Shown here in pieces: positions 1-64,000 of a stretch of 64,000 bases of DNA. Position numbers and translations under genes: made by a program. Within the stretch, counting starts at the first letter, position 1. Each line of letters opens with the position of its first letter. The DNA comes from Lentisphaerota bacterium (GTDB taxonomy: Bacteria; Verrucomicrobiota; Kiritimatiellia; CAIQIC01; Lenti-01). The stretch lies in assembly GCA_012514035.1 (NCBI GenBank), contig JAAZBB010000077.1, positions 33,916 through 97,915 of the forward strand. Reading direction: 5' to 3'. The notes below the pieces were generated by a model. That model made no database searches. It was given only the letters and a program-made list of their open reading frames with translations, and was not told the DNA's origin.

Positions 1-1
1 T

Positions 2-337
2 GAACTCGCCCGGCACTGGCATGGCCAGACCGAGAAACGCATCGAAGGCGGACGCATCGATGTTCTCACCGGCGAATACGCCATCGAAGTTGAATTCCCG
101 CACAAATGGCACGAAGGCCTGGGACAGGCCCTCCATTACGCAAATGCCACCGACCGCCAGGGTGTGCTGGCCATCATTGCGTACGCCCGGGGCGAGGCAT
201 ACCTGCACGGCAAGAGCCGGCGCCGGCTCGAACTGATCGAAGAACAATGCTCCGCCAACAACATCAAGATGCTGGTTCTGTTCCCCAACCGCCCCGAGGA
301 ATTCATCCGCCACGTCGCCCCGATCTGGATCGAATAG
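2..337 (+). CDS. Partial (5' truncated by window edge) hypothetical protein, possible PD-(D/E)XK nuclease-like fold
   Basis: Open frame from base 2 to TAG at 335-337: ..RIEGGRIDVLTGEYAIEVEFPHKWHEGLGQALHYA..; D...ExE...Q.xxY pattern. Absent from ORF track because the start lies outside the window. Confidence 0.55.
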   Translation, partial: ELARHWHGQTEKRIEGGRIDVLTGEYAIEVEFPHKWHEGLGQALHYANATDRQGVLAIIAYARGEAYLHGKSRRRLELIEEQCSANNIKMLVLFPNRPEEFIRHVAPIWIE

Positions 338-397
338 AACAGTTCCGGATGGCTGGCGGCCGGCGGGATTGATCCGCTGTTTTTGCCGACCGGCAAC

Positions 398-1372
398 TCA
401 GAACAGGTGGCACCAGGTGCGATGGCCATCGACGTCGCGGGCGGCGGGCGCCTCCCGGCTGCAGATGGGCATGGCCCGCGGGCAACGCGGATGGAAGGGG
501 CATCCCGGCGGCGGTTTGGCTGCGGAGGGGGGTTCTCCCGGAAGGGGCTGGCGCTTCCGGCGGACGCCCGGCACGGGCACCGCCGCCACCAGTGCTTGGG
601 CATAGGGATGCCGCGGGGCAACGACCATCGAATCCGCCGGCCCGATCTCCGCCAGCCGGCCGAGATACATGACCGCAATGCGATGCGCAACATGCCGCAA
701 CACGCTCAGGTCGTGGCCAATCATCAGGTAGGCCAGTCCATGCCGGCGCCGCAGTTCCAGCAGCAGGTTGATCACCTGGGCCTGCACGCTGACGTCCAGA
801 GCGCTGACCACTTCGTCACAGACAACCAGATCCGGGCGCAGGGACAGAGCCCGGGCGATGCAGATGCGCTGGCGCTGGCCCCCGGAAAACTCAAAGGGAT
901 ACTTCCACAAGGCGTCGGCATCCAGCCCGACCTCAGCCAGCAGACGCGTGGCTGCCGCCTCGCGCGTTTCGTCCTGCAGCAGGCGATGCTCGGCCAACCC
1001 TTCCGTGAGCAGTTCGCAGACCGGCAGGCGCGGATTCAACGACGCCATCGGATCCTGGAAGATCATCTGGATGCGCCGCCGCTGGTTTTTGGGGAGCGGG
1101 CTGCTCCGCCCCGGAGCAAACAGAATCTGCCCCTCCAGCCGGACCGTGCCGGCAGTGGGTTGTTCCAGTCCGGCCAAGACGCGTCCCAGCGTGGTCTTGC
1201 CGCAGCCGGATTCCCCGGCCAGGCCCAGGGTCTCGCCGCGCGCAATTTCCAGGGATACGCCGTCGACCGCGCGGACATGCCCCCGGATGCGGGCCAGCAC
1301 TCCCCGCCGGATGGGAAAGTGAACCGCTACGTCTGCCAGCGTAATCCAAGATGGTGCGGGGCCCGCGGACAT
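398..1372 (-). CDS. Oligopeptide/dipeptide ABC transporter ATP-binding protein (OppF/DppF type)
   Basis: Walker A GESGCGKTT, signature FSGGQRQRI, Walker B, C-terminal CPFHPRCPRAMPIC motif; start set at MSAGPAPSW. Confidence 0.9.
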   Translation of the reverse strand: MSAGPAPSWITLADVAVHFPIRRGVLARIRGHVRAVDGVSLEIARGETLGLAGESGCGKTTLGRVLAGLEQPTAGTVRLEGQILFAPGRSSPLPKNQRRRIQMIFQDPMASLNPRLPVCELLTEGLAEHRLLQDETREAAATRLLAEVGLDADALWKYPFEFSGGQRQRICIARALSLRPDLVVCDEVVSALDVSVQAQVINLLLELRRRHGLAYLMIGHDLSVLRHVAHRIAVMYLGRLAEIGPADSMVVAPRHPYAQALVAAVPVPGVRRKRQPLPGEPPSAAKPPPGCPFHPRCPRAMPICSREAPAARDVDGHRTWCHLF

Positions 1373-1391
1373 TTCAATACTTTGGCAGGAA

Positions 1392-2258
1392 TCAGGGGGA
1401 AAGGAAATCGCGCAGTTTTCCGGCGGCGGCGGCGGCATCGGACCAGCCGTTCTGGTAGAGGCGTTCGAGTTCGGCGCGGTCCTGGCTGTAGCGTCCCACG
1501 GCCAGCGGTTGCGAGGGACGGATAACCAGAAGGCGTCCCGCCGCGGTCTCCGCTTCCAGTTCGTCGAGGGCGTGGTTGTAGGTGGCATGCTGACGCAGAA
1601 TCGCCTCGGCCAGTTCCGGAAAATGCCGGTATTTCAGGCGGATCGCCGCCCGCTGCGCGGCGCGGGGCGCGTGTTTGCGGAAACCCTGGTTGCGGGTTAG
1701 CACCACCACGCGCCGCGGAAAACCGTCTGCCGCGGCCTGCTCGAACGGAATCGGCGCGGCAATTCCGCCATCGAGATACAGCCGCCCCTTCACCCGCGCC
1801 ATCCGCCCGACCATCGGCAGCGACGAGCTCGCCAGCAGGGCGTCGATCATCGGCGCGTCGTCCTTGTCAAAGAATACGGCCCGCCCGGTCCGGCAATCGG
1901 TCGCGCCGATCCGAAACCGCGCCGGCGAAGCCTCGAATGCGGCACAATCGAAGGGAATCTGCCGGGGAATCTCGCGAAAGATGAACTCCATGCCGAAGGG
2001 ATTGCCCTGGCGAGCCCAGTTACGCCACGAAAAGTAGCGTGGATCGCCCGCGAAGCGGGTGAAGATCTCGCGGTTGCGCCTGAACTGCCCCGAGACGTAG
2101 GAGGCCGCATTGCAGATGCCCGCCGAGACACCGATGACATACGGGAAGCGGAGGCCGATCTGCAAAAAGAAATCCATCACCCCCGAGGCATACTGCGCCC
2201 GCATGCCGCCGCCTTCCAGGACCAGCGCCGCGTCCCGCCGCACCGGCAACGCCTTCAT
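1392..2258 (-). CDS. Patatin-like phospholipase family protein
   Basis: LEGGGMRAQYASGVMDF, GVSAG (GXSXG) and DGGIAAPIP (DGG) motifs; start MKALPVRRD. Confidence 0.88.
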   Translation of the reverse strand: MKALPVRRDAALVLEGGGMRAQYASGVMDFFLQIGLRFPYVIGVSAGICNAASYVSGQFRRNREIFTRFAGDPRYFSWRNWARQGNPFGMEFIFREIPRQIPFDCAAFEASPARFRIGATDCRTGRAVFFDKDDAPMIDALLASSSLPMVGRMARVKGRLYLDGGIAAPIPFEQAAADGFPRRVVVLTRNQGFRKHAPRAAQRAAIRLKYRHFPELAEAILRQHATYNHALDELEAETAAGRLLVIRPSQPLAVGRYSQDRAELERLYQNGWSDAAAAAGKLRDFLSP

Positions 2259-2265
2259 CGCGCCC

Positions 2266-2397
2266 TCACAGCGCGAAAACCCGCGCGCCCGCCAGGTTGA
2301 TCTGGCGCAGGCGAAACACATTGGTCATCAGCAGGGAGCAGAGGATGATCAGCGAACCCGCATAGCCAACGCCTTCCTTGATCCAGTTCCCGTTCAT
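2266..2397 (-). pseudogene. Short (43 aa) N-terminal fragment resembling YgjV-like multi-TM proteins
   Basis: MNGNWIKEGVGYAGSLIILCSLLMTNVFRLRQINLAGARVFAL*; GYxGSxxIxxSxLMxxxxxLRxINLxG pattern, then stop 7 nt before the patatin start codon. Confidence 0.4.
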
Positions 2398-2458
2398 GTC
2401 CGCCTTGCTGTCATCCCGGTGCCGAATTCAATACGCGCCGCCTGCTGACCCTCAAAGG

Positions 2459-3406
2459 TTATGCGCCCAGTCGGGTTCCCGCGGGCAGGGGGTGCCCGCG
2501 CAGGAAAGCGGCACCGGACATTACGTTCTTGCCCGCGGGCTGGACTTGCGTCAGCCGCAGGGCCCCCACCCCGGTCGCCACGAGGGGGCCGGCCGGGCTC
2601 GATTCCAGGACCATCCCCGGCAAGACGCCCGCCGGGCCTGATTCAACGAGAACCGCGTGGATTTTCAGCAGGCTGCCGCCGGGCAGATTCGTGTAGGCTC
2701 CGGGCCAGGGATGGAATCCCCGCAGCCGGTTGCGGATGGTTTCGGCCGGCAGGCTCCAATCCACGCGGCCGTCATCCTTGACCAGCTTGCGCGCAAATGT
2801 CGCGCGCAACCCGTCCTGCGGAATGCCTCGGGTCCGGCCGGCGCGCAAATTGTCCAGCACACCCGCGAGCAGGCGCGCGCCGAGTGTCGCCAGCTTGGAC
2901 TCGAGGTGGCAGAATGTGTCGTCCGGGGCGATCTCCATTGCCTCCTGTGCCAGAAGATCCCCGGCATCCATTTGGGGCGTCACGTAAAGCACGCTCACGC
3001 CGGTCTCGCGGTCGCCGTTAGCCAGCGCCCATTGGATCGGGCTGGCGCCGCGATATTTCGGCAGCAGCGAGGGATGCACGTTGATCGCCCCCAGGCGCGG
3101 CACGGCCAGGAGGTTGGATTTCAGGAACTGGCCGTAGGCCGCCACAATGATCAGATCGGGATTCAACGCCGCCATTCGGGCCACGAAAGATTCCTCGCTG
3201 GCCGCGGCCGGCGTGAAGACCGGCAGGCCGTGTTGTTCCGACCGTGTTTTCAGAATACAGGCCTGGCGCTGCAGGCCCCGGCCGCCCGCCCGGTCGGGCT
3301 GCGTCACTACGGCCGCCAGTTCATCGCGCTCCGCCGCCAGGATGCCTTCCAGCAGCGGACACGCCAGGGCGCCGGATCCCATCAAGATGATCTTCAGCCT
3401 GTCCAT
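2459..3406 (-). CDS. fmt: Methionyl-tRNA formyltransferase
   Basis: MGSGALACPLLEGIL, NVHPSLLPKYRGASPIQWALANGDRETGVS signature. Confidence 0.95.
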   Translation of the reverse strand: MDRLKIILMGSGALACPLLEGILAAERDELAAVVTQPDRAGGRGLQRQACILKTRSEQHGLPVFTPAAASEESFVARMAALNPDLIIVAAYGQFLKSNLLAVPRLGAINVHPSLLPKYRGASPIQWALANGDRETGVSVLYVTPQMDAGDLLAQEAMEIAPDDTFCHLESKLATLGARLLAGVLDNLRAGRTRGIPQDGLRATFARKLVKDDGRVDWSLPAETIRNRLRGFHPWPGAYTNLPGGSLLKIHAVLVESGPAGVLPGMVLESSPAGPLVATGVGALRLTQVQPAGKNVMSGAAFLRGHPLPAGTRLGA

Positions 3407-3634
3407 GACCGGTATACGCTAGAGGGCCCTTCCATCGGCGTCAAAACAAAACCCGCCGCCGGACACAGCCCCGGCGGCGCGCGGGGTCCTTGTCGGCGCG
3501 AGGCGGAATTCCAGTGCGTTTCCGCCAGTGGCAGCAACAGGTTGTGTCCTTTGCCGGGCTCCCCGCCCAACCGCGGCCAGATAGGCAGCGCTGGTCATGG
3601 GCGGCGAATTCGTTCTGTTTCGCCACTTGTTGCA

Positions 3635-3663
3635 TTGGCAATCATATTCCGGGATGGTATTTT
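3635..3663 (+). promoter_or_regulatory. Putative sigma70-type promoter of the KTSC gene
   Basis: TTGGCA (3635-3640) - 17 bp - TATTTT (3658-3663), followed by AAGGAG RBS and ATG at 3696. Confidence 0.5.
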
Positions 3664-3695
3664 TGCACCGTGACCAAACAGAAGGAGTTTTCCAC

Positions 3696-3977
3696 ATGAA
3701 AACAACGGCCTTGGTTTCAATCTCCCTGATTCTGCTCGCGACCCTGTCCTTTGCAGCGGGCCTGGTGATGGAGCCGGTCCAAACTGCTCTCATCGTCCAG
3801 GCCGGTTACGACCCGGATACCCAATTGATGGCGGTCACCATGGGCGAGCCCGCCAACACCTACTTCTTCAAGGCGGTGCCGGCGGACGTCTACAACGCCT
3901 TCAAGACCACCGAGTCCAAGGACAGCTACTTCCTCGAAAACATCAAGGGCAAATACGAAGAAGACATGGCCCGCTAG
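3696..3977 (+). CDS. Secreted KTSC-domain protein
   Basis: Signal peptide MKTTALVSISLILLATLSFAAG, then SALIVQAGYD..-like, VPADVYNAFKTTESKDSYFLENIKGKY typical of KTSC domains. Confidence 0.75.
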   Translation: MKTTALVSISLILLATLSFAAGLVMEPVQTALIVQAGYDPDTQLMAVTMGEPANTYFFKAVPADVYNAFKTTESKDSYFLENIKGKYEEDMAR

Positions 3978-4049
3978 GCGCTTTCTTTCCGCCAGAGCGG
4001 AACATCGGGCTCGTTCCGGGGAATCTGCTCCCCCCGGCCGCAGGTTTCT

Positions 4050-4673
4050 TCATGACTGCGCTGCGACTCCAGCCGCGGCCGCCAATTCGGCGCTGCTGAT
4101 CGGTCCTGCCCGCAGAAGAATCCATCCGCCCGGCTCCACCTTCACCACGGTGCTGGCCTTCCCGCCGGGCGCGGGTCCCGCATCCAGCGCCAGCGCCACC
4201 TGCGGCGTAAGAGCCGCCCAGGCTTCCGGCGCCGTCAATGCAGGCGGCTGGCCGCTGCGATTCGCACTGGTCACCGCCGGCAGAAAATCCATTTCGCGCA
4301 ACCAGGCCAGCGCCACGGGATGCGCCGGCACCCGGAAACCATCCCATCCCCCCTGCGCGTTTTGCAGGATCATTGTCAACGGCCCCGGCCAAAAAGCCGC
4401 CGCCAGCCGCGCGGCAACTGCATCCATGCGGACGCCCGTCGCGTCCACGGCGTCGATCCCTCCGGCGAAATACGTCACGCGCTTGGCGGCATCGCGGCCC
4501 TTGGCCGCATAGAGTCGCGCGAGCGCCTCCGGCACATCCGCGCGGGCGGCCACGCCATAGACCGTCTCGGTCGGAACAATCACCAGTTCCCCGGCGCGAA
4601 TCAGGTTCGCTGCGCGCCGGATGGTCTCCGGCGTGGGGACAGCCAGACGCGGAGCTTCAACGGAATCGGGCAT
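4050..4673 (-). CDS. tsaC: Sua5/YciO/YrdC family L-threonylcarbamoyladenylate synthase
   Basis: GELVIVPTETVYGVAARAD, KGRDAAKR, TSANRSGQP motifs. Confidence 0.92.
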   Translation of the reverse strand: MPDSVEAPRLAVPTPETIRRAANLIRAGELVIVPTETVYGVAARADVPEALARLYAAKGRDAAKRVTYFAGGIDAVDATGVRMDAVAARLAAAFWPGPLTMILQNAQGGWDGFRVPAHPVALAWLREMDFLPAVTSANRSGQPPALTAPEAWAALTPQVALALDAGPAPGGKASTVVKVEPGGWILLRAGPISSAELAAAAGVAAQS

Positions 4674-5970
4674 AGCCGAGCGCCTTCAGACCCAGCAGCA
4701 CGTCCGTCGCCCGCCGCAAATAGGTGTCATTGCGCGTGCGGTCGCGCAGGGCTTTGTCTTCCTTTTCCTCGTCCGAAAGCGTCTTGCCCGGACGCAAGGC
4801 GGGCGCATCCGGCTCGTAAACCGTCTCGTTCAACGCGGCCTCGGTGATCAGCACATCGGGAGTGATGCCGCCCGTCCCGGCGTAGATGGTGCCATCGCCG
4901 ACCTTGAGTTGACGAGTGGCCAGCAGGGCATACCGGCCGGTGGAAAGTTTAACCGGCTCGCGAATCATCGGATCGCCGGCCGTCGGACGCCCGATGATCA
5001 TGGCGCCCTTCACGCCGCCGCCCAACACCGCGGCCAGCAATTCCGCCGCCCCGGTGGTATCCTCGTCCACCAGCACCATCAATGGCAGGGAGGAAACTGC
5101 CGGGGCCGGCGCCTGGATCGAAGTCAGTTCGTGGCCCTGGCGATCGGTCATCGCATACAGAACCGTGCCCGCCGGCACATATCCGGCCGCCGCAGCCGGA
5201 ATCTCGAACTCGGCCATCCCGGCCGCCCCGCGCAGATCCAGGATGGCCCCGAAAATACCGGTTTCCCGCCATTGGGCCAACGCGGCAGCAATTTCGGCCC
5301 CTGCCCCGGGGAAAATGCCAGCCGCCCGCATGTACCCCATGTCCGCAGGCAGTTCCTCCACAGTCGTCAGTGAAGTCGCTTCGCTCCGCTGGCGTTCCAC
5401 GGTAACCGCCCGGCTCACCTCGTCCACGCTCCGCACGCCAATTTCCAGCGCCGCCTCGTCGCCCTCGGCCAACAGTTCCCGGACATAGCTCAGGGCCGCA
5501 CCGGTTTGGAGGCTGCGGCCCGCCACCTGCTCGATCCATTCCCCCGGCTGAATGCCCGCGGCCGCCGCCGGCGAGTTGGTCCGCACCGCCGCCACCTTGG
5601 GCAGCCCCTCTTCGAGAGCAACCAGGACCAGGCCGGTGTCCCACTCGCGCTCGGACAGCCGTTGGGTCCTCGTCGCCAACTCGGTCTCGTCCAGAAAGAC
5701 CACCGACGGCTCGCTGGTGCGGATCAGCGACTCCAGCAGCGCCGCCCGCGCTTGTCCATCGGCCGGCGCCAGATGATGCTCGGCCAGCAGTTGCGCTCCC
5801 TCTTCGATGACTGCGCACAGGCGATGCGCCCAATCGGCCAGCGCCTCCGCCGCAACCGGCTCAGGCCCGCTGCCCGCGACGCCGGTCGGCGCGGATTGCG
5901 CTGAAACCATCCCCAGAAAGCCGGCTCCGATGATGACGAAGGCCAATCCGGTTTTTCTCAACCGCTCCAT
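4657..5970 (-). CDS. S41-family (C-terminal processing) peptidase with PDZ domain
   Basis: PDZ-like VRTNSPAAAAGIQPGEWIEQV; ILDLRGAAG, LVDEDTTGAAELLAAVL, GRPTAGD tail-specific protease motifs. Confidence 0.75.
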   Translation of the reverse strand: MERLRKTGLAFVIIGAGFLGMVSAQSAPTGVAGSGPEPVAAEALADWAHRLCAVIEEGAQLLAEHHLAPADGQARAALLESLIRTSEPSVVFLDETELATRTQRLSEREWDTGLVLVALEEGLPKVAAVRTNSPAAAAGIQPGEWIEQVAGRSLQTGAALSYVRELLAEGDEAALEIGVRSVDEVSRAVTVERQRSEATSLTTVEELPADMGYMRAAGIFPGAGAEIAAALAQWRETGIFGAILDLRGAAGMAEFEIPAAAAGYVPAGTVLYAMTDRQGHELTSIQAPAPAVSSLPLMVLVDEDTTGAAELLAAVLGGGVKGAMIIGRPTAGDPMIREPVKLSTGRYALLATRQLKVGDGTIYAGTGGITPDVLITEAALNETVYEPDAPALRPGKTLSDEEKEDKALRDRTRNDTYLRRATDVLLGLKALGYARFR

Positions 5971-5990
5971 GTGGAATCCTTTCCTTCCGT

Positions 5991-6959
5991 TCAAAAGGTC
6001 ATTCCCGCACCAAGCGAAATGACCAGATATTCGTTCTCGATACCGGCGTTGTCTGCATCCCCGCCGTATTCGCCCGTTCGGGTGTCGTAGACTTCCATGT
6101 CACCGATGATCAAATCCACCTGCTGGTAGTCCAGGGCCGCCAGCAGGAACAGGTTCTGGAAGGTTCCCTGCCGGAGGGCGTAGCGAGCTTCCAGGCCGAA
6201 GCCCAGCATGTCGCCACCCTCGAAGGTTTCCTTGAAATGCAAGCCACGGGACACGTGCTCATCCCAATCCGTCGCCCACAGATACGGGCTGTAGGTCAAA
6301 TACCCCGAGAACGTGAAGTTGTTCAACTGCCAGTCCGCGCTTGCGCCCAGATATGGCATGCGGAATTCCTGCTCGTAATTGATCATGTTGAGTCCGCCCA
6401 GGTCTTGCGGCACGTAGCCGTATTCGGGATAGAGCAGATATTGGCCGCGGTCCTCCCAAGTCCAGCCGTCCTGTTTGTAGCCCGCCATCACCCGCGCTTG
6501 CAGATTCTCCCGCGTCAGCAGGTCCCAGGCCACGTTCAGGTCGAGGATGTAGCCAGCCGTCACATCCACCTCCGACAGAGAATAATGCGTCCAGTTCCCG
6601 GACGCGGGTTCCAGCCAGTCGTAGTCGTCCATTTCGCCGCTGCCCTCCGACAGCGCCAGCCACAGGCCGCCATTCACCGTCAGTTTGTCCAGCAGGCGAA
6701 CCGACCCGCTGCCGCCGCCCACGACCACGTTCTTCAACTCCCAATCGAGGCGGCTTAACTGCCGGCGGCTTCCGTCCAGCGTTTCATTGTCATACACATG
6801 TTCATGCGCTTCGCCGTTCAGCAGGCCCAGCGTAAGTTGACCCGCGAAGGCGATTCCAGGACCCTCGTTCGGCCCGGCCAGGGCCCCGGCCTGAAATGCC
6901 GCGAAGCCCGCCACCGGGATCAAAACCATCGCCAATAATCCGGGAATGACTTTTTTCAT
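5991..6959 (-). CDS. Omptin-family outer membrane aspartyl/serine-type protease
   Basis: Signal peptide; SRLDWELKN, MDDYDWLEP...W, MAGYKQDGWTWEDRG, EFRMPYLGASADW, DWDEH, AGIENEYLVISLGAGMTF align by eye to E. coli OmpT blocks incl. catalytic DxD and DxH pairs. Confidence 0.85.
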   Translation of the reverse strand: MKKVIPGLLAMVLIPVAGFAAFQAGALAGPNEGPGIAFAGQLTLGLLNGEAHEHVYDNETLDGSRRQLSRLDWELKNVVVGGGSGSVRLLDKLTVNGGLWLALSEGSGEMDDYDWLEPASGNWTHYSLSEVDVTAGYILDLNVAWDLLTRENLQARVMAGYKQDGWTWEDRGQYLLYPEYGYVPQDLGGLNMINYEQEFRMPYLGASADWQLNNFTFSGYLTYSPYLWATDWDEHVSRGLHFKETFEGGDMLGFGLEARYALRQGTFQNLFLLAALDYQQVDLIIGDMEVYDTRTGEYGGDADNAGIENEYLVISLGAGMTF

Positions 6960-7111
6960 CGTGCCCAGGTCCTCTCTACTTGGCAGCCAGTCTGCGGTTC
7001 CTCCGCCGCACCGTAAAGCAGAAAAACATCCGCTTGTCCGGCGGGTCGCTGCCGCTTGCCCATGTTCTTTTTCTTGTCCACATTCCCGCCCCAAGGCACA
7101 ATCGGACCCCA

Positions 7112-8110
7112 ATGGACGCGACCCTCCACATGCCCATCCTGCTGGAGCCCATGTACAAGGAGTACATCTGGGGTGGCGATCGTCTCCTCCATGAATTCCA
7201 CCGACGGCTCAATCCCGGAATTTATGCCGAGGCCTGGGAAATTTCCGACCATCCCGATGGCCGCACCCGCATCCTCAACGGCCCCGATGCCGGAGCCACT
7301 CTGTCCGAAGCCATTGCGCGACGCGGCCCGGACCTGTTGGGCAACGGCCGTACGGACAAGACCTTTCCGCTTCTGGTCAAGATCATCGACGCCCGCGAAA
7401 CCCTCTCCGTGCAGGTCCACCCCGACGATGACGCCGCAGCGCGCCTGGGCGGCGAAGCCAAGAGCGAAATGTGGTACGTGCTTTCCTCCACTCCCGACGC
7501 CCACATCTATTCCGGATTCAAGCCCGGTGTCACCCCCGCCGATTTTGAAAAGGCCCGCGCGGCCGGCACAATTCCGGCGCTCCTGCAGCGGTTCCGGGCC
7601 CTGCCCGGCATGGTCTTCAACACCCCCGGCGGACGCATCCATGCCATTGGCGCCGGATGCCTCCTGCTCGAAATCCAGCAGGACGCAAACACCACCTATC
7701 GGCTGTACGACTGGGACCGGCTGGACAAAGAAGGCCGCCCCCGCCCCCTCCACGTGGAGCAGGCCTTGCGCGCCATCAATTGGGACCTGACGGACAGTCC
7801 CGTCGCCCCCATCCAGCCTCGAATCCCCCAACCGGCCGGCCACGCTGTACGTCTCGTGCTGGACTCTCCCCATTTCCACGTCGAGGAATGGACTCTGACC
7901 GCGCCCTGCAGCATCACACACGACTCCTCCAGTTTCCTGATTCTCTTCCCGATCAACAGAAACGTGCGCATCCGCACCCCGGGCCAGCCAGCCATGATCC
8001 TGCAACGCCGTTCCACCTGCCTGCTGCCGGCTATCTTGGATTCGTTTCTCATCCAGCCCGCCGAATCCGACGGAGAAGCAGTCCGGCTCCTCGTCACCCG
8101 CCGGCCGTAA
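7112..8110 (+). CDS. manA: Class I mannose-6-phosphate isomerase
   Basis: WGGDRL, ETLSVQVHPDDDAA, KSEMWYVL, TPGGRIHAIGAGCLLLEIQQ motifs. Confidence 0.9.
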   Translation: MDATLHMPILLEPMYKEYIWGGDRLLHEFHRRLNPGIYAEAWEISDHPDGRTRILNGPDAGATLSEAIARRGPDLLGNGRTDKTFPLLVKIIDARETLSVQVHPDDDAAARLGGEAKSEMWYVLSSTPDAHIYSGFKPGVTPADFEKARAAGTIPALLQRFRALPGMVFNTPGGRIHAIGAGCLLLEIQQDANTTYRLYDWDRLDKEGRPRPLHVEQALRAINWDLTDSPVAPIQPRIPQPAGHAVRLVLDSPHFHVEEWTLTAPCSITHDSSSFLILFPINRNVRIRTPGQPAMILQRRSTCLLPAILDSFLIQPAESDGEAVRLLVTRRP

Positions 8111-8156
8111 CCCTCATTGGTCCTGCCTCACTGCATCTTCAGCATCTTGACTCATA

Positions 8157-8208
8157 GGTATGGTTTTTATAAAAACTTTATAGATACTGTTTTTATAAAA
8201 ACAATACC
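8157..8208. promoter_or_regulatory. 52-bp symmetric operator candidate: GGTAT-N-GTTTTTATAAAAAC-N12-GTTTTTATAAAAAC-N-ATACC
   Basis: Two identical perfect 14-bp palindromes (8163-8176, 8189-8202), outer arms GGTAT (8157-8161) / ATACC (8204-8208); 8 bp upstream of the HTH gene start. Confidence 0.75.
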
Positions 8209-8216
8209 TGAAGCCC

Positions 8217-8777
8217 ATGAATCGACGGCTGAGTCCGACCCTGTGGAGAACCTGCCGGATGTTGTCCGGCAAGACGCGCATCCGGCTGCTGCATCACATT
8301 TGCAACCACCCGGGAGATCATGTGTCCGCGATGGCCAAGACCATGGGCATCGGCGTATCCGCTGCCAGTCAGGAACTTCGCCGCATTCAATCACGTGGAA
8401 TCCTTCAAACCGAGTACCGGGGCGCGAAGCTGATCTACCGTCTCGGCGCCGACCCGCTGGTCTATTCTGCCGCTCCGATCGTCAATGCCCTGCAGGCCAG
8501 CCTCACAACCGGCGGGGATCAGGAAGGCGAACGGCTGCGTCGCATCGCCAAAGGATTGGGACATCGCAAACGGATTGCGCTGCTCCGCTCGCTGTTGAAA
8601 TCTCCCCAAACCACCTATGCCCTGCAACAGGAACTGAAGATGGCCTTTTGCACCATTCGACCTCACCTTGACGCACTGCTGGAAAGCGGCCTGATTCGCC
8701 GCACCGGCCGGACCTTCCACCCGGTATCCCCATCACATCCGTTGGCCCGGGCCCTGCTGAAACTGCTGCCGGATTAA
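8217..8777 (+). CDS. Tandem winged-helix (ArsR-like) transcriptional regulator
   Basis: Two wHTH-like units: LSGKTRIRLLHHICNHPGDHVSAMAKTMGIGVSAASQELRRIQSRGIL and GLGHRKRIALLRSLLKSPQTTYALQQELKMAFCTIRPHLDALLESGLI. Confidence 0.75.
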   Translation: MNRRLSPTLWRTCRMLSGKTRIRLLHHICNHPGDHVSAMAKTMGIGVSAASQELRRIQSRGILQTEYRGAKLIYRLGADPLVYSAAPIVNALQASLTTGGDQEGERLRRIAKGLGHRKRIALLRSLLKSPQTTYALQQELKMAFCTIRPHLDALLESGLIRRTGRTFHPVSPSHPLARALLKLLPD

Positions 8778-8824
8778 TCCGCCCCTGGCTTGCCCGAATC
8801 GGCTGTCCCCGGTATCCTTGCGGC

Positions 8825-9769
8825 ATGATACAGCCACCAGATCAGATGGCGTCCATCCGCAATGTTGCGCTTCTCGGGCTTGGCGCCATCGGCACGCTCT
8901 ATGCCGCGCAGATCGTCGCCCGCGATCCGACCTGTCTGCGCATCATCGCCGATGCCCAGCGCATTGCCAGATTCCGCGCCGACCCGCCATCCCTCAACGG
9001 CCGGCGTCTCCATTTGAAGTATGTCTCCCCGGACAATCCCGGCCCAACCGCCGACCTTGTCCTCGTCGCCGTCAAAGCCCCCGCCCTCTCATCCGCGCTC
9101 CCCGCCATTGCCCCGGTGCTGTCCGACACCACTCAGATTCTGCCGCTTCTCAACGGCATTACCGCCCAGGATGTCCTGGCCAATGCCTTCGGCTGGGCCC
9201 GCGTTCTCCATGGGTTTGTCAATTGCAACAGCGCCATGCGCATCGGACATGCCGTCGTGCAGCAGGGCACCGCCAAGATTGTGTTCGGCGAAGCGCTCAA
9301 TGAGCCGCCATCCGCCCGGGTAACCGCTGTCGCCGCTTTCTTTTCACGGCTGGGCATCGCCCATGATATCCCGGCGGACATGCGCAGCGCTCAGTGGCGG
9401 AAATTCATTCTGAACATCGGCCTCAACCAGGCACAAGCCGTCTTCCGCGCCCCGAACCGCGAACTCCAGCGCAACCCCGCCGCCATGCAATTGGCGCGGA
9501 CGCTAATGGACGAAGCCGCGGCTGTCGCTGTTGCTCTCGGCATTCCCGGCATGAACCAGGTCCCGAAGCGGGTAGAAAAACTCATCCGTTCGCTGCCCCC
9601 GAATGAAAAGACCTCTATGCTGCAAGACGTCGAAGCCAACCGCCATCCCGAAATCGATCTCCTGGCCGGCACCATTTGCCGCCTGGGCCGGGAGCTGGGC
9701 ATTCCCACCCCCGCCAATGAATCTGTCTTGCGGAGCTGGGATCCGCAGAAACTGGACGCCGGCCTGTGA
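8825..9769 (+). CDS. panE: 2-dehydropantoate 2-reductase (ketopantoate reductase family)
   Basis: VALLGLGAIGTLYAAQ, VAVKAPAL, LLNGITAQD, WRKFILNIGLNQ, SMLQDVEANRHPEIDLLAG motifs. Confidence 0.88.
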   Translation: MIQPPDQMASIRNVALLGLGAIGTLYAAQIVARDPTCLRIIADAQRIARFRADPPSLNGRRLHLKYVSPDNPGPTADLVLVAVKAPALSSALPAIAPVLSDTTQILPLLNGITAQDVLANAFGWARVLHGFVNCNSAMRIGHAVVQQGTAKIVFGEALNEPPSARVTAVAAFFSRLGIAHDIPADMRSAQWRKFILNIGLNQAQAVFRAPNRELQRNPAAMQLARTLMDEAAAVAVALGIPGMNQVPKRVEKLIRSLPPNEKTSMLQDVEANRHPEIDLLAGTICRLGRELGIPTPANESVLRSWDPQKLDAGL

Positions 9770-9846
9770 TTCCGGCCGGTCGTTGGCCGGACGGCGGGTG
9801 ATCTCCACATCTCCGGCGCCCGCATTCGTTCACGACGCGTGCAGGA

Positions 9847-10941
9847 TCACATTAATCCGATCAGGGTTTTCACCGCTTTTTCCGCCCCACCCCGGGGGAG
9901 AATCTCCCGGGGTTCGGTGGCGGATTCGATCGCCGCCAAGGCCGGACCCAGCCGGCCGGCATACAAATCGGCCTGGGGAATGTGCACATTCCGCAAAAAA
10001 CGTTTTAGTTCCCGTTCCAGCATCGGATATTCAATGAAATCTTCCCGCTCAGCGTAAATGATCGGTCGGGCATTCGCCACGCAGTCACTCAATATCCCGT
10101 AGCCCGGCTTGGTGATCACCACATCCGAGCTGGCCAGCACATCCGAAAACCCGATGGTCCGTCGATCGACCGCGTGAATGTTCATCCGTCCCGTCCACTC
10201 CAGCGGCTTGACGGTGAAGAATTCGAACGCATTCAGCGCTTCAACCGCGTCCAGGGCCGGTTCGTTCCACTCCAGGGAGGTGAAGGATAGTAATACCCAG
10301 CGCTTGTTGGCATCCGCCCCCGTCAAAGCCGCGAGTTCCCGGCGGCGGGCCCGCCCCGGTCGGGCCAGCAGCGGCAGGTCCGTGCGCCGGGGAAAGATGG
10401 ACATCGCCGGGGAAAACGGCAATTTCAGCAGCAGCTTTGCCTTGCGGTATCCCTCCTCGAACATCCGGACCACCGGCCGCCAGCGCGGATCGCGAAGGGC
10501 AAACGGCGCATAGATCCAGTCCCATGAGAAATTGCCCACGGCCACCGCCGGGATGCCCGCTGCCGCCGCCGCCTCCAGCGGGATGGACGGAATATCCGCC
10601 ACGACCAGATCCGCGCCTTCCCCGCGCAGCACTTCCGCCTCGTAGTCAACCAGCCGGGGCCGTTCCTCCAGCAATTCCAGTGTCGCTGCCAGCGTGGCGG
10701 CCACATCCACGCGGATGGAGTCTTTCTGCACCATGCCCACATCAAACGCCCCGGGCCGGACCACCAGCCGCCCGTCGCCATCCGGCAGACGGCTGCGCAG
10801 AAAAATCTCCGGCAGGTCGGTCGTCACAGTGATGCTCACCGCCGGATGCGCCGCCAGTAAAGCCCCGATTATTTCACTGGAACGCACTCCGTGGCCATAG
10901 CCATGGGCCGTGATGTAATAGGCAATGTGCAACCGTTTCAT
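9847..10941 (-). CDS. GT-B glycosyltransferase-like protein (similar to N-terminal domain of arabinokinases)
   Basis: AYYITAHGYGHGVRS, FTSLEWNEPALDAVE, DVVITKPGYGILSDCVANARPIIYAERE. Confidence 0.7.
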   Translation of the reverse strand: MKRLHIAYYITAHGYGHGVRSSEIIGALLAAHPAVSITVTTDLPEIFLRSRLPDGDGRLVVRPGAFDVGMVQKDSIRVDVAATLAATLELLEERPRLVDYEAEVLRGEGADLVVADIPSIPLEAAAAAGIPAVAVGNFSWDWIYAPFALRDPRWRPVVRMFEEGYRKAKLLLKLPFSPAMSIFPRRTDLPLLARPGRARRRELAALTGADANKRWVLLSFTSLEWNEPALDAVEALNAFEFFTVKPLEWTGRMNIHAVDRRTIGFSDVLASSDVVITKPGYGILSDCVANARPIIYAEREDFIEYPMLERELKRFLRNVHIPQADLYAGRLGPALAAIESATEPREILPRGGAEKAVKTLIGLM

Positions 10942-10974
10942 GTCATGGCCATCCTATCCATATCCCCTTATTCT

Positions 10975-11006
10975 GGAAAAGCCGGTTTTCCGTTTTCGGC
11001 TTTTCC
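10975..11006. other. Inverted repeat GGAAAAGCCG-N12-CGGCTTTTCC
   Basis: 10-bp perfect arms, followed on + strand by GTTTTT; lies in divergent intergenic region upstream of sppA. Confidence 0.5.
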
Positions 11007-11038
11007 GTTTTTGCTGGGATGTGCTAGGTTGCCGGGAA

Positions 11039-12067
11039 ATGAAAAGTCAAGGATCGATGCAAGGGGTACGCGTGAAATGCCGCCATTGGCCGTTCTGGAT
11101 CGTCATCATTCTGCTTGGCGGCGTTCTCGGACTGAGTCTGCTGCTCAACTTGACGGCCATCGGCCTCCTGACCGGCCCGGGCAAGCCCAGCCGGGTCCAA
11201 AAGGGCGAAGATGAATATCCCCGGTTCATTCAGAAGCACTCCTACGGTTCAGGCACGACCAAGGTTGTCCGGATTTCGTTCATCGGCGTTCTGACCCGGC
11301 AGCTCGATGGCGGCTGGTTCGGCACCACGGATCCCGTCGAGGACTGCCTCCGGCAAATCCGCGCGGCGCGCCAGGATCCCCATGTGGCGGCGATCATCCT
11401 CGAAGTGGATTCGCCCGGCGGCGAGGTAACTTCCGCCGACGAGATTCATCGTGAACTGACGCAATTCAAGGAAAGCCGTCCCGGCCGCAAGCTCACCGTG
11501 TTGGTCCATGATATGGCAGCTTCTGGCGCCTATTACATTTCATTGCCCGCCGACCGCATCCTGGCCCAGCCCACGGCACTCATCGGCTCCATCGGTGTGA
11601 TTTTGCAGACCCTGAACATCCAGGGTCTCAGCGACAAACTCGGCGTAACTGACACTACCATCAAGTCGGGCAGGAACAAGGATCTGCTCAATCCCTTCCA
11701 CCCCGTGGATCCAGAACAAATAGCGCTCCTGCAGGATTCCGTGGATGCGATGCACGAGCGTTTCGTGAACCTGATCGCCGAGGGCCGGGGCCTCAAGAAA
11801 TCCGATTTAAAATCCATCGCCGATGGACGCCTGTTTACGGCTGCAGACGCGTTGAAGCACCAGTTGATCGACGGTATTGGTTATTGGGACGACGCCATGG
11901 CGGCCACCGCTGAAATGTTGGGAGTCGAAGACATTCTGGTCATCGGATACGAAACACAGAACACCTTCTGGGGCCTGCTGCTGGGTGCCCGGTCACCTCT
12001 GCCCGCGATCCAGTCGCTGATCTCGGAAGCGACCACCCCGCGCCGACTGTATCTCTGGCGGCCGTAA
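11039..12067 (+). CDS. sppA: Signal peptide peptidase SppA
   Basis: N-terminal TM; ILEVDSPGGEVTSADEIH, DMAASGAYYISLPADRILAQPTALIGSIGV motifs. Confidence 0.92.
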   Translation: MKSQGSMQGVRVKCRHWPFWIVIILLGGVLGLSLLLNLTAIGLLTGPGKPSRVQKGEDEYPRFIQKHSYGSGTTKVVRISFIGVLTRQLDGGWFGTTDPVEDCLRQIRAARQDPHVAAIILEVDSPGGEVTSADEIHRELTQFKESRPGRKLTVLVHDMAASGAYYISLPADRILAQPTALIGSIGVILQTLNIQGLSDKLGVTDTTIKSGRNKDLLNPFHPVDPEQIALLQDSVDAMHERFVNLIAEGRGLKKSDLKSIADGRLFTAADALKHQLIDGIGYWDDAMAATAEMLGVEDILVIGYETQNTFWGLLLGARSPLPAIQSLISEATTPRRLYLWRP

Positions 12068-12115
12068 TCCTCCCTCCCATCTGTCGGCAAAATACTCCTG
12101 CGCGCGTAATGCCGG

Positions 12116-12275
12116 GAATTAATTAAGTATGACCAATTATAAGTTAAATAAAATATATCCAATTATATATATTTACTTAAACATCAGTAAATTATACACA
12201 ATACTATTCAACACAGTTAATTAACTGTATCCAGTGCCATATTTTCAGAACTCGAATATGGGGACAGAATTAATT
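12116..12275. repeat. AT-rich island flanked by GAATTAATT direct repeats; possible mobile-element remnant
   Basis: GAATTAATT at 12116-12124 and 12267-12275; internal 16-bp palindrome ACAGTTAATTAACTGT (12213-12228) and CCATATT...AATATGG hairpin (12237-12261) followed by GGGGACAG. Confidence 0.45.
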
Positions 12276-13450
12276 TATCGTTCCGCGCGGATGTTGGCGA
12301 CGAAGATGGCCATGCGCTTCATGGCTTCGCGGATGTTCTCCATGCTGGTGGCATAGGCACAGCGCAAGAAACCCGCGCCGGATTTGCCAAACGCATCGCC
12401 CGGCACAACCGCGACGCTCTGTTCCTCCAGGAAACGCATCGCAAAATCCTCCGACGACACGCCCAAATCGCCGATATAGGGGAAGGCATAGAACGCGCCA
12501 GCCGGCGTATGGCAGGAAACCTTCATATCGGCAAACGATGCAATCAGATAATTGCGCCGACGGTTGTATTCCCCCAGCATCGCGGCCACGGCCTCGTCAC
12601 CGCGTTCCAGCGCCTCGGCCGCGGCCATCTGGCCCGTGGTGGGCGCACTCATGATGGCGTACTGATGCAGTTTCATCATGTTCTCGGAGATCTCGGCCGG
12701 GGCACAGGCATAACCGATGCGGAAGCCGGTCATGGCCCAGGCCTTCGACATGCCGTGCAGGAAGATTGTACGTTCCTTCATGCCGGGCACCGAAACAAAG
12801 CTGACGTGCTTCGAGTCGTAGGTCAGCTCCGCGTAGATTTCGTCTGTCAGGAGCAGCAGATCGTGCCGGATGCAGAAGTCGGCAATGTCCTCGACGTCGG
12901 ACTTGGCCAGCACCGCGCCGGTCGGGTTGCAGGGAAAATTGAGCATCAGCACGCGTGTTTTTTTCGTGACCGCCTTTTCAAGCATGGGCCGGGTCAGGCG
13001 GAATTGGTCCTCGCGGCGGGTTTCGACGCAGACCGGTGTGCCTCCTGCCAGGATAATGCTGGGCCGGTAGCTGACAAAACACGGCTCGTGATAGATCACC
13101 TCGTCGCCGGGATTCACAATCGTGCGCAGGGCAATGTCGATGGCCTCGCTGACACCCACCGTAACGAGGATTTCCCGGTCCCAGTCATATTCCGCGCCGA
13201 ACTGCCGAGCCACATAGCGGGCGATAGCCTTGCGCAATCCGGGATCGCCGCGGTTCGAGGTATAGTGCGTGGCCCCGCGTTCCAACGACCAGACGGCCGC
13301 TTCGCGCACGGTCCATGGGGTGTCGAAGTCTGGTTCGCCAACGCCCAGTGAGATCACATCCTTGCGGGATGCAACGATGTCGAAAAACTTGCGGATACCC
13401 GAAAACGGGAGCACTTGCACATGCGCCGCAACTCTGCTTCTGCCCTTCAT
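12275..13450 (-). CDS. Pyridoxal-phosphate aminotransferase class I/II
   Basis: SLGVGEPDFDTPWTVREAA, YTSNRGDPGLRKAIARY, NFPCNPTGAV, DEIYAELTYD, GMSKAWAMTGFRIGY. Confidence 0.92.
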   Translation of the reverse strand: MKGRSRVAAHVQVLPFSGIRKFFDIVASRKDVISLGVGEPDFDTPWTVREAAVWSLERGATHYTSNRGDPGLRKAIARYVARQFGAEYDWDREILVTVGVSEAIDIALRTIVNPGDEVIYHEPCFVSYRPSIILAGGTPVCVETRREDQFRLTRPMLEKAVTKKTRVLMLNFPCNPTGAVLAKSDVEDIADFCIRHDLLLLTDEIYAELTYDSKHVSFVSVPGMKERTIFLHGMSKAWAMTGFRIGYACAPAEISENMMKLHQYAIMSAPTTGQMAAAEALERGDEAVAAMLGEYNRRRNYLIASFADMKVSCHTPAGAFYAFPYIGDLGVSSEDFAMRFLEEQSVAVVPGDAFGKSGAGFLRCAYATSMENIREAMKRMAIFVANIRAER

Positions 13451-13474
13451 GGCCCGACTGCCCTTCTCCGCAGC

Positions 13475-13954
13475 CTAGGGACTGATTTGCAGACGGTCGT
13501 CGTGCTTGTCCCCGTCCATCAGCACCCCGTCCTGTTTGTAGGTCTTGAGCATGAAATGCGTTCCCGTGGACAGTACGCCGTCCAGCGTTGCCAGCCGCTC
13601 GCTGACGAACGAGGCCACCTCCCGGAGGGTGTTGCCCTCCACGAACAGCAGCAGGTCGTACTTGCCCGACATCAGGTGCATGTTCACCACTTCCGGAAAG
13701 CCGCTGATACGCCGGGCCACGCGGTCGAATCCACCCTCGCGCTCCGGCTGCACCTTGACCTCAATAACTGCGGTTACGTGATCATCCGGCAGATGATCCT
13801 CGTTGATCAGCGCTCGGTAGCCGCGGATGGTGCCTTCCTTTTCATAGTCCTCGATGCGCGCGGCGACCTCGGCCGGGGTCGACTGGATCATCTTCGCGAT
13901 GTCCTCTACGCTCGTGCGGGCGTTCTTTCTGATGATTTCCAACAGCTCATCCAT
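13475..13954 (-). CDS. Lrp/AsnC family transcriptional regulator
   Basis: N-terminal HTH NARTSVEDIAKMIQSTPAEVAARIEDYEKEGTIRGYRALIN plus AsnC ligand-binding domain. Confidence 0.9.
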   Translation of the reverse strand: MDELLEIIRKNARTSVEDIAKMIQSTPAEVAARIEDYEKEGTIRGYRALINEDHLPDDHVTAVIEVKVQPEREGGFDRVARRISGFPEVVNMHLMSGKYDLLLFVEGNTLREVASFVSERLATLDGVLSTGTHFMLKTYKQDGVLMDGDKHDDRLQISP

Positions 13955-14078
13955 GGCTTGTCTCCGATTTAAATCCGCATCCTACCAATCTCAACCGGCC
14001 CAATGCCACCCAATTTGCATGGTTCTTGAATCATGCCGGAAGTAGGTGCATCCCTGTTTCGTTGACAACGATCGACCA

Positions 14079-14244
14079 AATTTGGAGTGCGGCGGAAAGC
14101 GAGACTCGGCGAGCGCCACTCCGCTTTTTTCGGGGGCAGCCGAATGGCCAGCCGGAACAGCCGGGAAAGCCCAGCAGCCAAAGCGGGGCCGCCTCCCGTT
14201 GGTCGTTGTCCCCGCACTCCAAACCGAGCCGCACAATTTGGAGT
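14079..14244. repeat. Palindromic intergenic repeat element (REP/MITE-like)
   Basis: TTTGGAGTGCGG (14081-14092) inverted to CCGCACTCCAAA (14212-14223); AATTTGGAGT directly repeated at 14079-14088 and 14235-14244; internal AAAGCG...CGCTTTTTT hairpin. Confidence 0.55.
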
Positions 14245-14274
14245 AGGGAAGGCGCCCCCCCATCTGAAGACGCC

Positions 14275-15636
14275 CTAGGCCCCGCCGCGGGTGGCCAGGG
14301 GAACGTAATGGCGGCGGGCGGCCACGCTTTTGTAGGCGGGGCGAATAATCTTGCCGCCGTTGGCCAGTTCTTCGATCCGGTGGGCGCTCCAGCCAGCGAT
14401 GCGGGCCATGGCAAAGATGGGGGTGAACAGTTCCGTCGGGATTTCCAGCATCCGGTAAAGAAAGCCGGAGTAGAAATCCACGTTGGCGCTGACGCCCTTG
14501 TACATCTTGCGTTCTTGGCCGATGATCTGCGGGCCGAGGCGCTCGACGCGCATATACAGATCCATTTCCTCGGAAACGCCCTTCTCGGCCGCCAGCTTCT
14601 GCACCTGGCCGCGCAGGATCTGGGTGCGGGGATCGGACGTGGAATACACGGCGTGGCCGATGCCGTAGATCAAGCCGGAGCGATCGAAGGCCTCCTTTCG
14701 AAGCAGCTTGTAGAGGTAGTCCTCCACCTGCCGGTCGTTGGACCAGTCTTTGACCTCGCGTTTCAGCTCGTCGAACATGGCCACGACCTTGGCGTTGGCG
14801 CCGCCGTGGCGCGGTCCCTTCAACGAGCCCATGGCGGCGGCGATGACCGAATAGGTATCGGTCAGGCTGGAGGTGACGACATGGGTGGTGAAGGTCGAGT
14901 TGTTGCCGCCGCCGTGTTCGGCATGCAGCACCAACGCCAGATCCAGCAGCTGCGCCTCCAGGGGCGTGTAGCGGCTGTCATTGCGCAGCATGTGCAGGAA
15001 GTTCTCCGCGGTGGACAATTCCGGCTGCGGGGCATGAATGACGAGGCTGCCCTTGCCATAGTAATACACATAGGCCTGGTAGCTGTAGGCCGCGAGCAGC
15101 GGGAAAGTGGCCACCAGTTTCAGGCATTGCCGCAGCACATTCGGGAGGGAAACATCTTCCGCCCGGTCGTCGAGTACATACATCGCCAGGATGCTCTGAG
15201 CCATCGCGTTCATCATGTCGCGACTGGACAGCTTGAGCAGAGAGTCGTGGACAAAGTCATCGGGCAGCGCCCGGTATGAACCGAGCCGCGCAGAAAACTC
15301 CGCCAGTTCGCCCGCGCGGGGGAGTTCCCCGCCCAGCAAAAGGTAGCAGGTTTCCTCATAGCCGGGCCGCTTCTCCGCCAGAAAACCGGCCACGAGTTCT
15401 TCGATATCGATGCCGCGGTAGATGAGATGGCCGGGACCGGTCACATCGCCTTCGGGATGCGACTGCACATCGCCGATCTGGGTCAGGCCGGCGAGAACGC
15501 CCTTGCCGTTGATGTCGCGCAGGCCCCGTTTGACGTCATATTTCTGGTACAGGGCGGAATCCACCTGGCTGCTGGTTGATGCCTTCGCGCTGAGCCGCTG
15601 AATCCATTCGTTTTCGTTGCCGTGCATGGTGTTCAT
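14275..15636 (-). CDS. gltA: Citrate synthase
   Basis: LIYRGIDIEELV, VLHAEHGGGNNSTFTTHVV, GSLKGPRHGGAN, GIGHAVYSTSDPRTQIL, NVDFYSGFLYRMLEIP. Confidence 0.93.
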   Translation of the reverse strand: MNTMHGNENEWIQRLSAKASTSSQVDSALYQKYDVKRGLRDINGKGVLAGLTQIGDVQSHPEGDVTGPGHLIYRGIDIEELVAGFLAEKRPGYEETCYLLLGGELPRAGELAEFSARLGSYRALPDDFVHDSLLKLSSRDMMNAMAQSILAMYVLDDRAEDVSLPNVLRQCLKLVATFPLLAAYSYQAYVYYYGKGSLVIHAPQPELSTAENFLHMLRNDSRYTPLEAQLLDLALVLHAEHGGGNNSTFTTHVVTSSLTDTYSVIAAAMGSLKGPRHGGANAKVVAMFDELKREVKDWSNDRQVEDYLYKLLRKEAFDRSGLIYGIGHAVYSTSDPRTQILRGQVQKLAAEKGVSEEMDLYMRVERLGPQIIGQERKMYKGVSANVDFYSGFLYRMLEIPTELFTPIFAMARIAGWSAHRIEELANGGKIIRPAYKSVAARRHYVPLATRGGA

Positions 15637-15725
15637 ACCCTCCTCCAGCCATCACTCCGGGTGCAGGGTATCAGCCGACCCGGCAGAGGCAAATCCCAAA
15701 ATCAGGCTCCCACGGGGATCGGGGG

Positions 15726-17147
15726 CTACAGGGCGGGCGGAACACGCTGCACGCGAAAAAACCGCGGCAGGGGATCCCGCGCCAGGTTCAGGGTGTTGGT
15801 ACCGCGCCTGGCGGGCAGGAGCTGAACGCGGTTGGTCCAGGACGCGGGATTGTGCAGGTCGCCGGTCCACACGAGTTCATGCAGGGTATCGTCCGGCAGC
15901 CAGTAGTCCAGCCAGGCCGAGGCGGACGACCCGCCGCTGCCCATGGCGCACCACGGCTGCACGCCGTCGGACATCCGGGCAAAGTGGGCCAGAAACGCCG
16001 CGGCCATGCCGGCGTGCGGCAGAAACTGCACGTTCTCGTCGTTCGTGGAGGTGCTGACCAGGGCGCTCCAGGTCCAGTTGGCCGACCCATGAATGACCCA
16101 CGGGCGCGCCCCGCGGGGATCGATCACCATGTATTTGGCATGGACCAGATCCCAACTTCCTCCGTCCCGACGGGTGCGCTCCGCGTTGTAGTAGGCGGGA
16201 AACATCACAACACGGTTGCGTGTGGCGTAGTGCACCGGCTGGAGCAGCGCTGAATACACGCTGTCGGGCGCGTATTGATCGCTTTTGGGGATCACGCCAT
16301 GGACCACGACCCCGCGATTGCAGGCGCGCGCGAGAGCCTCCACCACGTTCGACCGTGTCAGCAGGTTCAGCCCGAAGAAGATTTCCTCCTGGGCGGCATC
16401 GATTGCGGCGGTGATGTCGGTCAGCGCGTTGGATCCGCCCGGAGCGGCGCTGGGATACGGGGCAAACCGCACCCAGCCATCCGCATGCATGCCCGGAAGG
16501 CGGAACCGCGTGCCGTCGTGGGCATGCGACTTGGCCGGATCGGAATGAAAGCGACCTTCCAGCAACTCGCGCATTTCGTTTGAATAGGCCCCGGCCAGCG
16601 CGTTGTCCTGGATTTCCGTCAGGATATTCCACTGTTCGGAGCTCCCGGCGCCGGTGAAGTTCCACGACCCGGAGAGCACCCAGGCCTGGGTGGCGGCCCG
16701 GTACCAGAACACCCCGGTTTTATTGTGCATGATGCCGTCGGGAAACGGGCACCGGGACAACTGCAACGGATTCACCGACCGCGCGGCGAGCCCGGACAGG
16801 GACAGACCCGGCCAGAAGTTGGATGCGATATCCACCCCCTTGTCCGCCACGAAGCCGATCTTCGCGCCGCGCGTCAGGGCCTGGCCAAGCGCCTCCAGAA
16901 GCTGGCCGGCCACAACTTGATTGGTAAAGGTGTAGGTCGCCAGGCAGGCCCAGTCGTTGTTGTCCAGGGCATTGATCCGCGCCAGAAAGGCATCGCGAAT
17001 GACAAATTCGTCCGGCCCGGCGTTCGTGGAATTCTGATCGGGCAGGTTGAAGCGCACGGTCCAGCCCGCCCCGGTCCAGGTGTCTGCCAGAACAACGTTT
17101 GCCGCCATGGCGCCAGCCAGGCACAAGAAGATGCCGCGGAAGCACAT
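15726..17147 (-). CDS. Secreted phospholipase D-like (PLD superfamily) protein
   Basis: Signal peptide; HNKTGVFWYR...LSGSWNFTGAG and VHAKYMVID...IHGSANWTWSAL HKD-type repeats. Confidence 0.85.
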   Translation of the reverse strand: MCFRGIFLCLAGAMAANVVLADTWTGAGWTVRFNLPDQNSTNAGPDEFVIRDAFLARINALDNNDWACLATYTFTNQVVAGQLLEALGQALTRGAKIGFVADKGVDIASNFWPGLSLSGLAARSVNPLQLSRCPFPDGIMHNKTGVFWYRAATQAWVLSGSWNFTGAGSSEQWNILTEIQDNALAGAYSNEMRELLEGRFHSDPAKSHAHDGTRFRLPGMHADGWVRFAPYPSAAPGGSNALTDITAAIDAAQEEIFFGLNLLTRSNVVEALARACNRGVVVHGVIPKSDQYAPDSVYSALLQPVHYATRNRVVMFPAYYNAERTRRDGGSWDLVHAKYMVIDPRGARPWVIHGSANWTWSALVSTSTNDENVQFLPHAGMAAAFLAHFARMSDGVQPWCAMGSGGSSASAWLDYWLPDDTLHELVWTGDLHNPASWTNRVQLLPARRGTNTLNLARDPLPRFFRVQRVPPAL

Positions 17148-17220
17148 GTCCCGCAGAATAGACTCCCGAACCCTTGTGAACAAGCCCTCCTTCGCGCTTC
17201 CGAGCGAAACCACGTTGTCC

Positions 17221-18528
17221 TCAGGGGCCGGTTGCCCGTTCCATCGCCGCCCCCATCATGCCGAAGCGGTTCATGAACCGTTTCAGGGTGGGTCCCTGCA
17301 CCAGGATGGTGAACAGGATCACCCCCAGGGTCAATTGGATGACGAGAGTGCGTTCGGCCGGCGACACCAGGCCGGGTGCGATGGAAACCGCAAGAGCAAT
17401 CGGAAGCGCACCGCGCAGGCCGCCCCAAAACATCAGGAACTGCATCGGCAGAGTGATCTGGTTGCCGGTTCTGGAAAAGCGGTTGCAGCACAGGCCCGTG
17501 AAGCCCACGATCAGGACCCGCGACAGCAAGACCGCAACGATGGCAACGCCTATCGCCCGGGCCACATGGAACAACCGGCCGGCATCGTGAATCAGGAAGG
17601 ATTCGGTCAGGCCCAGCAGCAGGAAGATCAAGCCATTGGCCATGAAAGCGGCAAACCGCCAGAAGTTCCGGATGCCGGCAAGGGTCCTGGCGTCGAAATC
17701 CCGGCGGCCGGAATAACTCACGACCATCCCGGCGGCACAGGCCGCCATGACACCGGAAAAGCGGCAATAGTAATTGGCCAAAACGAAGGCTGCGTAGGCC
17801 ACCACCGTGGTCAGGCCGACTTCCACCAGGGGATCGTGCCGGGACCAGCGAACAATGAGCATCATGACCCAGCCGACGGCGGCGCCGACAAGACCGCCCC
17901 CGCAGAACACCAGCAGGAACTGGCCGGGAATCCGGACCAGGGTGGTGAGTTGCCAGGCTTCCGCCGGATCGTTCAGCAGAAGGCTGCTCGCCACGATTCC
18001 CGCCACGATGTCGAACACCACAATGGTCGTGGCATCGTTGAACAGACTCTCGCCGTCCACCAGCAGGGCGAGTCTTTTCGGCGCTCCCAACTCGCTGAAC
18101 AGCGCAATGACCGCCGCGGAATCCGTGGTCGAAATCAACGCCCCGAACAGCATCGCGGCGTTCAGGCCCAGGGGGGTGAACCGGGCGACCGCGAGGCCGA
18201 CCATGGCCGTGACAAACACGACGCCGGGCGCGGCCAGGATGAAAATGGGCACGATGTTGCGCATCAGTTCGCGGGCGTCGAGATTGATCGCTGCGTCGAA
18301 AATCAGCGTCGGCAGGAGGATGTAGAGGATGAAATTCGGCGTCATGTGAATCCGCTGCAAAACGTGCAGCGCGGGAGACATCCCGCCCAGGTAATAAAGC
18401 GCCATGCCGACGAGCATCAGGCCGATGGTGACGGGGAACCGCAGCTTCCGGAAGACAATGCCTGCCAACAGGGCCGTCAGGACCAAGCCAACCAAACCGG
18501 CGACGATTTCGACCGGGAAATCTTTCAT
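17221..18528 (-). CDS. CPA1-family cation:proton antiporter (paralog A)
   Basis: MKDFPVEIVAGLVGLVL..., LPTLIFDAAINLDARELMRN, STTDSAAVIALF, LVDGESLFNDATTIVVFD, FWGGLRGALPIALAVS. Confidence 0.88.
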   Translation of the reverse strand: MKDFPVEIVAGLVGLVLTALLAGIVFRKLRFPVTIGLMLVGMALYYLGGMSPALHVLQRIHMTPNFILYILLPTLIFDAAINLDARELMRNIVPIFILAAPGVVFVTAMVGLAVARFTPLGLNAAMLFGALISTTDSAAVIALFSELGAPKRLALLVDGESLFNDATTIVVFDIVAGIVASSLLLNDPAEAWQLTTLVRIPGQFLLVFCGGGLVGAAVGWVMMLIVRWSRHDPLVEVGLTTVVAYAAFVLANYYCRFSGVMAACAAGMVVSYSGRRDFDARTLAGIRNFWRFAAFMANGLIFLLLGLTESFLIHDAGRLFHVARAIGVAIVAVLLSRVLIVGFTGLCCNRFSRTGNQITLPMQFLMFWGGLRGALPIALAVSIAPGLVSPAERTLVIQLTLGVILFTILVQGPTLKRFMNRFGMMGAAMERATGP

Positions 18529-18827
18529 GGCGGGGACTATGTTGCCGGCGGCCGCCCCCTGTCAAATCGCAAACGGCGGCCGCCCGGGAAACGGTGGTCA
18601 TCTGCGATTGGATCGCACGTTTGCATTGGATTCCTCCTGTACGCAACGGCTGTTCTGGAGGGGCACGGCTCCGTCCTGCCCGGTTCCCGTCGCCAGCGCG
18701 GAAACCACGGCGGGCGACACGGAGGCTGCCCTTCCGGTTTCGGAATTGCACCCAATCGCCGATGCGCCCCGGCCGGGTGCCTACATTGGGTTTGGCGCCC
18801 GGGCGGGCATGGCTTATCCTAGGCAAC

Positions 18828-19562
18828 ATGTGCGGGCGCTTCGTATTGCCGGATGAACAAATCGTGGGCGAGCATTACCGGACCGTCCAGTGCTTCTTCC
18901 GCGGCTGGTTCAAACCGATGTTCAACGTGGCGCCGACTGCGCAGGTCCCTGTCATTGTCCGGGCCGCTACGGGGGCCTGGGAACTCCGGCGCGCCCGGTG
19001 GGGCTTGATTCCAGCCTGGTGGCCCAAGCCCGAACCACCGGCGCTGACGTTCAACGCGCGCTCCGAGGACGCGGCGCGCAAGCCCGTCTGGCGCGACAGC
19101 CTGCGCAGCGCGCGCTGCCTGATGCCTGTCCGGGGCTGGTACGAGTGGATGGCGAAGGAGCCGGCTGGCGGCGCCCCGCGTCGCCGGGGTCGACAGCCCT
19201 TCTTCCTGCACTGTCCCGATTCGCCGGTGATCGCCTTTGCCGGCCTGCAATCCGTCTGGACCGGGCCCGACGGCGTATCGGTAACCAGCTGTGCGCTGCT
19301 CACCAAGCCGGCAACCGGCAACCTCAAGACCATCCATCCCCGCATGCCGGTGGTTTTGATGCCTGACCGGGAAGCGGGCTGGCTGGATCCCGCTGCAACC
19401 GGGCAGGACCTCGTGGCGATGGTCGCCGATAGCCGCGTCGACGTGGAGAGCTATCCGGTTGGAACCCGGGTCAACAACATCCACAATGACGGCCCGGACC
19501 TGATGCAGCGCATTCCAGTTGCCACCACCGGGCTGTTGGATCTGGACGCGCCCGTCGGCTGA
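18828..19562 (+). CDS. SOS response-associated peptidase (SRAP/YedK/HMCES family)
   Basis: MCGRFVL with Cys2, FNVAPTAQVPV, NARSEDAARKPVWR, CLMPVRGWYEW, IHPRMPVVL. Confidence 0.93.
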   Translation: MCGRFVLPDEQIVGEHYRTVQCFFRGWFKPMFNVAPTAQVPVIVRAATGAWELRRARWGLIPAWWPKPEPPALTFNARSEDAARKPVWRDSLRSARCLMPVRGWYEWMAKEPAGGAPRRRGRQPFFLHCPDSPVIAFAGLQSVWTGPDGVSVTSCALLTKPATGNLKTIHPRMPVVLMPDREAGWLDPAATGQDLVAMVADSRVDVESYPVGTRVNNIHNDGPDLMQRIPVATTGLLDLDAPVG

Positions 19563-19648
19563 ACCTTTCCTCGCCGCCCCCCCATCCCGCCAGTTTCCCC
19601 TCCCCGCCAGGACAAGGCAGGGAATCCGGGCGCTCGGCGGCCAGCCGG

Positions 19649-20575
19649 TTATGGCTTCCGGCGCGGACCGTTTTGGCCTTCCAACTGCCGTTTGGCTGCT
19701 GCCAGCTCTTCGAGTTTGGCCTCGTTCACCGCGGGGTAGGCCAGGTCGAGATTCTCGAGGGCCTTGACCACCGCGGCGGCGACCACAATGCGCGTGAACC
19801 ACTTGTTGTCGGCGGGCACGACGTACCACGGGGCTTCGGGCGTCGCGGTGTGACGGATCATGTCCTCATAGGCGGCCATGTAGTCGTCCCAGTGTTCCCG
19901 TTCGGCGACATCTCCGGCGGAGAACTTCCAGTTCTTGTCCGGATTCTCGATTCGCTCCAGGAAGCGCTTCTTCTGCTCCTTCTTCGAGACGTGCAGGAAA
20001 AACTTGAGGATGAGCACGCCGTTGCGGGACAGGTAGCGCTCGACAGCGCGAATATCCTCGAAGCGCTCCTGCCAAATCCGCTTGGTGACCAGCTTCGGCG
20101 GCAGTTTCTGCCGGGCGAGGAGTTCCTGATGGACCCGCACCACAAGGGTTTCCTCGTAATACGAGCGATTGAAAATGCCGATGCGGCCGCGTTCCGGCAG
20201 GCATTTGAGGCAGCGCCAAAGGAAATCATGGTCCAATTCCTCGGCGGAGGGGGTTTTGAAGGAGAAGACCTGACAGCCCTGGGGGTTCACGCCGGACATG
20301 ACGTGCTTGATGGCCCCATCCTTGCCAGCCGCATCCATGGCCTGGAACATCAGCAGCACCGCCCACTGGTCCTGGGCATAGAGCTTGTCCTGCAGTTCGG
20401 CCAGCGCCTCGATGCCGACCTGCAGCCCTTCCTGGGCCTTGCCCTTGTCCTCCGACTTGAGCCACAGCGTGTCGCCGGGATTGATCTTGTTCAGCCGGAA
20501 TTTCTTCCCGTTTTCAAAACGGAAGGGATCCGACAGCCGGCCCGCAATCTTCAAAATCCGTTTTTTGCCTGGCAT
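19649..20575 (-). CDS. Polyphosphate kinase 2 family (PPK2) polyphosphate:nucleotide phosphotransferase
   Basis: LFQAMDAAGKDGAIKHVMSGVNPQGCQVFSFKTPS, FNRSYYEETLVVRVH, YLSRNGVLILKFFLHVSKKEQKKRFLERI. Confidence 0.92.
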   Translation of the reverse strand: MPGKKRILKIAGRLSDPFRFENGKKFRLNKINPGDTLWLKSEDKGKAQEGLQVGIEALAELQDKLYAQDQWAVLLMFQAMDAAGKDGAIKHVMSGVNPQGCQVFSFKTPSAEELDHDFLWRCLKCLPERGRIGIFNRSYYEETLVVRVHQELLARQKLPPKLVTKRIWQERFEDIRAVERYLSRNGVLILKFFLHVSKKEQKKRFLERIENPDKNWKFSAGDVAEREHWDDYMAAYEDMIRHTATPEAPWYVVPADNKWFTRIVVAAAVVKALENLDLAYPAVNEAKLEELAAAKRQLEGQNGPRRKP

Positions 20576-20685
20576 ATCCGCACCTTTCCTTAACGCACTT
20601 GCGAGTATATCCGAATTCGTGCCCGGCGGCGATGGAATTCCATGGTGCCGGTCCGGTCGCGGCTAGCCGCCCGGTGCCACGCGGC

Positions 20686-21438
20686 TCAGAACATGGCGCC
20701 CAAACCGGCAATGAAGCCGGACAATTTGAAATCCAGCTCGTTGTCCGGATCTTCCTTGACCTTGTAGCCGACGACGCGGTAGCCGAACCGCACCACGACA
20801 TGCGGCGTCACCCGATAACGAAGCTGCGGATAGAGTTCGAACACCAGGTCGGAATCGCCGCCGCCGCCGATGGAAAAGGCGGGCACAAGGCTCATGCCCT
20901 GGATCTTCGAAGCGAACAACGGCAGGCTGGGCCAGAGGATGACCATGGGATCCAGCAGGTCCTGGCTATGCCGGATCGTCCCGGCGCCGGTAACGTCCAG
21001 ATCGCTTTCGATATGCGCATAGCGCAGGCCGGCCGCCAGGGTGAACGTCTGTCCCTCCTTCCAGCCCTTGAATACATAGCCGGCCGCCAGTTCCGCAAAC
21101 AGCATATCCGTATCCATCTGGCCGGCCAGCGGCACCCCATCCAGCTTCAAGGCGTCGGTGGACAGTTCATAGCCGTCGATCTGCCCGCCCAGCGCGAATT
21201 GCTTGTACACCATTTTGCCCGCCAGCGAGCCGCCGGCTTCCAGGTGTTCCAGGAGATCGCCGGTCGAACGGTCGTAATCCACGTCCCGGCCATTGATCGC
21301 ACCATCGCCGGAAAGGCCGGCCACCCACAGGCTGGGCACCAGTTCAACCTGCCAATCCGGCTTTTCGGCGGCCGCCGCCACCAAGGTTCCGGCCAGTCCC
21401 AGGCCGGCGATCAGTCCCCAACCACGTCGCTTATCCAT
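20686..21438 (-). CDS. Putative outer membrane beta-barrel protein
   Basis: Signal peptide, alternating amphipathic strands, terminal ...KLSGFIAGLGAMF. Confidence 0.55.
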   Translation of the reverse strand: MDKRRGWGLIAGLGLAGTLVAAAAEKPDWQVELVPSLWVAGLSGDGAINGRDVDYDRSTGDLLEHLEAGGSLAGKMVYKQFALGGQIDGYELSTDALKLDGVPLAGQMDTDMLFAELAAGYVFKGWKEGQTFTLAAGLRYAHIESDLDVTGAGTIRHSQDLLDPMVILWPSLPLFASKIQGMSLVPAFSIGGGGDSDLVFELYPQLRYRVTPHVVVRFGYRVVGYKVKEDPDNELDFKLSGFIAGLGAMF

Positions 21439-21471
21439 ATCCCTTTCTCCGCTCCATCCGCGGATCCGAGG

Positions 21472-22863
21472 TCATAGTTCGATCGCCTCGTTCAGGTCCG
21501 GCAACTGCGGTTGCAGGCCGAAGCGCCGGCGGATCTGGGCTTCCAGCCCGAGCCGCGATTCCGCTTCCCCGTGGGTCAGCACCACTCGGGGCTTGGCGGG
21601 GACCAGAGCTTCCAGCCACGCCAGCAGGTCGGTCTGGCCGGCATGCGCGCTGAACCCGCCCATGGTGTGGACGTTGGCTTTCACCGCGATGGGTTCACCG
21701 AAGATTTTGACCTTGTCGGCGCCGTCCACCAGCATCCGGCCCAGCGTGCCGACAGCCTGGTAGCCGACGATCAGCACGTGGGTTTCCGGCTTCCACAGGC
21801 TGGCCTTGAAGTGGTGCAGGATGCGGCCGGCGTTGCACATGCCCGCGCCCGCCATCACCAGGCACGGTCCGGGCTGGGCGTTGATCTGCTTTGAGTCCTC
21901 GGCCGTGACGCACAGCTTCATCGTCTTGAGATCCTCGCGCAGGCGCCGATCGCGGGTGTACTTCAGGGCTTCGTCGTCGAACAGTTCGCGGTGTTGTGTA
22001 TAGATGTTCGTGGCCTGGATCGCCATCGGACTGTCGAGGAAGATCGGGAACGGCGGGGCTTTGCCTTCGCGGAACATCCAGCCGAGCAGGCTGACGATGA
22101 GCTGGGCGCGGCCCACGGCGAACGTGGGCACCAGCATCTTGCCGCCGGCGGCGATGGCATCCCGGACAATGGCGACAAATTCATCGACTGTTTGGTCGAA
22201 GGCCCGGTGGTCTCGAGAGCCATAGGTGGATTCGATGAACACCATGTCCGCATGGTGGAACGGCTCGTAGGTTTTCAGGATCGGCGCGCTCCGCGGTCCG
22301 AGGTCGCCCGAGAAAACCACCATCTTCTGGCGGCCATCCTCTTCGACGATCAGCTTGATGGAGGCGGATCCGAGCATGTGGCCGGCCTCGGCCCAGACCG
22401 CCTGGATGCCGGGCGCAACCGGGACCGGCTCATGATATGGCACCGCCTGCATCCAGCCGATGACATCCTCGACATCTTCGGGGGTGTAGAGCGGCGCAAC
22501 GGGCGGCTCCCCCGCCCGCGCCAGCTTGCGGTTCTTCCGCGCCACGTCGCCGGCCAAAATATGCGCGGAGTCGCGGAGGATGAGGGCAGTCATTTCGATC
22601 GTCGCTTCGGTGGCATAGACCGGCACGCGCTGGCCACGCTTCGCCAACAAGGGCAGCCGCCCGGTATGGTCGAGGTGCGCGTGGGTGATCAGCACCGCAT
22701 CCAGCTTGATCCGGGACGGCGGTTTCCAGCGGTTGAGCGACTCGGACTTGCGGGTGCCCTGAAACTGGCCGCAATCCACCAGCACGCACGCCTTGTCGGT
22801 CTGGACGTAATAGGCGGACCCGGTGACTTCGCCGCCCGCAGCGCCGGCAATGATTATTTTCAT
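21472..22863 (-). CDS. MBL-fold beta-CASP RNA metallo-hydrolase
   Basis: ITHAHLDHTGRLPLL, FSGDLGPRSAPIL, STYGSRDH, FAVGRAQLIVSLL, FSAHAGQTDLLAWL, THGEAESRLGL. Confidence 0.92.
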   Translation of the reverse strand: MKIIIAGAAGGEVTGSAYYVQTDKACVLVDCGQFQGTRKSESLNRWKPPSRIKLDAVLITHAHLDHTGRLPLLAKRGQRVPVYATEATIEMTALILRDSAHILAGDVARKNRKLARAGEPPVAPLYTPEDVEDVIGWMQAVPYHEPVPVAPGIQAVWAEAGHMLGSASIKLIVEEDGRQKMVVFSGDLGPRSAPILKTYEPFHHADMVFIESTYGSRDHRAFDQTVDEFVAIVRDAIAAGGKMLVPTFAVGRAQLIVSLLGWMFREGKAPPFPIFLDSPMAIQATNIYTQHRELFDDEALKYTRDRRLREDLKTMKLCVTAEDSKQINAQPGPCLVMAGAGMCNAGRILHHFKASLWKPETHVLIVGYQAVGTLGRMLVDGADKVKIFGEPIAVKANVHTMGGFSAHAGQTDLLAWLEALVPAKPRVVLTHGEAESRLGLEAQIRRRFGLQPQLPDLNEAIEL

Positions 22864-22888
22864 GTTCGTCCTTCCGGGGCCTGTGCCC

Positions 22889-24304
22889 CTACGGCTTGTA
22901 GTTTTCCACACCGCCCGGCCAACCGCCGCCGAGGGCCTTGTATAGCTGGACGGAGGCATTGAGCAGATCGTTTCGGCTTTGCACGGCGGTCAATTGGGCG
23001 CTGAAGAGGTAGCGCTGGGCGTCGAGCACGTCGCTGTAGCTCGCCACGCCGCCATCGTAGCGCATCCGGGCCAGTTCGAGCCGCCGGCTTTCGGCCTGCT
23101 CCGTTTCCTCGTCCGCCGCCAGTTTTTCACGGATGAAGCGGACGCCGGCGAGGGCGTCGTTGACCTCGCGAAAGGCGTTCTGGATGGCCTTCTCGTAATC
23201 GGCAAGGGCGATTTTCTGCTGCGCCTGGGCCACACGCACGTTGGCGCGAATTTTGCCGGCGTTGAAGATCGGCGCCGCGAGACTGGGCGTGAAGTTCCAC
23301 GCCTTGGAGAGGCCGGTGTCGAACAGGTCGCCAAGGTCTTCGCTTTGCAGCCCCAGCGCGCCGGTGAGGGAAATCACCGGGAAAAAGGCCGCCCGCGCAA
23401 CCCCGATGTTGGCATTGGCGGCGATCAGGTTCTGTTCAGCGGCGCGCACGTCGGGGCGGCGCAGCAACACGTCGGACGGCAAGCCCGCCGGCACGTCTTC
23501 CGGCTGCCACTGGGCAATCAAGTCCAGCCCGCGCGGAATGTCGCGGGGATTGCTGCCGATCAGGATGCTCAAGGCGTCTTCCGTGACCGCGATCAGCCGG
23601 CGTAGGTTGGCAATTGAGGATTGCGCCGAAGATACCTGCGTCTGGGCCTGCGCCACGTCGAGTTCGGAGACGATCCCGTTGCCATCGTCATATTTAATGC
23701 GGGTCAACTCGAGCATGTCCCGGCGCGAGGCCAGGGTTTCGTTGGCGATTTCGAGCTGGCGGTCGAGGGCGCGCAGGTTGAAGTAGGTCGAAGCGACGTT
23801 GGCCGCCAGCCCGATTTCCACCGTGCGCCGGGCCTCCTCCGACGCCAGATACTGGGCGCGAGCGGCTTCGTTGAGCCGGCGGATGCGCCCCCACAGGTCC
23901 ACCTCGTAGGACAAGGCGCCGAACAGATCGTATTCATCCGCCTCGGCCCCCGGCAACGGCGGAACGTTGCCGGCCCGGGCGGTGGTGTAGCTGGCCGAGC
24001 CGTTGATGGCGGGCCAGTAGTCGGCCCGCTGGATACGGAGGGCGGCGTCCGCCTTCTCGATGCTGGCCATGGCGCTGCGGATGTCGGGGCTGTTGGTCAG
24101 CGCCGTCGCGATGAGTTCGTTCAGCACGGGATCGCGATACATGGCTTCCAGCGGGAGGTCGGCCAGCGAATTGGTGGCGGGCTCGCCCATCCGCCAGGCT
24201 TCCGGCACGGAGATTTCCGGGCGGAGGTAATCGGGGCCCGTGGCGCAGCCGGCGAGCGCCATGGCCATCAACAGCAGCGGGCCGACCATCCAACGGCAGT
24301 TCAT
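22889..24304 (-). CDS. RND efflux system outer membrane lipoprotein (NodT/OprM family)
   Basis: Lipobox MALAGCATGPDY; YEVDLWGRIRRLNEAARAQYLAS, DVLLRRPDVRAAEQNLIAANANIGVARAAFFP. Confidence 0.92.
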   Translation of the reverse strand: MNCRWMVGPLLLMAMALAGCATGPDYLRPEISVPEAWRMGEPATNSLADLPLEAMYRDPVLNELIATALTNSPDIRSAMASIEKADAALRIQRADYWPAINGSASYTTARAGNVPPLPGAEADEYDLFGALSYEVDLWGRIRRLNEAARAQYLASEEARRTVEIGLAANVASTYFNLRALDRQLEIANETLASRRDMLELTRIKYDDGNGIVSELDVAQAQTQVSSAQSSIANLRRLIAVTEDALSILIGSNPRDIPRGLDLIAQWQPEDVPAGLPSDVLLRRPDVRAAEQNLIAANANIGVARAAFFPVISLTGALGLQSEDLGDLFDTGLSKAWNFTPSLAAPIFNAGKIRANVRVAQAQQKIALADYEKAIQNAFREVNDALAGVRFIREKLAADEETEQAESRRLELARMRYDGGVASYSDVLDAQRYLFSAQLTAVQSRNDLLNASVQLYKALGGGWPGGVENYKP

Positions 24305-27300
24305 GGCGCGCCCTCCTTTCCGCGCCGGCCGCGGCGTTCCACCGCCACGAAAAACGACGGCGTCAGGAAGACGCCCAGCAGCGTGGCCGTCAGCATGCCG
24401 AACAGGACGGCGAGCCCCATCATCTTGCGCGCGTTGGCCCCGGAGCCGCTGGCCAGCACCAGCGGCAGCACGCCGAGAATGAAGGAAAAGGCCGTCATCA
24501 GGATGGGCCGGAAGCGCAGCTTGGCCGCCGCCATGGCGGCTTCCACCGTTTCCGCGCCCGCGTCGCGCTGCATCTTGGCGAATTCCACGATCAAGATGGC
24601 GTTCTTGGCGGCCAGGCCGATCAGCATGACCAGCCCGATCTGGACATAGATGTTGTTGTCGAAGCCGAAGGCCCATACGGGCAGGAACGCCCCCAGCAGG
24701 ACCGTCGGGGTGATGAGCATCACGCTCCAGGGCAGGCTCCAGCTTTCGTAGAGCGCGGCCAGCAGCAGGAAGACGAAGACCACCGCGAGGATCAAGGTCG
24801 GCGTGGAGCTTGGGGCCGTTTTCTCCTGGTAGGAAAGGCCGGTGAAGGCCAGGCCCATCTCGCGCGGCAGGACTTCGGCGGCCACCTCTTCGACGGCCTC
24901 CATGGCCTGGCCCGAGCTGTAGCCCTCCGCCGCCTGCCCGGTGATTTCCACCGACCGCATCAGGTTGTAGCGGATCGTCATTTCAGTGCCCGCGGACGGA
25001 TTCACCTTGACGAGGGTAGACAGCGGGATCATGGCGTTGGTGGTCCGGCTGCGGACGTAGAACTGGCCGATGTCCTCCGGCTTCTGGCGAAAGTCGGAAT
25101 CGGCCTGCACAAAGACGCGGTAGAGGCGGCCAAAGCGGTTGAAATCGTTGACATAGGCCCCGCCCAGCGAGGCCTGCAAGGTGGCAAACACGTCGTTGAT
25201 CTGGACGCCCAGCGTGCGGGCCTTTTCGCGGTCCACCTCGAGCGCGATCTGCGGCACGGTGGGATCAAACGAGGTGAAAAGCCCCGTCAACTCGGGCCGT
25301 TTTTTCGCCGCCGCGAGAAAGGCCTGGACTTGTTCATTCAATTCCTGCACCGAGAGGTTCCCGCTGCGGTCCTGCAAGAACAAGTCGAAGCCGCCGGCGG
25401 CGCCGAAACCGGGCAGGGACGGCGGCACGAACGGGAAGGCGATCGCCTCCGGAATGGCGCCGAGGCGCTGGCGCAGGCTCATCACGATGCCGCGCAGGCT
25501 GGTTTCCGGCGTAGTGCGCTCTTCCCACGGCGTCAGGCGGATGAAAAAGGTCGCGGTGTTGGGCGTATAGGTGCCGCTGAGGATGGACATACCCCCGACA
25601 ACGTTGTACGACGCGACGCCCGGCGTGGTGGCGAGGATGTCCTCGGCGCGCTTGGCCACCTCGCTGGTGCGTTCCAGCGAGGCCGCGTTCGGCAACTGGA
25701 CGTTGGCCAGCAGCACGCCCTGGTCCTCGATGGGCACGAAACCCGTCGGCACGATGGCGGCCAGCCGGCCGCCGAGCAGGGCCACGCCGGCAATCGCCAC
25801 CAGGCTCAATCCCGCCCGGCGCGCCAGCGACGTCGCCAGCCGCATGTAGGTGCTCGTGGTGCGGCTGAATCCGCGGTTGAAGCCCCGGTAGAACCAGCGC
25901 AAGGGGGACTTTTCGATATGGGCGGGCCGGAGCAGCAGGCTGGACAGCGCCGGGCTGAGCGACAGCGCGTTGAAGGTGGAAATGATCACCGAAACCGCGA
26001 TGGTCAGGGCGAACGGCGCGTACATGCGGCCGGTCAGCCCGCCGATGAAGCCCACCGGCACGAACACGGCCACCATGATGGCCGAGGTGCCGATGATCGG
26101 CCCGGTCACCTCGCGCATCGCCTGCTCGGTGGCCTCCCGGGCCGACTTGCCGCGCTCGATGTGCGACATCACGGCCTCGACCACAACGATGGCGTCGTCC
26201 ACCACGATGCCGATCGCCAGCACCAGGCCGAACATCGTCAGCGTGTTGACCGTGAATCCCAGCGCCGGGAACAAGATGAAGGTGCCAATCAGCGACACCG
26301 GAATGGCGATCAGCGGAATCAGCGTAGCGCGGGCGTTCTGCAGGAAGACGAACACCACCAGCACCACCAGCAGGATCGCCTCGAACAGGGTGTGGACGAT
26401 CTCCTCGATGGAAGCCGTGACCGCCGGCGTCGAGTCGTAGGTGATCGCGTAGTCCACGTCGTCCGGGAAGTAGCCCTTCAACTCCTCCAGCGCCCGGTAG
26501 ACGCCGTTGGCGCTTTCGATCTGGTTGGCGCCCGGCAGCAAATAGACCAGCAGCAGGCCTGCATCCTTGCCGTTGTAGCGGCCGAACGACTTGTAGTATT
26601 CCGCCCCCAGTTCGATGCGGGAGACGTCCTTGACCCGCACCTGGCGGCCATCCTCCGTCGAGCGGACGAGGATATCGCCGAATTCCTCCGGGGTGGAGAG
26701 GCGCCCGGGGGCGCGCACGGTGAAGGTGAACTCCTGATCGGCGGGGGATGGCGCGCCGCCAATCTGGCCCGCCGGCGCCTGCGCGTTCTGCTCCTTGATG
26801 GCGCCGATCACGTCCGCCGGCGTCAGGCCGAGCTTGGCCAGCTTGTCCGGCTGCAGCCAGATGCGCATTCCGTATTCCGCGCCGCCCGCCATGTCCACCT
26901 GGGACACGCCTGGCACACGCAGCAGCGCGTCGCGGACGTTGAGCACCGCGTAGTTGTTGAGAAACAGGCTGTCGTAGGTGCCCTTCGGCGAATAGAGCGA
27001 CACCACCAGCAGGATGCTGGGATTGACCTTCTTGACCGTGACGCCCTGCGCCGTGACCTCCGCGGGCAGGCGCGACTGGGCCTGGGCTACCCGGTTTTGG
27101 GTCAGCATGTTGGCGTTGTCGAGGCCGCTGCCGACCTGGAAGGTGACGCTCAACTGCATGCGGCCGTCGCTCGAGTTGAGCGACTTCATGTAGAGCATGT
27201 TGTCCACGCCGTTGACCTGCTGCTCGATCGGAGTGGCAACCGCTTGCTCGACCACCTCGGCATCGGCGCCCGGATAGGTGGTCGTGACCTGGATGTTGGG

Positions 27301-27420
27301 CGGCGAAAGCTGCGGATACTGTTCGATGGGCAGCTTTAGCAGCGTTTGGGTACCGACCAGCACGATCAGGATCGAAATGACCATGGCCAGGATCGGCCGG
27401 CGGATGAAGAAATGCGCCAT
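24301..27420 (-). CDS. RND efflux transporter permease subunit (HAE1/AcrB family)
   Basis: 1039 aa; MAHFFIRRPILAMVISI, ANGVYRALEELK, GIVVDDAIVVVEAV, KNAILIVEFAK; overlaps the downstream OMF start. Confidence 0.95.
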   Translation of the reverse strand: MAHFFIRRPILAMVISILIVLVGTQTLLKLPIEQYPQLSPPNIQVTTTYPGADAEVVEQAVATPIEQQVNGVDNMLYMKSLNSSDGRMQLSVTFQVGSGLDNANMLTQNRVAQAQSRLPAEVTAQGVTVKKVNPSILLVVSLYSPKGTYDSLFLNNYAVLNVRDALLRVPGVSQVDMAGGAEYGMRIWLQPDKLAKLGLTPADVIGAIKEQNAQAPAGQIGGAPSPADQEFTFTVRAPGRLSTPEEFGDILVRSTEDGRQVRVKDVSRIELGAEYYKSFGRYNGKDAGLLLVYLLPGANQIESANGVYRALEELKGYFPDDVDYAITYDSTPAVTASIEEIVHTLFEAILLVVLVVFVFLQNARATLIPLIAIPVSLIGTFILFPALGFTVNTLTMFGLVLAIGIVVDDAIVVVEAVMSHIERGKSAREATEQAMREVTGPIIGTSAIMVAVFVPVGFIGGLTGRMYAPFALTIAVSVIISTFNALSLSPALSSLLLRPAHIEKSPLRWFYRGFNRGFSRTTSTYMRLATSLARRAGLSLVAIAGVALLGGRLAAIVPTGFVPIEDQGVLLANVQLPNAASLERTSEVAKRAEDILATTPGVASYNVVGGMSILSGTYTPNTATFFIRLTPWEERTTPETSLRGIVMSLRQRLGAIPEAIAFPFVPPSLPGFGAAGGFDLFLQDRSGNLSVQELNEQVQAFLAAAKKRPELTGLFTSFDPTVPQIALEVDREKARTLGVQINDVFATLQASLGGAYVNDFNRFGRLYRVFVQADSDFRQKPEDIGQFYVRSRTTNAMIPLSTLVKVNPSAGTEMTIRYNLMRSVEITGQAAEGYSSGQAMEAVEEVAAEVLPREMGLAFTGLSYQEKTAPSSTPTLILAVVFVFLLLAALYESWSLPWSVMLITPTVLLGAFLPVWAFGFDNNIYVQIGLVMLIGLAAKNAILIVEFAKMQRDAGAETVEAAMAAAKLRFRPILMTAFSFILGVLPLVLASGSGANARKMMGLAVLFGMLTATLLGVFLTPSFFVAVERRGRRGKEGAP

Positions 27421-27423
27421 GGC

Positions 27424-28557
27424 TTACTCGGTAGCGATGGAAGCTTCCCCGACGGCCGGCTGTAAAGTCACCGATACGGGCATGTTGTTCTGCAGCTTCT
27501 GTCCGCCTTCGATCACCACCCTCTCGCCGGGCTGCAGGCCGGCTTCGATCAGATAAAGGTTGCCGACCCGCGCCCCCACCTTGACCGGCCGGAATTCAGC
27601 CCGGTCGTCGGCGCCCACCACGTACACCGAATAGGTCGCCTGCAACTCCTGCACGGCCCGCTGCGGCACCAGGATGGCGTTGGCCACCTGGCGCACCGGC
27701 ACCCGCACGCGCGCAAACTGCCCCGGCCGCACGACCTGGCCGGGATTCGGGAAGGATGCCTCCAGCAGCAGCGTGCCGGTGGCCGGATCCACGTTCCGAT
27801 CCGCAAACACCACCGCGCCTTGGTGCGGATGAACGGTGCCATCCGCCAGGATAAGTTCGAACGAGGGCGCGCTTGGCGCGTCCCGCCCTTCTTCCGGATA
27901 GGCATGGCGCACCGCCAGGTATTCCTGCTCACTGATGCTGAAACGCACATGAATCGGGTCCAGGGCCGACAGGGTCGTCAGCAAGGTATTCTGGCCCCGG
28001 CCGACGAGATTGCCCGGCTTGACCTCCGTCTTGCCAATGAGGCCGGCGATGGGCGCATGGATCTCGGTGTATCCGAGCTGGATTTCCATGCTGTCCACGG
28101 CGGCTTTCGCGGTGGCAACCGCCCCCGACGACGTGTTTTCGGCGGCAAGGGCGTCATCCAGCGATTGGCGCGAGATGGCGCTCTTTTCCCATAGCGGGGT
28201 CAGCCGCGCCACGTCGCGCCGGGCCTTGTCGAGTGCCGCCTCGGCCTGGACGAGATTGCCCTTGGCCTGCGCCAGGTTGGCTTGCAGCGTGCTTGGGTCA
28301 ATCGTGTAGAGCAACGCCCCCTGCTCCACCATGGCGCCTTCGCGGAAATGAATGGCCTCCAGGATGCCTTCGACCCGGGCGCGGATTTCCACGTCCTGCG
28401 AACCGCGCGTCTGGCCCATGGCCTCGAAATAGACCGGCTGGTCGCGGACCATGACCTCGGCCGCCACCACCGGCACCGGCGCCGGGGCCGGCGGAACGAC
28501 TTTGTCGCGGCATCCGGCCGCCAACAGCACTACGCCCAGCAAGATCGGAATGCGCAT
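27424..28557 (-). CDS. RND efflux periplasmic adaptor subunit (AcrA/MexA family)
   Basis: Lipobox VVLLAAGC; EIRARVEGILEAIHFREGAMVEQGALLYTID, HAPIAGLIGKTEVKPGNLV. Confidence 0.93.
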   Translation of the reverse strand: MRIPILLGVVLLAAGCRDKVVPPAPAPVPVVAAEVMVRDQPVYFEAMGQTRGSQDVEIRARVEGILEAIHFREGAMVEQGALLYTIDPSTLQANLAQAKGNLVQAEAALDKARRDVARLTPLWEKSAISRQSLDDALAAENTSSGAVATAKAAVDSMEIQLGYTEIHAPIAGLIGKTEVKPGNLVGRGQNTLLTTLSALDPIHVRFSISEQEYLAVRHAYPEEGRDAPSAPSFELILADGTVHPHQGAVVFADRNVDPATGTLLLEASFPNPGQVVRPGQFARVRVPVRQVANAILVPQRAVQELQATYSVYVVGADDRAEFRPVKVGARVGNLYLIEAGLQPGERVVIEGGQKLQNNMPVSVTLQPAVGEASIATE

Positions 28558-28803
28558 GGGACAAACCCTTTCAGAGCTTTGATGGCGCGATTCTACTCCG
28601 AGTCCGTCTTCGCGGTCAAAGCCGGAATCCGCGCGGGGCCGACTTGGTCTTACGCCGTGGTTGTTGTCGCTCCTTCCGGCCATCTCCTTTCTGATGACAA
28701 GTCCTCGCCCATGCGAAAAACCACGAGGCCGGACCTTTGTATCCGGCGGGCACGACTCGTTTGCAGTTTGACGAAGCGCCTCCGGAAGCTTCATAATTCC
28801 AGC

Positions 28804-30105
28804 ATGAAAGACTTCCCGGTTGATATCATCGCCTGTTTTGTCGGGCTGCTGCTGGTGGCCCTGTTTTCGGGCATCATGTTCCGCAAGCTCCGCATCCCCT
28901 ACACCATCGGCCTGGTGGTCATCGGCATGGCGCTCTACAAGCTCGGCGGACTTTTCCCGCCGTTGCAGATTTTGCAGCGCGTCCATCTCACGCCGAACTT
29001 CATCCTCTACATCCTGATCCCGACGCTCATTTTCGACGCCGCGCTGAACCTCGACATCCGCGAGCTCATGCGCAACCTCGTCCCGATCCTGGTCCTGGCC
29101 GTGCCGGGCGTGCTCGTCGCCACCGCCGTCACGGGCCTGATCGTCGCCCGATTCACGCCGTTGAGCCTGAACGCCGCCATGCTCTTTGGGGCGTTGATCT
29201 CCACCACGGATCCCGTCGCGGTCATCGCCCTCTTCAATGAACTCAGGGCGCCGAAGCGCCTCACCATGCTGGTAGACGGCGAAAGCCTGTTGAACGACGC
29301 CACCGCCATCGTGATGTTCGATATCGTCGCGGCCATTGTCGCCGGGAGCCTGCTGCTGGCCGATCCGGCCGAGGCGTGGAGTCTGTCCGCGCTGGCCTCG
29401 GTGCCCCGCGATTTCGCGGTGGTCTTCTTCGGGGGCCTCCTGGTCGGCGCGGTCGTGGGGTGGCTGATGATGCAAATCATCCGCCTGTCCCGCCACGATC
29501 CGCTGGTCGAGGTGGGCTTGACCACTGTCGTGGCCTATGCCGCCTTCATCCTGGCCAACTATTATCTCAAATTCTCGGGCGTGATGGCCGCCTGCGGCGC
29601 GGGCATGGTCGTCAGCTACTATGGCCGGCGTTATCTCGGCGAGGACATGTTCCGCGCCATCCATCACTTCTGGGCCTTTGCGTGCTTCATCGCCAACAGC
29701 ATGATTTTCCTGCTGCTGGGGCTGACGAAATCCTTCCTGATCCACAACCTCGGGCGGCTGTACAAAGTCGGCGCCGCTGTCGGCGTGGCGATTGTCGCCG
29801 TGCTTCTGTCCCGCGCCCTCATCGTCGGCCTGACCGCCCTGGGCTGGAACCTGTTCAGCCGGCGCGAGAACCGGATCACCTGGCCCATGCAATTCATCAT
29901 GCTGTGGGGCGGCTTACGGGGCGCGCTGCCCATCGCCCTGGCCGTCTCCATCGGCGCCGCGCTGGTGCCGCCGGAAGAGCAAACCCTCATCATCCAACTC
30001 ACCCTGGGCATCATCCTGTTCACCATCCTCGTCCAGGGCACGACCATGAAGCGATTCATGCGCCGTTTCGGGATGGTCGGCAGCGACCCTCCCGCCGCGG
30101 ATTAG
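28804..30105 (+). CDS. CPA1-family cation:proton antiporter (paralog B)
   Basis: MKDFPVDIIACFVGLLL..., STTDPVAVIALFNE, LVDGESLLNDATAIVMFD, LWGGLRGALPIALAVS. Confidence 0.9.
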   Translation: MKDFPVDIIACFVGLLLVALFSGIMFRKLRIPYTIGLVVIGMALYKLGGLFPPLQILQRVHLTPNFILYILIPTLIFDAALNLDIRELMRNLVPILVLAVPGVLVATAVTGLIVARFTPLSLNAAMLFGALISTTDPVAVIALFNELRAPKRLTMLVDGESLLNDATAIVMFDIVAAIVAGSLLLADPAEAWSLSALASVPRDFAVVFFGGLLVGAVVGWLMMQIIRLSRHDPLVEVGLTTVVAYAAFILANYYLKFSGVMAACGAGMVVSYYGRRYLGEDMFRAIHHFWAFACFIANSMIFLLLGLTKSFLIHNLGRLYKVGAAVGVAIVAVLLSRALIVGLTALGWNLFSRRENRITWPMQFIMLWGGLRGALPIALAVSIGAALVPPEEQTLIIQLTLGIILFTILVQGTTMKRFMRRFGMVGSDPPAAD

Positions 30106-30139
30106 CTCGGTCATGTTGCCATAAGAAAAACCATGCCTC

Positions 30140-31009
30140 ATGAATCCCCTGCCCCCCATCCAGGTCGCGCTCGGCGGTTTTCCCGATTATGAGCTGATCG
30201 ACTCCGGCCGCCGCTGCAAGCTTGAACGCTTCGGGCCGATCATGGTGATTCGCGGCGAGCCCAAGGCCTGGTGGGAACCCGTTTTGCCTCCTTCTGAATG
30301 GGACAAGGCCCAGGCCATCCACGATGAAGACCGCGGCTGGGAGTTGCGGCCCGGATGCCCCCGCGAATGGCAGCTGCGAGTCGACCGACTGACGTTTCTG
30401 GCCCGGATTTCCGACACCAGCAAGCATCTCGGCGTGTTTCCGGAACAGTCGCCTCACTGGCGCGTCATTCAAAAAACCGCTGCGCCCGGTGCGCGGCTGC
30501 TCAATCTCTTTGGTTATACTGGAATCGCGACGCTGGTCGCCGCCGAAGCCGGCTGGGTTCCCACCCAGGTGGATGCCTCCAGACCCGCCACCGCCTGGGC
30601 CCGCGCAAACCAGGCCGCCTCCCGGCTGACGGACAAGCCGATCCGCTGGATCATCGAGGATGCCGTCAAATACGTCCGCCGGGAAATCAAGCGCGGCTCG
30701 CGTTATGACGGCATTCTGCTCGATCCGCCGGCGTTCGGCCGCGGTCCCGACGGCAACGTGTGGAAAGTGGAACGGCAGCTCCCCGAACTGCTCGATCTTT
30801 GCCGGAAAGCCATGACCGACAAACCCCGCCTCCTGCTGCTGACCACCTACAACATCGAGGCCTCCGCCCTGATGCTGCGCAATCTGCTCCAGGACCTGAT
30901 GAAACCCTACGGCGGCCGCATCGAAGCAGGCGAACTGGCTTTGTCCCACTCCTCCGCCCCTGACCGGCTGCTGCCGCTGTCGATCTACGCCCGATGGACG
31001 GCCATCTAA
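30140..31009 (+). CDS. Class I SAM-dependent methyltransferase (RlmI/COG1092-like)
   Basis: LNLFGYTGIATLVAAEAGWVPTQVDASRPATAWARANQ, YDGILLDPPAFGRGPDGNVW. Confidence 0.85.
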   Translation: MNPLPPIQVALGGFPDYELIDSGRRCKLERFGPIMVIRGEPKAWWEPVLPPSEWDKAQAIHDEDRGWELRPGCPREWQLRVDRLTFLARISDTSKHLGVFPEQSPHWRVIQKTAAPGARLLNLFGYTGIATLVAAEAGWVPTQVDASRPATAWARANQAASRLTDKPIRWIIEDAVKYVRREIKRGSRYDGILLDPPAFGRGPDGNVWKVERQLPELLDLCRKAMTDKPRLLLLTTYNIEASALMLRNLLQDLMKPYGGRIEAGELALSHSSAPDRLLPLSIYARWTAI

Positions 31010-31998
31010 GCCCCACCGTGAAAACCTTGCGCGACATCGGCGAAAACGGCCTGCTGCGGCGCGTGCTCCCGCTCCTGCCGCAACGGGCGGACACGGTGGT
31101 CGGCCCGGGCGACGATTGTGCCGTTGTCCGCGTGCCCGGCTCGCGCATTGATTGGCTGTTCACCACCGATCCCGTCATCGAGGGCCGCCACTTTGAACCG
31201 GCCACGCCGTCGCGGCAGGTTGGCCACAAGGCCGTCGCCCGGGTCGTGTCCGACATCGCCGCGATGGGCGGCGAACCGGTCTGGATCCTGGCGGACCTGG
31301 TCGCTCCGGCCGCCACGCCGGTCACGCGGATCCGCGGACTGTTCGCCGGCATGGCCGCAGCCGCAAAAAAATGGGACCTCGGCATCCTCGGCGGCGACAC
31401 CGCCGAAGGCGACACCCTGGAATTGCACGTCTTCGGCATCGGCCGCATCGCGCGCGGCACCGCCGTGCTGCGCTCCGGCGCCCGTCCCGGCGACCTGGTA
31501 TACGTGACCGGGGCCCTCGGCGGTGCCTATTTGCCCGGTTGCCGCCATCATCTGCTTTTCCAGCCGCGCCTGGCCGCCGGCCAATTCCTGGCGGACCGGC
31601 GCCATGCCACCGCCATGATGGACCTCTCCGACGGCCTAGCCGCCGATCTGCCGCGCCTGCTCGATGCCTCCAAGCGCGGCGTCCGCCTCGAGGCCGCGGC
31701 CATCCCGATCTCAAGGACTGCGCGCAAAACCAGCCAGCCCCTCGCGCATGCGCTGGGCGACGGCGAAGATTTCGAACTGCTCTTCACCATCGCGCCGGAG
31801 AAGCGCATGCTCTTCGAGGTGATTTGGCAAACCCGTTTTCCCCGACTCCGGGCCACCTGCATCGGCGAAATCCTTGCCAACCCCAAACGGAGAATCCTTC
31901 AGTTGGCCGGCGGCAAGACCGTCCCCCTGCGCCCCGGCGGTTACCAGCATTTTTCGAAAACGCCTTCCGCCCGTCCTCATTCCAAGGCTGATCATTGA
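30994..31998 (+). CDS. thiL: Thiamine-phosphate kinase
   Basis: VGPGDDCAVVRVPG, TTDPVIEGRHF, GHKAVARVVSDIAAMGGEP, GGDTAEGD, DLSDGLAADLPRL. Confidence 0.92.
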   Translation: MDGHLSPTVKTLRDIGENGLLRRVLPLLPQRADTVVGPGDDCAVVRVPGSRIDWLFTTDPVIEGRHFEPATPSRQVGHKAVARVVSDIAAMGGEPVWILADLVAPAATPVTRIRGLFAGMAAAAKKWDLGILGGDTAEGDTLELHVFGIGRIARGTAVLRSGARPGDLVYVTGALGGAYLPGCRHHLLFQPRLAAGQFLADRRHATAMMDLSDGLAADLPRLLDASKRGVRLEAAAIPISRTARKTSQPLAHALGDGEDFELLFTIAPEKRMLFEVIWQTRFPRLRATCIGEILANPKRRILQLAGGKTVPLRPGGYQHFSKTPSARPHSKADH

Positions 31999-31999
31999 C

Positions 32000-33100
32000 A
32001 TGTCCGTCACGTATCCCACCGAACTCGAAGCCTGCTGGTTGAAGGTCGCCGCCGCCGAAACGCACGCAAGCGCCGTCCGCGATGTCCTGCACCGGCTGCG
32101 GCCGGACATCGTCCGCCTGGCCGACCGTTTTACCACCGGACGAGCCGAAGCCGCGGCCGCCCCCTATCTGAAGGACACCCGCGCCTGCGCCGCCTATTCC
32201 CTGTTTTTCGCCCCCCAGACTCATGCCCGGCTGACGCATATTCTTGCCGAACTGCCGCCTTTCCCGGAAACGGTCCGGCCGTTGCGCGTGCTCGACCTCG
32301 GCGCGGGCACCGGGGCCGCCTCGTGGGCGCTGCTGGACCATCTTGGCCGGCGCCCGGTCGCGCTCACGGCCTGGGACCACTCCCGCGCCGCCCTGCGCGG
32401 CCTTCACAACCTCTTCGAGGCCCTGCGCACCCCGCGCTGGCCGGACACCACCCTGCGAACGAATGCCGCCCCGCTCGAAGACTTTGATCCCGGTGACGAT
32501 TCCTTCGATGTCGTCCTCCTGCACTACGTCCTCAACGAGTTTGCCCCCGCCAGCCGCCGGCTGGTTCTTACCCGTGCGGCGCGCGCCCTGTCACCCCGCG
32601 GACGCCTCATCCTGTGCGAACCGTTGCGTCACGAATCCGGCGACTACATGCGGGAACTCCGTGCCTTCGCCCTCGGCGAACTCGGCCTGCACCTGCTGGC
32701 GCCCTGTCCCCACGAGTTCGCCTGCCCTCTGGAAGGTCCCTGCCACGACGTGCGGACCTGGCAAATTTCCCAAGCGCTCCAGATCCTCAATTCCACCCTG
32801 AAGCGCGACCTTCGCCATCTGGCGTATGCCTTCCTGGTGCTCACCCCTGCCGCGCCGCGGCCTGCGCCGGAGGCCATCCGCTGCCGCGTTGTCGGTTCGC
32901 CCACCCAGGCCAAGGGCCAGACTGTGTGTCCGGCGTGCTGTTCCGACGGCCACATCCATCGGCTGCAGCTCCTGCACCGGGATTTCGACACTTTGGGCCG
33001 CAAGGAATTGCGTCATCTCGAGCGCGGCCAGGTCCTGCCTCTCCACGATCTCAGGCCCTTGGGCGAACCCAACCTGTTCCGTGCCACGCCCGCCCGTTGA
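32000..33100 (+). CDS. Rsm22-like methyltransferase family protein
   Basis: AYLKDTRACAAYSLFFAP-type N-terminus, VLDLGAGTGAASWALLDHL, C-terminal VCPACC motif and RHLERGQVLPL. Confidence 0.7.
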   Translation: MSVTYPTELEACWLKVAAAETHASAVRDVLHRLRPDIVRLADRFTTGRAEAAAAPYLKDTRACAAYSLFFAPQTHARLTHILAELPPFPETVRPLRVLDLGAGTGAASWALLDHLGRRPVALTAWDHSRAALRGLHNLFEALRTPRWPDTTLRTNAAPLEDFDPGDDSFDVVLLHYVLNEFAPASRRLVLTRAARALSPRGRLILCEPLRHESGDYMRELRAFALGELGLHLLAPCPHEFACPLEGPCHDVRTWQISQALQILNSTLKRDLRHLAYAFLVLTPAAPRPAPEAIRCRVVGSPTQAKGQTVCPACCSDGHIHRLQLLHRDFDTLGRKELRHLERGQVLPLHDLRPLGEPNLFRATPAR

Positions 33101-33117
33101 TCCGGTTGCCGCCCCCC

Positions 33118-33146
33118 TTGCATTCACTCCTCTGGAGTGATATGCT
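33118..33146 (+). promoter_or_regulatory. Putative promoter with 17-bp palindrome filling the spacer
   Basis: TTGCAT (33118-33123), TCACTCCTCTGGAGTGA (33124-33140), TATGCT (33141-33146); upstream of KTSC gene at 33176. Confidence 0.6.
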
Positions 33147-33175
33147 TTTGGAAGTAACCCACAGGAGATTTCATC

Positions 33176-33457
33176 ATGAAAAAGACCGCTTTGGCACTCG
33201 CCGCTCTGATGCTTCTGACCGTGGTCGCCGTGGCCGCCGAAATCCTCATGCACCCCGTCGAATCCTCCTTGATCGCCAAGGCGGGCTACGATGCCGAAAC
33301 GCAGACCCTGGCCATTCAACTGGTCAACAGTTCCGACGTCTACAACTACCAAGGCGTGCCTCAGGACATCTATGACGGTTTTCTCGCCGCCGAATCCAAG
33401 GGTTCCTATTACGTTTCGACCATCAAGGCCAAATATCCGGCGTTGAAATCCGAGTAG
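33176..33457 (+). CDS. Secreted KTSC-domain protein (paralog)
   Basis: Signal peptide MKKTALALAALMLLTVVAVAAE; SSLIAKAGYDAETQTLAIQL...YNYQGVPQDIYDGFLAAESKGSYYVSTIKAKY. Confidence 0.8.
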   Translation: MKKTALALAALMLLTVVAVAAEILMHPVESSLIAKAGYDAETQTLAIQLVNSSDVYNYQGVPQDIYDGFLAAESKGSYYVSTIKAKYPALKSE

Positions 33458-33472
33458 CCCCGTCGGCTTGTT

Positions 33473-34135
33473 TCAGCCCTTGCGCAGCACGTTCACCCGC
33501 GGATTGCCGCGGGTGAGCGCATGGAGCTCGAACGCGGCGAAAATCCATTCCAGCGTTTGCTGGTGGTAGAACACCACGTGGGTTTCGTCGCTGGCATATC
33601 CCCACGTCCGGAACAATTCCAGGTCGGTCCACAGAGCCGTCATCACCACGAGAATGCCGCCGGGCTTGAGCAACGCAAGCATCCGCCGCCATTCCGCCGC
33701 CGGCTCGTGGAAATGCTCGACCACCTCGGTCGCAAACAGGAAATCGAACAGGTCCGCGGGCCATGCGGGATAAAAAAAAGGGTCGTAGTTTGCGCACGAC
33801 AGTCCCTCGGCCTGCAGCATTCCACTGAGCGTGGGGGTATGCCCGCAGCCGTAATCCAGGCCGCGCATCCCCGGATGCAGAAACGGCCGGGCCGGCTCCA
33901 CCGCCTGCCGCAAAAAGGCCACGTAGCCCGCATCCCCGGGCCCGTTGCGATGCTTGGCATAGCGGGCCTTCTCCGCCGCCGGCGTCGGCCGGAATTCCGG
34001 CTCCACGAAAATCAACCTGCACCGCCCGCACAACCGGTGCCGGCGGCGATTGCGATCGACGAGCCGCGCAAACGGTCCGGCCGCCCCGCAGAGCGGACAA
34101 GTCCAGAAAGCCGGCTGGCGGAGATCCCTTTGCAT
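33473..34135 (-). CDS. Class I SAM-dependent methyltransferase with N-terminal zinc ribbon
   Basis: CPLCG...LCGRC zinc ribbon; GLDYGCGHTPTLS, FLFATEVVEHFHEPAAEWRRMLALLKPGGIL. Confidence 0.82.
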   Translation of the reverse strand: MQRDLRQPAFWTCPLCGAAGPFARLVDRNRRRHRLCGRCRLIFVEPEFRPTPAAEKARYAKHRNGPGDAGYVAFLRQAVEPARPFLHPGMRGLDYGCGHTPTLSGMLQAEGLSCANYDPFFYPAWPADLFDFLFATEVVEHFHEPAAEWRRMLALLKPGGILVVMTALWTDLELFRTWGYASDETHVVFYHQQTLEWIFAAFELHALTRGNPRVNVLRKG

Positions 34136-34236
34136 GGTGCTGGCCCCGAACCGTAGCACGCCGCATCCCAAGGGGAAAACAGCGAAATGTTCCGGACTTG
34201 CGCACGGCGGGCCGATTCGGCAATTTTCATTGCGCG

Positions 34237-34713
34237 ATGAGCGATGACGGCTTCACCTTTCTTCCCGGCGGCCTGCGCCTGAAAAAATCCGATCCCCTCT
34301 TTGATTCGTTGGGAGCGCTCGACGAACTCAATGCCGCCCTCGGCCTCTTGCGAGTGGCGCTTGCCGGGGAACCGGACGCGATGCTGATCGAATCCCTGCA
34401 AGGACAGATCCTGCAGGTCGGCAGCGAGCTGGCCAACAGCAAGGCTGCGCTCGGGATGGACGCCGTCATCGCGCTGGAAAAGGAAATTGCCAGCCGCCTG
34501 GCGGGATGGCCCCCGCTGCATGGGTTTGTCAGACCCGGCACGGATGAAGTCACCGCCCGCGCGCACTGGGCCCGCGCCGTCTGCCGCCGGGCCGAACGAG
34601 AACTTGTCCGCGCCCGGGAATCGCATCCCGACCGGATTTTCTCGACAGCCCTCGCCTATCTTGACCGCCTATCGAGCCTGTTATTCGCCATGACGCGGGC
34701 GAAAGAGCAGTAG
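34237..34713 (+). CDS. PduO-type cob(I)yrinic acid a,c-diamide adenosyltransferase
   Basis: FDSLGALDELNAALGL, GFVRPGTDEVTARAHWARAVCRRAER, AYLDRLSSLLFAMTR. Confidence 0.9.
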   Translation: MSDDGFTFLPGGLRLKKSDPLFDSLGALDELNAALGLLRVALAGEPDAMLIESLQGQILQVGSELANSKAALGMDAVIALEKEIASRLAGWPPLHGFVRPGTDEVTARAHWARAVCRRAERELVRARESHPDRIFSTALAYLDRLSSLLFAMTRAKEQ

Positions 34714-34738
34714 AAATCACTCGGCGGCACTCGAAAGA

Positions 34739-35677
34739 TCATGGCGGGCTGGAACTTGGCAGGCCGGGTGCAGCCGCATTGCCGGTCGATGCCGCCCCGG
34801 CGGCATCCGGGGACGGATTGATCACCGTCAGCCGGCGGCCCAGGATAATACAATTGAACAGCGCGCGCCCAACCTGGTCGCGCGTGAGAAACGCATTGCT
34901 GCCCGGGACTTCGTTGAGCGAGACCACGGTCTGGGTCAGAATGTCGTAGGTCCGGATCGCCAGCGACTGGAGCGACCACATGGCGGGTTCCTCGATGTCC
35001 ATGTCGGAGGCGAATCGGATCAGCATCTTCCGGTTCTCGACGAAGGCCCATAGTTCGTTGGCAACGGGCGAGAGCGGAGCGACGTGCACGATCTGTTCCC
35101 CGGCCTCCCGCTTTTGCGGATCGAGGCCGAGATGTTCCCGCAGCGCCACCCGCAGCCGCTCGTACATTTCCGCGTCGGGAAATTCCGCCTCCGAACGGGT
35201 CCGGAAGAGATAATTGCGCATCTCCGCCACTGGAATGGTCACGGCCACGGCGCCGGGCGGGGCCTCCGCCGGCACGGGCACGCGCGACACATTGATGATT
35301 CGATACCCCCGGCTTGTCACGTCAATGCCCAGGTCCTCGATCGTGTAATCCGCCTTCTTGACTTGCACCGCGATGCCCCGGAGGGGCAGATCGATTTCGG
35401 CAATCACACTCCGGTCGCCTTCATCCAACTTCACGTCCCGCCGCCAAACGCGAAAAGTGAAATCCTCCCCCCCCGACTCTTGTTCGATGTCGGCCTCGTC
35501 CATGTACCAGCGGTAGAGATGCCGCACGATCTCGAAAAGGTACGTGGGCTCGGTCAATTCAGCGGGTGGAGCGAATGAGGCGGCGGGCGGCGCGGGTTCG
35601 GCGCTGGCGGGCACCTCCTCCTGCGCACAGGCGGCGGCAGCAACAACCAGAAGCCCGATGGCTGCAATCGATTTCAT
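34739..35677 (-). CDS. Hypothetical secreted protein
   Basis: Signal peptide MKSIAAIGLLVVAAAACAQ; no family recognised. Confidence 0.6.
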   Translation of the reverse strand: MKSIAAIGLLVVAAAACAQEEVPASAEPAPPAASFAPPAELTEPTYLFEIVRHLYRWYMDEADIEQESGGEDFTFRVWRRDVKLDEGDRSVIAEIDLPLRGIAVQVKKADYTIEDLGIDVTSRGYRIINVSRVPVPAEAPPGAVAVTIPVAEMRNYLFRTRSEAEFPDAEMYERLRVALREHLGLDPQKREAGEQIVHVAPLSPVANELWAFVENRKMLIRFASDMDIEEPAMWSLQSLAIRTYDILTQTVVSLNEVPGSNAFLTRDQVGRALFNCIILGRRLTVINPSPDAAGAASTGNAAAPGLPSSSPP

Positions 35678-36360
35678 TGGGGGTCCTTTCGCAGGGTGAA
35701 AAAGCGGTTGCCGCCCAGCAGGCCTTGCTGGGCGTCGGGGATTTTCACGAAGTTGCCGCCTGGACTGTAGTAGTCCTTCCCGGTCATCCAGGAATACGCC
35801 CGCCCGGTCACCGCAATTTGGTTCACGATGGTGAGTCCGGCGAACCGGTCTGCCCCGGGAATACCGCTGCTCAAATAGGCGTTGGCCAAGCCCTGTCCGA
35901 AGGCCAGCAGGCTGGCAAAGCGCCCCGGCTTGCCCCCGCTGTTGGCGATTTTGAGCAGATTCCGGATCCGTTCCTCCACCCGCGGCGCCGTTGCCGGTTT
36001 CCCCGCCGCATCCTTGAAGAAGCCCTCGCACTGGTTTTTCGCCGTGATCACGTCCAGGATGTTCTGCGAGCGGATCGCCGCGATTTCCTCCTGCTTGTAG
36101 CCCTCCGGTATATGGTTCATGCGGGAATGCAGCACCCAGAGGATCGAGAGCATCGTGGCCTTCGTATCGTCCTCGCTCAAGTAACCCCGTTCCCCCGGAA
36201 ACGGCGACTCGTTGACCAATAGCCGCGCCAGATAGCCCGAAGCAGTCGAAGCCGGTTCCAAGCTGGCAAATTGGGCCATGGCCGCGCTGGCGACACACAA
36301 CCACACCCCCGCGACGCCGGAGATGAAGGACCATCTGCGTTTTGTTTTCAGCATTTTCAT
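35674..36360 (-). CDS. Hypothetical secreted protein, possibly SleB-like
   Basis: Signal peptide ...VWLCVASAAMAQ; NESPFPGERGYLSEDDTKATMLSILWVLHSRM..QNILDVITAKNQCEGF weakly reminiscent of cell-wall hydrolase SleB; 4-bp overlap with next gene. Confidence 0.55.
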   Translation of the reverse strand: MKMLKTKRRWSFISGVAGVWLCVASAAMAQFASLEPASTASGYLARLLVNESPFPGERGYLSEDDTKATMLSILWVLHSRMNHIPEGYKQEEIAAIRSQNILDVITAKNQCEGFFKDAAGKPATAPRVEERIRNLLKIANSGGKPGRFASLLAFGQGLANAYLSSGIPGADRFAGLTIVNQIAVTGRAYSWMTGKDYYSPGGNFVKIPDAQQGLLGGNRFFTLRKDPQ

Positions 36361-36434
36361 GCCGGGATGCCGGTCGCCGGTCGCGGACTCAAGGAGCAGG
36401 TCCTGCCCCCGGCGGGGTGGCCGACGGCCGGATT

Positions 36435-37238
36435 TTACTTGTGGTCCGGGGGGACTGCGCCGTGCCCGTTCCACGCCTCGATCAAAGCCGGCCGATAAGG
36501 CAGCCAGCGGTCGAGGATCCGGTCCAGCAGGCCGCTGGCGCGCCAGCGCGCCAGGGCGGCGTTCACCTGTTGCCGCAATTCGACATCGTCCGGCCGCACC
36601 GCCCAGGCCAGCTGTTGCGCTTGCAAGGGGATGGGCACCAGTTCCAGCTTGGCTTCGTTGCGTGTGACGAGATCCATCGCCGCTGCCAGATCATCCACGT
36701 AGAGATCGATGCGCTTGCTGGCCAGATGGAACACCGCGTCGTCGGGAGAAGCCAATGGCAGGATCCGGCCGTTTGTGAATCGGCGTCGGACGAAAATGTC
36801 CGCCGAGGTATTCTGCAAGATGCCGATGTCCGCGGCCGCCCCGATGACCTCCGCGGCGGAGGCATAGCGGCTTGCTTCGCCGCGGCGCGTCACCGCGATC
36901 AGGGGGTTGTCCATATAGGGATCGCAGAAGGCCGCCCGGGCCTGTCGCGGCGGCGTGACGGTCAGGCCCGTCATCAGGATATCGACCTTCCCGGCCGCCA
37001 GCTCGTCGAACTGCCGCTCCCACGGCACGGAAATCAATTTCAACTCCAGCCCCAGATCCCGCGCCAGTTGGTCTGCAAAATCACACTCCGCGCCTGCCGC
37101 CTTGCCGTCCCGCATCATGGCCAGCGGCGGATAGTTCGGTGTCATCCCCACCCACAGCACCGGTTTCGAGCCCGGCATCGTCGCGCACGATGAACCCATC
37201 AGGGAAACCAAGACCACCGCCATCCACCGTCTATTCAT
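36435..37238 (-). CDS. ABC transporter substrate-binding protein, family 3 (amino-acid type)
   Basis: Signal/lipobox VSLMGSSCA; VGMTPNYPPLAMMRDGKAAGAECDFADQLARDLGLELKLISVPWERQFDELAAGKVDILMTGLTVT. Confidence 0.88.
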   Translation of the reverse strand: MNRRWMAVVLVSLMGSSCATMPGSKPVLWVGMTPNYPPLAMMRDGKAAGAECDFADQLARDLGLELKLISVPWERQFDELAAGKVDILMTGLTVTPPRQARAAFCDPYMDNPLIAVTRRGEASRYASAAEVIGAAADIGILQNTSADIFVRRRFTNGRILPLASPDDAVFHLASKRIDLYVDDLAAAMDLVTRNEAKLELVPIPLQAQQLAWAVRPDDVELRQQVNAALARWRASGLLDRILDRWLPYRPALIEAWNGHGAVPPDHK

Positions 37239-37444
37239 CGCCCAGCCTCCTTGCCCGTCAACGGATGTTTCTGTCGGCTGAGGGTGTCAGAACCAGGCCG
37301 GGAAAGCAAGAACGGGAGACCCTGGAACGCGGTCCGCACCTCCGGGAACCCTGCTCGATCCGAATACCAACAGGATTCAAATCGAACGGAAGGGTATGGA
37401 CATGACTTGGATTAATCCGCCGCCCTTCTTCGGTACGCATATCG

Positions 37445-37476
37445 ACCTGGCCGCTTCCCGCGGCCAGGTTTTGTTT
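37445..37476. terminator. Rho-independent terminator-like hairpin
   Basis: ACCTGGCCGC-TTCCC-GCGGCCAGGT followed by TTTGTTTT on + strand. Confidence 0.6.
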
Positions 37477-37783
37477 TGAACCGCGGCGGCTGATCCATGC
37501 GCGCCTCCATCTCGTTCCGACGCGCCTGGAGCCGGGACGCCCTCGTCCCGATGGCCCTTGCCCGTCCCCTTCCGATTCCGGCTCACCCGGAGAGTTCGCA
37601 TCTGCCATTTCCCGATCCAAAACCCATGGCTCGAATCCGTTTTCGATCCCGGGCAGTTGCACATTTTGCGGATGCACAGGAAGCGATTGGAGGTGCGGGA
37701 CACCCAAATCCGCACGATTCCCAAATCCACCCTTTGCCAATCACCCGCAGGCAACTGGCCTGCGGCGGGATGTTGAACTCAGG

Positions 37784-37812
37784 AAAAGGCCGCCCGGGGA
37801 ACCGGGCGGCCT
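37784..37812 (-). terminator. Rho-independent terminator-like hairpin of porin gene
   Basis: AGGCCGCCCGG/CCGGGCGGCCT stem (37787-37812) with TTTTCC on minus strand just downstream of the porin stop. Confidence 0.6.
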
Positions 37813-37836
37813 CAACCTGCGAACCTTGGACTGATC

Positions 37837-39012
37837 CTAGAAGGAATACTTCATGGCCACCTGCACGCGGTCGCTGGAGGCGTCCGGCTTCTCCAGGTAG
37901 TCGGTGGTCATGCGCGCGTATTCCGCCATCGCGGTGACGGCGGGAGTCAGTTTGTAGGCCACGTTGACCAGGTACATTTCGTTCTTGGAGCGCATGCCGG
38001 GACTGAGATCTTCATCATCGGGATCATCCACGGAATAGCCCAGTCCGATGGACAGCTTGTCGTTAGGATCGTAGAGCAGCTGCGCCCAGCCGCCGGCGGC
38101 CTCGATTTCGGTGCCCAAGGCGGTATTCACGCCCTGCCCGACGCCCCCGTAATAGGTGTCCAGGTTCGCGCCCTGCCAGATGTTGCCCTGCAGGCCGAGA
38201 CATTTGGTCAGGGGCAGGAAAACAGAGCCCTGGATGGACCAGGTGTCGTAATCGGCGGAATCATTCGCGGTGACCACCTTGTTGCTGTCAACGGCATCCA
38301 CGGTTTCCTGCCCGAAGTGGCCGGAGACGGCCAAGCGGGCGGGCTTTTCGGCCCACAGTTTCTGATGCAGCGCCACGTTGAACTGAGCCGTGGGGAATTC
38401 GGCATCCGCGCCGTCATCGGTGCCGCCGCCGTCCAGATCTTCGCCGACGGTCTGGGCCGCGGCGACCCTGGCCACGATCTTGGTGGCATCGCTGATCTTG
38501 AGTTCCTGGGTCAGCCGGGCCTGGGGCCGGCGCAGGCCCAGCGCCCCCGCATCCGCCAGATAGGCGAAATTGACGATGCGGGGAATCACCTCGATGAAGG
38601 TTTCCCAGTCCTGGCCGGCGCGCAGCGCGAAGCCCGAGGAATGGGCCACATCCACAAACGCCAGCCGGATGCGCGGACTGTAGGAATTGGGGTTGCCCGA
38701 CCCGTAGAAGTCCGTTTCGATTTTGCCCATGGTCTTCCAGGCGCCGACATCAGGGCCGAAGATATTCAGGCCCAGGCGGCTTTCGCGCGCGCCGACATGG
38801 AACTGGGCGTCCTCCTCGCCGGCCGCTTCGGGCAGGACAAAGAAGGCGAAATCGGCCTTCGGGGCCGTGGCCTGGGTTTCATAGGACATGTCAGCCCGGA
38901 CATAGCCGTAGATTTGCAGGCGCAGGTCGCCGGCGTCTTTCAGGGTGACTTCGAGGGCCAGAGCGGGAACCGCCAGGCATAAGACCAGAGCAAGGACCGT
39001 CAGGAATCTCAT
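37837..39012 (-). CDS. Outer membrane porin (DcaP-like)
   Basis: Signal peptide; LRLQIYGYVRADMSYE, ESRLGLNIFGPDVGAWKTMGKIETDFYG, RIRLAFVDV, LRAGQDWE, C-terminal ..VQVAMKYSF. Confidence 0.75.
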   Translation of the reverse strand: MRFLTVLALVLCLAVPALALEVTLKDAGDLRLQIYGYVRADMSYETQATAPKADFAFFVLPEAAGEEDAQFHVGARESRLGLNIFGPDVGAWKTMGKIETDFYGSGNPNSYSPRIRLAFVDVAHSSGFALRAGQDWETFIEVIPRIVNFAYLADAGALGLRRPQARLTQELKISDATKIVARVAAAQTVGEDLDGGGTDDGADAEFPTAQFNVALHQKLWAEKPARLAVSGHFGQETVDAVDSNKVVTANDSADYDTWSIQGSVFLPLTKCLGLQGNIWQGANLDTYYGGVGQGVNTALGTEIEAAGGWAQLLYDPNDKLSIGLGYSVDDPDDEDLSPGMRSKNEMYLVNVAYKLTPAVTAMAEYARMTTDYLEKPDASSDRVQVAMKYSF

Positions 39013-39192
39013 GCGGAACCTCCTTGGATGCACTTTATCTCTTATTTGCCTAGGATTCTTTCATTAGAAACAAGGACGGGTCAACTTCCATTCTCAACTT
39101 TTTTTTGCCAACTTTTTTGCCCGGTCCGGGTGGCATCTCCGGCAGAAGCATGCTACCGTAGGGCCTTCAGAACCTTATACCAGGAGAACAAC

Positions 39193-39588
39193 ATGTCCGA
39201 ATTCAGCAGCACCATTCAAAATGCCGATTGGAAAGTCGAGAAACACGCACCGGTGATCGAGGCTCCGGATCAAGTCCAGGCCGGGGATTTTTTCACGGTG
39301 AGCGCGGGCCTGGGCAAGGCGATCGCCCATCCCAACACCGTCCAGCACTACATCGCCTGGATTTCCCTGTACTTTCTGCCCGACGGCGCCAAGCTGCCCA
39401 TCCAGCTTGCCCACGCCGAATTCAAGGCCCATGGCGACTCGACCACCGACCAGCCCGGGCCCGCCCTGACGAATCCCAGCATGATGGCCAACATCAAGCT
39501 GGCCAAGTCGGGCACACTCCAGGCGGTGGCCTACTGTAACATCCACGGCGTCTGGCAGTCCGCCAAGGCTATCCAGGTCCAGGCCTAG
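39193..39588 (+). CDS. Class II superoxide reductase (desulfoferrodoxin-like)
   Basis: EKHAPVIEAP, HPNTVQHYIAWI, YCNIHGVW supply the E/H, H/H and C/H iron-site pattern. Confidence 0.88.
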   Translation: MSEFSSTIQNADWKVEKHAPVIEAPDQVQAGDFFTVSAGLGKAIAHPNTVQHYIAWISLYFLPDGAKLPIQLAHAEFKAHGDSTTDQPGPALTNPSMMANIKLAKSGTLQAVAYCNIHGVWQSAKAIQVQA

Positions 39589-39740
39589 GCCTTGGATCTT
39601 GGGCGTTGGATATTCGGGTTTGGAACTCGATATCCACGAACCCATATCCCGTTCCCAACCGGACAAGTCAAGGCTGCGCAACGGGCGGAGGGGGTTTTCG
39701 CTTTCCGTCCGTTGGCGCGATTTGCTAATAGGGTGGGCCC

Positions 39741-40217
39741 ATGACGACCCGCATTCGCCTGTTTGATGCCGCATTCATGGACCGGCTCGCTGCCGCCGCC
39801 GCCGCGGCGCCGCGGCGGCGGCAGAATTTCAACCTGCACTCCGCGGATGATCATCCCTGCCACCGGTTCTTCAACGCCATGTGCGCCGATACCTATGTGG
39901 CCCCGCACCGCCACCTCGCGCCCGCCAAGGACGAGACCCTTGTGCTGCTGCGCGGGCTTCTCGGCGTGGTGATCTTCGACGCGCAAGGCCAGGTCGAACA
40001 TTCATCCACGCTGCGCCCCGGCATGGTCGCGGATGTACCGCACGGCATCTTCCATACCTGGGTTGCGCTGGAGGATGGCACCATCTTCCTGGAGGCCAAG
40101 GCCGGACCCTACCTGCCGCTCCAACCCGCTGAAAAAGCGCCGTTTGCCCCGCCCGAGGGCGATCCGCGCGCCCCCGCATACCTGTCCTGGCTCAAGTCAC
40201 TTTGCCCGGTTCCATGA
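39741..40217 (+). CDS. WbuC family cupin-fold metalloprotein
   Basis: RRRQNFNLHSADDHPCHRFFNAM, YVAPHRHLAPAKDETLVLLRG, PHGIFHTWVALEDGTIFLEAKAGPY. Confidence 0.85.
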   Translation: MTTRIRLFDAAFMDRLAAAAAAAPRRRQNFNLHSADDHPCHRFFNAMCADTYVAPHRHLAPAKDETLVLLRGLLGVVIFDAQGQVEHSSTLRPGMVADVPHGIFHTWVALEDGTIFLEAKAGPYLPLQPAEKAPFAPPEGDPRAPAYLSWLKSLCPVP

Positions 40218-40243
40218 TCCCCCCATCCCCACCCGCCTATATC

Positions 40244-41959
40244 ATGACGCAAGAAAATCCAACCGCCACTCCCGACTGGGCCAAGGACGCCATCTGGTAC
40301 CAGGTCTTTCCCGAACGCTTCCGCAACGGTGCGCCGCAATCCGATCCCCGCCCCGAGGATTTCGGCGGCGAGCGCATCTCCGGCTGGCAGGTTTGTCCCT
40401 GGGGCATGGAATGGTACGGACGCGCCGAGTGGGAAAAGCCGCACGCGGCGATCTTCTGGGCCACGGTGTTCCATCGCCGTTTTGGCGGAGACCTCGTCGG
40501 CTTGCGCGACAAACTGCCCTATCTGCAGGAACTCGGCATCAATGCCATCTATCTCAATCCCGTCTTCCAGGCCGCATCCCTCCATAAATATGATGCCACC
40601 TGCTACCACCACATCGATCCCACCCTCGGCCCCGACCGGGAAGGCGATTTGCAGGCCCTCGCGGCCGCCCGGGAAACGGAAGACCCCGCCACCTGGATCT
40701 GGACCGCTGCCGACCGCTTTTTTCTCGACCTCGTAGCCGAAATCCATGCCCGCGGCATGCGCATCATCCTTGACGGCGTCTTCAATCACTCCGGCACCCG
40801 CTGCTTCGCCTTCCAGGATGTCATCCAAAACGGCCCGCAATCGAAATACGCCGACTGGTACCAGATCACGAAATGGAACGATGACGGCACGTTCCGCTAC
40901 GCCGGTTGGGGCGGGCACGGCGGATTGCCCGAATTTGGCCGGACCGGCGACACGCTCCATCCCGGCATCAAGCAGTATCTCTTTGACATCACCCGCCGCT
41001 GGATGGACCCCTCCGGCCAGAACCGGCCGGAGGAAGGCATCGACGGCTGGCGTCTTGACGTTGCCTTTTGCGTGCCCCACGGCTTCTGGCGCGAATGGCA
41101 CGCCCTGGTGCGCACCATCAATCCCGAGGCCTACACCACCGGCGAAATCGTCGGCCCCGCCCAGGAATGGCTCCAGCCCGACGAATTCGCGGCCGTGATG
41201 AACTACGAATGGACCTATCCCACCCTCGCCTTCTTCACGACCAATTCCGCGCATCTGCCGGCCGCACAGTTTCGCGCCCGCATCGATTCCCTGCATGCGC
41301 GCCACGCCCCCGGCACCATCCTGATCCTGCAGAACCTGCTCGATTCACACGATACCGGCCGGATCCTGACGATGCTCGAGAGCGCCTGCCCGCCCCTGAC
41401 CGATTGGGACAGCTATTTCGGCTGGCCCAAGGTGGCCGACAACCCCAATCTGAAAACACACTGCCCCGGCCCTGAGGCCCGGCAGGCGTTGAAACTCGCC
41501 GCCGTCTGGCAGTTTGCCGGCCCCGGCGCGCCGATGCTCTATTACGGAACCGAGGTCGGCATGTGGGGCGCCAACGATCCCTGCTGCCGCCAACCCATGC
41601 TATGGCAGGACATCCCCTGCGAGGACGAAACCCAAGGCTTCCGCGGGCCGCTGCCGCAAGCCAGCCCGCGCACTCCGGACCTGGATCTTTTCGCGTTCTA
41701 CCAGCGTATGATTGCCATCCGGAAAGCCGAACCTGCCCTGCGTCGCGGCTCTTTCCACTGGCTGCCTGCCCCGGACGAGCAGACGCTGGTCTTCCAGCGG
41801 GCGCTCGACGGCGTAACAATCATGTGCGCCATCCACAAGGGCCGCGATGAAATCACCGTCGACCTGCCGCAGCCCGGCTGCGACCTCTGGACCGGCGAGG
41901 ACGTTCCGGCCGGTCCTCTCCGCGTCCCCGCCCACGGGTTCCGGGTCGTGCGGCTATGA
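40244..41959 (+). CDS. Glycoside hydrolase family 13 alpha-amylase-type protein (neopullulanase-like)
   Basis: WYQVFPERFRNG, GINAIYLNPVF, ILDGVFNHSG, GWRLDVAF, TTGEIVG, LLDSHDTGRI. Confidence 0.93.
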   Translation: MTQENPTATPDWAKDAIWYQVFPERFRNGAPQSDPRPEDFGGERISGWQVCPWGMEWYGRAEWEKPHAAIFWATVFHRRFGGDLVGLRDKLPYLQELGINAIYLNPVFQAASLHKYDATCYHHIDPTLGPDREGDLQALAAARETEDPATWIWTAADRFFLDLVAEIHARGMRIILDGVFNHSGTRCFAFQDVIQNGPQSKYADWYQITKWNDDGTFRYAGWGGHGGLPEFGRTGDTLHPGIKQYLFDITRRWMDPSGQNRPEEGIDGWRLDVAFCVPHGFWREWHALVRTINPEAYTTGEIVGPAQEWLQPDEFAAVMNYEWTYPTLAFFTTNSAHLPAAQFRARIDSLHARHAPGTILILQNLLDSHDTGRILTMLESACPPLTDWDSYFGWPKVADNPNLKTHCPGPEARQALKLAAVWQFAGPGAPMLYYGTEVGMWGANDPCCRQPMLWQDIPCEDETQGFRGPLPQASPRTPDLDLFAFYQRMIAIRKAEPALRRGSFHWLPAPDEQTLVFQRALDGVTIMCAIHKGRDEITVDLPQPGCDLWTGEDVPAGPLRVPAHGFRVVRL

Positions 41960-42655
41960 CGCCGCCGGCGCAGGACTTTCGATCACCTGGGTCTTGCGGG
42001 GCTCCGCGTCGGAGAAATCCACGCGCACGGAAGTCGCGCCGAAGCTTTTGGCCAGCATTTCCATGGTCTGGCGTGCCGAGGTCTGCACCTCGGACCGCAA
42101 GCGCCGGGCGAGGTTCTGCGCGAGGGCCTCGGCCTGGGCCTTGGCTTCCTCCATCAGCTTGTTGCGGTCCACTTCGTTGAACCCGCCGCCGAGGATGCGG
42201 TTGATCACGTCGGGCAGAATGATGGGCAGCAGCTTGCCGCCCTGTTCATCGTAAAAAGTCACGTTGCGCACGTGGACCACGTAGTCGCAGCGCGGCATCA
42301 CCAGCCGGTAGCGGCCAAGCCCTTCCTCCTGCACGGTGAACGCGGAATCGCGCAGATCATACTGGAAATCGATGTCGAACTCGAAGATCATGGCCATCTT
42401 CCGGGAGGTGAAGAGCCATTCGAGGTAGCGCTGGCCCAGATCGCCCAGCAAATGGTCGCGGGCGGTCACGATCTCCTTCGTCACCGCCTTGAAGACCGAC
42501 AGCACGCCGATGGCCTTCAATTCCTCGATCGCCGCCGTGGCGGAAATCTGCAGGCTCCTGCTTCCGGGCTTGCGCCGCCACACCAGTACCAGGCCGGCGA
42601 ACAGCGCCCCGCACAACAGGCTCAATAACACAATGGTGAAGGACTGGCTGATCAT
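41954..42655 (-). CDS. DUF4230-like membrane-anchored protein
   Basis: N-terminal TM; ELKAIGVLSVFKAVTKEIV..FEFDIDFQYDLRD..VMPRCDYVVHVRNVTFYDEQGGKLLP..RRLRSEVQTSARQTMEMLAKSFG. Confidence 0.6.
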   Translation of the reverse strand: MISQSFTIVLLSLLCGALFAGLVLVWRRKPGSRSLQISATAAIEELKAIGVLSVFKAVTKEIVTARDHLLGDLGQRYLEWLFTSRKMAMIFEFDIDFQYDLRDSAFTVQEEGLGRYRLVMPRCDYVVHVRNVTFYDEQGGKLLPIILPDVINRILGGGFNEVDRNKLMEEAKAQAEALAQNLARRLRSEVQTSARQTMEMLAKSFGATSVRVDFSDAEPRKTQVIESPAPAAS

Positions 42656-42659
42656 GATT

Positions 42660-43058
42660 TCACCTCGATTCCGCAACCCGCGACGCGACGCTCCGCATCG
42701 GCCGGCAAAACGGCGGCAATCCGATGTCCCGCACCATCCCGGGCGGTACATGATCCACGTCGGGAGTCACCTGCACTTGCAGATAGCGGGCAATGTTGTT
42801 CAAGAACGTCACGGGGGCAAAGGGCTTCGAGCTGGCTTGATACTGGGCAAGCCTTTTCAAGGCCCGCACGGACGCGTACCCGCTCTCCGGCAGCGCCAGA
42901 TGCAGCAACAGGGCTCCGCGAATCGCCTCGGCCGCGGCCTCCCGGCCGATGGCCCCGCGCTTGACCTGGCCCCAGAACTCGTCGAGACGCGGCGGGAAAA
43001 AGGCCAGTTCGTACCAATATTGGAGCTGCTCGCGCGGCGTCATGCTTCCTTCGTCCAT
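42660..43058 (-). CDS. Hypothetical protein encoded downstream of and overlapping the DUF6036-like gene
   Basis: MTPREQLQYWYELAFFPPRLDEFWGQVKRG...; overlaps upstream ORF by 19 bp; tight operon spacing. Confidence 0.6.
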   Translation of the reverse strand: MDEGSMTPREQLQYWYELAFFPPRLDEFWGQVKRGAIGREAAAEAIRGALLLHLALPESGYASVRALKRLAQYQASSKPFAPVTFLNNIARYLQVQVTPDVDHVPPGMVRDIGLPPFCRPMRSVASRVAESR

Positions 43059-43594
43059 GACTTCATATCCATCGCCAAATTTCCAAGATTTTCGCGCACC
43101 AAGGCATCCTGGCGGAACCCTGCCGGCAAACGCTCGACAGCCTTGACCACATCGTCATGGGTCATTCGTGACTGATGGACCAAATAGCGCACATCGCCTT
43201 GGTCAATCGGATCATAGCGGATCAACTTGCTGGCCACCAGATCGGCGGAGCCAACGGTCTTGACCACGAGGTGACGTCCCTGCCAGAGCGTGATGGTTTC
43301 GGTTGTATGCGGGGCAGCCAAGCAAAGCCTCGCGCCCGATATCCATTCGACGTGTTCCGGCGCGCCTGGATCGATGGGGTTGACCTCCAGGCCGGCCAGC
43401 CGGGAGGCTTGGCAGAATTCATCAAAATCCAGCTTGGAATAGGGTCCGGCCACATCCAGATCCAGGCTGGTCCGGTTTTCTTCATCCAAGAGAATGAACG
43501 CCGCACTGCCGTAAATCAGCAGTTCGGCCGGCTGGGTCAATTGTTGATCCACCCGGGCAAAATAATCAACCAACTGCTGCTTATCCATGCCCAT
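43040..43594 (-). CDS. DUF6036-like nucleotidyltransferase-fold protein
   Basis: AELLIYGSAAFILL ... TSLDLDVAG (GS..DxD nucleotidyltransferase pattern), VKTVGSADLVASKLIRYDPIDQGDVRYLVH. Confidence 0.7.
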   Translation of the reverse strand: MGMDKQQLVDYFARVDQQLTQPAELLIYGSAAFILLDEENRTSLDLDVAGPYSKLDFDEFCQASRLAGLEVNPIDPGAPEHVEWISGARLCLAAPHTTETITLWQGRHLVVKTVGSADLVASKLIRYDPIDQGDVRYLVHQSRMTHDDVVKAVERLPAGFRQDALVRENLGNLAMDMKSWTKEA

Positions 43595-43597
43595 GGA

Positions 43598-44836
43598 TTA
43601 TACCCCTTTTCCGGAAATCCACGAGGATTCATTTCCCGCTGCGGCTTGAACCAGGGCCTGCCAGAGGCGGCCGGCGCTGGCCTCCCAGGTGAAGGCGGCC
43701 GCGCGGGCCTGCGCGGCCGCGACGAGCTGCCGGCGTTCCCCAACCGGCAGGGCCAAGGCGTTGCGGAGGGCAGCGGCAAAGTCGATCTCATCACGACCGA
43801 CGGCATAGCATACGGCATCCCGGCCGATTTCGGGGATGGAGCCCTCGGACATTGTCAAAACAGGCGTACCCGCGCACATCGCCTCCAGCACGGGCAGGCC
43901 AAAGCCTTCGTAGAGGGAAGGGAACACGAACCAGTCGGCGGCCTGATAGAGGGCGATCAGCTCGGGCCGGGGCACCTTGGACAAGCGGATCACCCGGCCG
44001 TCAGGCACGGTCCCGAGGGCAGCCGCGACTTCCCGCTCTCCCCGGCGCGCCTGCCCCACCAGTACCAGTCGGTGCGGAATTTCCGCCGAGAGTATCTTGA
44101 ACACCCGCACCAGCAGGGCCACGTTCTTATGAGGATGAGTGTGGGCCACGCAGAGGATATAGGGCCGCCCACGCACCTCCGCCGGGGGCGGTCCGGCCGG
44201 CTCGGCAAAGGCGGGATCCACCCCTTCCGAGGTCACCCTCACCTGCTCAGGACACGCCCCCGTCCATTTGAGGATTTCCCGCCGGGCGAATTCCGACGGG
44301 GCAACCACGGCAACACAATGCCGGACGGACAGCGGGATGAGTACATCCATGGCCCGCCTGGCAAGCCAGGAGACATCCGCCGGAAAGCGTTTGTACTGCA
44401 TGTCGTGAATCGTGACCACCTGCGGGCAGGCACCGCGCAGGGGCGCAGTCTGGCCTGGCGACCACAAGACATCCAGCCCGGCCCGCTTCGCCAGGCCGGG
44501 CAACCGGATTTGCTCCGCCAGGATGCGGGCCGGTCGAGAAGAGGCGCCGACCAGCGGACCAACGACCTCTGCCGTTGGGAATTCGCTCCGCAAGAGGGCA
44601 TCGTTTTCAGCGTTGGAGAACAGAATCAGTTGGGGCCGATCCGGCCGGCGCGCCAATGCCCGCAGGGATTCGAGCAGATAGGTTTCCGAGCCCCCGACCA
44701 CGCTGGGCAGGTAAAACAGGGCGTTAACCCCCAGCCGCAGGGCGGTCTTCCTTTGCACCGATCCGGGAGGCGGGCCGGGTCGGGCCGGGTCAGCATTCCG
44801 ATGCACGAATCCGCGCCTCCAAAATCCCGTCATCAT
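43598..44836 (-). CDS. Glycosyltransferase family 4 protein
   Basis: YLPSVVGGSETYLLESL, VTSEGVDPAFAEPA, YILCVAHTHPHKNVALLVRVF, FVFPSLYEGFGLPVLEAMCAGTPVLT. Confidence 0.92.
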   Translation of the reverse strand: MMTGFWRRGFVHRNADPARPGPPPGSVQRKTALRLGVNALFYLPSVVGGSETYLLESLRALARRPDRPQLILFSNAENDALLRSEFPTAEVVGPLVGASSRPARILAEQIRLPGLAKRAGLDVLWSPGQTAPLRGACPQVVTIHDMQYKRFPADVSWLARRAMDVLIPLSVRHCVAVVAPSEFARREILKWTGACPEQVRVTSEGVDPAFAEPAGPPPAEVRGRPYILCVAHTHPHKNVALLVRVFKILSAEIPHRLVLVGQARRGEREVAAALGTVPDGRVIRLSKVPRPELIALYQAADWFVFPSLYEGFGLPVLEAMCAGTPVLTMSEGSIPEIGRDAVCYAVGRDEIDFAAALRNALALPVGERRQLVAAAQARAAAFTWEASAGRLWQALVQAAAGNESSWISGKGV

Positions 44837-46956
44837 TCCTCCGGTCGTGAACAGGTCCCGTCCCAGTCATACAGCCGGAACCGGCGTTCCCGCGAGGCCA
44901 CGGCATATTCATCGCCCCGCGCACTATGGATCACCGTGTGGAAGGCATACGACATCTCCACCAATGGAGCATCCGCCCCGCCCAGATCCACCGGATAGAT
45001 GCCCCGTTCCCTGTCCGTACTGGTCAGCCAAAGCACCCGGCGGCCGGTTGTCTCGCGCAGACGCTGCAAGGCGGCCATGAAACGGCGCTGGAATTCAACA
45101 TCCTGGCTTTGCCAGAGCAAACTGCCATTGATCACGTCGCGCCCGCCCGCCAGCAGCAGCGGCGTGCCCCAGCGCGCATCGTCCGCCACCACCACGTCGT
45201 TGGGGGCGATCACTTGTTCCCACGAAGCCCGCACCTGGTTAAATCCGGGGTAATCCCCAACGCGATGCGCGGCCGCGGCAAGCCGACATCCTCCCGCCAA
45301 CGGCGGAACCAAAATCAGCATAACCGCCCACCGCCATCCTCCGCCCCGCTGCTGGACGACCTGGACCATGCGCACAAGGACAAAGGCCTGAAGCCAAGCC
45401 AGCAGCGGCACCCAAAAGACCACGATGCGCCGCAAGGCCCAGGGATAGATTGCGGCAATGCCCGGCTGCAAGCACAGTACGAAGCAAATGAGGCCCAGTC
45501 CCGCCGCCATGATCTGAGTCGGCCGCCAGGCGTCATTCCGTGTCAGAAGAAGCCACGTCCATCCGATGCCAGCCCACGCCATGGCCAACGCCCCCTGGAA
45601 AGGCAGGATATGGAGCAGATAAACCAGTATTCGTCCCCCGGGCAGTCGCCAAGCCGCCTCGATCATGGCCGGCCGCCAAGGTGCAACGGCCGCGCCCAGC
45701 GCCATCCCGGCCAGAATGATCCCCGCCGCGGCGCCAGCGAAACAAATCCAGCGGCCTCCCCGGGCCCGAAGGGCGGCCGGAATCGGCCGCCAAGCCAGGA
45801 TCAGCGCCATGACTGCCAGACCACCTCCGGCACCCCAGATGATGCTTAGCACCTGATCTTTCGCTTCCAGCCGCATCACCGTGATCCCGGCAAAATGCAG
45901 ATTCCAGGCAATGGCCAGGGCGATGGCACCAAATCCAAGTCCGATGCGCGCGATGCGTCCGGGCGTGCGGGCCTGCCCCTCAACATAAGCCGCCACGACC
46001 AACAGAATCCCGGTCAGCACGGCGGCATTAAGATGGTTGATCGTGGCCGCGAACAGGGCGGCCAGCGCGCCCCAAGGCACCCGGATGCCGCGCGCCGCAG
46101 CCGGGACATACATCAAAACCCCGCCCAGCAGGAGCAGCAGATACAGCATTTCCGTGGTGGGCAGGCTTTGATGATACCACCACAAGGGAGAGATCAGCCA
46201 GCAGGCCAGCACTCCCCATCGACGCCAGCCGCCCATTCCGATCGACCCGCACAACGCCAGCATCGGCAGCAGGCCCCACAGGGCGAGGATTGCCGGCAGG
46301 CGGAACAACAGGCCCGGGCCGCCCATACGCAGGAACCAGGCCCCGCACACGGGGGTGAGATGGAAAAAATACAGGGGCAGGGAACCATCCGCGGGCCGAA
46401 TGGGAACCGCCGGGAATATCTCCCGGTACTCGCCTTCCGCGGCGGAAAAGAGTGTCCGCTCCTCTGCCGTCATGGCCGCGTAAATGGAGACTGGCCGGCC
46501 CTGCAATCCGCCATCGCGCGCAATGACCGCCGCATTGTTCTGGTAGATGCCGGGATCCCAGCCCCCCGCCAGCCATTCGGAACGGGGCGACCGCAGAAGC
46601 GGCAGACTGGTCAGAAGCCAAACCAGCGCCAACCCTCCACCGAAGCGCCACAGGGAAAGGTCGGAGATTCTTGCAACCCGGCCTGCGCGGATCCCCCCCG
46701 CCGCAAGAACAATCAACCAGCACACCCAGTCTGAAACCGGTGTCCACACGCCGCACGCGGCCAGGGCGAGGGCCGGCAAAAGATTGAGCAAGAGCCCCGC
46801 CGTCAGGACTTGCCCCAGACGCAGCAGGAAGACTTCCCCGCCGGAATCTGGCCGGAACTCACGTTTCGAAAAGGTCCACAGCCACCCAGCCCCGCAGACC
46901 CGCAGGGCCAGCAGGAAACCACCTGCCACGAGTTCCATGCCCGTGCCTGCCGTCAT
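44833..46956 (-). CDS. Multi-TM membrane protein, putative ArnT/GT39-like glycosyltransferase
   Basis: About 12 hydrophobic segments; GGWDPGIYQNNAAVIARDG..; 4-bp overlap with GT4. Confidence 0.6.
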   Translation of the reverse strand: MTAGTGMELVAGGFLLALRVCGAGWLWTFSKREFRPDSGGEVFLLRLGQVLTAGLLLNLLPALALAACGVWTPVSDWVCWLIVLAAGGIRAGRVARISDLSLWRFGGGLALVWLLTSLPLLRSPRSEWLAGGWDPGIYQNNAAVIARDGGLQGRPVSIYAAMTAEERTLFSAAEGEYREIFPAVPIRPADGSLPLYFFHLTPVCGAWFLRMGGPGLLFRLPAILALWGLLPMLALCGSIGMGGWRRWGVLACWLISPLWWYHQSLPTTEMLYLLLLLGGVLMYVPAAARGIRVPWGALAALFAATINHLNAAVLTGILLVVAAYVEGQARTPGRIARIGLGFGAIALAIAWNLHFAGITVMRLEAKDQVLSIIWGAGGGLAVMALILAWRPIPAALRARGGRWICFAGAAAGIILAGMALGAAVAPWRPAMIEAAWRLPGGRILVYLLHILPFQGALAMAWAGIGWTWLLLTRNDAWRPTQIMAAGLGLICFVLCLQPGIAAIYPWALRRIVVFWVPLLAWLQAFVLVRMVQVVQQRGGGWRWAVMLILVPPLAGGCRLAAAAHRVGDYPGFNQVRASWEQVIAPNDVVVADDARWGTPLLLAGGRDVINGSLLWQSQDVEFQRRFMAALQRLRETTGRRVLWLTSTDRERGIYPVDLGGADAPLVEMSYAFHTVIHSARGDEYAVASRERRFRLYDWDGTCSRPEE

Positions 46957-46962
46957 CTCCGG

Positions 46963-47973
46963 TTACGGCGCCGGGGAACCGGAGCCGGCCGGCGGCCGAG
47001 GGCCAGACCCCAGCAAGCGGCGCACGTCCGCTTCCACCCGGCGAATCCGGAAAAGGGCTTCGTCGGCCGACGTCCGGATGCGATCGAGCATTTCCGCCAC
47101 GATGCCGACGAGGAACACTCCGCCGCCGGCTCCCAGGAAGGCCGCACCCGCGAAGCCCGCCCACTTGTGGGGAAAGAAACCGCCCGTCCGGATCTTGACC
47201 GACAACAGGAACAGCAACAGCAGCATGCCGATCCCGGCCAGCCCGCCGGCAATCTTGGAGAAGAACTTCAGCGGCCGGTAGTCGCGGTAGGTCTTGAGGA
47301 TGATGGACGCCGTGCGCCAGCCGTAGTGAAACAGGTTGCTGGCCACGCGGCTCTTGCCGTGTTCACGCACGCCGCGCACGACGACAGGAACTTCCCGGAT
47401 CGGCACATCGGCAAAGGCCAGAGTCAAGAACACTTCGTGGGTATAGGTGAAGTTCCCGAGCAGGTTCAACCGCAGGTAGGCGTTTTTCGAATAGGCCCGA
47501 AAACCGCAGGAAACGTCGTAAAACCGTTTGTGGGTGATGGAACTGACCCAGCGCGCCATGAAGTCGTTGCCCCAGCGTTTGGCAGGCGGCATCTCCGGCA
47601 CGAGGGCCGGATCCAGGAACCGCGAGGCCGAAACAAAATCGGCCTCCCCGTTCAGGACGGGCGCGATCAGCTTGGGGATGTCGCCAGGATTGAACTGGCC
47701 GTCGGCATCCATCGTGACAATGATGTCGGCATCCAGTTCGGTGGCCTTGGCCAGGCCGGTGCGGAACGCCGCGCCCACACCCCGGTTTTGCGCATGCGAG
47801 ACCACGACGGCCCCGGCCGCCCGTGCCAGCTCCGCCGTCCGGTCCGTCGAACCGTCGTCCACCACCAGCAAAACCACCTCATCCACGCCGGGGATTTGCC
47901 GGGGAATCGAAGCCAGCACGCTCCCGATAGAGGCCTCTTCGTTCAGCGCCGGCATTTGGACCACGAGTTTCAT
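46963..47973 (-). CDS. Glycosyltransferase family 2 protein (dolichol-phosphate mannosyltransferase-like) with C-terminal TMs
   Basis: VVQMPALNEEASIGSVLASIP, VLLVVDDGSTDRTAELAR, DADIIVTMDADGQFNPGDIPKLI, SCGFRAYSK. Confidence 0.92.
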   Translation of the reverse strand: MKLVVQMPALNEEASIGSVLASIPRQIPGVDEVVLLVVDDGSTDRTAELARAAGAVVVSHAQNRGVGAAFRTGLAKATELDADIIVTMDADGQFNPGDIPKLIAPVLNGEADFVSASRFLDPALVPEMPPAKRWGNDFMARWVSSITHKRFYDVSCGFRAYSKNAYLRLNLLGNFTYTHEVFLTLAFADVPIREVPVVVRGVREHGKSRVASNLFHYGWRTASIILKTYRDYRPLKFFSKIAGGLAGIGMLLLLFLLSVKIRTGGFFPHKWAGFAGAAFLGAGGGVFLVGIVAEMLDRIRTSADEALFRIRRVEADVRRLLGSGPRPPAGSGSPAP

Positions 47974-48051
47974 GCGCCACGCCCCCGCTCAAGTTTTCTA
48001 GCCTTCATGCCACCCTTTATAGTATAGACAGAGCCAACCAAGCAATCCTTC

Positions 48052-48978
48052 ATGGGAACCCACGCGGACAATTCAACCGGGACCGTTCTGGTTACCGGCG
48101 CCTCCGGATTCATCGGCGCCCACCTCTGCCGGCGCCTGCTGGAGCGCGGCCGTCGCGTCGCCGGCGTCAGCCGCCATCACCCCGAGAGTCTCCCGGACGG
48201 CGCGGAGGCCTGCCGCGCCGACCTGACCGTTCCCGGCGAAACCGCCGCGCTGCTGGCCCGCGTGCAGCCGGATTGGATCTTCCATTTGGCCGGCTGCGTC
48301 ACCGGCGGGCGGGGCATGGAGCTGGTGCGCCCGACGTTCGAAGCCAATCTGGCCAGCACCGTGAATCTGATGGAGGCCGCCGCCCGGCAGGGCGGATGCC
48401 AACGCTTTGTCCTGGCCGGCTCCCTGGAGGAGCCCGACACGGTCCAATCGCCGCCCGCCTCCCCCTATGCCGCTTCCAAGGCCGCCGCCACCGCCTACGC
48501 GCGCATGTTTCATTCGCTCTACGATTTTCCCGCCGTGATCGCCCGCATCTTCATGGTGTACGGCCCCGACCAGAAAGACGAAAAGAAGCTGGTTCCGTAT
48601 GTGATTGAGTCGCTGCTGCGCGGTGAATCGCCGCGCCTGAGCAGCGGTGCCCGGCCCGTGGACTGGATCTATGTGGAAGACGTGGTCGATGGCCTGATCC
48701 GGCTGGCCGCGGCCCCGGACCTCGAAGGCCGCACCCTGGACCTCGGCAGCGGCGAGCTGGTCCCGGTGCGCGACGTCGTCGAGCGCATCGCCCGGCTGAC
48801 GGGCTCCGCCGTCCCCCTGCACTTCGATCCCGCCGCCGACCGTCCCATGGAACAGATCCGCACCGCCGACGCGGCACGGACGGAATCCCTCACCGGCTGG
48901 CGGCCCCGCGTCGCCCTGGATGAAGGCCTGCTGGCCACCATCGCCTGGCACCGGCGGCGAATGGCCCCGGAACCGTGA
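48052..48978 (+). CDS. NAD-dependent epimerase/dehydratase (extended SDR)
   Basis: VLVTGASGFIGAHLCRRLLE, HLAGCVTGG, SPYAASKAAATAYARM. Confidence 0.9.
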   Translation: MGTHADNSTGTVLVTGASGFIGAHLCRRLLERGRRVAGVSRHHPESLPDGAEACRADLTVPGETAALLARVQPDWIFHLAGCVTGGRGMELVRPTFEANLASTVNLMEAAARQGGCQRFVLAGSLEEPDTVQSPPASPYAASKAAATAYARMFHSLYDFPAVIARIFMVYGPDQKDEKKLVPYVIESLLRGESPRLSSGARPVDWIYVEDVVDGLIRLAAAPDLEGRTLDLGSGELVPVRDVVERIARLTGSAVPLHFDPAADRPMEQIRTADAARTESLTGWRPRVALDEGLLATIAWHRRRMAPEP

Positions 48979-50546
48979 ACGCCGGAAATCCAGCTCCCTC
49001 CGACGCCTCCGCGCCGCGCTGGGGCCGCATGCTCTTCAACCTGTTCTTCGCCAGCTTCGGCTATGTGGCGATCCGGATGCTGATCGCCCCCGTCCGCATC
49101 AAGCTGCTGACCTCCCTGCTGACCAAGGAAGACTACGGCCTGCTCACGCTGATCATGCTGACCGTGTCGTTCCTCACGCTGATCTTTTCGCTGGGCAGCC
49201 TGGAATACATGCTGAGGAAGCTGCCCGGCCGGCCCGCCGCCGACCAGTACCGGACGCTGCGGACGGTCATGTCCTGGTTCGGGCGGCTGGCCGCCGTGGT
49301 CGCCCTGGCCGGCGCGGGGCTGCTGCTGGTCTGGCAGCCCGGCAAGGTCGGGCTGGTTCCCCACCAGGTCGCCGCCTGCGCCCTGATCCTCTTCCTGACC
49401 GTGCACCTGACCCAGATCGTCTATTTCCTGATGGGCCGCTCCCAGTACGCCCAGTCGCGCCTGATGATGCTGCTGTACGCCGACGCCTGGTTCCTGCCGC
49501 TGCTCGGCTTCATGTGGTGGATGCAGATTGACATCAGTTTCATGCTCTGGCTGTGGACCGTCTGGCTGGCCGGCAGCCTCGCCGTCGCCCTGATCTGGGT
49601 CAAGCCCCGCAACCTGCTCGCCCAGGCGCCTTCCCGTCCGCTGCTGCGCGACATCCTGCGCTTCGGCATTCCCCTGATGCCCATGATCATGGGCGAATGG
49701 ATCTTCCAGATGCAGGACCGCTACATTCTGCTGGCCTTCACCAACCTCGAAACCGTGGCTGACTACACGCTGTGCTTCAACCTGGCCTGGGTAGGCACCG
49801 CCACCGGCACCGCCCTGCTCGATCTGCTGATCACCGAATTCTACAAGGCCCGCAACCGCGTGCCCGCCCGCCATCTGGACGACCTGACCGCCCATGCCCC
49901 CCTGCGCAAGGCCTTCACGATGATGCTGCGCTACGGCCTGCTCCTCGGCCTGCCGATCGTGCTGGCCCTGTGGATCGCCCGCGATCCGATCGTCCGCCTG
50001 CTCAGCTCCCCCCAGTTCGCGCAGGCGATCCCCCTGATGCGCTGGGTGGCGCCGCTGCCCGGCCTCTACCTGCTGGTCATCATCGCGGGCCGCACGCTCG
50101 TCGCCATGGACCGCGGAACCATCGTCGGCATCGGCACCCTGTGCGCCGCGGGCGTCAATCTGATCCTGAGCCTGCTGCTGACGCCGTGGCTCGCCGCGCG
50201 CGGCGTGGCCCTGTCCGGCTGCCTGGCCTACGGCGGCCTCGCCCTCTATCTCGGCTTCCGCGCCCGCCTGTGGTGCTGGGTGGACTGGACCGAGCTGCAC
50301 CCCGGACGGCTCCTGGCGTTCGTGCTGCTGTGTACCGGTGCGCTGCACGGTGCGGTGGCCGGCCTGCCCGGACATCCGCTCGCCGCCCTGCTGCTCGCCG
50401 GCGCGGCCTGCCTCGCCGCGATGCCCGGCCTAGGCCTCGCCCGGTTGGACGACATCCGCCATCTCCTCCAGACCATGCATGCCCCCGTCTCCGAACCCGG
50501 CGACGGCCCCGGATCCGGCGCGCCACCGCCTTTCCCGGACGCCTAG
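48975..50546 (+). CDS. Polysaccharide flippase/oligosaccharide transporter (MOP superfamily, Wzx-like)
   Basis: About 12-14 TM segments; LTSLLTKEDYGLLTLIMLTVSFLTLIFSLGSLEYMLRKLPG typical of Wzx N-terminus. Confidence 0.82.
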   Translation: MNAGNPAPSDASAPRWGRMLFNLFFASFGYVAIRMLIAPVRIKLLTSLLTKEDYGLLTLIMLTVSFLTLIFSLGSLEYMLRKLPGRPAADQYRTLRTVMSWFGRLAAVVALAGAGLLLVWQPGKVGLVPHQVAACALILFLTVHLTQIVYFLMGRSQYAQSRLMMLLYADAWFLPLLGFMWWMQIDISFMLWLWTVWLAGSLAVALIWVKPRNLLAQAPSRPLLRDILRFGIPLMPMIMGEWIFQMQDRYILLAFTNLETVADYTLCFNLAWVGTATGTALLDLLITEFYKARNRVPARHLDDLTAHAPLRKAFTMMLRYGLLLGLPIVLALWIARDPIVRLLSSPQFAQAIPLMRWVAPLPGLYLLVIIAGRTLVAMDRGTIVGIGTLCAAGVNLILSLLLTPWLAARGVALSGCLAYGGLALYLGFRARLWCWVDWTELHPGRLLAFVLLCTGALHGAVAGLPGHPLAALLLAGAACLAAMPGLGLARLDDIRHLLQTMHAPVSEPGDGPGSGAPPPFPDA

Positions 50547-51292
50547 CGCCGCCGCCAGACCCGTTCCCCGCCGACGCGCCGCACATAGCGCCGGACATGG
50601 GCGTCCAGGTTCCCGGCCCCGGCAAACAGCATGGCCGTCTGCGACACGTAGGCCGCCGTCGCCGCCAGCCGGTCTTCCACATCCTCCGGCGACAGCGCAA
50701 TCCGGCGCGCCCGCCAGCGCCACGGCGGCCAGGCCTCCCGGCGCACCGCCCGCCACTTCCCCGCATAGGGATAATCCTCGTAGTAGAGCAGCGCGTCACC
50801 GTGAACCGCCTCGGCCGCGAGCCGGACCAGGCGGTGATCCACATGCCCGCCCGCCCCCAGCGGCGCCACCACCTCCTCCGCCGCCGGCAGGCGGCGGATC
50901 GCCTCCGTCCATTCGGCCCGAGCCGCATCCTCCGGGTGCGGCCGGCCATAGACGGCGCTCAGATCCGGATACAGCGGCTCGCCGGTCGCCGGATGCCGCC
51001 GATACATTGCGTCCGGAAGAGATTCGTGAAGGCTGTCCGCCCCCAGCCGGTTGCAGGCCCGGCGATCCTCTTCCCGACGCGCCGCGCAGGAATTGTCCAG
51101 CTTCCATTCCGCATGCAGCGCCCGGGCCAGCGGCGGCAGCGGCAACACCGGATCGCCCGCCGCCAGCGTCGCCACCAGCACTCGCTCCCCGCGCCGCACC
51201 CGCGCCGCCAGCTGCCCCCCGCACGACAGCACCGCATCGTCCAGATGCGGCGACAGATAAATGGCCTGATACGGTTTGGACACGGTACTCAT
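50543..51292 (-). CDS. PIG-L family deacetylase
   Basis: YLSPHLDDAVLSCGGQLAARVRRGERVLVATLAAGD; HVDHRLVRLAAEAV. Confidence 0.9.
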   Translation of the reverse strand: MSTVSKPYQAIYLSPHLDDAVLSCGGQLAARVRRGERVLVATLAAGDPVLPLPPLARALHAEWKLDNSCAARREEDRRACNRLGADSLHESLPDAMYRRHPATGEPLYPDLSAVYGRPHPEDAARAEWTEAIRRLPAAEEVVAPLGAGGHVDHRLVRLAAEAVHGDALLYYEDYPYAGKWRAVRREAWPPWRWRARRIALSPEDVEDRLAATAAYVSQTAMLFAGAGNLDAHVRRYVRRVGGERVWRRR

Positions 51293-51418
51293 CGGATTTC
51301 CGGATTTTCCACGCCATGGAAAATCCCGGCCCCCATTTTCCACGCCATGGAAAAAATAGCGATCGGTTTTCCACGCCATGGAAAACTTTTTCCACACCGT
51401 GGAAAATCCGGAAATCCG
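51293..51418. repeat. Array of four palindromes TTTTCCA-N5-TGGAAAA bounded by a 20-bp inverted repeat
   Basis: Copies 51305-51323, 51336-51354, 51367-51385, 51388-51406; CGGATTTCCGGATTTTCCAC (51293-51312) inverted to GTGGAAAATCCGGAAATCCG (51399-51418). Confidence 0.9.
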
Positions 51419-51485
51419 CACCGGAAACCCGTGGTCAACTTCCGCCTTGCGCGGCCGGAAGGCGCGTGATTGACTCCCCTGCGGT

Positions 51486-52688
51486 ATGCCGCCGCCCTTC
51501 TCCATGTCCTGGCTGTCCGGCGCCGCCGGACCGGCCCTGCGCCGCGCCGTCCGGCGGCTGCGGGGCCTCAACGAACGCTGCGTGGAATTGCCGCCGGCCG
51601 CCAGCGCCTCCCCGCGCGGGCGCGTCCTGCTGTCCTACATCGTGGATGCCGTTCTCGTCCGTACCGAACGCGACCTGCCCCACAGCCATCCCCATTTCTG
51701 GGAGACCTGGGCCATGGCGCAGGCCTTCCGCGAAGAAGGCTATGCGGTGGACGTGATCCACTGGACGCGGCGCGGCCCGCTCCCGCGCACCGATTACGAC
51801 ATCTATGTGGACGTCCGCCGCAATTTCGACCGCTATGCCGCCCAACTGCCATCCTCCTGCCTGAAGATCGCGCACATGGACACCGCCCATCATCTCGTGC
51901 ACAACGGCAACCAGCAGCGGCGGCTCGACGACCTGCGGCAGCGGCGCGGCATCGCCCTCGCCCCCTTCAAACAGATCGAAGCCAACCGCGCCGCGGAAAA
52001 CGCCGACCTGATCACCGTCCTCGGGAACGAGTTCACCATCGAGTCATTCGCCTTCGCCGGCAAACCGATCCGCCGCATCCGACTGTCCAACGCTTTCGAG
52101 TATCCGTTTCCGGACGGGCGCGACCTGGCCGCCGCCCGCCGCCGGTTCCTGTGGCTGGGCAGCGAGGGCTTTGTCCACAAGGGCCTCGATCTCGTCCTCG
52201 AAGCCTTCGCCGGTCTGCCGGACCTGCACCTGACGGTCTGCGGCCCCATCGAACGGGAACCCGCCTTCCGCAAAGCGTTTGCGGACCTGTTGTATAGAAC
52301 CCCAAACATTCTCACCGCGGGCTGGGTGGATGTCGCCGGCCCGCGCTTCCGCGAACTGGCCCTCGAATGCCTCGCCATGGTCTATCCCTCCTGCTCAGAA
52401 GGCGGGGGCGGCTGCGTCCTCACCGCCATGCATGCCGGCCTGATTCCCGTGGTCACCCGGGAAGCCAGCGTGGACATCGCCCCGGACCGCGGGGTGGCCT
52501 TGCCGGACGCCTCGGTGGAATCCATCCGGACCGCGGTCCTGAACCTGTCCGCCGCGCCGCCCGCCGACCTGGAGGCCATGGCCCGCGCCGCGTGGACCTG
52601 GGCGCGGGAATTCCACACCCGCGAACGCTTTCGCCGGGAATACCGCGCTTTCGTCCGGGAACTGGATTCGTGCCGCAAGAAAGGCTGA
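51486..52688 (+). CDS. Glycosyltransferase family 4 protein
   Basis: FLWLGSEGFVHKGLDLVLEAFAGLPDLHLTVCGPIE, MVYPSCSEGGGGCVLTAMHAGLIPVVT. Confidence 0.85.
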   Translation: MPPPFSMSWLSGAAGPALRRAVRRLRGLNERCVELPPAASASPRGRVLLSYIVDAVLVRTERDLPHSHPHFWETWAMAQAFREEGYAVDVIHWTRRGPLPRTDYDIYVDVRRNFDRYAAQLPSSCLKIAHMDTAHHLVHNGNQQRRLDDLRQRRGIALAPFKQIEANRAAENADLITVLGNEFTIESFAFAGKPIRRIRLSNAFEYPFPDGRDLAAARRRFLWLGSEGFVHKGLDLVLEAFAGLPDLHLTVCGPIEREPAFRKAFADLLYRTPNILTAGWVDVAGPRFRELALECLAMVYPSCSEGGGGCVLTAMHAGLIPVVTREASVDIAPDRGVALPDASVESIRTAVLNLSAAPPADLEAMARAAWTWAREFHTRERFRREYRAFVRELDSCRKKG

Positions 52689-52691
52689 TGC

Positions 52692-53648
52692 ATGGAAACG
52701 CCGTCGTCCCCCTCCCGCCCCCATGTCTGGGCCGTTGTACTCGGATACAACCACCCCGATGTTACCATCGATTGCCTGCACAGCCTCGCCCGGGTGGATT
52801 ACCGGCCGTTCACCGTGCTGTACGTGGACAACGGCAGCGAGATGTCCGCTTGCCGGCAGGTCATGGACAGCGTCCCGGGCTGCGGCGTGCTGCGGCTGGA
52901 GCCCAACGCCGGCGTTTCGGGCGGCTTTAATGTTGGCATCCGCCACGCCCTGACCCACGGGGCGGAATATGTCCTCATCCTGAACAACGACACCACGGTC
53001 GAGCCCGGCTTCGCCAGACATCTTGTCACCGCCGCCCTGGAGCATCCCCGCGCCGGTCTGCTCGTGCCCAAGATCTACTACCACGGCCACCCCGATACGA
53101 TCTGGTCCGCCGGCTCCGTATTCCGGCGCTTTCCCCCCGTGGTCACCATGCGCAAAACCCGCGGGTCCGACGACGGCCGCTTCGACCGGCCCTGCAACTT
53201 GGACTATGCCACGTTCTGCGTCATTATGTTCAGCCGCGCCATGCTCGAAACCACCGGCCTGATGGACCCCGACTACCACTTCATGTATGAAGACTATGAC
53301 CTGTGCCTGCGCGCGCGCGAAGCGGGATTCGGCATCCGCTACGTGCCCGATGCGCATGTTTGGCACAAAATCTCCAAGACCACCGGCGCCGGCACCCCCA
53401 ACCCCACATTTTGGCACAACTACGGCCGCAGCGAATCCATCTTCCGCCGGAAGTTCCACCGCCACCGCTGGCTGACCGGCTGGATCCACGCCACCTACAT
53501 CGTGGCGCGCTTCGTCTTCGAAGGCAACGGGTATGGCCTCCGGCCCTATCTCCGGGGCTGGCGGCAAGGCGCGCGCGATCCCCTCCATCCCCCGCCGCGC
53601 ACCCAGGAGGCCAGCCGCACTTTCAGCCAAGTATTAAGGCCGCAGTAA
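52692..53648 (+). CDS. Glycosyltransferase family 2 protein (rhamnosyltransferase-like)
   Basis: VWAVVLGYNHPDVTIDCLHSL, VLYVDNGSEM, NAGVSGGFNVGIRHAL, YVLILNNDTTVEPGFARHL. Confidence 0.92.
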   Translation: METPSSPSRPHVWAVVLGYNHPDVTIDCLHSLARVDYRPFTVLYVDNGSEMSACRQVMDSVPGCGVLRLEPNAGVSGGFNVGIRHALTHGAEYVLILNNDTTVEPGFARHLVTAALEHPRAGLLVPKIYYHGHPDTIWSAGSVFRRFPPVVTMRKTRGSDDGRFDRPCNLDYATFCVIMFSRAMLETTGLMDPDYHFMYEDYDLCLRAREAGFGIRYVPDAHVWHKISKTTGAGTPNPTFWHNYGRSESIFRRKFHRHRWLTGWIHATYIVARFVFEGNGYGLRPYLRGWRQGARDPLHPPPRTQEASRTFSQVLRPQ

Positions 53649-53665
53649 GGAATCCATCTGAATCT

Positions 53666-54709
53666 TCATGCCCAGGCCAGGTCGTCTCTAAGCAAGCCGG
53701 ACTCCCGCAACTGAGCCAGGACTTTGAGCCGCATATAATTCGACTCCCTGAAATTGGCGTTCTGGAAATTCATCGCTTGCAGTCCGTCGCGCAATTCGCT
53801 GATGGTATCCCGCAACTTGGCCTGCGGCTGGTGATCCGGCGCCAGCTTCTTGAACAGATCGAAGCAAACCTTGTAAGACCGCTTGTCGGGGGGGGCGTCA
53901 CGGTTAACGGAGATTTCGACCCCGGCAATGACGTCCGCCACGGTCTGTGCCAATTCCTTTACCTGAAAATTCCATTCGTTGCATCCTGCATTAATAGCCA
54001 GGAAATTCCCGCCCACTGCGGCATCGCGGCGGATGGCCCACTCGATGGCACGGGCCATGTCGCGGATGCTAATCAGCGGCCGCCACGGCGTGCCGTCGCT
54101 CAAAATGGTAATTGTCCGACTGGCCACGGCACACGCGACAAAATCATTCAGCACAAGATCCAGACGCAGGCGAGGGCTCATGCCGCAGGCGGTGGCAAAA
54201 CGCAAGCACGTCACTTTGAATCCATCCGATGCCAGCGGTTGAAGCCCCTGTTCCGTCATCACCTTCGACTTGGCATAGGCCGTCAACGGATTCAAGGCGT
54301 CCTGTTCCGTGCGGGGACCACCCTCGGCATAACCGTACATGCTGCAACTGGAGGCAAAAACGAATGCAGACACGCCGGCCTCGCGAGCCCGACGGGCCAG
54401 TTCAACACTGGCACGATAATTGATGTCGTATGTCATGGCCTCATAGGCTTTGCCCATCGGGTCATTGGAAATGGCCGCCAAGTGGACAACGGCATCCACA
54501 TCCTTCAGCAACTCGCCCGGACAATTTCGGACATCGGCAAAGTGCTGCCGGTTCAGACGACACTCCGGCAGGAGATGCGCATGGGTCAGACAATGCGCAA
54601 AATATCCCATATCCAGTCCCGCCAGCATTGAATTCGGATAAACCGATCGAAGATGCGCAATCACCGCGGGCCCGATATACCCCATATTTCCGGTCACTAA
54701 TATATTCAT
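53666..54709 (-). CDS. NAD(P)-dependent epimerase/dehydratase (SDR)
   Basis: MNILVTGNMGYIGPAVIAHL, VVHLAAISNDPMG, ASSCSMYGYAEGGP, LTAYAKSKVMTE. Confidence 0.9.
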   Translation of the reverse strand: MNILVTGNMGYIGPAVIAHLRSVYPNSMLAGLDMGYFAHCLTHAHLLPECRLNRQHFADVRNCPGELLKDVDAVVHLAAISNDPMGKAYEAMTYDINYRASVELARRAREAGVSAFVFASSCSMYGYAEGGPRTEQDALNPLTAYAKSKVMTEQGLQPLASDGFKVTCLRFATACGMSPRLRLDLVLNDFVACAVASRTITILSDGTPWRPLISIRDMARAIEWAIRRDAAVGGNFLAINAGCNEWNFQVKELAQTVADVIAGVEISVNRDAPPDKRSYKVCFDLFKKLAPDHQPQAKLRDTISELRDGLQAMNFQNANFRESNYMRLKVLAQLRESGLLRDDLAWA

Positions 54710-54721
54710 GAGTCTCCTGGT

Positions 54722-56350
54722 TTATTCCGTAGATGGCAAATGAACTGTTGTCGCAGACTCGTATCGGTTGACCTTGTCATCCCGTTTCTTTTCGTAAACC
54801 ATAAAACGCCTGCTGGACAACTGATCATTCACATGGAATTGGGTATTCAGAATATGTTGCAGAACCGGACGGCCATTCAGCAAAGGCTTCACCAGTTGAG
54901 CCGCTTCAGGCCAGATGTCCTGAACTTCTTCGAAAACATAAAACCGCACTTCCGGCCTTTGCAAGGCAAGCTCCAACTCTTCAAGCAGGGTCGCCCACAG
55001 CGGGTTGTGGGGATAGGTGGCCGACAAGAGAACATACATGCCGTTTGGATATGGGTATGGAGACACCCGCTCAAGTGCAACCAGGATGTTTTGTCCTTGA
55101 TAATCAAATACCACGGCCGTTTCCCGAGGGCGGAGAACAGATTTCATTTGCCGGCCAAGCTGGGTGCCCGGAGTCGGCGCCCAACTCCATGGACGCCAAA
55201 ATCCACCCTCCGGACGCTGCATCCCAACGCCCGCCATGAAAAGGGCAAACATAAAAAGACCTGCCGTGCACCAGGCCAACACCGTTCGCTTGCGCAGTTC
55301 CAGTTTTTGCGCCCACGGCACCTGCACCAGTATGATTCCCGCATTCAGGGCGAAAGCCCATTGCAGCGGGATGCAGTGGTACACCGTGCCCTTGTACTGC
55401 ATCCAGACTATGGCGACCGAGGCGACCAAGATGGCCAGACCGAAAATCATCAGACGGCTTGGCGAGAACTTGTCGGCCCGCTTACGATTTGCTGCAAACC
55501 ATGAAATCAAGGCCACCACAAACAAGAAAGAGCAAAAGGGAGATCCCCGGGTTGATACATTACGAACAATGTACAAGGCCAGCTCTCCGGGCGACAACTG
55601 CCACGTGCTGTAGGAAGAACTGGTAAAGTGCACGCCCCATCTCCAAAACCCTTCAACCGCTCCGTTCTTCCAAAGCCACCCCCCGGCCAATAGCACGGGC
55701 ACACAACCTCCCGCACCGCATGCAATCAAGCGGACCCAGGTTTGACCTCGGAACAACTCGCGCCAGACAGCCCAAAGAACCGCGACAAAGCCAAGTGGCC
55801 AAACCGTAGGCTTGATCAATACCCCTGTTGCCATGCCAATGCCCGAGGCGATATACCATGGAACCGACACCGGCTGATCTGCGTTGGCCCCACGAATCCA
55901 AGGCAGGAGGCCCAGCAGGATGGCCGGTGCCGCAAAGCTTTCGCGCTGGGCCGTATTGCCCATGCCTCCCATGTAGTAGCTTAATAAATATGCACTGACG
56001 CACAGCAGACGCACGGCGAAACCCGCCTTTGCCTCGCGTAAGATAAATAGCAGCGCAAAACAGGCGGAAAAGACGAATATCGAATCAAGCACCCGCAGAC
56101 CGACCGCCGAACTCCCGCTGATCAACCTGGCCAGATAGTGTATCCCGTATATCCCAGGCCAATTGAATTCCGGAATATCGACATATGGTCTCAGTCCCTG
56201 TGATACTTCAAAAACAATCCGATGAAATTGGCCATGGTCTTCCCAAAGCGGCCAATGCCCGTAAAAAGAAACAAAAAAGACAACAATAACAACAAAGGAA
56301 AACAGTGCCCCCGAATACGCAGAACAGGCTCTGAGGATTCCCTTTCTCAT
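54722..56350 (-). CDS. Multi-TM membrane protein, putative GT39/ArnT-like glycosyltransferase
   Basis: Many TM segments; EDHGQFHRIVFEVSQGLRPYVDIPEFNWPGIYGIHYLAR (GT-C-type first loop). Confidence 0.65.
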   Translation of the reverse strand: MRKGILRACSAYSGALFSFVVIVVFFVSFYGHWPLWEDHGQFHRIVFEVSQGLRPYVDIPEFNWPGIYGIHYLARLISGSSAVGLRVLDSIFVFSACFALLFILREAKAGFAVRLLCVSAYLLSYYMGGMGNTAQRESFAAPAILLGLLPWIRGANADQPVSVPWYIASGIGMATGVLIKPTVWPLGFVAVLWAVWRELFRGQTWVRLIACGAGGCVPVLLAGGWLWKNGAVEGFWRWGVHFTSSSYSTWQLSPGELALYIVRNVSTRGSPFCSFLFVVALISWFAANRKRADKFSPSRLMIFGLAILVASVAIVWMQYKGTVYHCIPLQWAFALNAGIILVQVPWAQKLELRKRTVLAWCTAGLFMFALFMAGVGMQRPEGGFWRPWSWAPTPGTQLGRQMKSVLRPRETAVVFDYQGQNILVALERVSPYPYPNGMYVLLSATYPHNPLWATLLEELELALQRPEVRFYVFEEVQDIWPEAAQLVKPLLNGRPVLQHILNTQFHVNDQLSSRRFMVYEKKRDDKVNRYESATTVHLPSTE

Positions 56351-56840
56351 ATTGTGAGGAAACTATGGTTCCAAAGGGTACACCGTCAATGGAAATTTCA
56401 CAAAGACGCTGTGCCGGCACATTGGACCATGTCTCTGACATGCGGTTCACCAGCGTCCCGGCTTCTCCCTGGAACGTTTTAATTAATCCCGGAATGGGCA
56501 TCATGGCCTCCAGCACGGCATGCAACCGGCACCCGCCAATCCCAAACGCCCACCAAAGCCCCGAAGTCAAATCGGGCCGGGAACCGCCGAAGGGAGTAAG
56601 GACGCCAAGTTTGCGCAGGCACAATCCGGCCGGATCCGGAAAGCCTCATGGTTCATCCCAAAACCCATGGGGCGATGCCGGCGCGCTGCAGCCAATCCCA
56701 TCCCGCCATGACAACAATGAGTATTTCCGCACCTCATGTCCGTTGCCGCTTGCTTTTCGAGAGGATGATCATTCATCAATGTTTCATGGCCCGGATGCCG
56801 GATGCTTGACCCTCGTTTTTGTTCCATGTTAGAAGTATTC

Positions 56841-57449
56841 ATGAACTTAACAAATGCCCCTTGCTGGAAATTCCGTTTTTTGCCTTGCCTGCTCGTTGGC
56901 ATTCAACTGATCGTTTCCGGTTGTGAATTGGATGGATTATCCAGCTCATCAGACTCCGGCAGCGCGGTCATCACCATGAACGAATTGAATGAGGTGGCCG
57001 TCGAGCCTCCCGCATCAGCGGAACCGGCATCTGCTCCAACGGATGCAGAAGAGTCTTCTTCCCCTGCCGCTCCAGCTCCCGCGCCAGCGGCTCAGCCAAG
57101 GGCATCATTTTTATGGGAACCCAGAGCCAACAGTGTGCGGGTCGTGATTCCGTCCAGTCTGCCGCACTGGAGATTTGGCATCGGTTCCCGACGCTTGCAT
57201 CATGATCTTTACGGTCCGGATTACAGCGGTGGCAACCGGGAAATCAACATGGAATACGTCCTCCCGGGAAACGGAGCCAGCTGGCGACAGAAATCTCTGA
57301 ATGCTGGAGATGATGGCACCTTGATGGTGTTCATTAATACGCGAGATGTGGAAACGGGCAGCTTAAAAAACGCCGGCTGGCGCATCATGGATGCGACCCG
57401 GGTGCAATCGGGTGATGGTGACCGTCTCAAGCCGGGTGAAAACCGATAA
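56841..57449 (+). CDS. Hypothetical lipoprotein with low-complexity Pro/Ala/Glu linker
   Basis: Lipobox LIVSGC; PPASAEPASAPTDAEESSSPAAPAPAPAAQP linker; C-terminal domain not recognised. Confidence 0.6.
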   Translation: MNLTNAPCWKFRFLPCLLVGIQLIVSGCELDGLSSSSDSGSAVITMNELNEVAVEPPASAEPASAPTDAEESSSPAAPAPAPAAQPRASFLWEPRANSVRVVIPSSLPHWRFGIGSRRLHHDLYGPDYSGGNREINMEYVLPGNGASWRQKSLNAGDDGTLMVFINTRDVETGSLKNAGWRIMDATRVQSGDGDRLKPGENR

Positions 57450-57501
57450 ATCCGTCTGAAATGTCAAAATCCATTTCCCCGATTGATGCAGGAGAATACG
57501 T

Positions 57502-58278
57502 ATGAAAGCAGTCATCCTGGCGGGGGGGTATGGTTCCCGCCTGAGCGAGGAAACCACGGCCCGCCCCAAGCCGATGGTGGAAATCGGCGGCAAGCCGATT
57601 CTCTGGCATATCATGAAAATCTACTCTGCCCACGGCATTGACGATTTCGTGGTCTGCTGCGGCTACAAGGGCCATATGATCAAGGAGTACTTCGCCAACT
57701 ACTTCCTGTACAATTCGGATGTCACCATTGATCTAAAGCGCAACAAGACCACCATCCACCAGCACACGGTCGAACCCTGGCGCATCACCCTCGTGGATAC
57801 CGGCGAAAACAGCGGCACGGGCGGCCGCCTGAAACGAGTGGCTCCCTATCTGGACAACGAAACCTTCTGCTTCACCTACGGAGACGGCGTCAGCAACGTG
57901 GACATCCGCCGCACCATCGCCTTTCACCATGAGCAGAAGGCCCTCGCCACCATGACGGCCGTGCAGCCGCCCGGGCGGTTCGGCTCCTTCCGCCTGGCCA
58001 AGGGCCAGGTCCGCATCGCTTCCTTCCGCGAAAAACCCCAGGGCGACAACGCCTGGGTCAACGGCGGATTCTTCGTCCTCGAACCCGGGGCGCTGGACTA
58101 CATCGAGAACGACGCGACGTTCTGGGAGGCCGATCCGATGGAGCGCCTGGCCCGGGATGGCCAGCTGGTCGCCTGCCAACACGACGGCTTCTGGCAGTGC
58201 ATGGACCACCTGAAGGACAAGATTGATCTCGACCGGATGTGGACCGAAGGCCACGCTCCCTGGAAAGTGTGGGAGTGA
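57502..58278 (+). CDS. rfbF: Glucose-1-phosphate cytidylyltransferase
   Basis: [64 protein letters not shown]. Confidence 0.95.
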
Positions 58279-58284
58279 GTCATC

Positions 58285-59514
58285 ATGCCAACCTGCCGAT
58301 TCTGCGGAACTGACTTGACGCGCACATTCGTGGATCTGGGCGTCTCCCCGGTCGCCAACGATTATCTGCCCGCTGAGGCCTTGGACCAGATGGAGCCCTT
58401 CTATCCCCTGCACGCCCGGGTGTGCGAACAGTGCCTCCTGGTGCAGCTCCCGCCGGTCCAGACGCCGCAGTCGTTCTTCAACGACCAGTACGCCTATTTC
58501 TCCTCCTTCTCCGATTCGTGGCTGGCGCATGCCCGGGACTACGCGGCCGCCATGATCCGGCGCTTTGAACTCGGCCCCAGCCACCGCGTCGTGGAGGTCG
58601 CCAGCAACGATGGCTACCTGCTCCAGTATTTCCAAGCGGCCGGCATTCCCGTGCTGGGCATCGACCCCGCCCGGAACTGCGCCGAGGCCGCTGCCGCCAA
58701 GGGCATTCCCACCGAAATCCGCTTCTTCGGCGCCGAAACCGCCCGCGCCCTGGCGCCCGCGTATTCCGCCGACCTTATGGCGGCCAACAACGTGCTTGCC
58801 CACGTGCCGGACATCAACGACTTCGTCGAAGGCTTCCGGATCCTGCTGCAGCCGGAGGGCGTCGCCACCTTCGAATTTCCCCACCTGTTGAATCTGATCC
58901 AGCACAACGAATTCGACACCATTTACCACGAGCATTATTCCTATCTGTCGCTTTATACGACCCAGCAGATTTTCGCCGCTCACGAACTGACCGTCTTTGA
59001 CGTGGCGGAACTCCCCAGCCATGGCGGGTCGCTACGGCTGTTCATCCGCCACACCGCCAACAACCGCCTGTCCTTGGAACCCGGCGTGGCCCGCATCCTG
59101 GACCGGGAGGAACAGGCCGGCCTGACCCGTCTGGACGGGTATCTGGGCTTTGAAAGCAAAGTGCGGAAGGTTAAACGCGATCTGCTCAAGTTCCTGATCG
59201 CGGCCAAGGAAGCCGGACAAACCGTGGCCGGCTATGGAGCTCCGGCAAAAGGCAACACTCTGCTCAACTATTGCGGCGTTCGCACCGACCTGCTCGCCTT
59301 CACCGTGGACCGGAGTCCCCACAAGCACGGTAAGTTCCTGCCCGGCACCCGCATTCCGGTTTTCCCGCCGAAGCGAATTATGGAAGCCCGACCGGATTTC
59401 CTGCTCATCCTGCCGTGGAACCTCCGGGACGAAATCATGGAGCAGATGAAAGGCATCCGGGAATGGGGCGGGAAATTCGTCGTGCCGATCCCCGAACTTC
59501 AAGTTCTGCCGTGA
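58285..59514 (+). CDS. C-methyltransferase, class I SAM-dependent, deoxysugar type (TylC3/NovU-like)
   Basis: N-terminal CRFCG..CEQC zinc domain; VVEVASNDGYLLQYF, YHEHYSYLSL, SHGGSLRLFI, VAGYGAPAKGNTLLNYCG. Confidence 0.92.
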   Translation: MPTCRFCGTDLTRTFVDLGVSPVANDYLPAEALDQMEPFYPLHARVCEQCLLVQLPPVQTPQSFFNDQYAYFSSFSDSWLAHARDYAAAMIRRFELGPSHRVVEVASNDGYLLQYFQAAGIPVLGIDPARNCAEAAAAKGIPTEIRFFGAETARALAPAYSADLMAANNVLAHVPDINDFVEGFRILLQPEGVATFEFPHLLNLIQHNEFDTIYHEHYSYLSLYTTQQIFAAHELTVFDVAELPSHGGSLRLFIRHTANNRLSLEPGVARILDREEQAGLTRLDGYLGFESKVRKVKRDLLKFLIAAKEAGQTVAGYGAPAKGNTLLNYCGVRTDLLAFTVDRSPHKHGKFLPGTRIPVFPPKRIMEARPDFLLILPWNLRDEIMEQMKGIREWGGKFVVPIPELQVLP

Positions 59515-60041
59515 AACTGCTCCCCCTGCTCATCCCGGGCGCGTTTCGGATCGATGTGGATCCGCTGGAAGACGAACGCGGGTTTTTCGCCCGGACCTTT
59601 TGCCGGGAGGAACTCCGGCGCCATGGCGTAGATTTTCCGGTGGCCCAGTGCAGCGTGTCCTTCAACCGCGAGGCATTCACCCTCCGCGGCATGCATTTTC
59701 AGGCTGCCCCCTGCCCTGAACAGAAGATCGTCCGCTGTACCGCCGGCCGCGTGTGGGACTGCATCCTCGATCTGCGGCCCGCTTCTCCCACATTCAAGCA
59801 ATGGGTCGCCGAGGAACTCTCCGCCGCCAACCGCCGTGCCCTGCTGATCCCCGAACAGTGCGCCCACGGATTTCTCAGTCTGGAACCCGAAACCGAACTG
59901 CTCTACATGATGTCCGCCCCGTTCGCCCCGGAATGCGCCCGCGGCGTGCGCTGGGACGATCCTGTCTTCGGCATCGCCTGGCCCGCCCCGCCGCGCGTCC
60001 TCTCGGCCAAAGACCGCCTGTTCCCCGATTTCACCGGATAA
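59511..60041 (+). CDS. rfbC: dTDP-4-dehydrorhamnose 3,5-epimerase family protein
   Basis: GTG start overlapping upstream stop; EDERGFFARTFCREE, QCSVSFNREAFTLRGMHFQ, LLIPEQCAHGFLSLEPETELLYMMS. Confidence 0.9.
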   Translation: MKLLPLLIPGAFRIDVDPLEDERGFFARTFCREELRRHGVDFPVAQCSVSFNREAFTLRGMHFQAAPCPEQKIVRCTAGRVWDCILDLRPASPTFKQWVAEELSAANRRALLIPEQCAHGFLSLEPETELLYMMSAPFAPECARGVRWDDPVFGIAWPAPPRVLSAKDRLFPDFTG

Positions 60042-60047
60042 TCCGCC

Positions 60048-61370
60048 ATGAACGATCCGTCCGCCAGCCTCCGCTCCCTCTGCGATTCCTTCGACGCCGA
60101 ACGCGAAGGAGGCGGACTCTTCGATCTCGCCGCTCGCCTGTTTCCCATCTGCCGCAGCCTCACCGGCGAAGGCAACCGGCAAACCCTCGCCATCCTGTCG
60201 GAGCAAATTCCGCTCCGGATTCACGAAGTGCCCAGCGGCACCCCGGTCCTGGACTGGACCGTGCCGCCGGAGTGGACCATTCGCGAGGCCTGGATCCGGG
60301 ACCCACAGGGCCGAACGGTCGTTGATTTCCGGAACCACAATCTGCATGTGGTCGGCTACAGCCGGCCCGTCCGCCAAACCATGACGCTGGACGAACTCCG
60401 GCCGCATCTGCACAGCCTGCCCGATCATCCGGACTGGATCCCCTACCGCACCTCCTACTACCACGAGACCTGGGGATTCTGCCTGAGCGACTCCCGGAAA
60501 CAATCCTTGGTCCCCGGAAAATACGACGTCTGCATTGATGCAGACCTGAAACCCGGCCACCTGACCTACGGGGAACTGGTTCTGCCCGGAGCGAAACCCG
60601 ACGAATTCCTGTTTTCCACCCACATTTGCCATCCGTCGCTGGCCAACGACAACGCCTCGGGCATGGTCGTGGCCGCTCGGCTGGCGGCGCTCCTGGCCGG
60701 CGTTTCCCGCTGCCTGACCTATCGGTTCCTGTTCATTCCAGGTACCATCGGCTCCATCACCTGGCTCGCCCGCAACCGCGAAACGGCGGACCGGATCCGC
60801 CACGGGCTGGTGCTGTCCTGCCTGGGGGATCCCGGCACGCCCACCTACAAGCAGAGCCGCCGCGGCGACGCCGTCATCGACCGGGCCGCGGCCCATATTC
60901 TCCGTCGCAGCGGGCGCCCCCATGCCGTGCTGCCGTTTTCGCCCTACGGCTACGACGAACGCCAGTATGGTTCGCCCGGCTTCAATCTCCCCGTCGGCCT
61001 GTTCATGCGGTCGCCCCATGGCACCTTCCCCGAATACCACACCTCGGCCGACAACCTCGATTTCATCCGGCCCGAGTCTTTGGCCGACTCCTTGCGACGG
61101 CTGCTGGATACCGTCGCCGTGGTGGAGGGCAACGCGACCTTCCGCAATCAATGCCCGTACGGCGAACCCCAGCTCGGCCGCCGGGGCTTGTATGATTTAC
61201 TCGGCGGCGCCAACGAACGCCACGAACAGCAGATGGCCATGCTGTGGGTGCTGAACCAGTCCGACGGCGGACCGTCGCTGCTGGAGATCGCCGACCGTGC
61301 CGATCTGCCTTTCTCCCGCATCCGGGAGGCGGCGGACCGGCTGGCCGCCGCCGGACTGTTGGAAGAGTAG
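60048..61370 (+). CDS. DUF4910 domain protein (aminopeptidase-like)
   Basis: LFPICRSLTGEGNRQTL, YHETWGFCL, FSTHICHPSLANDNASGMVV metallopeptidase-like motifs. Confidence 0.85.
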   Translation: MNDPSASLRSLCDSFDAEREGGGLFDLAARLFPICRSLTGEGNRQTLAILSEQIPLRIHEVPSGTPVLDWTVPPEWTIREAWIRDPQGRTVVDFRNHNLHVVGYSRPVRQTMTLDELRPHLHSLPDHPDWIPYRTSYYHETWGFCLSDSRKQSLVPGKYDVCIDADLKPGHLTYGELVLPGAKPDEFLFSTHICHPSLANDNASGMVVAARLAALLAGVSRCLTYRFLFIPGTIGSITWLARNRETADRIRHGLVLSCLGDPGTPTYKQSRRGDAVIDRAAAHILRRSGRPHAVLPFSPYGYDERQYGSPGFNLPVGLFMRSPHGTFPEYHTSADNLDFIRPESLADSLRRLLDTVAVVEGNATFRNQCPYGEPQLGRRGLYDLLGGANERHEQQMAMLWVLNQSDGGPSLLEIADRADLPFSRIREAADRLAAAGLLEE

Positions 61371-61379
61371 GAGTCCAAG

Positions 61380-62171
61380 ATGAACGCATCGAACGCCGGG
61401 ATCGTGTTTCTCTTCTGCCTGCTTGGCGCTGCTCCGGCCGTGCTGGCCCAGTCCGGCAGCCGCACCGCCCCCGAAACACACGGCTTTTCCTGGCAATCCC
61501 ATGCGGCCGAACGGGAAGAAGAAACTGCCTCATGGTACGACGGCCGCCTGGAACTCGGCGCGCGTATCCACCACTTCACCCTCAAGGACACCCGCCGCAC
61601 AGGATCCAACGGGCGCAACAACAATAACGTCCGGATCAATTTCATCGGCAGCGTGTGGGGACTCGATGAAATCCAGGACTACGCCCCGCGACTGTACATC
61701 CAGTATCGAGTCATACCCTATGTCGGAGCTGGCCTCACGTATGATCACGTCGCCGCAAAAACCCGCGACTGGGGCAACGTGGAGCAAACCCGGTACGGCA
61801 CCGACGGGGATGTTCATCTGTGGGGCCCCATGCTCTATCTGTTTGCTCGCTATCCGAACTCCACACGCTTCACACCGATGGCCGAAGCGGGCTGGGTCCG
61901 GTATTTCGCCGATTTCGACGTCAATCCCGCCTGGGCCGCCATCGGCCCTGGATACCGCTTCGAAGTGGATGACACCGACGGATATTATCTCGCCCTCGCC
62001 CTCGATTACGCCATCAATGATCATTGGCATGCCCAGGCTTATTGGCGCCGCCTTTATGATGCGGAAGTGGATGCCCGGGCCTATTTCTCTCCGGGCTCCC
62101 GGGTCGGACGCTACGGCTCTTTTCCCATGGAATATGAAATGTTTGGCCTGGGCATGTCCTATGGATTCTGA
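61380..62171 (+). CDS. Putative outer membrane beta-barrel protein
   Basis: Signal peptide; alternating amphipathic strands; terminal MEYEMFGLGMSYGF. Confidence 0.6.
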   Translation: MNASNAGIVFLFCLLGAAPAVLAQSGSRTAPETHGFSWQSHAAEREEETASWYDGRLELGARIHHFTLKDTRRTGSNGRNNNNVRINFIGSVWGLDEIQDYAPRLYIQYRVIPYVGAGLTYDHVAAKTRDWGNVEQTRYGTDGDVHLWGPMLYLFARYPNSTRFTPMAEAGWVRYFADFDVNPAWAAIGPGYRFEVDDTDGYYLALALDYAINDHWHAQAYWRRLYDAEVDARAYFSPGSRVGRYGSFPMEYEMFGLGMSYGF

Positions 62172-62201
62172 TTCCGGCCCGGTGGACAGGGAGAATATCG
62201 G

Positions 62202-62831
62202 ATGCGTGTCTTGAATTGGATCGGCGGTGGATTCGCCGCCCTGCACAAATTCCGGCGATTGTGTTTGCGGCATTATTGGATCGGAACTTTTGCGGAAGCC
62301 GGACCTGGGATATCCATTGGCGACGGGCTGCAATTGTACGGTCCAAAGCACATCCGTTTGGGCCATGGGGTTTCCATCGCCAACCACGTCACCCTGCGGG
62401 CGCTGACCGGTTACCCGTGGACCGACCCGCCTCAAACCTTCTCCCCGGAAATCGTTTTGGAAGACCGCTGCTTCATCAACAATTTTTCCCAGATCTCCTG
62501 CGTCAACCGGGTGGTCATCGGTGCCAACACGATGATCGCCGAGGGCTGCTTCATCGCCGACAACAACCACGGCTATGACGATCCCGCCAGCAGCATCCGG
62601 GAACAGCCGCTCCGGATCTGCGGCGAAGTCCATGTCGGCCCGGATTCGTGGATCGGCGCCCATTGCGTCATCGTCGGGAACATCCGGATCGGCCGCCACT
62701 GCGTGATCGGGGCCAATTCCGTAGTCACGTCCGATCTGCCAGATTTTTCCATCGCCGCCGGCGCGCCGGCCCGCATCCTCAAGCAATTTGACCCGGTCCG
62801 GAAGCAGTGGCTCCCGCCCGCCGCGTCATGA
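62202..62831 (+). CDS. Left-handed beta-helix acyltransferase (LbH, maltose O-acetyltransferase-like)
   Basis: Hexapeptide repeats IRLGHGVSIANHVTL..VVIGANTMIAEGCFIADNNHG..SWIGAHCVIVGNIRIGRHCVIGANSVV. Confidence 0.88.
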   Translation: MRVLNWIGGGFAALHKFRRLCLRHYWIGTFAEAGPGISIGDGLQLYGPKHIRLGHGVSIANHVTLRALTGYPWTDPPQTFSPEIVLEDRCFINNFSQISCVNRVVIGANTMIAEGCFIADNNHGYDDPASSIREQPLRICGEVHVGPDSWIGAHCVIVGNIRIGRHCVIGANSVVTSDLPDFSIAAGAPARILKQFDPVRKQWLPPAAS

Positions 62832-64000
62832 ACCGGTCCGCCGCCATGGACTGGATCTCCAGCCGCGCCGGGCGGCATCCCGCCCTAGCGGTGTTTCTGG
62901 TCTCTGCGCTCGTCTTCGGAATCTTCAATGTTCTGCCCGTCCTGCGCGAAGCCGGCCATATCGCCGAACACGGCCAGGTCCACACCCATGTCCGCCTCGC
63001 CGCGGAGATGCTGCAGGGGCGGGTGGAATTCCACGAGGCGTTCTACAAGGACATCGCGGAGTTCCACGGGCGCTTTTACTCGCCGTTTCCTCCGTTTCCC
63101 GCCTTTTTCCTGATTCCGCTTGTCGCGGTGTTCGGTGTGAACCTGCCGACCATGCTTTTGACCCCGCTGCTGGGCGCGCTGGCCGGAACCGCGCTGTTCC
63201 GTTTGCTCCGGACCCTCGGCATCCGAACCGACACGGCGGCATGGGCCACCGCCGGATTTCTGTTCGGAACGGTGTTCTGGCTGGTGGTGCGCTTTTCGTT
63301 TGATACGTACTTCGCGCATGTGCTGGCCACGGTCCTGGTGTTCCTTGCCCTGGAGGCCGCCGCCGCGCATCGCTCCGGCGCATGGATCGGTCTTGCCATG
63401 GGCGCCGCCTTCCTCACTCGCCAGCTGACGGTGCTGGCCCTGCCCTTCGCCTGGCTTCTGATGCTCCGCCCCGGCGAGCCCCTGCTTTCCCGGCGCTTTC
63501 TCAAGGCCGTCCTGGCTTCCGTCCCCGCCCTCGCCCTCGCCCTGGGAATCTATCTCTATTACAACTGGATCCGCTTCGGCAACCTGCTCGACTGCGGCTA
63601 TGCCTACATCCCCGAGTACAGCTGGTATCTGACCCGCTTGGACAAGTGGGGCGTTCAAAGCCTGGCCTATGTCCCGTCCAATTTTGTCCGTCTCTTTCTC
63701 CAGGGTTTCGTCATCGAGTTCAACGATCCCGACCTGATGATCCCGGACATCAGCCGCGCCGGCACCTCGCTGACCTTCGCCAGCCCGTTCCTGTTTTTCG
63801 CGTTTCGGAACCGGTTTCGAGAACGTCCGCTCCTGGACTGGGCGGCGTGGGGCGGCATCGGCCTCTGCGCCCTGGCGGTCATGATGAACAAAAACGCCAT
63901 GGGCGGCTGGCAAATCAACGGCATGCGCTACGCGCTCGATTTTCTCCCTGTGCTCGCCGTGCTGGCCGCCCGCGGCATGCAGCGCGACGCCGACGCCCCC
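62828..64000 (+). CDS. Partial multi-TM membrane protein, putative GT39-like glycosyltransferase (runs off window)
   Basis: ORF open from ATG 62828 to the window end, ATG overlapping upstream stop; VHTHVRLAAEMLQGRVEFHEAFYKDIAEFHGRFYSPFPPFPAF. Confidence 0.65.
   Translation, partial: MNRSAAMDWISSRAGRHPALAVFLVSALVFGIFNVLPVLREAGHIAEHGQVHTHVRLAAEMLQGRVEFHEAFYKDIAEFHGRFYSPFPPFPAFFLIPLVAVFGVNLPTMLLTPLLGALAGTALFRLLRTLGIRTDTAAWATAGFLFGTVFWLVVRFSFDTYFAHVLATVLVFLALEAAAAHRSGAWIGLAMGAAFLTRQLTVLALPFAWLLMLRPGEPLLSRRFLKAVLASVPALALALGIYLYYNWIRFGNLLDCGYAYIPEYSWYLTRLDKWGVQSLAYVPSNFVRLFLQGFVIEFNDPDLMIPDISRAGTSLTFASPFLFFAFRNRFRERPLLDWAAWGGIGLCALAVMMNKNAMGGWQINGMRYALDFLPVLAVLAARGMQRDADAP

Follow-up and report, generated by a model that had tools for sequence, protein, structure and literature searches.

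Phased palindrome arrays in the Kiritimatiellia: candidate binding platforms for a dimeric DNA-binding protein

The intergenic region between two divergent glycan genes of a Lentisphaerota bacterium holds four closely spaced palindromes, which raises the question of whether the array is a switch for its neighbours or one piece of a larger system. The window, the 64,000-nucleotide stretch of DNA that was analysed, contains exactly four matches to TTTTCCA-N5-TGGAAAA, all of them in this array. The first three palindromes (51305-51323, 51336-51354 and 51367-51385; no strand assigned to these or to the fourth) are identical and read TTTTCCACGCCATGGAAAA, that is TTTTCCAC-GCC-ATGGAAAA, and the fourth (51388-51406) is the variant TTTTCCACACCGTGGAAAA, or TTTTCCAC-ACC-GTGGAAAA. 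Start-to-start distances are 31, 31 and 21 bp, corresponding to three, three and two helical turns, and the array is bounded by a 20-bp perfect inverted repeat whose left arm (51293-51312, plus strand) and right arm (51399-51418, minus strand) were checked for sequence identity. On either side, and outside the system considered here, lie a PIG-L deacetylase gene (50543-51292, minus strand; Pfam PF02585, E 4.4e-15) and a GT4-type glycosyltransferase gene (51486-52688, plus strand; PF13692, E 1.9e-9). The initial annotation had described the three copies and one variant, their spacing, the terminal inverted repeat and the two gene starts (ATG at 51290-51292 on the minus strand for PIG-L, 51486 on the plus strand for GT4), and all of these particulars were borne out, the Pfam matches agreeing with both gene assignments. 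It had read the array either as a cooperative operator with all sites on one side of the DNA or as a member of a lineage-specific palindromic repeat family.

The genome-wide scan that the annotation had proposed recovered 151 exact TTTTCCA-N5-TGGAAAA sites in the host assembly (2.78 Mb, 86 contigs), against an expectation from base composition of ~0.001 and no match to a reversed-pattern control. The sites are mostly in tandem arrays of three to five with spacings of 21/22 and 30/31 bp. Within 1.1 Mb of the host genome 45 clusters were counted and 116 of the 119 adjacent spacings were 21, 22, 30 or 31 bp, the other three being 40, 42 and 50. Only six clusters are inside called genes, though 88% of the sequence is coding. 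A common array plan in this genome is A-22-A-30-B-31-B-22-A, where B is TTTTCCACACAATGGAAAA, and the spacers between palindromes, which are 2-13 bp long, have a loose consensus in common. One seven-site array (L360, 10046-10230, on contig C78 of G000) consists of the standard unit doubled in tandem (30-31-22-30-31-22). Separately, the low-complexity strings ggttcagggttcaggg, gaatgaagaatgaag and ccaatatccaatatcc are found repeatedly between genes in several species, in many cases close to arrays (L128 at ~14700, L132 at ~8510 and 18280, L139 at ~9780, and L240, L241, L261 and L263).

The annotation had also suggested examining spacing modulo 10.5 bp. Across all pair distances of 35-300 bp at the loci of other genomes (n=354), the best period was 10.42 bp (R=0.86, phase offset -0.16 bp), and that of the host genome was 10.34 bp. 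Distances above 34 bp are outside what the search pattern selected for, but this long-range phasing is not independent of nearest-neighbour spacing because sums of 22 and 31 stay in phase. A phase of ~10.4 bp is the signature of sites that would lie on one face of duplex DNA, and the proposal of same-face, cooperative protein binding draws good support from the phase, the spacings and the conservation of the palindrome arms described below.

The array in the window is one copy of a repeat pattern present hundreds of times across the class Kiritimatiellia. When an array-bearing genome was defined as one with at least ten sites, counting any form, 57 of the 116 class genomes qualified. The distribution of the long pattern, TTTTCCA-N5-TGGAAAA, is patchy, with 0 to 718 sites per genome among the 116, and a shorter form, TTCCAA-N3-TTGGAA, reaches 3,044 sites per genome and is near zero across whole families. 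With 151 sites in the host and hundreds across the class, the annotation's alternative of a lineage-specific palindromic repeat family is thus well supported. Even a single genus can hold an array-rich genome (G084) alongside two that are almost empty (G093 and G111), and the array system is dispensable, since such sister genomes lack arrays. Short stretches of G093 (108 kb) and G023 (78 kb) were also screened de novo for arrays built from any other palindrome, with no convincing result. In genus g40, single sites proved to be chance matches inside rpsS. Most named records that carry the tandem pattern are metagenome assemblies, with the label Kiritimatiellae, Lentisphaerae or Verrucomicrobia, and the arrays are undescribed in the open-licence literature searched, subscription journals being outside the search.

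To follow the arrays between species, orthologous gaps were located in six congeners with query segments taken from genes next to 14 host arrays. About 24 of the 40 places compared contain an array with at least two sites. In these orthologous arrays the arms were 98.5% identical (686 positions), and identity was 49.7% in the spacers and 49.8% in the palindrome centres. Arrays also appear and vanish between species; one orthologous gap is filled by an array in G000 and G002 and is short and clean in G001, G004, G005 and G006, and new arrays apparently arise within larger spacer insertions. Four genomes of the genus (G000, G001, G004 and G006) and three more distant ones have an array upstream of pheS, with the local core in each case. 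At some loci, of which this is one, the array has persisted in distant members of the class and probably acts on the gene there. Four families have palindromes in the same codon region of a sugar nucleotidyltransferase gene, read in frame as part of the protein and again each with the local core; in an alignment inspected by eye, net insertion is small or absent in three of these proteins. In G000 (L136, 2842-2943, contig C20) the array in this reading frame has four palindromes and encodes ~38 residues. Annotators are thereby warned that an open reading frame may include a translated array.

A bacterial protein that binds DNA at hundreds of sites is usually thought unable to alter its specificity, because each of those sites would need to change as well. 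The half-sites of the arrays differ by lineage, being TTCCAA, TTTTCCAC/T or TTTTACGT, the last of which is the half-site of G006, a member of the host's own genus. The pattern TTTTACG-N5-CGTAAAA occurs 152 times in G006, 34 times in G004 and 0-1 times in every other genome, and TTTTCCA-type sites number 14 in G006 and 177 in G004. G004, from a sister species, contains both half-site types plus hybrids in which left and right halves are freely mixed on the 22/31 lattice, and the half-sites are therefore separate units, as a dimer would predict. At one orthologous gap G000 has five CC sites, G004 has AC-CC-AA-AC and G006 has AA-AA-AA; the sites thus appear to have been rewritten in place. An origin of the hybrids by strand exchange in the 3-bp centre is disfavoured because, by inspection, hybrid centres look like those of AA sites, unlike those of CC sites. 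The change of letters from species to species suggests that a candidate DNA-binding protein and its many sites evolve together, and closely related species seem to show the start, the middle and the end of a specificity change in which half-sites were converted singly and the lattice was left unchanged.

It could be argued, given that the window array lies between two divergent glycan genes and only 12 bp from the PIG-L start codon, that it serves a dedicated regulator of the PIG-L and GT4 genes or of the glycan cluster. We regard such a local operator as highly improbable. More than 40 similar arrays adjoin unrelated genes in the host genome, and none of these sites occurs in the 3.7 kb examined at the PIG-L homologues of G018 and G022. 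A glycan promoter operator is unlikely because arrays are as frequent in convergent gaps as in divergent ones (6 versus 3 in the host, 14 versus 13 at loci elsewhere) and the flanking genes are of all kinds, including the housekeeping genes pheS, alaS, ddl and gpmI. The arrays thus show neither the promoter location nor the depletion from convergent gaps of a classical promoter operator, and the enrichment in divergent regions for which the annotation had proposed a check did not appear. Of its operator reading, cooperative phased binding stands and a role at divergent glycan promoters does not. No more credible is an RNA-level element, in which tandem short hairpins in transcripts would affect termination or mRNA stability. 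Each palindrome could fold as a 7-8 bp hairpin, and many arrays lie a short way past a stop codon (for co-directional gene pairs, a median of 37 bp); helical phasing at ~10.4 bp, however, belongs to duplex DNA, stem pairing is lost in hybrid sites although these stay on the lattice, and no Rfam family reached its threshold. A possible, though to us doubtful, explanation is a selfish or neutral dispersed repeat resembling BIMEs or NIMEs, whereby an enzyme copies arrays into intergenic gaps, the lattice comes along with each copied unit, and new variants sweep through a genome by copying or gene conversion. The genome-specific master plan and spacer consensus, the presence or absence of arrays at orthologous gaps, the lack of promoter preference and the tandem doubling of one array (L360) are all consistent with copying. 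Against it are the perfect arms but randomised spacers of orthologous arrays, the in-place conversion of half-sites with hybrids, and the retention of positions such as pheS across distant genomes. The host genome has 17 Y1_Tnp matches, but RAYT counts do not track arrays across the class and the five host RAYT loci examined have no adjoining array, so RAYT/Y1_Tnp proteins were rejected as mobilizers. REP/BIME elements are likewise short intergenic palindromes in more than 100 copies and regular clusters (PMC2817692); the arrays described here differ in being symmetric, with a strict 10.4-bp lattice, hybrid half-sites and no transposase association, and no recurring GTAG or CGTC tetranucleotide tag was found beside the palindromes in array sequences. 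The Neisseria dRS3 element (ATTCCC-N8-GGGAAT), a 20-bp inverted repeat with ~700 copies in intergenic arrays (PMC3898611), is similar in copy number and setting, but it serves phage as an integration target and is interspersed with RS repeats of 30-160 bp, whereas the palindromes here are phased and alternate with spacers of 2-13 bp.

If the arrays are bound by a protein, the host's only Lrp/AsnC-type protein (13475-13954, minus strand; PF01037) is a candidate. Lrp-type operators are reported to be imperfect palindromes bound cooperatively by dimers on one DNA face, with sites two or three turns apart centre to centre and the DNA wrapping around oligomers (PMC2995911), and the arrays share the palindromic sites and the two- or three-turn spacing. 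An Lrp-type protein is encoded by all 57 array-bearing genomes, and the 13 genomes that lack one have no arrays, although these 13 represent only about four clades. It should be emphasized, however, that the comparison of orthologues leaves the protein unsupported as the trans factor, and we give this identification very little weight: array-less genomes have orthologues too, and the half-site switch in G006 and G004 is not accompanied by a matching change in the predicted recognition helix. The arrays differ further from Lrp/AsnC operators in their hundreds to thousands of near-perfect sites per genome, lack of promoter preference and lineage-specific half-sites. The host protein has one orthologue in every genome of the family and an unusually acidic helix-turn-helix. 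A double winged-helix paralogue family was rejected on its distribution, being absent from the array genomes G010, G011 and G014 and present in the array-less G028 and G096. Five of its members were found in 40% of the host genome, which has about ten family members; the one in the window (8259-8777, plus strand) is a tandem winged-helix protein with an N-terminal PTLWRTCR motif. Several copies in this family carry in-frame stops, which suggests rapid turnover. A TrpR-like protein is missing from the array-bearing families f2-f4. Among the 255 proteins next to arrays, a Pfam scan made no regulator or recombinase stand out. The regulon of ArgR is small, and DnaA-box clusters consist of conserved 9-mers of the TTWTNCACA type; the arrays do not match such clusters, their half-sites differing between lineages. 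ARG boxes, 18-bp palindromes 3 bp apart bound on one helix face (PMC6640053), resemble the arrays in that close, single-face arrangement of palindromes but differ from them in sequence and copy number and with regard to the three-turn steps seen here.

With modest confidence, we rank a dimeric DNA-binding protein that binds cooperatively and has a global role above a copied repeat that has no function for the host. From the palindromes, their strict phase, their distribution across genome and class, the high conservation of the arms relative to the spacers and the coordinated half-site change between species, with hybrids in an intermediate one, all of them features of sequence, we infer protein binding, its dimeric and cooperative nature and a joint change of specificity. 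The same features support a protein that would be duplex-specific. The window array would be one of several dozen binding platforms in the host genome for this sequence-specific protein, each palindrome being bound by a dimer with one subunit per 8-bp half-site (TTTTCCAC/T in the host), and neighbouring dimers, two or three turns apart on one DNA face, would probably bind cooperatively. The specificity of the protein would have changed together with its sites. Its task is probably a global one, such as chromosome architecture or broad modulation of transcription, and not that of a local glycan-gene switch. Counted against the favoured reading are the array plan and partial spacer consensus within one genome, as copied repeats show, the sister genomes without arrays, the lack of promoter preference and the failure of all four candidates tested as the trans factor (RAYT, Lrp/AsnC, the double winged-helix family and the TrpR-like protein) to fit. 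Copying and protein binding are not exclusive, as arrays may spread by copying and have their shape kept by the protein.

More tentatively, and as a possibility about which we remain doubtful, the arrays may represent a class-wide chromosomal system that has not been described before, in which a protein acts on phased palindrome arrays with dozens to thousands of sites per genome, and in which specificity was switched within a single genus as more than 150 sites changed via hybrid half-sites. Such a system would be an additional chromosome-wide element for a class that is poorly cultured. If true, this would be a naturally occurring example of co-evolution, across a genome, between a bacterial DNA-binding protein and its sites and, should the protein be found, would offer a testable case of specificity change at the scale of a genome.
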